Shown: one piece after another, positions 1-64,000 of the stretch
How positions within the stretch are numbered: position 1 is the first letter of the stretch
How the letters are laid out: the number at the start of each line of letters is the position of its first letter
NCBI GenBank assembly: GCA_012295275.1
Contig: CM022665.1
Span: 14,353,976 to 14,417,975 of the forward strand
Origin: Chrysomallon squamiferum
Lineage: Eukaryota; Mollusca; Gastropoda; Neomphalida; Peltospiridae
Length of the DNA: 64,000 bases
Direction of reading: 5' to 3'
Program-made: the position numbers and the translations under genes
The notes under the pieces: model-generated
The model's database searches: none
The model's input: the letters and a program-made list of their open reading frames with translations, nothing else
Told to the model about the DNA's origin: nothing

Positions 1-228
1 AATTGCAAACTATCTTACATCCATTTGCTGATGCACCAACTGACTAATTAAGGACCACCAAATGTTTAATGACAGTGATTGTGCAAAAGGGCTTATAATC
101 TGGTTGAGGATTTTTTATTTTTTAACCATTTTTTTTTTTTTTTTTTTTTTTGGTTTTTCACTTTCTCTAAAAGTAATAAATAGTCTGCAAGCCCTTTTAA
201 AATAAATTCTTCATATGTACACAGACAT

Positions 229-231
<3 letters not shown>

Positions 232-260
<29 letters not shown>

Positions 261-309
261 TGTATGTGTGTGTGTGTGTGTGTATGTGTGTGTGTGTGTG
301 TATGTGTGT
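232..309. repeat. (GT)n tract with interruptions
   Basis: Three gt blocks separated by tgcatgta and tatg. Confidence 0.95.
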
Positions 310-948
310 TTAAATCATGATATCAGACATAGTATGATGACGTTCTTATTACCTGACAACATTTATTAACTGTTTTGATGAAGTTTATTTTTCCAGTCTG
401 GTCAACATCGTGCTGTTTAGATGAGATTGTCAGGTCTTTGTCAAACACTGTTTATACTGATTACTACACAGGAAATTAAATCTCAAATAGAACATAACAT
501 CAGAAAACAGGCTTGCTTGGTTTTTATAGCCAAGTCTGTGAAAAGTATAAACAATCGCTAGGAAGTCTATAAAATATATTTAGCTATTTGTTTATATAAT
601 TACTCATTCAGCAGAAGTTCCAAGGAAGATTAGGTCAGTGTCCAGGTATACATCAGACATACAAGTAAGTATGCATACAATAATGATGATGATAATAATT
701 ATTACAAATAAATAAATATATTTTGATTGGTATAACCTTCGTAATGATATGAATATTTATATAGAAAAAAACCAAATTATAAATAAAAAAATAAGAATTA
801 AAAGTAAATTGTTTGGACTTGTGATTTTTATTATACTGACACCTCTAAGATCTATGCATTGAGAACCATGCATTAAAAGAAAAGAAAAAGAAAATTATAA
901 ATAATAAAAAGAAAGAATGAAAGAAAATAAATAAATAAAAATTATTAA

Positions 949-979
<31 letters not shown>

Positions 980-1501
980 GAAAAATAAAAAAGGACAAAT
1001 AAAGACTGATAAAATAATCAGAACTGAAAAAAAGAAAAAAAGAAAAGAAAAATGTTATTCATATTCATAAAATAAAAATTACATTAAATTCCTGAAATAC
1101 TTAATTATTTCTTAGGTGAATGAATCACATGATATACTGAATCACGTGGTACTCAGTGACGTAATAAAGAAATTTCCATCAGCTCATTCCTAATGGTTTA
1201 TCTTGGCAGACAAATTCTCTTATATTTTTTTTTATTTTTTTTTTTAAATATCTATAATTTTCTATTTCTGCTTCAGTTTTCAGACATAGCGGCTGTCATG
1301 TTAATCAACAACCACTAAAATGAAGAGAAGTCATTCTTTATATCTACCCATGTCAGATGACGTCAATGATGTTTTCGTTTCGTTTTTTGATTACTATTAC
1401 TATTACTGTTATTACTATTATTATTACTATTACTATTGTTGTTGTTGTTGATGATGTTATATGGTTTGCTTATATCTGTCTGTCTATCTGTATGTCTATC
1501 C

Positions 1502-1537
<36 letters not shown>

Positions 1538-1554
1538 GTCTGTCTCTCCCTTTT

Positions 1555-1579
<25 letters not shown>
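1555..1579. repeat. (CT)n tract
   Basis: 25 bp, after a tcta run at 1502-1537. Confidence 0.95.
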
Positions 1580-1587
<8 letters not shown>

Positions 1588-2203
1588 GTGTAGATGTGTA
1601 AGATGAAATCACTAATCAAAATCATTGCAGAAACCACATATTTACTTCCGAGACATATTTTATCATGATGTTCTTATTTTTGATTCAATTTAGTTATTCG
1701 GTTACGTTATGTCTAGACCGATAAATCCCACGAAGTACTCGTAAATCCAAGTTGTAAGAATTAATGTAAGTTTTTAACGACATAGCACTACTTTGGAATA
1801 ATGACGGTCATTAAACGTTATATGTGATGATACGAGAGAGGAAAATTAGCCTCCATAATTCCGCACGGGCTTAACAGTAAAGTTAACAGCAAGATATCTT
1901 TCTGTCGTAGCGCCTCTCTTTGAACAGCAAGAAACTTATTATGGCTTTTGACAAACGGTTCTCTGACGTTGGCTGGAACGGAAATTTATCTGCAGGAGTG
2001 AACATTGTGAGAAGAATAAATAAATAGAGTCTATCGTTCTCTGCAGCAGCTTATATTCGACTTCTGAAAGGTTAGGTCGCCTGCCAGTACTCATGGGAAA
2101 TTAAATTAATGCAGATTCAAGTAAAAGTGAAAAATGAACTTTCTACTGATAATATGGTTTCATGTTCAGGGCATATGAATGTGTATATGTATGTATGTAT
2201 GTG

Positions 2204-2238
<35 letters not shown>

Positions 2239-2632
2239 AAGTACGTGTGTTTGTGTTATATATGTGTGTATACGTATGTATGTATGCTTATGTATGTCTG
2301 TGTATGTATATGTATATGTGTGTGTGGTATGTGTATATATGTATGTGTGTGTATATGTGCGTGCGTGTCTGTGAATATACAGGCATCTTCTAATTTATAC
2401 CGTTTTATTCTCTATCGACAGTACACAACATGAAAATGATTTAATCATGAAACATCTGTTCTTCAAAAACACGGACTCATGGGATTATATATAAACTGTA
2501 CTAGAATATTACTGTATGGAAGAGATCCAAACTGCTACAGCAAACATATATCATCTGTTCGTACAATACAGTACATTGATATATACACGTACACACACAC
2601 ACACATACACAGACAAACAGACACACGCACAC

Positions 2633-2634
<2 letters not shown>

Positions 2635-2722
<88 letters not shown>
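2635..2722. repeat. (GA)n tract
   Basis: 88 bp, pure. Confidence 0.98.
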
Positions 2723-2724
<2 letters not shown>

Positions 2725-3921
2725 AACTATTATGATATTTCGTAAATTACATAATGTTTTGGAGTGTAAAAAAAAAGTCATGACCCTATATAAGACGAAT
2801 GTTTTTTTTTAATCTATTGGTATATGTAATACAATTCCTCACAAACTGCGGAAAAAGGTGCGTGCAAATCTTCGGGAAGCATGAATCATTAACTAAATGT
2901 CAGAGTTCATAATTTTGATAGGCAGCTGGATCAATATATTATGTCTTTTTTTCCCCTGTTTAACAATATGGCCTGTGCTTGCCCTGTAACAAATACAGGA
3001 CCTATTAGGATTAAAGATTAGTTCTAATATTTTGTGAAAACAGCGCTGTTTAATGGATTAGTGTACGAAAAATATAATCCAAATCTTTATTCACATGTCA
3101 TTCGGATCACTGGTTTATTAATCCCTGTCTTACAGAGCAGAAACACATTTATTTACGACTACGGTGAAATAAGAGTAAACAAAGAATTACTGTTACATAG
3201 TCCAGTACCAGTGAAAGATAATTGACTAAACATGGTTAGAGTGTAGATTCATTAGTGCTTGTGTATGTGTGGGCTTGTATACAATCTGTGTTATTGTTAC
3301 GTTCGTACATGTGGGCGCGTGTACGTGTTTGTATGTGTATGCTTGTTTAAACGAGTAATAATAAAATATATTTTAAGTCCAGTTAAAAAACTGAATAATA
3401 ACTGCATCACCACCAAGCAACAACAACTGCAATAATAATAATAATGATGATGATGATGATAACGATAACGAAAATAATGATCATGACAATGATGGCTAAA
3501 TTACAAACGGCAATTTGTTTAGTTGGCAAAATATCATTATCTCAAATATCTTCTGCAATATTTGTGTGCACTTCATCCTTCGGTTTCATAACCAGTGTTG
3601 TTTACATAATTATCACATTTCAGTGGCGGATTCGGAACTTTTTAAACGGGCTTCAAGCAAATCCTGATCACCGGACTTTTGCCATTATAAAAAGTTGCCG
3701 ATGTGAGCAATTTTACTTCACCGTATGCTGTAAAATAGGATTTAGATTTATTCAGAAACTCAGCGGGCGAGTGGCAAGACACGATTATGTTTGACACATG
3801 TTGTCTAGATCGATACGACCATTGTTTTAAACACGTCATGTCGGAATATTTAGCTGTGCGTCCACTAACAAATTTATTTATCGGTAAAATAGACATACCA
3901 AAACTTAGAGACACTATTCAC

Positions 3922-3925
<4 letters not shown>

Positions 3926-3983
<58 letters not shown>
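3926..3983. repeat. (CT)n tract
   Basis: 58 bp, pure. Confidence 0.98.
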
Positions 3984-3986
<3 letters not shown>

Positions 3987-4569
3987 CACACAGAGAGAGC
4001 TCCAAGAAACAGTTTACTTGTTATGAAATTCTCTTGAATGACTCGTAATTACATAATACGTACACACGTACACGCACACGACATACAACACACACGTACA
4101 TGCAACATGTCTTCGTCTTAAGTAACAACCAGAAGAAAACATCCGTAATAACAACTATATTATTAACATTATCAGTAACAAGAGGAAGAGGAAGAAGAAA
4201 AAGCAGAAGAAAGAAAGAAAGAAAAACATCAGTAAGAAGAAGAAAAAAAGGAAGAAGAAAACAAAATCCACGAATGCTGACACTTACGGATTATTTGAAT
4301 ATGGGATCTTATTTTAAATTGGATCGAATGAAATTTGAAATATAACAATATGTAATTGTTGTTTATGTATGACCTTTAGTTTTCTGTGTAAACATGTCAG
4401 TGAGTTAGTAAGTTGTCGTATCAGAGGAAGAGATAAGATTGTCATTGTTGCATAATCTGCTTAATTCGAAATATTGAACATTTGTAGACTGATGATGACC
4501 TTTAACCCTTTGTAGAACGATTTGACTATTATAGTACAAATTCGTACATATATACATGCATTTGTATGC

Positions 4570-4573
<4 letters not shown>

Positions 4574-4625
<52 letters not shown>
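4574..4625. repeat. (GA)n tract
   Basis: 52 bp, pure. Confidence 0.98.
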
Positions 4626-4627
<2 letters not shown>

Positions 4628-5339
4628 CTGTAATCATCTTTTAATAATACATACACTGTCAACTTCATTTGACTTCAAACAGAACTATATTAACGTCATT
4701 TCTTTGTAGTTTTTTAAAACAATAATTGGATATTAAACGAAACATTTTCCGTTTCATTTAACCCCTTCATATCTGTAGTTTAATATCACATTATTAACTG
4801 TTTATCATAACAGATGCTTTTATTATTATTATTTTTTTTTTTTTAACAAAGCCGCTTTTTGTTTCTAATTTTGTATCATAATCTAGTGGTGATTTCCATT
4901 ATATTTTTTCTTCTTCGTCTAAATGTGAAATGTGAAACCCATAAAGAGAACTCTTTTGGCAACCCGTGTCTTAGAGAAACATGAAAGTATAGACCCTATT
5001 CTTTGTTCAAGACTTTAGGAATTTGTTCCTGGAAATAACGGTTATCAGGCTGTGGCATCGCGCGCGCTTCAGTCGATTTATTTATTTATTTATTATTATT
5101 ATTATTAATTTTTTTTTGGCTTCTTTTAAAAAAAATAATTCTAAAAATAGGGTATGCGCAGATTTGGGCTGGGGCGAGCGATAGGTGTATCTTATTTATT
5201 ATTTATTTCCCCTCCTATATCCTTTGTCGGAAATTTTAAATTTATTCTGTTGATTCTAGTGAAAGTAGTTTATGTATAATACTACTACCACTACTACTAC
5301 TACTAATATTAATAATTCTTATTATTAGAATCATTCTGT

Positions 5340-5403
5340 TGTGAAAGGTAACCACATCGGAGTGAGATAACCCCCTTTTCAGAAATCGTGGATGCGCCCT
5401 TGA
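5340..5403 (-). mobile_element. Possible DNA-transposon terminus remnant
   Basis: The minus strand starts aagggcgcatccacgat, followed by a purine-rich gaaaaggggg. Related starts (gggcggatc) occur at 7185-7200 (-) and 10748-10757 (+). This start resembles the degenerate termini of short non-autonomous DNA transposons. No matching second end was identified. Confidence 0.2.
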
Positions 5404-5907
5404 TTGAGTTGCAGTTTTTGTGTTTATTTACACAACATGTTGTCTGTTTTCTTCAAAAACATTTCGTGCATAATATAAAAAAATGCCTCACATATAGATG
5501 TGCTGAGTCTTCTGAGAAAGTACATAATGAAAAAAACAAGTGGATGAGGAAAAGAGATGACAAATGAAAGAATGGATGAATGAATGAATGAATGATATTT
5601 TGATTGTTGATTATTCACTAAAAATAAACGAAAAGAAAGGCTGTATAAATTTAACAAAAAGAAAGTTATATTAACAAAGTAGCAAAATATTAGATAATGG
5701 TATATATTTGTGTGTGCGTGTGATTATTTATTTTTATTTGAACGTACATAGGCTTTTTTATGTACTTATATAAATAAGTAGGTAGGTTTATATATATATA
5801 TATATAAAACGTACGCAAAAAATGTATGTGTGTGTGTGTGTCTGTGTGTGTGTGTATATATATATATATATAATCATAATATACAAATATTGGCTTTAAT
5901 AAAGAAA

Positions 5908-5911
<4 letters not shown>

Positions 5912-5996
<85 letters not shown>
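5912..5996. repeat. (GA)n tract
   Basis: 85 bp, 40 bp after an (AT)n run. Confidence 0.98.
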
Positions 5997-6000
<4 letters not shown>

Positions 6001-6205
6001 TCACTATGTATTGACATACCAACATATCTGTCTGTACAAAAAGGTATGAATATAATGATTTAGTTTCATGTTGTAACAGTGAAAACTGCAGGTGTTGAGG
6101 AAATAGCGGATTGGCAAATACCACAAACAGTAAGGTGTAACTTGTAATATAACCTAGAGTGCATATTAGTTACATATATATGTTAAATCAACATGAAACC
6201 TATAT

Positions 6206-6206
<1 letters not shown>

Positions 6207-6274
<68 letters not shown>
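6207..6274. repeat. (CT)n tract
   Basis: 68 bp. It and the 5912 (GA)n tract face each other 210 bp apart and could pair as an inverted repeat. Confidence 0.98.
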
Positions 6275-6282
<8 letters not shown>

Positions 6283-6933
6283 TTGTCTCTATCACTCTGA
6301 CACACACACATACATTAATACATACACAGATACAGGCACGCACACATATATAGATACATACACTCATGGAGATATTGACATACACACACACATACACACA
6401 TACAAACATACAAACATACATACATACTTTCACATACGTGCAGACTGATATATAAACAAATACGGATATTAACAAATACTGGTGAGTAAAATAGGAATGG
6501 AAGAGGTTAATATATAAACAAATATCCGAATGAATTAAATGAATGTGTCAGTAACTAAATAAATAAAATTCTGTATGTGATGAATGTAGAAATAAATAAA
6601 CAATAAAAAGAATGTATAAACAGATAAACAAACAAACAAACAAATAATTATATAAAATATTCGTATGTATATAAATTGTTTTGATTAAGGTTGTGTTGTT
6701 AATGATTTAAATTTTTCGGATTTAGCAGCTATGGAACAATATTTTGATTTTGTTCAGGATAGTGTATAGACACATGAAAAAATGTACAGACAATTTACTG
6801 AATCAAAATTATCCTGTTATAATTAACACATGAAAGTGTTTTGCTTGAGAAAGCCAATTTCAAACTGAATAGAAACTTTTGTTAATAATTATTAATATAT
6901 GTGGCACATTCATACACACACATATAAATACAA

Positions 6934-6973
<40 letters not shown>

Positions 6974-7093
6974 TATAAAAATTAAATTAAATAAATAAAT
7001 AAATTAATAAATCAGTTTTAAAAATTAGAATATTTACTTTTAATGTATATTATTAAACTGAGCATGTAATGTTTTTACTTTTTTTTTTTTTTA

Positions 7094-7134
<41 letters not shown>

Positions 7135-7675
7135 CACATAAAAGGACGTTTTAACAGAAAGTATTTAAACCTCCACTCCCCAAGTCTTAGTATTTGATCC
7201 GCCCTTGCCTGTCGTTCAGTATATCGTGATATTCAGTGTAACTTCACAGACACATGGCTACACTAAACAAACAAATAAGGTACAGAGTTGATTAATTATG
7301 CACCGTGACAAGCTAGAGTTTGATGGGTAACAAATATCTGTGTAGGCTTCCTATGTCACGCCTTCAGCTATTTTTGGAAGGTTTGGCGGTACAGAGTTCG
7401 AATCTTGGTATTACTTTCTAACAGGTGATATGTAAAATTAACATATCATTAGGTTACTACCTTTCTGAGTCTGTTCTCTGTAACTTTGTCTAGTTCCAGT
7501 TAGTGTCTCAGGACACTATTTGTGTGTTTGTTTGACTGTTTATGAGAATTAAAGCTCACTTTGATTGGCTATGCAAAATAATAATACATTTAAAAAAAAA
7601 AAATATTAATAATAACAATAATAATAATAATGATAATAACTACAACAATAATTATAGCAATAGTAGCAGCAGGAA

Positions 7676-7710
<35 letters not shown>

Positions 7711-8065
7711 ATTATAATATTAATTATAAATTAAAAATACTTTGAAGTAATAAAAACAGTAACAACTGCAGCAGCTATAGTAGTAGTATCAGTAGTGACA
7801 GTAGTAATAGATTAATAATAATAACAACAACAACAACAACAATATCAGTAGTAGCAATAGCAGCAGCAGCAGTAGTAGCAACAGTAACAGTAGTAGAAGT
7901 AGGATATTACAATATTAATTATAATTACTTTGAAGTACTAAAAACAATAACAGTTGTAGTGGCTACAGCAGTAGTACCAGAAGTAATACTACTACTAATA
8001 ATAATTTTAAAAACATTTAAGTAATAATTTAAATAGTAGTAGCAGCAAGAGTAGTAGTAGAAGAA

Positions 8066-8102
<37 letters not shown>

Positions 8103-8677
8103 TGATGATAATAATAATAAATATTACATTAAGAAGAAATCGAAATATATATAAATAAATTGTCTGTCTGATTATGCATGGATTTGGACTGTGCCCTAAA
8201 TAAACACAGTTCGTTGCCGACCAGCGTACAAAAGTAGCTATTCAAATAAACCAGGGCTACGGAACGTTGTGACATATCTTTTTATTCACCGCACCAGCTT
8301 CGCGCTTTGTTCTGTTACAAAACAGATCTGCAGAAATAAGTGCAGACACATTTGCTTTTGAAAATCACAGTAAACTTTGTTTACTTTTAGCTATACGTCT
8401 TAGAGGTACGTGTAATTATATACGCAGGTAAACACGTCTGACATCGTCTCTGCTCGATTTAGGAGTTTTCAGACGCAGGTTAATTAAAATACTTGAAGAT
8501 ACTGCAGTCTAAAGCCTGTTTTAAATATTTACCAGGTTTGAAAAGTTATTTGATTTTGAGTTTGAATGGAACGTGCAGTCGAATATGTTTAACTGCAGTG
8601 CTGTTGAGAGAAAAAAAAAAAAAAAAAAAAAAAAATGAAGAAGAAATTACACAGATGCCTACATAAGGAATGACTAA

Positions 8678-8678
<1 letters not shown>

Positions 8679-8725
<47 letters not shown>
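8679..8725. repeat. (CA)n tract
   Basis: About 46 bp, pure. Confidence 0.97.
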
Positions 8726-8726
<1 letters not shown>

Positions 8727-8759
8727 CACGCATGAAGCCATCTATCTATCCATTCATCC

Positions 8760-8802
8760 ATCTGTCGATCTATTTGTATCTATCTATCTGTCTATCTATC
8801 TT

Positions 8803-8891
<89 letters not shown>

Positions 8892-8902
8892 GAGTCTATC
8901 TC

Positions 8903-8933
<31 letters not shown>

Positions 8934-8935
8934 CT
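8760..8935. repeat. (TCTA)n / (TCTG)n tetranucleotide array
   Basis: Nearly pure tcta over about 100 bp (8784-8891), then a short tctg run (8904-8928). Confidence 0.95.
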
Positions 8936-8959
8936 CTTTGTATCTATATACATACAAAC

Positions 8960-9215
8960 ATACACATGTGTATACATCCATACATACGTACATTCCTACA
9001 TATACTGAAATACAAACACAAAATTACATACGTCCATACATACGTACATTCCTACATATACTGAAATACAAACACAAAATTACATACGTCCATACATACG
9101 TACATTCCTACATATACTGAAATACAAACAAAAAATTACATACATCCATACATACGTACATTCCTACATATACTGAAATACAAACACAAAATTACATACA
9201 TCCACACGCACGCAA
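8960..9215. repeat. 56-bp tandem repeat, about four copies
   Basis: The segment cattcctaca recurs at 8991, 9047, 9103 and 9159, exactly 56 bp apart. A degraded fifth unit follows to about 9260. Confidence 0.9.
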
Positions 9216-9945
9216 CATATAACGAAATCAAAACACAAACATCCTCATCCACACGTACGTACATCCTTATACATTCTGAAATAAAAACACAAATACCCAT
9301 ACACACATCCATACATTACGTACGCACTTCCATACATTACACTGAAACACAGACACACACACACACACACACTTTGGCTGGCTCACATCTTAATTAAGAC
9401 TGGCGTGTCCCGCCGTGTCTAGTCAAGTAAGTCAATTAAAACTTCAGTCTCGTGTTCTCGGACTTCTCCAGACACTTAGGCATCACAAGTGTCCTAAATG
9501 AAACACCAAGGAATCATTTCCCCGATTACCACATCCTCTTCCACGTTACCTTTCGTAAATGTGTTTATTTCTGGAATCTGAGGTGAAAGACGAGACACCG
9601 ATATCGTAAGCTATTTTTATTTTAAAATTTTATAAAATATTTCATTTCTTTATGTGTGTTTCTTTTTTTTCTTTTTTTATATTATCTGTGTTTTCCAGAT
9701 TTTGCATGTCAGGCATTTTTTATTTTTGTTTTATTATTTCTGTATTCTTAATGATACATAATTCAAGCAGACTTTTTATTTATATGTATTCAAAATAATA
9801 GGAACTATTGTAATTTCTTTATTCAGAATACTAAATATAATTTCATTATATAGAAATACTTTTTATCATTTCGTGCACCATCCTTATCAGTGTATTGAAA
9901 TATTACTGCATGAAGTCTTAGGTCCTAATAGTAATAATATATTAA

Positions 9946-10009
<64 letters not shown>

Positions 10010-12169
10010 GTTATAAATAAATATTATTTCATGCATAACATTATTAGTATAACCAAAATGCTATTTATTATCTTCGACATCCTCTTTGTCAATGTAATTG
10101 AAACGTGATACATGAAATGACGTAATTGTGAATATTAAAAATAAACATGAAATGGAGTAAGTTCTTGTTCTAATACTTATACTTTTTCTTCTTCCGACCT
10201 TTATTGTATTAGTTGTTTTTGTTTTTTGTTGGGGAATTTTTTTTTTTTTTTTTTTTTTTTTAACTTATTTAATTTATTTATTTATTTTTTTTTTTGTTTT
10301 TTTTTTTTTTTTTTTTTTTTTTTTATTTTTTTTTTTTTCCTGTTTGTTTATTTCTGGTTCCGATTTTTTTTTTTTTTTTTAGATTTTTTTTTAAAAAAAA
10401 TTTATTGGCGAGGTTTTTTTTTTTTTCCTTCTTTCTTGTGCATATTTTAATGAAATAAGTCACACATATATTTTAAGGCATCATCTTTATTCAAGATGCT
10501 ACACGTACAGTTGAGACTGTCCACTGAAGAACTAACTCAACATGAAATTCGAGCAGTTTGCAGACAACTAATGCATTGATATAACGTCTTTTCCCGGGCT
10601 ATACTCCACGGCACAGGGTTACGAGTGATAGCACAAGCTGTTGGTACATTATTTATTTGGACTATGGGTAATCTTGACCAGCGTGACCTTTTCGCTGGAT
10701 ACACAGTCAGTCATCGTGTAGCATGGCTTGACAACGTCTGCAATGACCATGGGCGGATCCAGTGATAGGAGAAGAGGGTGCGAGGTAATACGACTTCAAT
10801 GATGTATAAGTAAAAGGTAATAAACCTAATTTATTTATATACTTCGTTCGTTGATCTCTCGATTATGTCTGTTTGTCTGATCTACAGTCGGTCGACATAA
10901 TTTATATATATTAATATTAACCCCCACAATTTGCAGAAATGTAAACTGTTGTGTCAGTATTATTATATTTTATAGATTAAAAAAAAGATAATCACCAAAA
11001 GAAAGAAGACAAAAACAACCACAACGAGGAACAAAGAGCGAGAGAGACATAGAATAAATAAATAAATAAATAAATAAAAAATAAATAAATAAATAAATCC
11101 ACATGTACAATTATTCTACAAAATAACAACGCTGTGTACAAACAACACCTTTAGTTTCATGATCATCAAGGTGTACAGAATGTTACAATAAATCGTGCGG
11201 TGTACAAACGCCTTTAGTTTCTGTATAACGAAAATGTCCTATATCTGCACAGTTTAGACGCATCTTTTCACAGACTCGTGTAACAATCAAGTGAGTGGGT
11301 ACTGACAGTGAGCAGTGTAATTGAGTAACTTAGACAAACATTACCAGGTAAAGTTATTTACACAGTAAACTAGAATTTTTAAACAACACAACAGATTTGA
11401 CTGAACAGAATTCTAAACTAGGTGGGTTTTTTTACAGTGCAAATATGTTTAAAAATTTGAAATTGCTGTTATTAAAGATTTATTTGTCTGTATGTATTGT
11501 GCGTGTGTTTGTGTGTGTGTATCTGTTTGTGTGTGTATTACTGAGAAACCAAAAATAAAAAAATAAAAAAATAAATAAGAAATGAAAGCAGCAGTAGTTG
11601 TAGTAATAGTAGTAGTAGAAGCAGCAGCAGTCTGAAAATCCTGATGCTAATGATAACATTTCAAGTGAGTATTAATGTCACAGATACCACCATTAGCATC
11701 AAATCTTTCGGATTACAGTAGTTGCAGTAGTAGTTGCAGCGGTATTAGTAACAGTAGTAGTATAATAGTATTAGTGGTAATGCCTATAGTAGCTGTTATT
11801 GTAGTAGTAGAAGTAGTATTTGTTGTTGAAGTAATAATACTAGAAATAGTAGCAGAAGTACTAGTATTATTAGTAATAAAAGTAGAAGTGATGATCGTAA
11901 TAAATAAAATTAATTACAAGATGTTTTAAGGTCACTGTTTATCATTTCACAATATTATATCACAGCTACATTATCTGACAGTTAGCAAAAATAAATGAAT
12001 CTGAATAACACCTGAGCATTTCGTTTTGGTTTTTTTTGTTCAGTTATAGCTAGTTGACGGTAATAAAACCAAACTCTATTTTATTTTCATCTTAGACAAG
12101 GTAGCACACACCACGGTCTTTATCAACAGAATCACAGAGCACCGGTTGGAACAGAAAACTGCAAGGACT

Positions 12170-12245
12170 ACAGATTGTGGAGGTTTGAACCCGCGTCCCA
12201 CCACGCCGTGTTACGGGCGCTCTTTGCAGTCACCAGTTTTATAAA
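12170..12245 (-). mobile_element. tRNA-like/SINE remnant, antisense
   Basis: The minus strand carries gcgggttcaaacctcc near 12195-12180 (B-box type), preceded by gagcgcccgtaacac and, further 5', a degenerate A-box-like ctggtgactgcaaag. The layout resembles a degenerate tRNA. Confidence 0.3.
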
Positions 12246-12791
12246 GAATACAGTTTTCCCCACTTACGTAATCCTCTCTCCCCTCTATCTCCGACATCCC
12301 GACACAGTGCAGGAGACAGGAGGAGTGGTAAGAAATATGATCATGTTTAAGTATTTTGCATAATGTTACCACTAATTTGCGAGTTCACAACGTACATGAT
12401 TATAACATGCAGCAGACCCGGCCTGTGATCAGTTTACAACTGGACTAGACGTAACTGTGTATAACACAGCGGTACATGAGAAAGAGAAACAGTGGTTGAC
12501 AGAAATCATTTTAACATTAATATGATAATATTTGTATAATTTTTGTAATGTAAAAGTGAATAGAAGGTAATATTTTTTTTTTTTTTTTTTTTTTTTAAAA
12601 TTATTAATTAATTTATTCTTGAACAGCTCCATAAATGACAATAACTAAATTAAAATTGAAATTTTATAAAAATGCAACACAACAAGTTCATTTTAATTTT
12701 GAAAAATTATTTTATTTGTTTGTAAAATACATAATTGTATATTATATCTTTTATTTTTTATTATTTTAATATTTAAGCGTCTTTTGATATT

Positions 12792-12796
<5 letters not shown>

Positions 12797-12864
<68 letters not shown>
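12797..12864. repeat. (CT)n tract
   Basis: 68 bp, pure. Confidence 0.98.
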
Positions 12865-12867
<3 letters not shown>

Positions 12868-14123
12868 CTTTTCCTTTGATTAATAGAGATATATGTACCA
12901 TAAAAAGAAATAATAAATAAATAAATAAATAAACAATTTTGTGACTTGGTGCTAAAACATAAATATTAACAAAACTGAGGTCAATTTGATGTCTGTGCAT
13001 TATCTGAACTCAGTTCCTGTTACCGAATACCTCGGTATTGTGTCTGCGTCACGTGATATTACTTTGTATTTTCGGATCTTGTCATGGTAACTAGTGGAAA
13101 CTTCAAAACGTACTTCAAGGCTGGTTTTTGTTTATCGATTATGTGACAGAATGCGAGCTTGAGAATTCTAAGTAAAAAAAAAATATGGACAAGAGACTTT
13201 TATTTTATACAATTATACTGACGAGGAAAGATGTGTCAAAAAAAAAAAAAAAAATAGACTCATCTTCCTTTTGTCCTTTTGATTAATTGTTTCAACGTAT
13301 TCATTTCATTCTAATGATTACCTTGCGAAATTAATAAAGAATGAAAACATAAAATCATAATAATTTACCTCATCTGACCATTACCTACCATACCAAACTG
13401 TGAAATATATTCAGTACCGTGTAATATGTCATGGTGTGATGGGTAGTCTGCAATAAAACACAATACAACGCAACACAACACAACACAAAACAGTACTTGT
13501 AAAATATATTGTTTTAAACCTTTCCGTGGTTATCATAAACATAATAAAACGAATCACCATGAAATTCATCTGCAACTAGACTGATGCCATGTTGGTTTCG
13601 TTTCGTTTATTGTGTTGTGTTACATTGTGCTGTGCTGTGTTTGTTGTGTTGTGTTGTATTGTGTCGTACTGCTTTGTACTGTGTTATCTTGCATTCTATT
13701 ATACTGTGTTATGTTGTATTGTGTTGTTTTGTGTTAAGCAGTCTTTGGATGTATTGAGTGATATTGTATTATATTGTACTGTATATAGTGACAGCAGATT
13801 TAATGGAAGGTGATCTCTATTGAAAAAAAACCCACAAACCCTCCGAACCCCAACCGAACCCCACCAGCAACCTTGTTATTTAGAAGAAGAAGAAAACAGT
13901 TTTATGAACGTAATTTCTTGTCTGCAGTGCAGAATATTGAGCCATCCAGTGTCTGAATATGGACGTTTGTTGAATAAAAGGAATTTTAACATGCAGCCCG
14001 CATTGTTCACACGTAGACTGTCAAGTCAATTTCCTGTTTACGTTCATAGTTGATCTGAGGAATTTCTTTACAAAACCAAATCAATTAAGTATCTTAGCGA
14101 AGTCACTGGGGCGTTACGACATT

Positions 14124-14172
<49 letters not shown>

Positions 14173-14331
14173 TAAAAGAAGAAGAAAGAAGAAAAAGAAA
14201 AAAGAAGAAGAAGAAGAAAAAGAAAAAGGAGTAGGAGTAGGGAGAGAAGAAGAAGAAGAAGAACAACAACAACAACAACAACAACAAAATGAAAGAAAAT
14301 GAAAGAATAACAATAAAAAAAGAAGAAGGTA

Positions 14332-14372
<41 letters not shown>

Positions 14373-14691
14373 TGATGATGATGTTGATGATAATGGTGAT
14401 GATGATAATAATAATAATGATGATTATAATAATAATTTTAAAAAGAGAAGAAAAAAACAACAAAAAGGCCCCCCCCCCACTAAACAAATTCAGCTATCAA
14501 TAAACAAATTTAATTTGGCCTGCGGTAACATTTTAAAATATTTGTATGTTATAATTACAAAAAACCTGACGTAAACTGATTGATGGGCGTCTCCCAGTTA
14601 TGCCAATTTTGACACTACATTTACACGATTCATTCGTCTAGTTTTGACGTCACAATTGATATTACATTTAATTTTTAGAATTCAAGGATAC

Positions 14692-14693
<2 letters not shown>

Positions 14694-14736
<43 letters not shown>
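14694..14736. repeat. (CA)n tract
   Basis: About 42 bp, pure. Confidence 0.97.
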
Positions 14737-14741
<5 letters not shown>

Positions 14742-15135
14742 AAGTATCGTTTAATTCTAAAAATAAATATAAATTATAATTTTCACTTTGCTACATAATT
14801 TATCTTCATGTTAATGCCAATAACCACCATTTCATTATACTGTATTACATTACCAAGTTAATGATAATCACCATACTTCCCATTATCATCATGTCTGCCA
14901 TATTTTTCCTCATTAGAAAAAACATTATTATTTATAATAACAACGGTAATAACAACGACAATGTTAACAACAACAACAACACTAATCATCATCAACTGCA
15001 TCATCATAGCAATCATCATCCACGACCTTTTCATCAGTAAACAACATACTTCTTTTTATAAATCCAGAATACCACACATAAAAAATAATTTGAACAATTT
15101 ACTCAAATCTGACATCAGCCTGTATATAGCATGTA

Positions 15136-16010
15136 ATAGATAGCTTGACTTAGCAACAATACATTAATATGTAATACACAATTTAACTTAGTAACAATAC
15201 ATTAATATGTAATAGACAATTTAACTTAGTAACAATATATTAAATATGTAATAGATAGTTTAACTTAGTTACAATATATTAATTATATAATAGATAGTTT
15301 CAGTTTAGTAACAATATATTAAATATGTAATAGATAGTTTGACTTAGTAACAATATATTAAATATGTTATAGATAGTTTTATTTAGTGACAATATATTAA
15401 ATATGTAATAGATAGTTTGACTTAGTAACAGTATATTAAATATGTAATAGATAGTTTGACTTAGTAACAATATATTAATTATATAATAGATAGTTTCAGT
15501 TTAGTAACAATATTTTAAATATGTAATAGATAGTTTAACTTAGTGACAATATATTAAATATGTAATAGATAGTTTGACTTAGTAACATTATATTAATTAT
15601 ATAATAGATAGTTTCAGTTTAGTAACAATATATTAATTATATAATAGATAGTTTTATTTAGTAACAATATTTTAAATATGTAATAGATAGTTTAACTTAG
15701 TGACAATATATTAAATATGTAATAGATCGTTTAACTTAATAATTTCAGTTTAGTAACAGTATATTAAATATGTAACAGATAGTTTGACTTAGTAACAGTA
15801 TATTAAATATGTAACAGACAGTTTGACTTAGTAACAGTATATTAAATATGTAATAGATAGTTTGACTTAGTAACAATATATTAAATATGTAATAGATAGT
15901 TTGACTTAGTAACAATATATTAAATATGTAATAGATAGTTTGACTTAGTAACAATATATTAAATATGTAATAAATAGTTTGACTTAGTAACAATATATTA
16001 AATATGTAAC
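15136..16010. repeat. 39-bp minisatellite, about 22 copies
   Basis: The unit is close to tttgacttagtaacaatata followed by ttaaatatgtaatagatag. The 3' half (15745-16010) is nearly homogeneous; the 5' half is more diverged, with 37-41-bp variants. As 39 is a multiple of three, the minus strand reads as a repeated 13-residue hydrophobic peptide (YIFNILLLSQTIY); I regard that frame as a by-product. Confidence 0.9.
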
Positions 16011-16224
16011 TGAGCATTTTAAATAGGAATGAAATGGTAACACGTGTTGTTTAATAACATTACAAACATACACTGTGACATTTTGAATAATGTAATGGTT
16101 GTGTTTAATGTCAAAATAATAAGAAATACAAATCAGAGACAGAAAACGCCCCATGTCTGATCTTAATAAACACAGGTTTGTTTTACGTGTGTGTGATACA
16201 TACATACATACATACATACATATA

Positions 16225-16279
<55 letters not shown>

Positions 16280-16846
16280 TATGAAGAAGAAGAATATTAA
16301 TAATAATATGTACATAACTAATCTATTATTAATTTTTTTTTTTTTAAATGAAAAAGAAACAATAACAACATTATATTTATTTCTTCATTTTATAACATTT
16401 CATTTCATTTCATTTGTTTGTTTGTTTGTTTATTGTTTGTTTATTTATTTTTAAGATTATTCAAAAAAAAAAAAAAAATAAAAAATGATGATGATGATAA
16501 TAATAATAACAATTAAATTCGTAAACAAAACCATTTATTTCATATACTTATAAAACTATCAGTTTCATATTTCATTCAAATCACGATCCACAGGGAGTGA
16601 TATATATATTCTGAAAAAGAAGATAATTTATTTATCATCGAAGTTGTAAATAATATAAGATTTGTAGTTTTTTAAACAATAAACATAAAATTATTAAAAG
16701 AACATAATAACTTTAAACAAAGTTTTAATTCTTAAATAAGTATTATTATTATTATTGTTATTATTATTATTTAATTTTTTGTTTAATAGGGTGACAGCTA
16801 TAATTACCTTTGTCATAAGGTAAGTAATTTTTAAAATAGACACACA

Positions 16847-16854
<8 letters not shown>

Positions 16855-16895
<41 letters not shown>

Positions 16896-16909
16896 ACACA
16901 CACACACAC
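16855..16909. repeat. (CA)n tract with GCACAC interruptions
   Basis: About 55 bp. Confidence 0.95.
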
Positions 16910-17189
16910 GTCTTAAATATTCACGCATACATAGAACATATTATTTATTCATGTAATTTCGACAATCCATGCAATATACTCGCTGGAAATAAACAACGAC
17001 AATAAAACAAAATAATAAAAAAAGTACCAATATTCTATCAAAGATATACATTACTAAATATCATTCCACAACAAGAATTCAACGTATAACAAACTGCCAT
17101 GCATAATTCAGACGCTAGAAATGTTGTAAACTGACATTAATAAAGTGGCCCTAACGTGACAACAATAGCAAGTGATCATGTTAGTGGAA

Positions 17190-17458
17190 TTCCTCAACCT
17201 TCTCACACTGTCTGCAGCAAGAGCCGCGCTTTGTAATTGACAATCCTTTTTTTTTTTTTTTTTTTTTGAAATCTCTCTGTGTGAAATGATATTAGCAGTG
17301 TTTTCGATTTCACTCAAACCACGCTGCGAGTTGTTCGTTTCATTGGTATGTTTTTGTAGCCTCTTGCATGAGTCATCTTCTCTTGCGCTGAATAAAATAA
17401 AGCGAAGCGTTTTGTAGCGTCAGTGAAACGAGGCGAGAGAGAGAGAGGGAGAGACCGA

Positions 17459-17497
<39 letters not shown>

Positions 17498-18294
17498 GTA
17501 GTGCCGGGAAGCACCAGCCGCCGCGGTCATCAACGTTTTTTTCAAAAGTCGTCGTTGTATTTATACACACATACGTGACTGTGTGACCAGTTTGGGCTGA
17601 CCACGTCTGTGTTGTGGATAACGAGTGAAAGAAAGAAAAAAAAAAAAAAAAAAAAACATTAAAAAAAAAAAACAAGTCTTGCATATTTCACAGCTGTACG
17701 TATTTCAAGCTGAGTGTGTGTATTTCTCTGCAGTCGCTGGCAGCCGTCGATCGGCATGCGTCAGTTTCCAACAGGTACATTTTCTACTGTAGGCGGCTGG
17801 GATGGCTGAGATAACTATGCACACAAGACAAAAACCGTTAACCAATGAGTAATCCCGATTTTGTCGTATTAACGGTTCGCTCAGGCTGTAACGGTGAGGC
17901 AGTACCGCAGTTATTTCACAGGGATACGCGTGGAAAATATTCGTGTCAATAAAACACACACAACTATAAACATATTAGTTGCCCCCCGGGATCGCTGCAT
18001 ATTTTGTTTGAACGCGGATTTGCCGTGGATACAGTCTCATAAAATTTCGACCCGGACTTTTGGTCTGTTTGGTAAATACACTACAGTCTGCGCGAGTGCA
18101 TCGTATCTTGATAAAACAGGCGGAATAAGAAAGAGAAAGCAAGGTGGATATATATTGCATGCCATCTTTCTGTTACTGTTTTTGTAATGTGAAGCTGTGA
18201 CATCGGATCCAGATTTCCGTTTAATTTCGAGGGAAATCCGTTTGTGACTACTGTGTGTAGTAGAAAAACTGATAAGCGAAACAAACAGAATCCG
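17190..18294 (+). other. Less AT-rich block ending in a strong splice donor; possible 5' exon
   Basis: This block has more CpG and less repeat than its surroundings. It ends in tccg|gtaagt, a near-consensus donor at 18295. No frame reads like a known protein; overlapping frames on both strands (for example 17894-18187 + and 17705-17959 -) are not convincing. It could be a non-coding first exon of a gene whose next exon lies downstream, even the WH1-CRIB gene 18 kb away. A (CA)n run sits at 17459-17493. Confidence 0.3.
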
Positions 18295-18786
18295 GTAAGT
18301 TTCACGTTTTGTTTATTATCTGTACGTGTGGCTGGCTGTATGTTAATACCTCCATACATGTTTCCATGCATCCGTGCGCATGTAACCGTGTCTCTCTTTG
18401 TCTACCTGAAGATAAATTTGACAGTATGATCCTATCTATTCTCAACCCATCCTTCTGTTAGTTCATCTATTTTAAATAAATACATGAATATGAATATAAA
18501 ACACACACACACACACACACACACATACACACACATACACGCACGCACACACACACACAGGATAGAAAACCTACAACAGTACGACATAGTCATGAAATAA
18601 GCAGATTAACATGGTGATTTAATTATTTACACTAAGCCTCCACTATTAGTAATCTTCCTTGTTAATATTCAAGTATTCCTCTTTAGGACCGGACACTGCC
18701 TTTACGTATGTATGTGTATATGTTTTTCCTTTTTTTATAAGTGTGTATATATATGTACACATGTGTCTTTGTGTGTATTGGTTGTC

Positions 18787-18953
18787 TGTGTGTGTATGTG
18801 TGTTATATAAATACACACACATGATAATGTGTGTGTCTATGTGCTATATAAATGCACACATTATGATAATGTGTGTGTATGTGTGTTATATAAATACACA
18901 CACATGATAATGTGTGTGTCTATGTGCTATATAAATACACACATTATAATAAT
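18787..18953. repeat. Alternating 41/42-bp repeat (A-B-A-B), hairpin-prone
   Basis: Units end in gataa at 18827, 18869 and 18910, with the last near 18953. Two variants alternate, making an 83-bp higher-order unit present twice. Each unit is an imperfect inverted repeat (tgtgtgttatataaatacacaca). Confidence 0.8.
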
Positions 18954-19261
18954 GTAAATCTGTATCCATTCAGCCGTTGCACACGACATATTACTTAGCT
19001 CGATCAGGCAAAATGTGTTAATATACGTTTTATTACTTTTGTAAAATACGCTGGCATAATTATGTTGTATACTGAATTTATATTTACATATTTCACAAAC
19101 TCTGGATTGATATTAGATTGTAATATAAACTGACATAAATTAATGTAATAACAAAATCCAAATTTTCTATTTAGTTAATGATCGATTATATGTAATTCAT
19201 TTTACAGATGTATAATATCAGACACGTAAACACATATATATATAGAGAGAGATAGAGAGAG

Positions 19262-19324
<63 letters not shown>

Positions 19325-19647
19325 TTGATTTAAATATCTATAACAGGTGAGTGTATTAAGTATTAAACCAGGTACAGACATTTTAAGGGCAGATCAAACA
19401 AAGAAAACTGCGGTATCAGCAGTTTAGTCAATTTATTATCGTCGCATGAATGGACAAAGTATTGAAAACATGCAGTTTTGTTTGGCAGGTTTCTTTTGTT
19501 GTCAGCTTGTTCGCGCACCTTTTTTTTTTTTTAGATACATTATTACTAGTTATATATAAATACACGTACACACATATATACAGTATGAGTCAAATCAAAC
19601 TGAAAATAAACACAAAATGATTAATAAGAATAAAATTGTGTTCTATA

Positions 19648-19649
<2 letters not shown>

Positions 19650-19739
<90 letters not shown>
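19650..19739. repeat. (CT)n tract
   Basis: 90 bp, pure. Confidence 0.98.
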
Positions 19740-19744
<5 letters not shown>

Positions 19745-19874
19745 CTTTATTACGCTTGCGTCCGTGTGTGCTTATAGCATATTGTCCATGCCTGTTCACT
19801 GGAAATGAATATACTAATATTCGTTTACTAATACACATAAAAGTGTATACGTGCAGTCATGTCTGAATATATAT

Positions 19875-19875
<1 letters not shown>

Positions 19876-19922
<47 letters not shown>
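19876..19922. repeat. (CA)n tract
   Basis: 47 bp, pure. Confidence 0.97.
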
Positions 19923-19927
<5 letters not shown>

Positions 19928-20161
19928 GACACACCCATACATTAAAGGCAATCATGCGTGATATCTATCTTATCAGCTCATTGTAATATATGTGTCATCT
20001 GGTGTTTTTACCACAATATGTACAGATGTATGAAATCACTGATTATAAAACGTGATTACATTTTTCTCTTTGAATCATCAAGCTGATCTCATCTTTATAC
20101 ATAAATATTTTAACTGTTGTATCCTGCTTAAAACAGTTTCCATATATTTGTACAGAATCTG

Positions 20162-20163
<2 letters not shown>

Positions 20164-20245
<82 letters not shown>
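20164..20245. repeat. (CT)n tract
   Basis: 82 bp. It faces the (GA)n tract at 20404 across 158 bp. Confidence 0.98.
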
Positions 20246-20248
<3 letters not shown>

Positions 20249-20398
20249 CAATCACTCTTTTAAAACCTACTTCGCTGTTAATGCATACTTGTTGACTATA
20301 TAATTTATTATATCTTGTCTATTTCTAGCTGAAAATATGACCTTAGGGTATTAGCAAAAAGTGGATCAATATTTTATTTTTATATGAATATTCGTATA

Positions 20399-20403
<5 letters not shown>

Positions 20404-20457
<54 letters not shown>
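20404..20457. repeat. (GA)n tract
   Basis: 54 bp, pure. Confidence 0.98.
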
Positions 20458-20460
<3 letters not shown>

Positions 20461-20842
20461 GAACCCCTCCTCAAGAAAAAAACAAGAAAACAAAACAAGA
20501 ACCAAAAAAACAACAGCAAAACAACAAACAAACAACAAATAAATACAAAATTTAAACGGTATTTATTCATCTATTTATTTATTTAATTATGTAAAACAAA
20601 AGCTAACGGGGCATTCCTAACATTATGTTTATTCAGCATTTAAATAACAGTGATATTCTTTACCTTGGTTTACATTTATCAACTGAATCTTTGTTAAACG
20701 TGTATCGACATGAGTAAGAAAGAGACAGGAAATATTTTTGTGTTAATACAAACTGACAGGCACTATATCTTTGTTTGAAACAGGTAAAGTGAGGAATACG
20801 TCAACCGGAAAAACACCCACACATTTTCCTGAAACTAGATTT

Positions 20843-20904
<62 letters not shown>

Positions 20905-21370
20905 GATACTGGTAGTGGTATTATTATTGTTATTGTTGTTGTTGTTATGACTATTATTGTTGTTATTGTTCGTTCTTTTATGTATTACTACTACTACTAC
21001 TACAACAACAACAACAACAACTACTACTACTACTACTACAACAACTACTACTACTACATGATGATGATGATATTGATGATTACTGTTATTATTATTATTG
21101 CTATCATTATTGTTCTTCTTATTGTTATTACCATTGTTGTTGCTAGTATTGTTATCATAGATGAGAATGTTAAATGAATTTTCTAAAGAGGATAATGACG
21201 GGAGACATAATTATAATGGAAAGCGCCGTTGTCATCATTATCACTATAACAACGTAATATGATGATAATGGGAGTCGTAGTTGTTATTATTGGTAATGAT
21301 GATGATGTTGACGAAGATGATGGTGAAATATTGGAAACACAAACAAACGTAAAGAAAAACATCGCTTCAG

Positions 21371-21404
<34 letters not shown>

Positions 21405-21973
21405 GTAAACATCTGAATATAGTCATATAAAAAAATTAATATATTTGATAAATGTTTCACACTATCAAGTTGTTTTTTTTTTTTTAAAGTTTTAATGTTG
21501 GTAATAATTGAATTTTTATTTTTTTATTTTTTATTAGATGGGTGAAGAAATGATTAATCAGAAATCTTTTGGGTTCCGTAATCGAATATTTCAAAATACG
21601 CATTTCCTAATATCGATAACTCATCACAATTTTATTTCTGACTTGGGCCAACCATAGGTTATGATCCCTCGTAATACCAGATAACCGTGATTCGATGACG
21701 TCACATGTGAGTCACCTAGTTCTGTGATTAGTTAATATGGGCTGTTAGATAAAAAAAAAAAATAATAAAAAAAAAAAAAAAGAAAAACAAACCCAACGAA
21801 ACAACCTAATTAAGAGAAACAGATACACTTGATTATTACTTTAATTATCCTTATTTTAGTTAATGCGTCATGATTTGATTGCTGGGGCTTTAATCGTGGG
21901 GTTAAAAATAGAATTACGTTGAGTCAGGAACATAAATATATACGAACACACGCAGAGATCATTAAGAGAGTAA

Positions 21974-21976
<3 letters not shown>

Positions 21977-22068
<92 letters not shown>
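21977..22068. repeat. Compound (CA)n(GA)n tract
   Basis: About 28 bp of ca, then 64 bp of ga. Confidence 0.98.
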
Positions 22069-22070
<2 letters not shown>

Positions 22071-22504
22071 GTCTAGGACTCCAAGTGCATCATAGTTCAT
22101 CACTGACTGCTTTCAAACCGTAATAACATGTAATAATTATTTTGTTATTAGTAAGTAACCGTGTTAGTAATCGTGTTAGTAATAGAAATTGCTATTGGTA
22201 ATGCTTACTCTCTCTCTCCGTGATACAGTAGAACACAATATGTTATTTGTTTGAGCAAATGTCAGTATATTTTTCATACACGGGGTTTTGACATTTTGCT
22301 ATTTCTTGTTATGATATCCTGACTTACTCATTCCCCCCTCATACCTTCATCTTACTCACATCAACCATATTGTAAACACATTTGGGAATGATCCATGACT
22401 CCTTATGTTTCTCAGACAATGACCTCAAACAATGGAGCGAGTTAGAATTATGTATAATACAGTTTTACTATATGCTACTTAATTGTACATATGATTTGGT
22501 GTTC

Positions 22505-22506
<2 letters not shown>

Positions 22507-22596
<90 letters not shown>
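22507..22596. repeat. (GA)n tract
   Basis: 90 bp, pure. Confidence 0.98.
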
Positions 22597-22598
<2 letters not shown>

Positions 22599-22741
22599 TA
22601 TACGTGTGTGAACATTTTATTTTATATATATATATATTACATACAGAGATGTTTTGAAATATTTGGTAATGGTGAACAGTTGAGATGAAACCCACAACAC
22701 TGCCGGACTGGCGCTTGTAAATGAATAATAATAATAATAAC

Positions 22742-22790
<49 letters not shown>

Positions 22791-23120
22791 TAAATAAAAA
22801 AAAAAAAAAAAAAAAATACACTGCCTTATTTCATCTTCTGGCAGAGCGAATCAACAGTTAATTTTAGAAATATTACACATAGCCTCTATGTACTACATAA
22901 AACTTACATTATAACAACGACATTAATAACATTTAAAATAACGATACTGATGACGTAATAATAAGGATACGACGATGACGATGAAGATGATGATGAAAAT
23001 AGTAATAAGACATACCCCCACCTACAATACACGCGTTCCACCAACTTTATTCCCTTTATCACTGACAGAGATTACAATGTGTTACAGTTAGTTCGTTTCT
23101 CGGTGATATATTTTCCTGTA

Positions 23121-23349
23121 TGACGTCACGCCGATTTACTCAGTTGTTGAAAACTTTAAATACTTTATAATTGGGCGGAAATTTGGCATCGGTTTGTAGC
23201 TGGGACCAGTCTGACAAACATGGAAGTCACTGCAAATGTCACGGTGGAAGTACGTTTATACATGACTCAGCGACTGCGCTAATGTAAGCGATGTGTTGTA
23301 GGAAGTAGGTCGGTTCTTGTAATATCGTACTGTTAATACTACTGGTAAG
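23121..23349 (+). promoter_or_regulatory. Candidate promoter and short leader exon
   Basis: A TGACGTCA palindrome lies at 23121-23128 and a TATA-like tttataatt near 23165. The stretch then ends in a donor-like ggtaag|gtaagt at 23350, just before a (CT)n tract. An ATG at 23220 opens MEVTANVTVEVRLYMTQRLR and then stops. No downstream exon could be paired. Confidence 0.2.
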
Positions 23350-23396
23350 GTAAGTTTTTTTCTCTGATTTTGTTGCCCTGTGTCTCTCATTCTGTA

Positions 23397-23400
<4 letters not shown>

Positions 23401-23481
<81 letters not shown>

Positions 23482-23512
23482 TACACACACACACATACTC
23501 GCGCGCGCGCGC
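23401..23512. repeat. (CT)n, then (CA)n and (CG)n
   Basis: 74 bp of ct followed by ca and a short gcgcgcgcgc, a Z-DNA-prone junction. Confidence 0.95.
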
Positions 23513-24639
23513 CATCACACTCTCTCTAATATTTTCTCACTCTCATTTTTCTTTCTTTCTTTCTGTTCTGGTTTCGTCTTTGAGCTTAATTCGTGACATT
23601 GTCTCATTCATTACACACGGCGAGCAGTGTATGTCCCATCTGTGAGAAAACACCAACGTCTTTGCTGCTGCGGTCGTCAGCCTGTTCATGTTGGCGTCGC
23701 TGCTAACAAACACAAATACTGACTCAAAAAGGCACAAAAGTTTATGACTTTCCTTTTAAAACCTTCATGATATTTTAATTTAAAGGTTTGACTCAAAAAA
23801 CCTTTCTTTCTTGAAACTGAATGAACGGATAAAGGAATTTATTAATGATTGTTAAAAGCAGACAAAAGAAAGCAAACGTTAATACTGGTGTGGATGCAAG
23901 AATAAATATATATAGAAAAAAAAAGGAATGAATCGATGAACGGATAAACGAATAGAGTGATGAATGAATGAACGAAAGAATGAGCAAAAGAAAAAAATTA
24001 TCAGAAAAGTAAAACATTACATTTTTTTTTTTTTTTTTTTTTTTTCTAAGCTGCAGATCCGTCATCGTATTTATGCGAGTTTTATATACAAAACTAGTAT
24101 TGCTAATACTGTGTTGTAAATGAAGGGTAAGAGGATATAACTGCCAGGCAGTCAAATGTTTTAAGTGTCATCCTATCTACATCTCTAATGCTTTTAAGCA
24201 TTTCCACAGATGTTCATAATTTAACGAGCACCATTTTTGCAAACATATCACGTGACCCAGTAGACTGGAACACGTCGTTAACGGAACATCATTTAACAGT
24301 CTGTCATCAACAGCAGATGCGTTAACCTCCTCGTCAGTTTGAGAAAGTGAAACAAACACGAGATTACCCCCCCCTTCATCCCCTTCACCCCGTCTCCTAC
24401 CTCCACTTGCTGTCTACACCACTTCAAAGAGCAGAGAGGTGAAAGCAGACATTTACAGTTCGTTGTAGTTTTTAGAATCTGCCCCAACTCATAAACTCTC
24501 TTTCTAACAACAAAGTGAGTTATTTTGGGAGAAAAAAGTACTTGCTTTAAAAATAAAACAATATTTATGCTTTCATGAACTGACGATGTGGATTGTTTAC
24601 ACACACTTATTTTATTTATTTATTCTTTCTTTCTTCTTC

Positions 24640-24680
<41 letters not shown>

Positions 24681-24770
24681 TTGTGTGTGCAGAAATCAAA
24701 ATATTCGCTCTGTGATATTTTCCAGTTGCTTGTATGTTCTTCTTCACAATTTATTTTCTTTTAATAATAA

Positions 24771-24773
<3 letters not shown>

Positions 24774-24841
<68 letters not shown>
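24774..24841. repeat. (CT)n tract
   Basis: 68 bp, pure. Confidence 0.98.
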
Positions 24842-24845
<4 letters not shown>

Positions 24846-25331
24846 GACCATTCTTCCTTTGTCTTTCACTCTCTCTTTCATTCTCATTCTCTCTCTGCTT
24901 CAGACGTCGTATTCGATTTTTTTTTTTTATTTTATTTTTTTAAATCTCTCTCGTGATGCGGCATTAAATATAAATCAAGATAATATAACAGTGTACCATT
25001 GTAAATGTGTTGTAAATAACCTTTCCCCATGACGATACTGAATCACTTGTGCAAGAACTGAAATAGCAGAAACGTCTCTCTGGTACATTAAGACTATTAT
25101 CATTCTTTCAGGGCTTAACTGGTTTCTAATTCACCGGATCATAATCCGCTTTATTCTTAATGACTTGAACTGCTAAACTGCGGTTTTATTATTGAAACAT
25201 TTCATTGTTTTCAACAAAGTTCATCAAAGCGAGCTTTGGACATACTTAACATAATTAGGATTGGACTGAAAACGCAAGAGAACACGTAAAACGCATGCCA
25301 TTAATATTAAGGTGGGCGAATTAATCAAGTG

Positions 25332-25364
<33 letters not shown>

Positions 25365-25629
25365 ACAACATGTCAGAAAGATAATGAATATTTTGTTTTC
25401 TTTCTTTTCATGTTTGGAGCAAACAAAGGTCCAAACACATTTTCATGGCAAAGAATTGTGAAAATAGAGTGATCACTCATTTCTGAGTTAAACATCGTAC
25501 AATGTGAATAATCTCGGGTTTCATTTCTCTTCAGCACAGATGAAAATATCAAAGATCAATAGGTCAGTCGAGTTACATAGTCAGTAAGTCAGTTATTACT
25601 TAAAAAGTTAGTCAGTTGGTCAGTCCAAC

Positions 25630-25825
25630 AATTTGTCAGTCGTCTATTGGTTAGTCACTCACTCAGCAGTCATTGAGTCAGTCAGTCAGTCAGCAGTCAG
25701 TCATTCATTCAGTCAGTCAGTCAGTCAGTCATCAGTCAGTTAAACATTAAATCAGAGTCAGTCGTTCATTCAGTAAGTCATTTCACTTGTCGGCCAGTCA
25801 GTCAGTCAGTCAGTCAGTCATACTC
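25630..25825. repeat. Degenerate (CAGT)n tetranucleotide array
   Basis: Many cagtcagtcagt runs with interruptions. Confidence 0.8.
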
Positions 25826-26592
25826 AGTTAAAAGTTAAATAAATGAACAACGCACATGCTAACGTCTAGTGAAAGTGCAAGCACGTTTGTCGTGGGTCCA
25901 CCACCATCTCGGCGTGCACGTCCACGACTGACGAACATTTCAGAAACGACACAAGGGAACTGAGTTAACGACATCTGAGGCGAAGGAAACCGTTTGATCT
26001 TCTCACAAGCTCTGAGCTAAGTCATCGGGGCGCGGCGGAGGAAAGAAAAGGAAAGCAAATGTCAGTGGACCAAAAAAAAAAACTTCGGAGAACTATGTTG
26101 CAGCAGAAGAAGGTGCGGCCATTTTCTTTGACGTGTATGTACCAAGGCAAAGGGCAACTGCAGTGCACGTCCGTAGCATTTCACGTTTTCGCTAATGAAG
26201 GCGTCCTGAAGAAACACAGATGTCGCAGTGCGCGTAGGTCACGAACGAAAACTTTATATAAATGATCGTGATTGTAAAATTTAGTGAGAGTTTTAGAAGT
26301 AGAGTTAGTTTTACGTGCTTGTTTAGGTTTCTCATATCAGAAATAACGGCAGTAGTACTTAGTGGTTGTTGCTGCTACATAGTTGTAGAAGTTTTTGAAG
26401 TAGTGGTAGTAGCAGCTGCAGCAGCAGCGGCAGTAGTAGTAGAAGTACTAACAGTAGTATCATAAAAAGAAAAAAGTAGGATAAAATAATAATAATGGTA
26501 ATAATGCATTACAAAAAAAAATGTAAACAATTATAATAATTACAGAAATATTTATACAACCAGTAATGTCAAAAAGAAACCCAAACAAAAAC

Positions 26593-26650
<58 letters not shown>

Positions 26651-27037
26651 GAAAGAAATGAAAAATATAATTTAAACTTAGAAATGGAAACAGAAACAGC
26701 ATTCCCTCTCCACCACAAAATGTAATTGCGTTAAGGATGTAACATGTTGGGACACTAACAACACGTTTTCACTTTATTTCACTGGCGATGTATTGAAATA
26801 GACAGGAATGGCTTCAGTTATTTACATACACGATAGAAATAGATCACTACGCCATGTTGTAATGAATTAAACCTGTATTTCTGTATTTTTTTAAATTTTT
26901 AAATTTTTTTTGCTTGTTTTTTTTTAAAATAAAATAAACAAAATAACGCCAACTGAAAAAAAAAAAAAAAAAAAAAAACTAATAAATATTTTTTTTTTTT
27001 TTTTTTTTTTAAAACAGCAGTTAATTAAAAATGTTTT

Positions 27038-27040
<3 letters not shown>

Positions 27041-27106
<66 letters not shown>
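27041..27106. repeat. (CT)n tract
   Basis: 66 bp, just after opposed A and T runs at 26957-27010. Confidence 0.98.
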
Positions 27107-27109
<3 letters not shown>

Positions 27110-27466
27110 GACGTTGGTTTGTGGTAAAAAGATATAAAAAGGTTTATAAATTATTTAGATTTTGATTTCGGCAACAGAAATTTTAGGCAATTTTCGAAAA
27201 TACCTCATCTCTACTCCTCTCAAAAAACAACAACCCCACATTAATAATAAATAAATAAATAATTACAGAAAGCTATATAATAATAATAATAATAATAATA
27301 GTAGTAGTAGCAGTAAAGAGTTGTAAATTTAATTTACTGGGGAAAAAACCACAAACAAAGCAAAAAAGCAGCTAATATTAACGAGTTTGCTAAAGGAAAG
27401 CCATGCCTCTATTATCATATAATTATTAAATGAAATCTGATAGTTTTGGAAGATAACCTTTCGATA

Positions 27467-27500
<34 letters not shown>

Positions 27501-28175
27501 ACTGTTGTATTCTGTTATTTAAACTGTGTATGTATGAGACACACACACACACACACACACGCATGCAAACGCACGCATTCACACACACACGCACGCACAC
27601 AAAACAAACACAAACACAGACACAGACCGAGAGAGAGATTAAGGAAAACATACGCTAGCTCACAAAGAATTGATTTGTTTTCGTATTCCTTTTATCAAGG
27701 CGTCCCTCGCGTATTCGTATCTCAGTCAAAGGTCGAGGGTCAAAGCATGGTTTCCGATGACTACCATGCTGTAGTTTTCTGGGATGGTCGTTAAATAATA
27801 TCGATCCACTTAGCGTCTGTTGCGAGTGAACCGTGAGAGTGGAGGGGCGGGTCTAAAGAAGTGGGCTCCAGTCGCCAGTTCACGATCAGAGGGTCTGTTT
27901 CCTGAACTCGTGTGTCTCGACTCTTACCAATTAAAACAAGGATAGGTTGTCTGTCACCATGTCATCATCATCAAAAACAATATCAACAGCAACAACAACA
28001 ACAAGAACAAGAGAATGGAGGTGTTTTGGGTGAAAGGTGTAGAGACTGATTCATGGCAACAACCCCCATTAAATTGGTTGGATGAACAGTTATTATCATA
28101 GTTTTACTGATGCAGGTGATCTGCAGTAGTTAGAGACTTTCATTCGAGAATATGCAGGGGGAGAGGACGGAGTGA

Positions 28176-28181
<6 letters not shown>

Positions 28182-28253
<72 letters not shown>
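28182..28253. repeat. (GA)n tract
   Basis: 72 bp, followed by gaaa units. Confidence 0.98.
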
Positions 28254-28256
<3 letters not shown>

Positions 28257-28360
28257 AAAGAAAGAAAGAGTACAGCATATTTCCCTCCTGTATCTTTCAG
28301 ATTTGAAATTTATGTATGCAAAAAAAAAAAAAAACTTACACACACACATACGCGCACGCG

Positions 28361-28363
<3 letters not shown>

Positions 28364-28441
<78 letters not shown>
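28364..28441. repeat. (CA)n tract
   Basis: About 78 bp, preceded by gcgcacgcgctcgc. Confidence 0.97.
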
Positions 28442-28443
<2 letters not shown>

Positions 28444-28523
28444 CGACAACCAAATTTAACTTAAATTTTCATGTTATAAGAATTGTAATGAAATTTCGCT
28501 CAACGAAATTGGGTACCAGTTCA

Positions 28524-28558
<35 letters not shown>

Positions 28559-31105
28559 CGATTTATCATTTAATTGCCTGGACTGCTGAACTGTGAATTA
28601 GTTATCCCAGAATAACGTTGTTTACAACGACGCGGACAGAAAGAAATAGCCATGATTGAGCGGGATCAAAACTGGGAATTAATGTTACTTGTAACACCTC
28701 GGATTTAGTTGTTTCATTATCGTATAATCGATTAGTAGTCAGGTGCAAACGCTCAGTCGCTTATGTTATCTATGCACTAAGTATTAACGATATAGATTAT
28801 AAAAACTGAGGATTTCTTTTATTTCTTTCATAACTTTCTTTCGTTCCGTTTTTTTTTTTCTTTTTTTTCTTCTCTTTCAGTTTTTCTTTCTTTTAAAATG
28901 AAGGTTTCTTGCTTTTTCTTCCTTTCTTTCTTTTATTTTCTTTTTCTTTTTTTTCTTTCATCACATAGCCTTGTGAATATCTTTTTATGTCAACTTATTT
29001 TCTCTTTTCCGTTTCTTTTATCTTGTACGTCGCTTAATTATCATGGTAATTAATTAATAGTCGAGGCAATGAGTGACGGTTAATTAACACGAAACAGATT
29101 GATTTTTGATAGTGTTGATGGATGATTGATTGAAATATTACTGACAGACAAAATCAATATCATTTGTTAGGCAGACAAACAATCCACATACACAACCAAG
29201 TGATTGCTGGTTTAGATTAATATAAACACTGGTCTGGTGTTGATGTCTGAATAGTTGCTTAACGACATCTGAATACATTACTTTATTAATGTCTGTAACA
29301 GTTAGTTAGAGTTACTGAGGTAACATTGTCTATACTAGTAAGATTAAGAAAAAAACTGAAAAATATATAACAAAAAAACAAAAAAACAAAAAACAAACAA
29401 CAAACAGCAACTATAGCAACAACGACAACAACAACAACAACAACAACAAAAGCAAAATGACAACACATTTCCTTTATTGTTTCTGCAATTAAACCATTGG
29501 GATTTCCATCAAAATTAATAGGAGTTAGCTAAACATTTAGTTATAATTGTTATAAGATGAAATACGATGACGTCATTGCAAGGACTAGCTAATCCCGCCG
29601 ATAAGCAAAAGCGGATCAGTTATGTACACCTTCCCATAACCTGGGAAAACACATATTACATCATTTGATAAACTAGTCTGGCAGTTCTGGCTGGAGTAGA
29701 AAGTATTCCTAAGAGGAGAACTGATTCACGAAACTACAGTCTGGCCTTAGACACAAATAAGTAGTTTATGATACAGATTTACCACATATTATAAAACTGG
29801 TAGCCCGGAGTGAATTATTTAGTGTTAGGACACCTGTACCTCGGGATATATCATTAAAAATGTATAGCTAAACACATACAACGTGTAACTAGCTGGAATA
29901 TGTTTGTTATGCAAACTACATAAAGCTTTCTTTTTATATTCGTTTAATTTTTTTTAAAGAAAACAATAACAACAACTACAGCAACAACAACAACAACAAC
30001 AAAAATAGCTATTTTTTGTTCAATTAAACGTTTGGTGAAACATTTATTTCGTGTCGCTGTGCTAACAAAGTGTCTAGCTGAAATACAACTCGTTCTTTGT
30101 GTGTCTAGGGAAAACACTGACCTGGTTCTTTAAAAAATGTCTTTTCTTTCTCTCCCCGTGACTTCTTCAATGCGTTATAATAAGCTAAAGGTGCGTTAAC
30201 ACCGCGCAACTCTTTGGTAACAATCTCTCGCTTATTACAGGAATATGTTAACGCGTTTTTCTTCATGATTTCTGTAAGGTACGAGTTGTGCCGAAGGTGC
30301 ATTCTTATCTTGTTGGATTCGTTCTATAAATGATTTGCAGGAATACGTTTTTGTTTTTCTTTTTTTAAACATTGTACTTTTTTTTTTTTTTTTTTTTTTT
30401 TTTACAACTTCGTTTATTCCTTCAGTACGTTATAATAGCTTAAAGATTAATGCCCACAAAGTCGCTTCGTGGGTTTTCAATCTTAAATAAACTGCAACAA
30501 AACTTTCATCTTAAATAAATCTTTTTTTTACTTCTGACTTACATTTTAAGTCATTTGGCATCTGTTCAAGTATACGTCTTCTGATAAAGCCTTCGCCGTT
30601 GTCAGTATAAGGGAATAATAGAACCAGCCCAGAGAGGATATCTGTAAACAGAAAGCAAGGAAAATGGCAGTCGTCACGTTTGTATTATCGTTATACTTTA
30701 ATAATAATAAAGGCTGATATATGGAACCATGGAATATGTATTTAGCCTGTTTTTAATGTGCCGATGACATGTATACACCATCTGTGTGGATCTGGATGTA
30801 TATATAGGTATAGGCCTACATGTATATATCTGTGGGTATAAATTGTGTATATCTGTGTCTGTATGTGTATATATGTATGTGTATGTATATATCTCTATAT
30901 ATGTATATATATATGTGTGTGAGTGTTGTGTTTGTGTGAGTGTTATATATATATAAATACGGGTGTATGTGTGTGTGCTTGTGTAAATGGTGTGTGTCTT
31001 GTTATATATATGTGTGTGTTGTTATATATATGTGTGTGTGTGTTATATATATATATATGTATGTGTATGTGTAAATATATTTATGTATGTGTGTGGAAAT
31101 ATGTA

Positions 31106-31155
<50 letters not shown>

Positions 31156-33932
31156 GATGGATGGATGTGTGTGTATGTGTAAAATGAAGATACAGCTTAC
31201 AGAGGTTACATTCACATGTAGTTCACGTGTGCTTAACGTACATGCGCATGACGTAATTCAGTCCAGTGTCTCTGTGGTTTATTATTTCTATTTGTATTTT
31301 ATCCCAAGGTAGAATCATCAAATTAAATAAAGTCGTATAACATTTACTGTCATATTTTTAGCACACACAGACACACATACACACACGTATGTACACATAT
31401 GCATACATATACACACATACACATACACAGCTACAGCCAAACCCACACTCACATATTCATAACATATATACACACACAAAAGTACACACAATACATACTA
31501 TCATTAAAAAAAACCACGACGAAGTAAATCTGGTTAACTGCGAAATAAATATTCATAAATGTAAATACATAAATAAGTAGGTTAGTAAATAAGTAACTAA
31601 GTAAATAAATAATAATAAATAAATGAAATGAAGCCATCATTTCAAATGTCACTGAAAACCGCCATAAATGTCACCGTCTGTACGCGCCTTTATCCACAGA
31701 CACACTTTATTATTGGTTCGTAAAGCGTTTGATGTGCTAGTCTACGTAAACAGCTGTGAAACACGTTTGTAGAGAACACACATTCCAGAGGCGTGGTTTG
31801 TCCACCCCAGAAAGTATTAAACTTAGTCTGTTACTAGATTAGTGGTTTAACACCTCCTAGACTAGCTCTGTTAGGGAGAAGGTACCGAGGCGCGAGCCTG
31901 TCTTGATCAGAATTTAAATAACAGGTCAATGGTTCAAGCACGTCTGCGATGGTCGCATTCTGATGCATTCAGATATTGCATTTTTCTTTAACATTTTCAG
32001 TTTGGATGATTAAACTGGAATATAACAGCTTCAACGTGTTGAGTTGGTCAAACTGCGGCTAAGCACGTTTGCTGTGGACCAAACTTAGGGTTGTCTGTTA
32101 AAAACATGCTGGTGTAATATGTATTTTGAGATAAGAGCGGGTGATGTTAAATTCCAAATTAATTCATAGGAAAAGAAATCCCTGTATTAACCATGCTTTA
32201 TGTGGTTAGCTTAACCCCAGCGCCACAAAGACTAGAAGACAAGGTTTAGAGACGAGATAACAACTATAACCATCAGTGTTCGGTAATGATTATGTAAATG
32301 TACCATTTTGCTTCAATCCACCTCAATGCAGTTCCTGCTGGCGACGTTTCAGTATGGTTACTGCAAGTTAATCCGTTGTCGAACGCCACTAGGAAGAACA
32401 ATAATGACAGAAATAACTTGCTTTAAAGCAATATAATTCCCCAAACAAAATAATAATTAAATAATAAGAAGAAGACGAAGAAGAAGAAGAAGAAGAAGAA
32501 GAAGACTAAGGAAAAGAAAAAGAAACAGAAATTATGACTGATTAATAAATAACCGTCGCTTCTCCGTCTCGTCTCCGTAACCATGTGAATCCAGATCGTT
32601 ATCGTAAATACCACCGTTTGTACGCACTTTCATTCACATTAAAGGTGAAAACGATACTAAGAGCTGTTAAAAAAAAAAAAAAAAAAAAAAAGGCACAATG
32701 ATGATTAATCTGCAGAATATCGTAGTGTCGTCTGCCTACGCTGTGAGCGCCAGACACCGAGATTACAGCCCCAGATGGCAGCAAAAGACACCCATCTTTT
32801 GATGGATCTAGGTCCTCGTGCCCCACCTTCGTGTGCATACAATAGCGCTCCGATCACGTTTGTGTTGTTGACGATATTTCGAGTTTTTCTTATTATACTG
32901 CGAGGATGAACGAAATATGATAACACACAGTGACGTTTCCAGTCTTGCGAGGTAAGATTTCAAATTAGCTTCTTTTTTTTTTTTTTTTTTCTTTCTTTTT
33001 CTTTTTTTTGGATTATCAGAATTATAAAATCTTCTTTTACACCGTTTGTGATGACCATGATAAAATGCCCGGATTTATTTGTTTATTTATTTATTTATTT
33101 TATTATTATTATTATTATTATTATTTTTTTTTTTTTTTTTTGGTGGCTGTTTTTGTTTTTCAAGTTGCATGCGTATGTAACTGGAAACAATAAATCTTTG
33201 CTTATGTGTATTTTTATGTTATATAAATTTGATGCTTGAACTCAAAAGCCGAAGACAGAAAATGTGTCTACTTCCACATATTTATATCTGACTGTCAGTG
33301 TATTTGTTCACCCAGTCTTCTGTAACACACACACATTTGCACGCACGCGCACACGCACAGATAAACACCACAACAAACAAACGCGCAAATACACACACAT
33401 ACAACCAATGCTAACGTGATATTATTGTAATGATTCAAGTCTACAGAAGCTCGTTGTTAGTTGTTTGTTTTTAGACATCGCTTGTGCGGCATCTAAGACA
33501 AATCACCTGACGTACAGGTATCACAACCACTTTGTTTTTACATTACAAACACTGCCGCTCTCTTCTTCAGTGTAAACATGACATCATGACTTTCCATAAA
33601 AAGAACGCCAGTTTTTCTTATTTAGCATCCACGTTAATAGCTTTACAATATGTTCTAAGTTATTTGGATCTCAGCCAGGTTCCATTTTTGTTTTCGTTTT
33701 TTATTTTTATTTTTTAAAAAAAAAAAAAAAAAAAAAAAAGGTATGAGCATAGGTTTTATATTGATAGAAGTGTGTGTGTGTGCGTGTGTGTGCGTGTGTA
33801 AGTATAGCTATATATTTACTTATAACTATGTATGTGCTTATTTTTATATTTATATGTTTTAGCATGTATGCTTATGTTTATTGCAAGAACAGTTACTATG
33901 CTTTTCTATGATTTATTATATTTTGTGGATAG

Positions 33933-34034
<102 letters not shown>

Positions 34035-34379
34035 AGAGTACAAACACTACAAAATGTGCTAACACGCGTAATAGAGTTAGGGCAAACTATTTTAGACGCT
34101 TGCAGTTCTGCTTTCTAAAACAGTTTTCCACTTAACATATGGCACATCTAAATAAATATCACTAACGAGCGTTTTAGAGTATCTGTCTACAGAGACCACT
34201 TGGTTATTATGACCAGCTCAAACAAGTCTGAAGAGACCACTTGATTATTAAGACTGACTCGTATAGTATATATTTTTAAGTATCATTCATTTCGTTATTA
34301 AAAATGATTGTAATATTTATTTTATATGATTATATTTCACCCCTTAATTTCATTTGGACAGGTTAGCACTGCCTTTTAC

Positions 34380-34414
<35 letters not shown>

Positions 34415-34937
34415 TAATAAATAAATAAATAAATAGTGGCAATAACAGCAGCAACGACAAGAATAAACACAATTTTAAAAGACAGTGGAAAAAATAAACA
34501 CACACGCACACACACACGCACACAAAGACACACAAAAATGCATTTATTCGCCAATAAAAAAAATAAAATAAAATAAAAAAAACATCCCCGTCAATAAAAT
34601 AGACGCATACACCAAAAATAAACTTTATCATCATTTTATATAAATGAAACTTTCATTTTATTATATTACTATCAGACTAACCTCGAGCTAGTGTTTATTC
34701 TTAAACATTTCAAACAAAGATCTTCTTTCCTAGAACAACATCTAATCTAGCCAGCAATGTTTGAAAGTTCACAAAGTTTAACGTCAGATTTATTTTCATT
34801 GCTACTCGATGCTCAGTTACAGTGATATCTTTTAAACTCTACACCAAACTTCCTACATGGTCATATCTTTACGGCAGTTATCCGGTTTTCTGTGTTCCGT
34901 AGTTTACCAGCTATCCTGCTTCTGTGCACTCCACTGG

Positions 34938-35075
34938 TGACGTCACTTCAACTATGACGTCATCCGCTTAAGAATGCACATACAGGAAATGGTTTTACGT
35001 TGAATCTGCTGCTCATACCGCAAGCTGTTTTGTTTTGTGTTTGACTTACAGGACTGCTGTTTCATTGTTGTCAAA
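34938..35075 (+). promoter_or_regulatory. Candidate promoter and leader exon of the WH1-CRIB gene with twin CREs
   Basis: Two perfect TGACGTCA palindromes lie at 34938-34945 and 34955-34962, 17 bp apart centre to centre. A plausible donor (caaa|gtgagt) follows at 35076, which could pair with the acceptor at 36427 to give a 1351-bp leader intron. TGACGTCA is the CREB/ATF binding site. A second reading is that acttacag at 35044-35051 is an acceptor and 35052-35075 a tiny internal exon. Promoter activity and the exon are inferred. Confidence 0.4.
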
Positions 35076-36095
35076 GTGAGTGTTACGAATAGATTTTTCT
35101 GTATATAAAAGATTATTGTATGTAGTGTTCAACTTTAGTTAAAGCGATAGTGTGTTTGTTTTAACGTACTGGAAATGATGTGTCGTAACATACCGAAAGC
35201 GGAAAAAAAAAAAAAAAAAAAATAATAATAATAATAAATAAAAATAAATATAAAATAAAGTAAAATAAAATAAATGAAATGCTTTGACGACTAACTAAAT
35301 ACCCTGTAATCAGACCAGGACAAAAAAGTATGCTGAAATGATGCTATTTCGTCTTCATTTACTAATATGGGAAACGAACAACGACTACTACTACAACAAC
35401 AGCGACGTCATTGTATTTGACACCGGAGTAAATGATCTGTAATCATATTTAGTAATCCATTAACTTAATTCAGTGTTCAGAATAACGTTACACGGACTCT
35501 GTTAATTGATATGTTGTAAGAAAAAATCTACTAAGTATAACGCCAATAGTGAGGTCATTCTACGTGATTAAATATTCTGTACTCGTATATTGTAATGCAT
35601 CTTCAGTTTAAGAATTAATCACCCTAGAGTGAATGAAACTAAAGGGAGGATAGCACGAAATATACCAAGAACATAAATGTAGTCGCGAGTGAATGTAATT
35701 ATGTTACAGATATTCGAAGGTGAATGAGTTTAAAAGACACTGATGTATCGTAAACTAATGCAATTCAAATATTAAGATGACGTTCTGTTTTATGATAACT
35801 TATGAAAATGATATATAAATAATGATGAGTTCACTGTGTTTGACAGCTATTTGTAATAACGTTTAAACCATTCACATTTTTGGTGTTAAATAAGGATTAA
35901 AGTTGTGTACATGAGCATGCAGATTTATGTGTTATGTAACGTAGAGCCGATTTGCAAAACAAGTGAACAATGAATGTTAGTTTACTGAATACACTTTTAA
36001 CGTTTATGTTTTGTTATCACTGAGAGAAAAGAGAAAGAGACTGACAGAAATACAGATCTATGCTTAATTGCTTAATTGTCATATATAGACTATAA

Positions 36096-36196
<101 letters not shown>

Positions 36197-36427
36197 ATGT
36201 TTGTGTCTGTCTACGCTCTCATATTCGTTAAATGCGGCATTCTTGATCAGAATGACCTCTCTCGCCTACACGCCATGTTTTAATAATATCACTCAACATT
36301 TTAGCTGTTTAATGACTGATATCAAAACTGTTTATTCCAGTTTTTCTGGGTCATACTCCATGCTCCATTGACCACGTTACAATAATTTTGCTCTTTTTAA
36401 CAACTGTGACGTGTTTCTGTTTTTCAG

Positions 36428-36673
36428 ATTATTGATGGTACAACCTGAGGAAAATACTTGAATAGAAAAAAGAAAGCTAGACCGGAGCTGAAAAAATAAA
36501 GCATTTTAGAGCAGCTGGGACACAGGCAAGCCAGTTTGAATCGGTAGATGAATTGTGTGTGCCAGTTACATATTGATATCTTACAAAAAAAAAAAAAAAA
36601 ACAGTGAGATTTATTGTTCTGTGCTCATGTTCCATTTTGTTCTCGATGGGGATGGATAGTGTTTTCTGGCAAT
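36428..36673 (+). promoter_or_regulatory. 5' leader of the WH1-CRIB gene with four upstream ORFs
   Basis: A pyrimidine-rich acceptor (tttttcag) ends at 36427, and the leader runs to the main ATG at 36674. It has four short upstream ORFs: 36435-36461 (8 codons), 36548-36607 (19 codons), 36627-36659 (10 codons) and 36646-36684 (12 codons). The last overlaps the main start codon in another frame. A 17-A run sits at 36585-36601. Such a leader would be expected to lower or condition translation. That the leader is transcribed is inferred from the acceptor and the position. Confidence 0.5.
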
Positions 36674-37735
36674 ATGGATGTTAATTTCGTATGTGCCTCA
36701 AGTGAAAACGAAATCAGGAGCAACAACTCGGGTAATTCCCAAGAAAGGGTGGCTGGTTCTATGTCTCGGAATACTCCAGACAAATTGTACTGTGCTCCTG
36801 AGTGCGTGCTAAAAACAAAACAATCAGTGGATTTGGCTAAAGAAGGTATCAAGAAAATCGTTGGAAAATATGAATCGCCCGAAAATCTGAACCTAGCGCA
36901 GTCTTCTGCAGATTATTTTGTCGATATGAACGGACTAGATAAAAGTTCTGGGGGACCGAACAGTTCTTCGGCAATGTCCGATGCATCTTCGGATATTTCC
37001 GAAGCGACTCCGAGTTGGACGGCCGGCGCTGGAGTAGCAAACCACAATTTCGCCGAAGGCGTCACCGACCAAGACATTATGCAAGTGGAGATGTTTTACA
37101 GAAGTCACAAGACGGAAGTGACTGTGTGTCGGTGTCTCGCCAACGTTTACTACGGTTCTGTGATGGATTCTGGAAATAACAAATGGGAATTTTTTAACAC
37201 GGGGATACCGTTGCTGTTGCTGGACAGTGGTGAACATCACCGACAACGTAAACTATACATCATCTTAGCGGAAAAAGGCACGGGATTTGTTTTGTGGAAG
37301 GACGTCATCGACACGCTGACTAACTACACGGCACCGCACAACACCTTCCACACTATGCACCTCAGCAGCGACCATACCAAACAGGTGGGCTTCAGCTTCG
37401 ACGATGGAAGTGCCGCTTCGGAATTCTTCGGAAGTCTGACGGCGCTGACGAGCAATCCCGATGATGATCTTTTTAATTTAAGCAACTCGAAAAAGAAAAA
37501 GAAGAAGGACAAACAGAAACAGAGCAAACAGAAGTACAAAGCACCAAAGAAAGCGGACATATCTCAGCCCTGCTGCTTCGTACACGTCACCAAACTGGAA
37601 AAACCTCAACTGTTTCCACCTCCGCCGAACCCAGTCTCACATTCGGCGGACGTGTTCAATAACAAACTGAGCATGCGCCGAAGCGACAGTTCCGAAATGT
37701 CCGACTCCACATCTCAGTCGGAACATTCAAAATAA
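36674..37735 (+). CDS. WH1/EVH1-like domain protein with basic stretch and CRIB-like motif
   Basis: Single-exon CDS of 353 codons. The first in-frame ATG is at 36674, with A at -3 and G at +4; the frame is open further upstream to a TGA at 36605 but has no earlier ATG. Residues 1-130 are Ser/Asn-rich and probably disordered. About 147-260 looks like a WH1/EVH1 domain: VCRCLANVYYG, a Trp-centred WEFFNTG, and a final VGFSFDDGSAASEFFGSL that matches the family's G-x-x-F...A-x-x-F helix pattern. Residues 273-293 are lysine-rich (KKKKKKDKQKQ). Then ISQPCCFVHVTKLE (296-309) resembles the start of a CRIB motif (I-S-x-P-x-x-F-x-H), followed by FPPPPNP and a Ser-rich end. In WASP the order WH1-basic-CRIB-proline serves Cdc42 and lipid control of Arp2/3, but here no WH2/central/acidic segment follows. 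Seen: motifs and order. Inferred: cytoplasmic actin-signalling adaptor. The exact orthologue is not recognised. Confidence 0.85.
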   Translation: MDVNFVCASSENEIRSNNSGNSQERVAGSMSRNTPDKLYCAPECVLKTKQSVDLAKEGIKKIVGKYESPENLNLAQSSADYFVDMNGLDKSSGGPNSSSAMSDASSDISEATPSWTAGAGVANHNFAEGVTDQDIMQVEMFYRSHKTEVTVCRCLANVYYGSVMDSGNNKWEFFNTGIPLLLLDSGEHHRQRKLYIILAEKGTGFVLWKDVIDTLTNYTAPHNTFHTMHLSSDHTKQVGFSFDDGSAASEFFGSLTALTSNPDDDLFNLSNSKKKKKKDKQKQSKQKYKAPKKADISQPCCFVHVTKLEKPQLFPPPPNPVSHSADVFNNKLSMRRSDSSEMSDSTSQSEHSK

Positions 37736-37916
37736 AACAAAGAATAGAAAATGTTTTATTCCACTCGAAGTTTGCCTTAAAGTAAGTTCGAAGATGTAAA
37801 CAACTTTGGACCAAATAATAAACCCAGTGTATGAAAACAAAAACGGCAAATTCCCGTTTAGTTTCGAGGCAGTTAAGACACACGTAAGTTTATCTCGAAA
37901 GATAATGCGGAATAAA
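37731..37916 (+). terminator. Poly(A) signals of the WH1-CRIB gene
   Basis: AATAAA hexamers occur at 37731-37736 (overlapping the TAA stop), 37817-37822 and 37911-37916. The second or third is the likelier functional signal, since the first would leave almost no 3' UTR. Confidence 0.4.
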
Positions 37917-38319
37917 ACGTTTCCCAGCGACAATAACTGACAAAGTTCACGAGATAATTATTAGCATCTAGACAACAATTAGAAATTCCTGACACTATAG
38001 AGAGATAGGGTCTTTTGTGTGCGACTTATTAAATGTTCTGACATGAATATAATAAACAATAGGTCATACCAGATAAGGGTAAAAACAATAATAATAAAAA
38101 TAATTTTAAAAGTAAGATAATAAATAAAATAAACAAATTTAATAGTAATATTAAAAAAAAAAAAAAAAAAAAAAAAATAAAAAGAAAGAAAGAAAGAAAT
38201 AAGAAAAAGGTGAAAGGTAAATACAAAATAGAGAAATACATTTTTAAGTAAAATCCATATTGGTGCTATCCTAAAACAACAACTACAAAACATATATATA
38301 TATATAATTCATTTTGACA

Positions 38320-38460
38320 TCAAGGGGATTCGAACCCGGATCCCCGAGGTGTTGTTCTCTGTGAGATTTGTAGAAGCTATGCTTCGTTTGTACAAATAAA
38401 GTATACATTGCCTTCTTAACTACACTTTAAAGTTGGTTAGTGACTGAGGTGCGAGCAACG
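38320..38460 (-). mobile_element. tRNA-like/SINE remnant, antisense
   Basis: The minus strand has gggttcgaatcccc at 38337-38324, a perfect B box with matching T-stem. A poorly preserved A-box-like stretch lies further 5', and the element abuts poly-A runs at 38466-38515. It is an eroded tRNA-derived element. Confidence 0.35.
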
Positions 38461-39074
38461 GTGACAAAAAAAAAAAAAAAAAAAAAGGAATAAAAAAAAA
38501 AAAAAAAAAAAAAAATTATATGTATATAATTTTTGTTTATTTTATTATTTCATTTTGACTATGTTTGTATCGTGACGTCATTCCTACCAAAATTAGAATA
38601 CGTCTGTTTTCTTAATTACACGTTATTTCTTGTTTATTATTGGAGCGCTTTACACATAAATAACACTGCATTGATGACGTGTAGTTGTTGCCGTCGTTGT
38701 TGAATTGTTTTTAATCAACAGGAGACCGACCACACGAAAAAGTTACATAAATATCTGGGATCAATAACAGTAATTTTCATTAGAGATACATTTTTTTTTT
38801 CTCTTTGTTTTGTTTTCTATGACGTATATTGCTAGTAATATGTTTGGTGTTTGAGGTAACAGCTATTAAAGCAATGACTAATCTGTCTTTGTTTTATTAG
38901 TATTTTGTTTTTATAATGATGTGAACGAATTATAGAATTAAACATTAAGATGTTCACGAATGTTTACGAATGAATATAACAAAAAATAATAAAATACAAA
39001 AATACAAAAACAACAAAAACAACTACAACAAACAAACAAAATTATAAAAAAAAAAAGAAAAAACCCACCCCCCC

Positions 39075-39122
<48 letters not shown>

Positions 39123-39327
39123 AACCCAAACCCCCACAAAACCCCCACAAAAACAAAAACAAACAAAACAAAACATAATAATAATTTTCTTTGTAGTAGG
39201 AAAGTGATTATAAATGAACAAACAAACAAACAAACAAACAAGTAAAAAAAAATTAAAAAAAATGAAATAAAATAAACAGGTAAATAAACAAATAAATAAA
39301 TAACCTAACCAAATACATTTTGATTTA

Positions 39328-39365
<38 letters not shown>

Positions 39366-39665
39366 ACAATTAAATAATAATTAATCACAACTACTACTGT
39401 TGTTACGTTTTACTTTATATTTTAATATTTAAAAGCAATGTCCACACTCGGCAGTCTTTCTCTGTCTGACTCAGAATATGACTGCTATTTCTTTTCATTA
39501 AAAAGTTTCTAATCATTATCGCCATTCCTCAAATTCCTAACACGTTGCGTAAGGGTTTAATTGGAACCTAAATTTGTCACTGAGCAGTAATTAAAAAATA
39601 CTTCTGTGTTTTACATTCCTTTATTTATTTATTTTGACTTTAAATCTTCAGATAAAAAAAAAAAG

Positions 39666-39700
<35 letters not shown>

Positions 39701-39792
39701 GAAATAGAAAAAATGAAAAAGAAGAAACCAAAAATACCAGAAAACATAGATGAAGCGAGCTCTCACTAATTTATGTCTGTTACGTAAATTAA

Positions 39793-39829
<37 letters not shown>

Positions 39830-40274
39830 TGTTGTTGTTGTTGTTGTTATTGTCCGTAAAGCAATATACCCGTGACGAGGAATAATCTATAATATAGAAA
39901 TTTAAGTGCTCTGAGTTCAACATAAAATTATGAAAAGAAGAAACAAAGAAGGCAAAATAAACAAAAGGAGTAAAGATCAAAAGAAAAGCGAAGGGGTTTG
40001 GAAGAATCTAGATAACAGAAATATAATTTGTCCAGTATCTATATTTCCCAGCAATCTGAGTCAACAATGTTTTTTTTTTTTTTTTTTTTTTTTTGTTTCA
40101 TATATATTTTAAGTATTTTAATTAAAAAGGCCATGGGATCCATTGTTTAATAAATAATTCAAAGCAGGTTTTGTTACAAAAAACACCAACAGTGATAACG
40201 TACGTTTTGAATCTCACTGAAGACTTTGTACATGTTGTGCATCTAAGCAAAGAATGTCATCTTCGCTGTATTAC

Positions 40275-40340
40275 CAGACATAGCTCAGTGATATAAATGA
40301 TCGCCTGATATCCAGCCGAATCGGGATCAAATCCCCTCGC
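40275..40340 (+). mobile_element. tRNA-derived SINE head
   Basis: tagctcagtg at 40281-40290 matches an RNA polymerase III A box, and gggatcaaatcccc at 40323-40336 is a B-box/T-arm variant, about 42 bp apart as in tRNA genes. A non-tRNA body appears to follow. No canonical tRNA fold with a readable anticodon was found, so it is read as a SINE, not a tRNA gene. Confidence 0.45.
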
Positions 40341-40785
40341 TGACCTTTTTGATCAGTGTTCGGTTACAACTTGTTCTAATAAACACGTAGGGCCGAAGTA
40401 ACGTATGTGTCTTTGGGGCAACAGACTCGCGAAGAGCCACGAAGTATCCCGAATGTGCTGGAAGTGTCTGACGAACATGATTCCCTTGGAAACATTTTAA
40501 ATGTAAATACTACAAAAACAGTTTTAATGGGCCTCTCGACATTATATTGCTTTTTTATAAAAAGAAATAAATACTGCAGAGGAAAATATTAAGGAGCATT
40601 TAGTTAAAATATAACTGTTTAGACGACGATCTCAACTGATGGTCACATTAGTCACTGCTGCCATGACACCCCTGGCGTCCCAGTTCCGGCTGTTTACTTG
40701 TAGTCATGGAAACTAGTGTCCCTGCATATTTAAGTATAAACCCAGATGAGCGTTAATTAATTAACAACGACAACAGTGACAACAG

Positions 40786-40831
<46 letters not shown>

Positions 40832-40853
40832 AATAATAATAATAATAATAATA

Positions 40854-40885
<32 letters not shown>

Positions 40886-41331
40886 CTCTGTTACTTAAAG
40901 GTTTCTATTCAGTTTTTTTTTTCTGTTTATATTCGCTTTGAAACTGATAAGTTAAACTGTTTCTGACAATCAGTTTTAAATTTCACCAGTTTTCACGTGA
41001 CCTGACCTCAGTTTTTGTGTGCCAGCCTGTAGCAACATGTACTAATTATAAAACAAAGCATGTCACAATAACAAAATACACTTCACGTCGTTTCAGTATT
41101 CATAAGTATGTGTATAAATATACATGTATGTATTTATCTTATTTTGCTTGTTTATTTGTCTTTCTTTTATTATTATTACTACTGCTATTACAATAATGAT
41201 AATAACAATAACAACAATATTAACGACAAGAAGAAGAAGAACAACAACAACCACAACAACAATAATGATAATAATAGTAGTGGTGCTAGTAGTAGTAGTA
41301 CTAATAGTAGTAATAATAAATAGAAGATAAA

Positions 41332-41397
<66 letters not shown>

Positions 41398-41594
41398 AAG
41401 AAGAAGAAGAAGAAGAAAACAGTAAACGGGTCAGTCTAATTAAGCCTTTCTAAAGAATTTTTCACAGTAAACAGATTATGTTGTTTAAATGAATTGTCCC
41501 TTTTTTAAGAGATGACGTTTTTCATTCATAAAAAGTTTCATAGGCGACTCGTTACAGTGGTGCAGTTCAAACAGAATAGCTGAATAGGAAACTG

Positions 41595-41598
<4 letters not shown>

Positions 41599-41678
<80 letters not shown>
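41599..41678. repeat. (GA)n tract
   Basis: 80 bp, pure. Confidence 0.98.
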
Positions 41679-41679
<1 letters not shown>

Positions 41680-43047
41680 ATGCATATTTTTTTAATGACA
41701 CTTCAGCTCATTTTGTTATTAACTATTATTATAATAAACATGGCTTTGTGTTATTAACGATATTAAACTGCTACTAGTCAGAAATAAAGTATGTTTTTAA
41801 TGTTGCCTTCGCCGCACAGACTTGGAGATACAACAGTTTTCGATGTACCTGTTCTGGTTGGAAATACGTTAGGTACTGGATGAATATTCATATATTAATA
41901 CTGAACTACAAGACAGTCTGGTAATCTCTAAATAAGAAATAAAAAGTGAAAGAGAACACGAACACTATGATGGACGTTAAACAGTAATAATGTCAGAATT
42001 TAGTATGTCTTAATCATGTATATAGATATATGTTTTGCGTCTAGTTAAACCTCAAACCTTTGTGTCCGTTTATGATTTCTAATGTGAAATGAAGACTATA
42101 TATATATATATGTGTTTGTGCTACAACAACGTCTAGCATTAATATATTCATGAAAAATCATGGTTTACCATGTCGCCATTAGGAACATATTTGAAAACTA
42201 ATCTTTTGTTTCTACGGTGGTAACTCAGTCTTTTAATACTATTTTGCTTTAATAAGTTAATACATGGATTACTTTCCTATAGTGTGAACCGTAAATAAAT
42301 AAATAAATAAATACGTATGTTCTCTGTTTTATAATTTAATATATGTCAGATATAGCTCAAAACAAATAAATACAAAATATACTTCTTTCAATTTCCTTAT
42401 CAACAAAAAAAAAAAAAAAAAAAAAACAAAACAACTATTACAACTACAGGAAGAAGAAGAAAGTATCCGAAGTCGATATAATAATAACTACTACTACTAC
42501 AATAATGATGATGATCATAATAACGATAATAATAATAATAATAAATCAAAAAGTAATGTTACAAAATGTTATGCCGTCTTTAGCATCTTCATATAATTAC
42601 ACTGATGCATTAAGATTTCATTTACAGTAAATCATTGTCATCATCATGATCATCATTATAGGTACAATGTAAAAAAAAACAAAAACAACAACAACCAAAA
42701 TCTCACCCTAAGAATTTTACAAATAAATGAACTGATGATGTCACATTTAAACATTTAATATATTAATACTTACTTTCTTAAACTTTTACCAGTGCAGATG
42801 TCGAGATCAAGTTGTCCTTTTAGTAACTTCATTTTAAGAAATATTAGGTTTGAAACTGATCTTAAAATCTGTAGTCTCAGTTACGTTCTAAAATATACAC
42901 AACAATACTATGACGTCATAACTATAATTACGTAAAATGCGTTTTGTAAGAAAAGTAATTATTGATTTTATTGCCCCTCTTGGAAACCGGTCAAACTTAG
43001 ATGTTTTTATTTTTTATTTTCTTCTTGATCTTCTTCTTCTTCTTCTT

Positions 43048-43078
<31 letters not shown>

Positions 43079-43141
43079 TTATTATTATTATTACTACTAC
43101 TATTAGTTATTATTTGTTTACATTTCACACAAAAAAAGACG

Positions 43142-43183
<42 letters not shown>

Positions 43184-43391
43184 TCAAATAAATAAATAAA
43201 TAAATAAATATTTCTCTACTATAATTTAATAATAACAACAAAACAATGATAACAAAAAAGATAATAATATAAACTCTTTCCACACGAAGTGTGTCAGGAG
43301 CGTGCGAGAGTGCAGGCTTGTGTGTCTGTGTATGTATACATACACGCGTGCAATCAGAAACGTATGCGTTTATGTGAACCCACAGACACGC

Positions 43392-43424
<33 letters not shown>

Positions 43425-43846
43425 AATATTTTTGTGTCTTTTTATCTAAAAATAATAAAGAACGTTACAAATTAATATTATTTTATGTCATTATTTTACA
43501 ACGTATGGACTATATTTACTCAATTGTATGACACTGTCTGATTCAGTGTTTAGCTTGTACGATCGGTCGGTTAATAAGTCCTGACCAAAATACAAATATT
43601 ATTCATATAGGAAGGGTCCAGATTAACATTCGTCGTGTACGCATTAACATTTAGGCAATGTTCACTTCAGTGAATCTGCTGGTTCGTATCCAGAATTGAA
43701 ACGAATGCTGGTAGTGGGTATCAGAGTAGGTAATGGATTAATTTTCAATAAAGAAATAGAAAAAAAATATCAGACAGTTTTTGAATTTTAAAATTTCATA
43801 TAATATTATCCAGTATTACGTGTTGTTCTTTATTATTATTATCATT

Positions 43847-43902
<56 letters not shown>

Positions 43903-44128
43903 CACAAAACTTATTACCTCTCTTTACATAACCACTTGATACGACCCTGGAGAATACAGGAACGTTAATCCTTGTGACAAACAGGTAATTTGCCAATATG
44001 TACGTTTAATAAGTTCTGAGACATTTGTTTATTATCTAGAAAAAGTGGATTATAGTCGACTAATTTCGTTCAATGACGAATTCTTTTTTGTTTTGCCATT
44101 ACCTGTCATGTAGACTTTCTGTGATCGC

Positions 44129-44160
44129 GAAAGTCACGTGACTCCAAACGTAATATATAA
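44129..44160 (+). promoter_or_regulatory. Core promoter of reelin-domain gene 1 (CACGTG plus TATA-like)
   Basis: gaaagtcacgtga with the palindrome CACGTG at 44135-44140, then taatatataa at 44151-44160, 53 bp before the ATG. The paralogue on the other strand has the same element at nearly the same distance, which is the main support. CACGTG is the E-box core bound by bHLH-zip factors; which factor acts here is unknown. Confidence 0.6.
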
Positions 44161-44212
44161 CAGAGTGTCGACTTCAGATGAAAGTGTGTTCGATTTCAAA
44201 TACATAATAATT

Positions 44213-44927
44213 ATGGAGCTTGTATTAAAGGTAAGATTTTGTTTTGTACTTATGTTGATTTAGGCTGTACATTTATCGAAATGAAAGCATGTGATTTTGA
44301 TGAAACGTAAATCTGAACACAAATGAATAAAAAAAAATATTATTTTATTTATTATAGATTTGAATTTTAGTGAATAATAAACTAGTTTCACATTTGAATT
44401 ATTATTATTAATATTATTATTATTATTACTTTATAGAGAATATATCACAGTTCATGAGAATGTGAATTACAAAAGGTCCATTTCTGCAAATCTGTACACC
44501 TTAATAACTGAATTTGGATAGGTGTTCATAAATAAATATTTTTCTATCTTTTGTTTTAGGTGTGTGATGTTGTGTAACATTTACAAACGCATGTCTTTGT
44601 GAAAGCTGACATATATGTATATATATGTGTGTGTGTGCGTGTGCGTTCGCGTTGTGTATTTGTTTTTTAACTGTCTACACATCTTGTTATTCAGTTGTTG
44701 TTGTTATTACTAGATAGTGGTTTGTGTAGCTGTGACGGTGATACAGCTATCTGTCGTTCATTCATATCCCGAGGGTCCCCCTCTCTCTTCTTGCTACGAC
44801 ATGTACCCTTCAGGCCACGACGTCGATTCTCAGACGACGGCCTCGATTGTGACTTTCACGGTTACTAACTCTTCAGGAATGACTGCGACGTCGTACACAG
44901 CAGCAGAAACCTTCTCAGGTATATAAT

Positions 44928-45001
<74 letters not shown>

Positions 45002-45256
45002 AGCCTCGTTATTACTCTTTATCTGCGTTATGTCATCTTCGTTACTGTTTTTTTCAGTGACGGTATCTACAACAGACCCCGCGGATGCGACTCTGTATTT
45101 TGTAGGTTTGTTCGTGCAGGCACAGAAAGCGTCGTGTGCTGCAAACAACATGCCTTTGTATACCCCTCACGGTACCTTTTCGTTTGACCCAAGTAACTCT
45201 TTTCTGAAGACAATGGACTGCAATTCTGCAACTCAGGTTGGTATAAAATACAAAAA

Positions 45257-45287
<31 letters not shown>

Positions 45288-45640
45288 GTGTATAAGTGCG
45301 TAAGTAAATAAGTAAGTTAGTATGTAAATAAATAAACAAATGTACACACACACACGTATATATCTATATATATCTATATATCTATATATCTATATCTATA
45401 TCTATCTATCTATCTATATATATATATATATATAATCCCGCAATATAAATTCAAAATGATCCCCCATAAAAATGCTAATGAAAATAATATACAGATCACT
45501 TCCACGTGTGTGTTTGTGAATCTGTGAACAAGCACACGCACAAACAAACAGGTATATTTCTTAACAAAAGATTATACATTTTCAGACAGCCTGATATATA
45601 TCTCAGAGAGAAAAGTAAATAGATAATAATAATAATAATA

Positions 45641-45689
<49 letters not shown>

Positions 45690-46595
45690 CAACAACAACA
45701 ATAATAATAATAATAATCAACATCATTGTCATCATCACAATAATCATCATAATCAAGACATACACATTTTTGTCAATGTATTGTTTTTCTTCTTCTTCTT
45801 TAGTATTAGTCTTATTTTTCAGAGTGCAATCAGCCAGAAAACATCTACCCGTCAGGTTACTCAGACATTTTTTTGGACCGCCCCCAATCCGACAGTTGGT
45901 CATTTATATCTGCAGTGAGTATAATTTTTATTTATTAACTGATATTATTAAATAAAGTTTAATATTTTGTTAAACAGTATTAGCTATGTATCTGTCTCTC
46001 TGTCTGTCTGTACTGCGCCTATCCATTCGTGCTCAAATGTAGTCGGTCACTCGTATGGTGAAACATCAGTTGTCTCAAGTGTGTTTATGTGCAAACGCAT
46101 GTGCGTCTGTACGTACGTGCAAGCGAGGAGTAACATATTTTTTATTTTATTTTATTATTATTATTATTTTTTATTTTTATTTTTAGTGAATGTTATAAAT
46201 TATAGAGAAAATAAATAATCTTTACACTTACCAGTCTGTCAATCCATCTATCTGTCTGTTTCTTCAACAGTCTTATTACGTTTATATTTCTTTTTTGTTT
46301 CTTTTGTCTTCTTTCTGTCTATTTAAATAAGGTTATAATGAAAATTAAGTGAAATGAGAAGAAGACAGATAACTACGATTTTTATTTTATTTTCAGAGCC
46401 ACTGTTGTGAAAAATCTCGAAACATTTTGGACTGGAATGGAATCTGGTTTTCTTTTAGACGCTTCCGACTCCGCGGACCCACAATACTGTGTGGTTCGTA
46501 ACACGTTCAACACGGGCAGTTCAGTCACGTGGACACCTCTTTTAGTTCTGTTGGCCTTCAGCGTCGTCATAGCTAAAACAGTCTGCTTATTCTAG
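44213..46595 (+). CDS. Secreted reelin-domain protein with GPI-type tail, five exons
   Basis: Assembled by eye from 44213-44230, 44714-44918, 45058-45236, 45823-45914 and 46397-46595. All introns are GT-AG with phases 0, 1, 0, 2, giving 230 residues. Exon 1 encodes only MELVLK; exon 2 completes a hydrophobic signal peptide ending near VVHS. The mature part begins YPEGPPLSSCYDMYPSGH and carries the Reeler-domain hallmarks: GP...C..M.P.GH, YFVGLFVQAQ, a GTFSF strand, DCNSATQ, WTAPNPTVG and a final strand LYLQATVV. Six mature cysteines are seen before the tail, and NSS is a possible N-glycosylation site. The C-terminus (WTPLLVLLAFSVVIAKTVCLF) is hydrophobic with no charged cytoplasmic end, as in GPI-anchored proteins. 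Known reeler-only proteins include insect and mollusc defence proteins and the N-terminal domain of ferric-chelate reductase-1. An extracellular immune or adhesion role is inference. Confidence 0.88.
44932..44998. repeat. (CT)n tract in intron 2 of reelin-domain gene 1
   Basis: 67 bp, starting 14 bp after the donor at 44919. Confidence 0.98.
45621..45735. repeat. AAT/AAC triplet array in intron 3 of reelin-domain gene 1
   Basis: ata, aca and ata blocks for about 110 bp. Confidence 0.95.
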
Positions 46596-46774
46596 TAGAG
46601 TTTTTAATATCATGTCTGTTTTTCTGTCTGTGTGTGTATGTGTGTGTATGTGTATTTATAACTCTCTCTCTCTCTCTCGCTCTGTGTAGTTTCTTTGACA
46701 AATCGTCTTGTCTTTACCTTCTCTGTCTCTCCCTCTCGTTCTCTCTCTCTGTCTCTGTATACATGGTGTGTATA

Positions 46775-46776
<2 letters not shown>

Positions 46777-46815
<39 letters not shown>
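46777..46815. repeat. (GT)n tract in the 3' flank of reelin-domain gene 1
   Basis: About 38 bp. Confidence 0.95.
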
Positions 46816-46822
<7 letters not shown>

Positions 46823-47191
46823 ACTGTACAGACATTATTATTGGGGTTTTTCTTCTTTCTTTTTTTTTGAAATATATTGTTTATATTCATGACAAACTGA
46901 AAAAGAAAAAGCTTTAAAAAGTCTTTGTTATCTTTAGGTTTATTTTTTTATTTTTTTTAATAATTATTTATTATTATTATTTTTTTTTTTTAGCTTGTAT
47001 ATTAATGAATGGATGAATGAAAGAATGACTGAATGAATGACTTAAAAATTCATTATGTTAATGAATAGCTGTTAACTATTTTATATTTTACGATGTACAT
47101 TATACTGTATATTGTTCTTCTAGTATGCTTAGTTACGTAATTTACTTTATTGATATTGTAATTTTATTTAGTTACTCAAGAAAACATGGCA

Positions 47192-47197
47192 AATAAA
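47192..47197 (+). terminator. Possible poly(A) signal of reelin-domain gene 1
   Basis: AATAAA about 600 bp after the stop codon, and the clearest I noticed downstream. It implies a 3' UTR containing the GT and CT repeats at 46660-46815. Confidence 0.3.
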
Positions 47198-47657
47198 TAT
47201 ATATTGCATTTTTGTAACTATAGTTGTTTGTTGACATCGTTAAGTGGTTGTTATTATTGTTCCTGCTGCTGCTGATGTTGTTATTGTTGTTGTTATTGCT
47301 GTTGTTTTATTCTGTAGACAATAACAAATTTATTAACATTTCTCTTTTACTGTATCGCCTATTTTAAAAATAATTATAAGTTCAATTATTAATGCAGAAA
47401 CTGATCTAATTTGAAGGTTGGATGTTTTGGAAAACTAAAAATTATCCACACGCACACACACACACACACACACGCATAGACACACACAGACACACACTTT
47501 CATTTATTCAATATCAAGAAAGAAAATTTACTTATAAATGATTGAAGAAATTGAGGCAAGGGCGACAACTACCGATCATCCATTTATATATTTGTTAAAA
47601 AATATTATTTTTGACGAAACACAATTGCAAAAAGACACAAAAGACTGAGTTCCATTG

Positions 47658-47659
<2 letters not shown>

Positions 47660-47718
<59 letters not shown>

Positions 47719-47752
47719 TATATATATATATATATATTTTTTTTTTATTATT

Positions 47753-47832
<80 letters not shown>
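47660..47832. repeat. Compound (GT)n(TA)n T-rich (CT)n tract
   Basis: About 58 bp gt, 20 bp ta, a T run and 77 bp ct in succession. Confidence 0.98.
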
Positions 47833-47838
<6 letters not shown>

Positions 47839-48751
47839 TCGTTTGTTTTTTGTTTTATTATTTATTTATTCCTTTACTTTACTTTACTGTACTTTACACC
47901 CCTTTATACGTGTTGTAGATAGAAATACAAATACATTGTTATAATAAGGTGTTCCCGGTTACTAGATCCATTCTCCCTAGTTTCCACTGGTCTGTTTCCA
48001 GATAAGACTAGTCTATCAGAATGTATATACTTTTGAAAATAGCTTTTGTTTACATTGATGTACGATAGTTCACAGAATGTCGGATTTCCTCTCGGACACT
48101 TTCACTGCAAAATAACAGGATTGCACATCCAGTAACAAAGTAATGTGTTTGTCTTAGGAACGTTATTCAAGAGTGTGGATTGAAAGTGACGGCTAGAGAT
48201 GGGGTTATGTGGTACGTTTCATAACTGACAGACAGACAAACATAAACACACTCAAACAAATATACACACAAATAGACATACACACAAGCAGAAACATACA
48301 CACAAGCAGAAACATACACACATACACACACATACAGAGATGCACACACTCCACACACAGATACACGCTTAGACACACATACACACATTCATACATACAC
48401 ACATACACATACAAGCACACACATACACACATACACACATATACACATACACACACATACACACATACACATCCACTGTGAAAATGGTCTGAATCATGTG
48501 TAACAATTAGATAATAAAAAGAAACACACAAAACAAAGCTACAACACTGACGACATTACTAATAACACTACTACTACTGCTACTGCTGCTACTGCAGTTA
48601 GCACTACTACTGCTATTACTGTTATAGCTAATACTATAATTACTACTGTTAATACTTTGATAATACTACTAATAATAATAACAATAACACCGAAAGTTAC
48701 AAACATTTATTTCATATAAAATAGTGTTACGTTTTTTTATTATTTATATAG

Positions 48752-48814
48752 TTAGAACTGGAAGAAAGAGAGTAATATATGAGTTCCCATTCACTTTCAA
48801 AGAAAGATCATAAG
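48752..48814 (+). other. Possible orphan exon between the reelin-domain genes
   Basis: An acceptor-like tatatag precedes a purine-rich stretch that ends in a good donor, taag|gtaagt, at 48815. An ATG at 48779 starts MSSHSLSKKDHK in frame to the donor. No partner exon was found on the plus strand. Confidence 0.15.
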
Positions 48815-49243
48815 GTAAGTCATATTTTTAATAACAAGACTAAAACTACGGAAGCCCACAATGTGCTAAAACGGATATTGCTGCTCCGTATTTCTTTATA
48901 CACGTTTTGTAAATATTCGGTACTGTATCCAGCAATTGAGTATATCATATCTAGCACTTTTTTAGACCATTAGACCGCTAAATTTTTTTTTATAAAACAA
49001 CAGACCAAAAAGCACTACCACCAGCAAAAAACTCTCACCCAAAGAACTTTAAAAAAAAAAAAACAACAACAAAAAAAAAAAAAAGAGATAATTAAAAAAA
49101 AGAAAAAAAAAGAAAAAGACCCTCACAAAAAGAAAGAAAAACCCCCCAAAAACCCAAAAACAACAGCAACAAAAAACAAACAAATCAGCAAAAGAAAAAA
49201 AATCATTAGACACAAATGGGCTTCTTATGAATTAACTGTAATA

Positions 49244-49249
49244 TTTATT
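49244..49249 (-). terminator. Poly(A) signal of reelin-domain gene 2
   Basis: AATAAA on the minus strand (tttatt on the plus strand), about 46 bp after the stop codon. Confidence 0.5.
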
Positions 49250-49294
49250 GATAATATGTGGATGAATTAACGAATGCAATTTCGTACGTGGTGT

Positions 49295-53086
<3,792 letters not shown>

Positions 53087-53130
53087 GTTTTTGCATTAAT
53101 CGCAAGTCAATGTGAACGCGGGTTGACAAG

Positions 53131-53166
53131 TAATAAATAGCACCCTCTAACGATCACGTGACTTTC
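53131..53166 (-). promoter_or_regulatory. Core promoter of reelin-domain gene 2 (CACGTG plus TATA-like)
   Basis: Read on the minus strand: gaaagtcacgtgat, with CACGTG at 53155-53160, then ctatttatta at 53140-53131. The CACGTG begins 74 bp before the ATG, against 78 bp in the paralogue. Confidence 0.6.
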
Positions 53167-53450
53167 ATAATCATACGAGAAAAAGACAGAAAAAAAAAAA
53201 AAAAAAATCGACCAATGACATCAGAATATTTAAAACAGGCTGCAAATTCAGGGCTGTTTCACCGAGCCGTCTTGACTAATGATCTTAAAGCAGGGCAAAA
53301 TGAATAAAGTCTTAAATACTGTTCAAGGCCAATTTGTGTACAATATAAAGCGAACGTTTCAGATTTCAGTCTTCAGTTACATTCAGTTAAAAATGTCTTG
53401 CAAATTTCTCGCAAAAAAAAAAAAAAAATCAACAAGTTTAGAGTAGTCTG

Positions 53451-53489
<39 letters not shown>

Positions 53490-54332
53490 TTGATATTATG
53501 GTTATTATCGTCTGATAAGTTTGATACGATTCTGTCAATTTATTTTATAATTAAACAGCTGCAAACTGCATTTAATGGTATTCAGGTTGGTCTTCCGAAT
53601 ACTGATGAACTACGTTGATCATAATTACATTCTTTCAAAAATAAACATTTGACAAGTGTTTAAATATGTTTTTTTTTTTTTATTAACGATAAAATGCAAT
53701 TCTTTTCCCACGTTTCCCCATTTTATGCTTCGTATCTCATTATGTTTACAACAAACAAACAAACAAAAATAATAATAGATAAAAAATTAAATAAAATAAA
53801 ATAAATAAATAAATAAATAAAGACAAATATAATTAAGCAGGAGAATTATCATGTATGTGCAAACATTTTGGTCTTATTTGTTCTTGTTACAAACTCATAT
53901 AAGGATACTGTACTGCTGCTGTTCATTGAATCCGTGTTATTGTGTTTTCATAAAATGTCACATGCACGGGATTGTATTTAAATATATCCGTGTTAGCTTT
54001 TTCATTCCAAAAATTGTTTACCATCTTGAAATGTTGTCCGAGGAAGTAAAAAAAATGAAAGAAAGGAAAACAAAAATTTTTTTTTTTTTTGTTTTTGACA
54101 TAAGCACGCACTCTTTCTACGTTGATTTCATCCACTCTGTCTCTATCTACTTTCTTTCTTTTTTCTTTCTATCTCGTCAGTCTTACTATTCTATCTCTGC
54201 AAACAAACATGTTTTTTGACAGTACCTACGCACACATTGCTACAAAAAAAAAAAAAAAAAAAAAAAAGAATAAAGAGATAGATTCAGACGACGAATTAAA
54301 TTAATTAGGGAGTGTATGTGAATGAAAAATCA

Positions 54333-54336
<4 letters not shown>

Positions 54337-54431
<95 letters not shown>

Positions 54432-54434
54432 GAA
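54337..54434. repeat. (GA)n tract
   Basis: 98 bp with one gg interruption near 54420, followed by broken ga-rich DNA to 54560. Confidence 0.97.
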
Positions 54435-54952
54435 GAGTGTTTGAAAGAAAAAAATAAACAGAGAGAGAGAGAAAACAGACAGTCAGAGAGCAAGAGAGAG
54501 AGAAAGAGAGAGAGAAAAATTAAATAGCGAGTGAACGAGAGAGAGAAAAAAAGAGAGAAAGAGATGATGATAATGCAGACTTCTGTGTGTTCGTCTCTGT
54601 AATGACATTACACCCATTGTTATGAGATCAGCTCCGTTTTTTATTTTATTTTTAAACATAAGGAAAAGATGACTCAGATACATACAAAATCACCGAACCG
54701 TGTGTCCGTGTATGTAGTCATTATTGTCTGAGTTTGTAATACAAGACTGTATGTTTAACAAAATACATAACTTAGGCTAAGTTATTTGGCATTTCTTTTA
54801 TAGTTAGATCACTGTGACTAACCATGTTTGCTTTATTCTGAATCATACCTGTCTCTATTGACTTGATATTATAAGTCGTTTCAAATAATTATAAAAGTAA
54901 AGGTGCCTGTTTATTTAATTTATTTTGGAATGCACGTAAGATAAATGGAGTC

Positions 54953-54989
<37 letters not shown>

Positions 54990-55508
54990 TTGATTATGTA
55001 TGTAATTGGGCTATAAAAATGAGATATAAATCAAAGCTTACAGCGATGACTCGAGAACCAATACATCACAGACAGTAGTCTTCTCAGTGCACGCTTTGAG
55101 AATTTCCTTTTCTAACCAATGCTACTCTTCTAAGAGTTAAAAACCCATAGTATGTATTTTCCTGTCAACAAACGCTCATTAACTGTTGATGTGAAATATA
55201 TAATGATTCGCTAATTAGGTCTGAAATACCGAATTATTTTATTTTTGTGATACGTTCGTGAGAGTGAAAGAAGAGTAAAACATGATGATGAGACAGGTTA
55301 GTTGATTATACGTCGTGTCTGCAGACGTAATATCTGCACTCGTGTTTCTAACGACCGTCTTAGTCACTCGATTCAGTGTGCAGGAAAATCGGATACGATG
55401 CTGACGTCATTTTTTTTTTTTTCGTCTTGCTTCTTTTTTTTCTTTGGTTATTTTGTTATCTTCAAGACCTTTTTCTTTTGTTTATTGTTTTGTTCATTCT
55501 TTCTTTTC

Positions 55509-55540
<32 letters not shown>

Positions 55541-56108
55541 AGTTTTAAAATATCTTTTTGTTTCTTTTGTTTTTCTGACTATTTCTTTCTTTCTTTCATT
55601 GCTTATTTTTAACTTTCTTCTTTGTCTGCTTCTCTCTTTCTATCTTACGTCATTATTTACAATCCTTACGGAATAGGTTTTTTCTGGGCTGTTGATGGAG
55701 TGGAGGCGGAGCAAACAGCAACATAACGATGAAAAAACATAATATAACAGCAACGACGAAAATCAACTATTTAATCTACTGCAACTACAACTACAACATC
55801 AGACCACTTTCTACTCTGCTGCCGCTACAACTTTTATTACATCTACTATTACTGCTACTACTACTATTATTACAACTCCTATTACTATTACTACTACTAT
55901 AACTACTGCTGCTGCTGCTGCTACTACTATACTCCTCAAACAAAATTAGGAAAACCTGAAATGTTAATGTTAATATCAACTATTAGACCGAACATACGTT
56001 TTGACCACAGACATCCTAGTAAAGAACGTGTTCACCAAACACAAAACACAAAACACAAGCTGCACATCACGCCAACGTCACAGTGTGGTTTCATGACTTG
56101 GATCTGTT

Positions 56109-56340
56109 ATGGGTTATTGGGGTGATATCATTTTAACAGACAGAACCCCACCCCTCCAAGGAAGGGGTCACTGGGCAAGCCTTCCGGGACAGCATACCGA
56201 TTCGTTCCATTTGCTAGACGTATGGGATGACGTGTTTGTTTTTCAGGATGACTACGCTCGTCACACACGCATCGCCAGTGTTCACCTGCAGCAGCACCAG
56301 CAATGACATCAGACCTTTCCCCACTGAACAAGTCTGAGAT
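56109..56340 (+). mobile_element. Possible Tc1/mariner-type transposase remnant
   Basis: The frame reads LDVWDDVFVFQDDYARHTRIASVHLQQH and then hits a stop. This recalls the F-Q-x-D-N-A-x-x-H-x-A-R core and following helix of Tc1/mariner transposases, with N changed to Y. Only some 30 residues match by eye; the second Asp of the catalytic triad would be in FQDDYA. No terminal inverted repeats were recognised, so this is a fragment at best. Confidence 0.3.
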
Positions 56341-57183
56341 GTGACACGGGCTCGTGTGCGTCAGCCTTAAAGACCACTGACCACGTTAGTGAAACTTAGT
56401 CAGACAGTGACAGAGGAGTGCAACTAAACCACTGAGATGGCCTTAGGGGGATTCTTCATGGTGCTATCACCTACCACTAATAAAAAAAAAAAAAATTAAT
56501 AAAAAAAAAAAAAAAAATCACTTCTGAGCCCAGTCGTCCTTGAAAAATATTTTGTGGTCATAAATCCTACAGCATTATACATTCAGTATTATCATATAAC
56601 CATTCCCCACAGCTAATATACCTTACCATTTTAGCAGTTGTAAATTCTTTTTAAAGTTCCCCTACCTTTTTTGAAGAGTATATTATCATCATGTTACTTC
56701 TACCACTCCTATCTTACAACATAAATGTTTGGTTTAAAAAAAAAAAAAAAAAATGTTTACTGAAATATGAATTATAAAATATATTAAGCATTGAGGATGT
56801 TGGTAATTATTGGAAATCGTCAACAAAGACTTGAATCCGGGACTTCGCCTCATTTTTGTGACTGACACACAGCAAAATGACATCTTACACGCATGACTGA
56901 GAACACTTACATTTAACTTATAATTACGTTCTTGTCCCACTAAAACACACATTATCTAGAGTGACACAGCATCTTGTGTCAGGGCTGCTTCAAAAGAGTC
57001 ATGATCTATGGATATACAGATGAATAAAGAAAATGAGAGAGAGAGAGACTGAAAAAGAAGAAAGACATAATATCAGACAAATGTAAAAAAAAAAAGAGCA
57101 TGAAACGAGAGAAAGACGGAGACAAAGATAGATAGATAAATAGACAGATATATGTATAAATATATAGATAGATGGAGAGATAT

Positions 57184-57187
<4 letters not shown>

Positions 57188-57259
<72 letters not shown>
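57188..57259. repeat. (GA)n tract
   Basis: 72 bp, flanked by broken gata and gaga DNA (57120-57300). Confidence 0.97.
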
Positions 57260-57262
<3 letters not shown>

Positions 57263-57957
57263 CAGAGACTGAGAAAGAGAGAGAGAGAATGAGAGAGAGA
57301 GATGTTTAAAAAAAACAAAACATTTCTTAATGTTAATTAATTCTAATTTATATAGTCTTGCATCTGATATCTCGAAATTAATTAAATATGTTCCATTACA
57401 CCAATTAATATTTCATAAGTACTTTTCCCAAAAGACAAAACAATACATACCACAGTTGTTTTTTTTATTAACAAGTCGCAAATTAATGGTTAGGGCGAAT
57501 CATAATGAAGGTTACCCTCCCCCGACGGGAATCGATCCACTGATCGCCACCTTACCAATTTCATTCCAGTCCTCACTCAGGTTTATTTTCACCATCTGAC
57601 TTTAAAACCATGCTTTATCTTCCTTGCGGGTTTCACAATGTTAAACGTACGTGGACTAATGGAAGCCATTACTTATTAATAGACACATGACTCGTGATTT
57701 TCTTAAATGACATGATATCTGATATCGTGCACTTGAAAGCATGCTTCAGAATCACGGGATATTTATTTATATTTTAATTTTTGGAAAGCAATAACAAAAA
57801 AAAAAAAAAAAACAGATAAATATTCCTGCACTTGTTACATATCTCGACTACCCTTATAACACCCGTCCTGTGTGCGTGCTTGGATGTTACTGTAACTTGC
57901 TTTAAAACAGCAAAATAGAAACAAAGAAAATCTTTTAAGACCTCAACATTGTAGAAA

Positions 57958-61984
<4,027 letters not shown>

Positions 61985-62450
61985 ACAGTTACAGAAACTG
62001 TTAGTTAACGTTACAAAATCTTTGTACATTTATAAAGCTTTATGTGAAATTTTTTTTTTTTTTTTTTAAATTTAAATATGCATATAGTTTTTCTTGATTG
62101 GTTGGATCAGTTCTATGATCATTATTTAGTTGATGATTTATTTATTTATTTATTTACTTTTTAAAATTTTTTTTTTTTTTTTTATATGTCAATTTGTTTA
62201 CTTTATTGTTTATTTATTTAATTTATTTATTTTATATTATTATTATGATTATTATGATTATTATGATTATTATTATTATTATTAAATTACATACGATATA
62301 TTAATATATTTGTCGTAACTTTGCTTACTTTTGAATTAATTTCAGCTACATTAGATTACATTGGCCAGTCATTAATTGCTAGAAAGTGTCATAACCGCCT
62401 TTATCTATATATTCTGATGTCCTAATAGATCATTTACATTATTATTACTA

Positions 62451-62491
<41 letters not shown>

Positions 62492-62714
62492 TATTAATAG
62501 TAGTTGTAGTAGTATGATAATGATTATTATTATTATTATTATTTCGTAATAATTTTTTTGAAATGAAAAATAACAATCATTTGTCTGCCTATCCTGACTT
62601 TACATATTTATTTTTTATTTTAATTTAATAATATAATGTAATGAGCTAAAATATCACGGAATAAAATTAAATTTTTATAATGAAAAGAAGTGTGGACAGT
62701 TTTTATCAAACACA

Positions 62715-62728
62715 AATACATACATACA

Positions 62729-62760
<32 letters not shown>

Positions 62761-62786
62761 CATACATACATACATACATACATACA

Positions 62787-62820
<34 letters not shown>

Positions 62821-62826
62821 CTTACA
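62715..62826. repeat. (ACAT)n tetranucleotide array
   Basis: acat repeated for about 110 bp with one acatatac interruption. Confidence 0.95.
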
Positions 62827-63095
62827 TACATAATGGACATTAGGCATTTGTAAGGTCATAATAGAAGAGCTTGTAAATTTTCTCTTCTTCACCAATAAAT
62901 TTATTTATTTATTTAATTTTATTTTAATAAAAGTTATTATTATTATTACTGACTGCAGAGCGATCACTATTTTCCGTAAGTTACGACTTTTGTCGAAACG
63001 TTATAACGTCAACAATGATTTGACGTATCTCGAATGAATATCTTCATTCTGCTTTAGAAGTAAGTATTTGTGTTTTGTTGTTGTTTGTTTATAGT

Positions 63096-63252
63096 AGTTG
63101 TTTTTATCAGTGCTGTATTAAGCATCACAGAACTACCGTCGTGGTATTATTCTACTGAATATTTGAAGAAACCTCGCAGTTCAAAGTCAAACTGCGTAAA
63201 CACTTACATAAAAAACTATGAACAAAGCAGTTCTTTTCTTAAAGCCGAATAG
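63096..63252 (+). other. Possible orphan signal-peptide-like exon
   Basis: After an acceptor-like tttgtttatag, a frame reads VVFISAVLSITELPSWYY and ends at a TAG after about 50 codons. The upstream ATG AAT ATC TTC ATT CTG CTT TAG (about 63035) runs into a stop just before a donor-like gaagtaag. It resembles the short-first-exon plus signal-exon layout of the neighbouring genes but is broken. It could be a dead relative or chance. Confidence 0.2.
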
Positions 63253-63316
63253 TATGTAAGTCGGAACAGCCGGCTTTAATATAGGCATGTATACGAAATA
63301 TAATATATTTGTAAGC

Positions 63317-63526
63317 TTAATATAACAATTTAGCATATAATATTAATGCTTTAATAGTTGCATTTTGTCCTGTAGAGTCAGTTACTTTTGTTGTAACAGT
63401 CGGGGAGGTTGTCTGTGCGTCAGTTTTGTGATCGTCGGGAAACATATGTCCACCTGAATGAAGCCGGGGACCCTCGGAGAAAGAGCTGACCGCTTTGATT
63501 TCGAATGCATTTAGATACATAAGCAT
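63317..63526 (-). pseudogene. Decayed copy of reelin-domain exon 2
   Basis: The minus-strand frame contains FSEGPRLHSGGHMFPDDHK, then TDAQTTSPTVTTKVTDSTGQ. This aligns with YPEGPPLSSCYDMYPSGH...DSQTT...TFTVTNSSG of reelin-domain gene 1 exon 2. The conserved first cysteine of the domain is replaced by Gly, the signal peptide is not recognisable, I see no splice sites at the expected edges, and no exons 3-5 lie downstream. It is most simply an eroded partial duplicate. The window ends 474 bp upstream, so a first exon further on cannot be excluded. Confidence 0.6.
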
Positions 63527-64000
63527 GAAGACGAATCAAAAATATATATTACGGAAATAAATTAAAAAAATTAAATAAATAAATGAAGTTATAAATAAAT
63601 GAATAAATGAATAAAAAAAAAAAAAAAAAAAAAAAAAATATATAAATAAATAAATAATTTTATAAAATAAAGTTTAAATTATTAAAAAAATTTTTTTTTT
63701 AAAATTAAGAAAGGAAATAGGTTACGAATTGATCGAATGAATGAACGTTTATTTTATGAAATCAGGTGCCCTGTATTTATTTAAGATTTGTTCTAAATCA
63801 CATTTGTCTTTCAAACATAAAATGATACAGAGGATAGGAATGCTTTAACAACATATAAAACATCCGCATTAAAATTAATAACCCTTATGTTAATACTTCA
63901 ACACATAAAAAGGGTCAAAATATTTCAAGAAAAAAAAAAAAAAAAAATACGCCTGAGGCTTTTTTCTTCTTTTGATTCGCATCTTTTTTTTATTTTTTTT

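What the first reader, a model, noticed from the sequence alone, without database searches (positions are those of the whole stretch)
36674..37735. WASP-like front half without an Arp2/3-activating tail
WH1-like domain, lysine-rich stretch, CRIB-like I-S-x-P-x-x-F-x-H motif and polyproline occur in the same order as in WASP/N-WASP, but the protein stops after a short Ser-rich tail. It could bind WASP-family partners or a Rho GTPase without nucleating actin, acting as a competitor or adaptor. The CRIB-like motif lacks the usual H-V-G end (it has V-T-K-L), so GTPase binding may be weak or lost. The lone coding exon also contrasts with the multi-exon WASP genes.
Basis: partly seen in the sequence, partly recalled or inferred. 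Interest (0 to 1): 0.75.

Follow-up and report, generated by a model that had tools for sequence, protein, structure and literature searches.

The report
WASP-like adaptor lacking its actin-activating end
A snail gene encodes something like the front half of the actin regulator WASP without the part that starts new filaments; it belongs to an invertebrate family called MESR3, known in flies from genetics, so its parts now suggest how it might work.

Summary
Window 36674-37735 (+) is one intact coding exon of 353 aa: a WH1/EVH1 domain (residues 133-260, confident model), a lysine run, a CRIB-like motif, FPPPP and a Ser-rich tail, with no VCA found. It is not a lone mollusc oddity. It belongs to a family in molluscs, annelids, a nemertean and arthropods; NCBI names four arthropod members MESR3 (misexpression suppressor of ras 3). 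The CRIB-like stretch PKKADISQPCCFVHVTKL is the most conserved 18-residue window of the protein across 121 sequences, so it is not decaying. The family profile's best solved chain is N-WASP, with WH1 and basic/CRIB segments in the same order (E=5.8e-5; neither segment significant alone). CRIB residues I, S, P, F, H and WASP's Lys-235 are kept; V is mostly L or V; H of "HVG" is replaced in 239 of 239 and G in 234. The polyproline is an Ena/VASP-type FP4 motif; many bivalves have a second CRIB-like motif. The genome has separate WASP-type WH1 exons. Best reading: a WASP-derived adaptor without Arp2/3 activation that meets a Rho GTPase through basic+CRIB and holds proline-rich or Ena/VASP partners through WH1/FP4. 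Binding and competition are untested.

The parts
36674..37735 (+). Single coding exon, 353-aa MESR3-family protein
36836..36889 (+). N-terminal conserved KYES segment (residues 55-72), partly helical in a low-confidence part of the model
   Evidence: 2.5 bits mean conservation at 58-70 against 1.08 for region 1-128; K65 and Y66 nearly invariant in 23 sequences
37070..37453 (+). WH1/EVH1 domain (residues 133-260) with groove aromatic candidates Y159, W171, F225
37490..37552 (+). Lysine-rich stretch (residues 273-293), in the place of the WASP basic region; K293 matches WASP Lys-235 (three before the CRIB Ile)
37544..37597 (+). CRIB-like motif PKKADISQPCCFVHVTKL (residues 291-308)
37613..37627 (+). 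FPPPP (residues 314-318), Ena/VASP EVH1-ligand (FP4) type motif
37661..37732 (+). Ser-rich tail (residues 330-353)
36420..36427 (+). 3' splice-site-like sequence TTTTTCAG upstream of the start codon (possible end of a 5' UTR intron)
   Evidence: read from sequence; no transcript evidence
37817..37822 (+). AATAAA polyadenylation-signal match, first of several downstream

Best explanation
The gene is the gastropod member of the MESR3 family: a WASP-like front half (WH1, basic region, first part of CRIB) that lacks the autoinhibitory (WAID) and Arp2/3-activating (VCA) parts. Shown here: the architecture, the family, its conservation and its sequence kinship to WASP. Inferred: the basic stretch and CRIB-like strand meet an active Rho-family GTPase (Cdc42/Rac type) at acidic membrane; the WH1 groove holds a proline-rich partner; in many gastropods and some annelids the FPPPP site recruits Ena/VASP. 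The protein would thus act as an adaptor that does not activate Arp2/3 and, where it shares GTPase or ligand with WASP, as a competitor. This could underlie the reported link of the fly gene to suppression of Ras signalling.
For: Family profile (23 sequences) against PDB: best match N-WASP, two collinear stretches, E=5.8e-5; an arthropod-side profile (17 sequences) gives N-WASP again, E=6.3e-5. CRIB-only 23-column profile without the lysine run: of 4 sequences with E<=10, the first two are WASP 1cee and N-WASP and the fourth is a 48-residue PAK4 chain. The motif IS.P[CV].F.H is in 239 of 240 sequences and Lys at -3 in 236 of 239; it is the most conserved 18-mer. In WASP, Ile-238, Phe-244, His-246, Lys-235 and the basic region matter strongly for Cdc42 binding (PMC6166713, passages), and each has a counterpart here. 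W171 is invariant and F225 and Y159 conserved. [FWY]PPPP outside the core in 33 of 121 sequences against 0.07 expected by shuffling; a second [IV]SxPxxFx[HY] after the first in 33 of 121 against 0.01. Separate WASP-type WH1 exons exist in the genome. MESR3 is reported as genetically linked to negative regulation of Ras and as having a predicted PH-like domain (PMC4978916, passages).
Confidence: 0.55

Rival explanations
1. The CRIB-like segment descends from CRIB but now does something else, for example it is a membrane anchor (lysine run plus the Cys-Cys pair, possibly S-acylated) or a site for a partner other than a Rho GTPase.
For: C300 is Cys in 234 of 239 and C301 in 202 of 239 sequences although CRIB does not require cysteines there; the H and nearly all G of HVG are replaced, G by D or E in 208 of 239.
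Against: Positions with a large energetic role in WASP (I, F, first H, basic region, Lys-235) are those kept, and the CRIB-only profile still finds WASP and PAK4 chains.
Confidence: 0.25
2. A Spred-like Ras suppressor: the EVH1 domain acts as in Spred1, recruiting neurofibromin or another Ras regulator, and the likeness to WASP is secondary.
Against: No Sprouty domain by Pfam in the window protein at E<=10; among solved chains only WASP-family ones reach E<=10 with the two family profiles; the CRIB-like part has no known place in Spred (recalled).
Confidence: 0.12
3. Convergence: an unrelated EVH1 protein that happens to have a lysine run and an ISxPxxFxH-like string.
For: WH1 likeness to WASP alone is weak; structure ranks Ena, Ran-binding and Dcp1 domains beside it.
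Against: Two family profiles choose N-WASP first with both parts in order, and the CRIB-only profile chooses WASP first.
Confidence: 0.08

Closest known systems
MESR3 (misexpression suppressor of ras 3) family
   Same: Linked to the window protein by a chain of searches to arthropod proteins that NCBI names MESR3 (Rhynchophorus, Euwallacea, Palaemon, Cloeon) and gastropod ones named 'misexpression suppressor of ras'; same WH1 + basic + CRIB-like order.
   Different: Many gastropods have FPPPP after the motif; the aligned arthropods instead keep a post-motif D-x-x-[RK]-[YF]-x-S-L-like stretch. The Drosophila protein itself was not among the rows listed, so it was not compared.
WASP / N-WASP
   Same: WH1, basic region and first half of CRIB in the same order; Lys-235 equivalent.
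   Different: No WAID, no long polyproline region, no VCA; HVG end replaced; about 130 extra N-terminal residues; single coding exon.
S-WASP (short WASPs of some fish and basidiomycetes; PMC3298513, passages)
   Same: WASP homologues without the Arp2/3-activating CA or VCA part.
   Different: Basidiomycete S-WASPs keep CRIB and WAID and end shortly after; fish S-WASPs miss the basic, central and acidic domains and keep a very short polyproline region. The paper reports strong homology to WASP; MESR3 is much more diverged and spans molluscs to arthropods.
MRL adaptors (RIAM/lamellipodin; domain details recalled, only an abstract listing seen)
   Same: Would combine a GTPase-linked membrane module with FP4 sites for Ena/VASP.
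   Different: Different domains (RA-PH, recalled) and many FP4 copies (recalled); MESR3 members that have FP4 sites show one or two by the pattern, and have EVH1 + CRIB-like parts.

Membership tests
MESR3 family | Sequence homology over WH1 and C-terminal motif to proteins named MESR3 | tested here: met
   Drosophila sequence itself not compared
WASP family | WH1 domain | tested here: met
   Fold and profile; below the Pfam cut-off in the window protein
WASP family | Basic region before CRIB | tested here: met
   residues 273-293
WASP family | WAID autoinhibitory domain after CRIB | tested here: not met
   only 45 residues follow the motif; profile matches to N-WASP end at the CRIB
WASP family | VCA (WH2, central, acidic) region | tested here: not met
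   no WH2 in the window protein at E<=10 nor among families matched by 23, 40 and 33 members at E<=1; protein ends 45 residues after the motif
CRIB effectors | I-S-x-P-x(2-4)-F-x-H-x-x-H-V-G consensus (recalled; residues as) | tested here: not met
   I, S, P, F, first H met; V is L/V/I/M; second H replaced in 239 of 239, G in 234 of 239; PBD profile mostly silent
CRIB effectors | GTP-dependent binding to Cdc42/Rac | not testable with these tools
   needs a binding assay or complex modelling
EVH1/WH1 domains | PH-like EVH1 fold | tested here: met
EVH1/WH1 domains | Aromatic triad of the proline-peptide groove | tested here: inconclusive
   W171 invariant in 121 sequences, F225 over 90%, Y159 3.48 bits; W171 and F225 align with N-WASP; Y159 by eye; coordinates not inspected
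Ena/VASP EVH1 ligands | [FWYL]PxPhiP motif | tested here: met
   FPPPP at 314-318 (motif from PMC8789275, passages); binding untested
Spred | C-terminal Sprouty domain (recalled) | tested here: not met
   no match at E<=10

The most novel reading that the evidence does not exclude
MESR3 is a protostome-wide class of WASP-derived Rho-GTPase effectors that lost Arp2/3 activation before molluscs and arthropods parted, replaced the 'HVG' end of CRIB with its own sequence, and gained FP4 sites or a second CRIB-like copy in some lineages. It would couple Cdc42/Rac to Ena/VASP-type rather than Arp2/3-type actin assembly and restrain Ras signalling.
Probability: 0.3. Interest if true: 0.75.

Novelty: new variant of a known kind. 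Interest (0 to 1): 0.5.

Why it matters
A 2016 fly oogenesis screen (PMC4978916, passages) knew MESR3 as a gene linked to negative regulation of Ras with a predicted PH-like domain. Reading the family as a WASP-like front half with a near-CRIB motif gives that gene a testable mechanism and point mutants to use. If the kinship holds, it would also show that WASP's input half was kept without its output half since before molluscs and arthropods parted (inference from the species).

Tried and rejected
A mollusc-only or recently truncated WASP: rejected, because species-named rows reach annelids, a nemertean, insects, crustaceans, horseshoe crabs, myriapods and a springtail and separate WASP-type WH1 exons exist in the genome.

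A decaying CRIB: rejected, because the segment is the most conserved window of the protein.

Lysine-run artefact: a profile without the run still gives WASP first, but its top E-value is only 0.049.

A CRIB tail docked on the WH1 domain: neither model shows confident structure there (mean pLDDT of 10-residue blocks 54-67 for residues 271-310 of the window protein, 55-74 for residues 231-260 of the cricket protein).

Placing the WH1 domain by the genome's own exons: WASP-type exons 9.8 and 4.0 bits, Ena-type 11.1 and -1.2, Spred-type 10.1 (one exon), Homer-type -0.9 and -1.2; not decisive.

A Reeler-like exon at 50554-51033 (-) was scanned with Pfam and gave nothing.

Deuterostome members: none among the species-named rows listed, but each list was cut at 120 rows (of 145, 142 and 200), so absence is not shown. 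A second MESR3 copy in this genome could not be tested.

Selection of rows: alignment A1 used 23 of the 121 sequences then held, A2 40 of 121, A4 17, A5 33 and A7 81 of the 240 held later, chosen by hand for named species or diversity; A3 used all 121.

Full report
1. What is there. The window lies on contig C1 of a 404.6-Mb, 22-contig genome. The open frame 36674-37735 (+) gives 353 residues from an ATG, with an in-frame stop upstream at 36605. A stop-free run of 375 codons is far above the 166-codon maximum in 60 first-order Markov sequences of the same length. The closest relatives are a Gigantopelta aegis protein (76% identity over 98%) and one unnamed protein (76% over 100%), so the animal is probably a gastropod near Peltospiridae (lineage of Gigantopelta; inference). 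The coding part is one exon. A TTTTTCAG at 36420-36427 could end a 5' UTR intron, but this is unproved.

3. The CRIB-like motif is the most constrained part. Over 121 sequences the 18-mer 291-308 has the highest mean conservation in the protein, 3.68 bits, against 2.88 for WH1 and 1.41 for the tail. Of 240 sequences (the window and 239 relatives; gathered by similarity, so not independent) 239 hold IS.P[CV].F.H; P0172 lacks that His, though it has an H-V further on. Lys at -3, the equivalent of WASP Lys-235, is in 236 of 239. At the 'HVG' place the letters are K 120, S 79, N 16, T 14, R 8, A 1, Q 1 (for H); L 120, V 113, I 4, M 2 (for V); and D 123, E 85, few others, with G kept in 5 (for G). 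In WASP, alanine at Ile-238 reduces binding beyond measurement, F244A costs about 130-fold, H246A and H249A about 2.6 kcal/mol each, V250A about 20-fold, G251A about 10-fold, and loss of all six basic-region charges 197-fold (PMC6166713, passages). So most of the strong contributors are present and one strong and one modest contributor are missing. In the members with K at the H249 place the lysine could pair with Asp-38 of a GTPase (inference).

4. Kinship to WASP. The family profile's best solved chain is full-length N-WASP with two collinear stretches, WH1 and basic+CRIB, E=5.8e-5 overall; each stretch alone is not significant (i-E 2.5 and 0.42); all 4 sequences at E<=10 are WASP-family. 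A second profile from the arthropod side gives N-WASP at E=6.3e-5, and all 3 at E<=10 are N-WASP. The single window sequence is weaker: N-WASP EVH1 constructs at 0.94 and 1.4, then three xanthine phosphoribosyltransferases at 1.7. A 23-column profile of the CRIB-like part alone, built from 40 segments out of 238 (chosen to be under 75% identical), gives 4 sequences at E<=10: WASP 1cee (0.049), N-WASP (0.24), an F1 capsule-anchoring protein (0.53) and PAK4 (1.3). Against this, structure scores favour Ena/VASP EVH1 slightly, and a WH1-only profile scores the genome's own Ena-type (11.1 and -1.2 bits on two exons), Spred-type (10.1) and WASP-type (9.8 and 4.0) exons alike. The kinship therefore rests on the combination of the two parts. 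The genome's WASP-type exons (C7:16700588-16701162) are recognised by near-identity to the N-WASP stretch printed; the rest of that gene was not traced. The Ena, Homer and Spred labels are recalled.

5. The family. Searches with the window protein, with a mixed profile and with an arthropod-side profile gave 145, 142 and 200 proteins (120 listed each). Species-named rows are molluscs (gastropods, bivalves, cephalopods), annelids, a nemertean, insects, crustaceans, horseshoe crabs, myriapods and a springtail; I saw no deuterostome name, but the lists are cut. NCBI names four arthropod rows MESR3 (P0162, P0169, P0174, P0181). The Drosophila protein itself was not listed, so the link to the fly gene is through these names. 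Fly MESR3 is described as having a predicted pleckstrin-homology-like domain and a genetic link to negative regulation of Ras; mosaics and germline RNAi disturbed cyst encapsulation, but the RNAi gave no detectable fall of the transcript in whole ovaries and the authors ask for further tests (PMC4978916, passages). It is listed among Ras/Raf/ERK components modifying Alk, though dose reduction had no effect on human ALK variants (PMC7486895, passages). Of the 19 papers, I read passages of these two only. In the held library no paper has MESR3 together with WH1 or Cdc42, and none of the 18 papers (two of MESR3, EVH1, CRIB) holds MESR3.

6. Lineage additions. Outside the core (flanks more than 165 residues before the motif, or after it), [FWY]PPPP occurs in 33 of 121 sequences (window included) against 0.07 expected from 200 flank shuffles each: 22 after the motif, where every species-named one is a gastropod, and 11 before the WH1 domain, where the two species-named ones are annelids. 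Several gastropods lack the strict form (Patella, Physella, Babylonia, Batillaria). [FWYL]PxPhiP is the Ena/VASP EVH1 ligand, weak alone and found 4,994 times in the human proteome (PMC8789275, passages), so the motif alone proves little. A second [IV]SxPxxFx[HY] follows the first in 33 of 121 sequences against 0.01 expected; every species-named one is a bivalve, while Saccostrea, Ostrea and Pinctada lack this pattern (Ostrea has a near-form ISGPMHFEN). Related sequences are not independent, so these counts show conservation more than repeated origin. No [FWY]PPPP was found in P0122-P0240.

7. Mechanism. Best-supported: an adaptor that cannot activate Arp2/3, using basic+CRIB to read a Rho GTPase and membrane charge, and WH1 with FP4 to hold actin-regulating partners. 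A WASP-family protein lacking VCA can act dominant-negatively (N-WASP V418fs on nuclear F-actin; PMC11720165, abstract), which makes competition plausible, but the same abstract reports that a still shorter truncation promotes nuclear actin assembly, so the sign cannot be assumed. Rivals are a re-purposed motif (the Cys-Cys pair is unexplained by CRIB function), a Spred-like route to Ras, and convergence.

8. Comparison. Kollmar 2012 (PMC3298513, passages) describes short WASPs without CA or VCA in some fish and basidiomycetes, placed in the family for their strong homology over WH1 and CRIB/WAID. MESR3 has no WAID and is much more diverged. It should not be filed as a WASP (WAID and VCA not met) or as a consensus CRIB effector (H and G of HVG not met). 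It may still work like the input half of WASP.

Noticed in passing
G000:C7:16700588-16701162 (L004, L007): WASP-type WH1 split over at least two exons, separate from the window gene; the rest of that gene (VCA) was not traced.
   Followed up: partly
G000:C1:34393579-34394179; C5:5292608-5297556; C1:19280948-19281100: Other WH1 exons of the genome that read as Ena/VASP, Homer and Spred by recalled family sequence.
   Followed up: partly
P0041, P0038, P0055 and 30 others: A second CRIB-like motif (ISAPFNFQHVTG type) starting 22-40 residues after the first; every species-named carrier is a bivalve.
   Followed up: partly
arthropod rows of alignments A4 and A5, about +13 to +23 from the motif's Ile: A conserved post-motif stretch of the D..[RK][YF].SL kind, not seen in the gastropods of alignment A1; possibly the remains of a longer GTPase-binding region.
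   Followed up: no
window 50554-51033 (-): Stop-free stretch with a secretory-type start and GPPLSACTEMFPVGH, which recalls a Reeler-domain exon; Pfam gave no match.
   Followed up: partly
P0141, P0175, P0240: Public names for family members that look wrong (nuclear respiratory factor 1, D-lysergyl-peptide-synthetase, pakB kinase).
   Followed up: no
window 36100-36195, 38146-38178, 39079-39122 and in several long ORFs: Long simple repeats (TC, poly-A and others) in the DNA around the gene.
   Followed up: no
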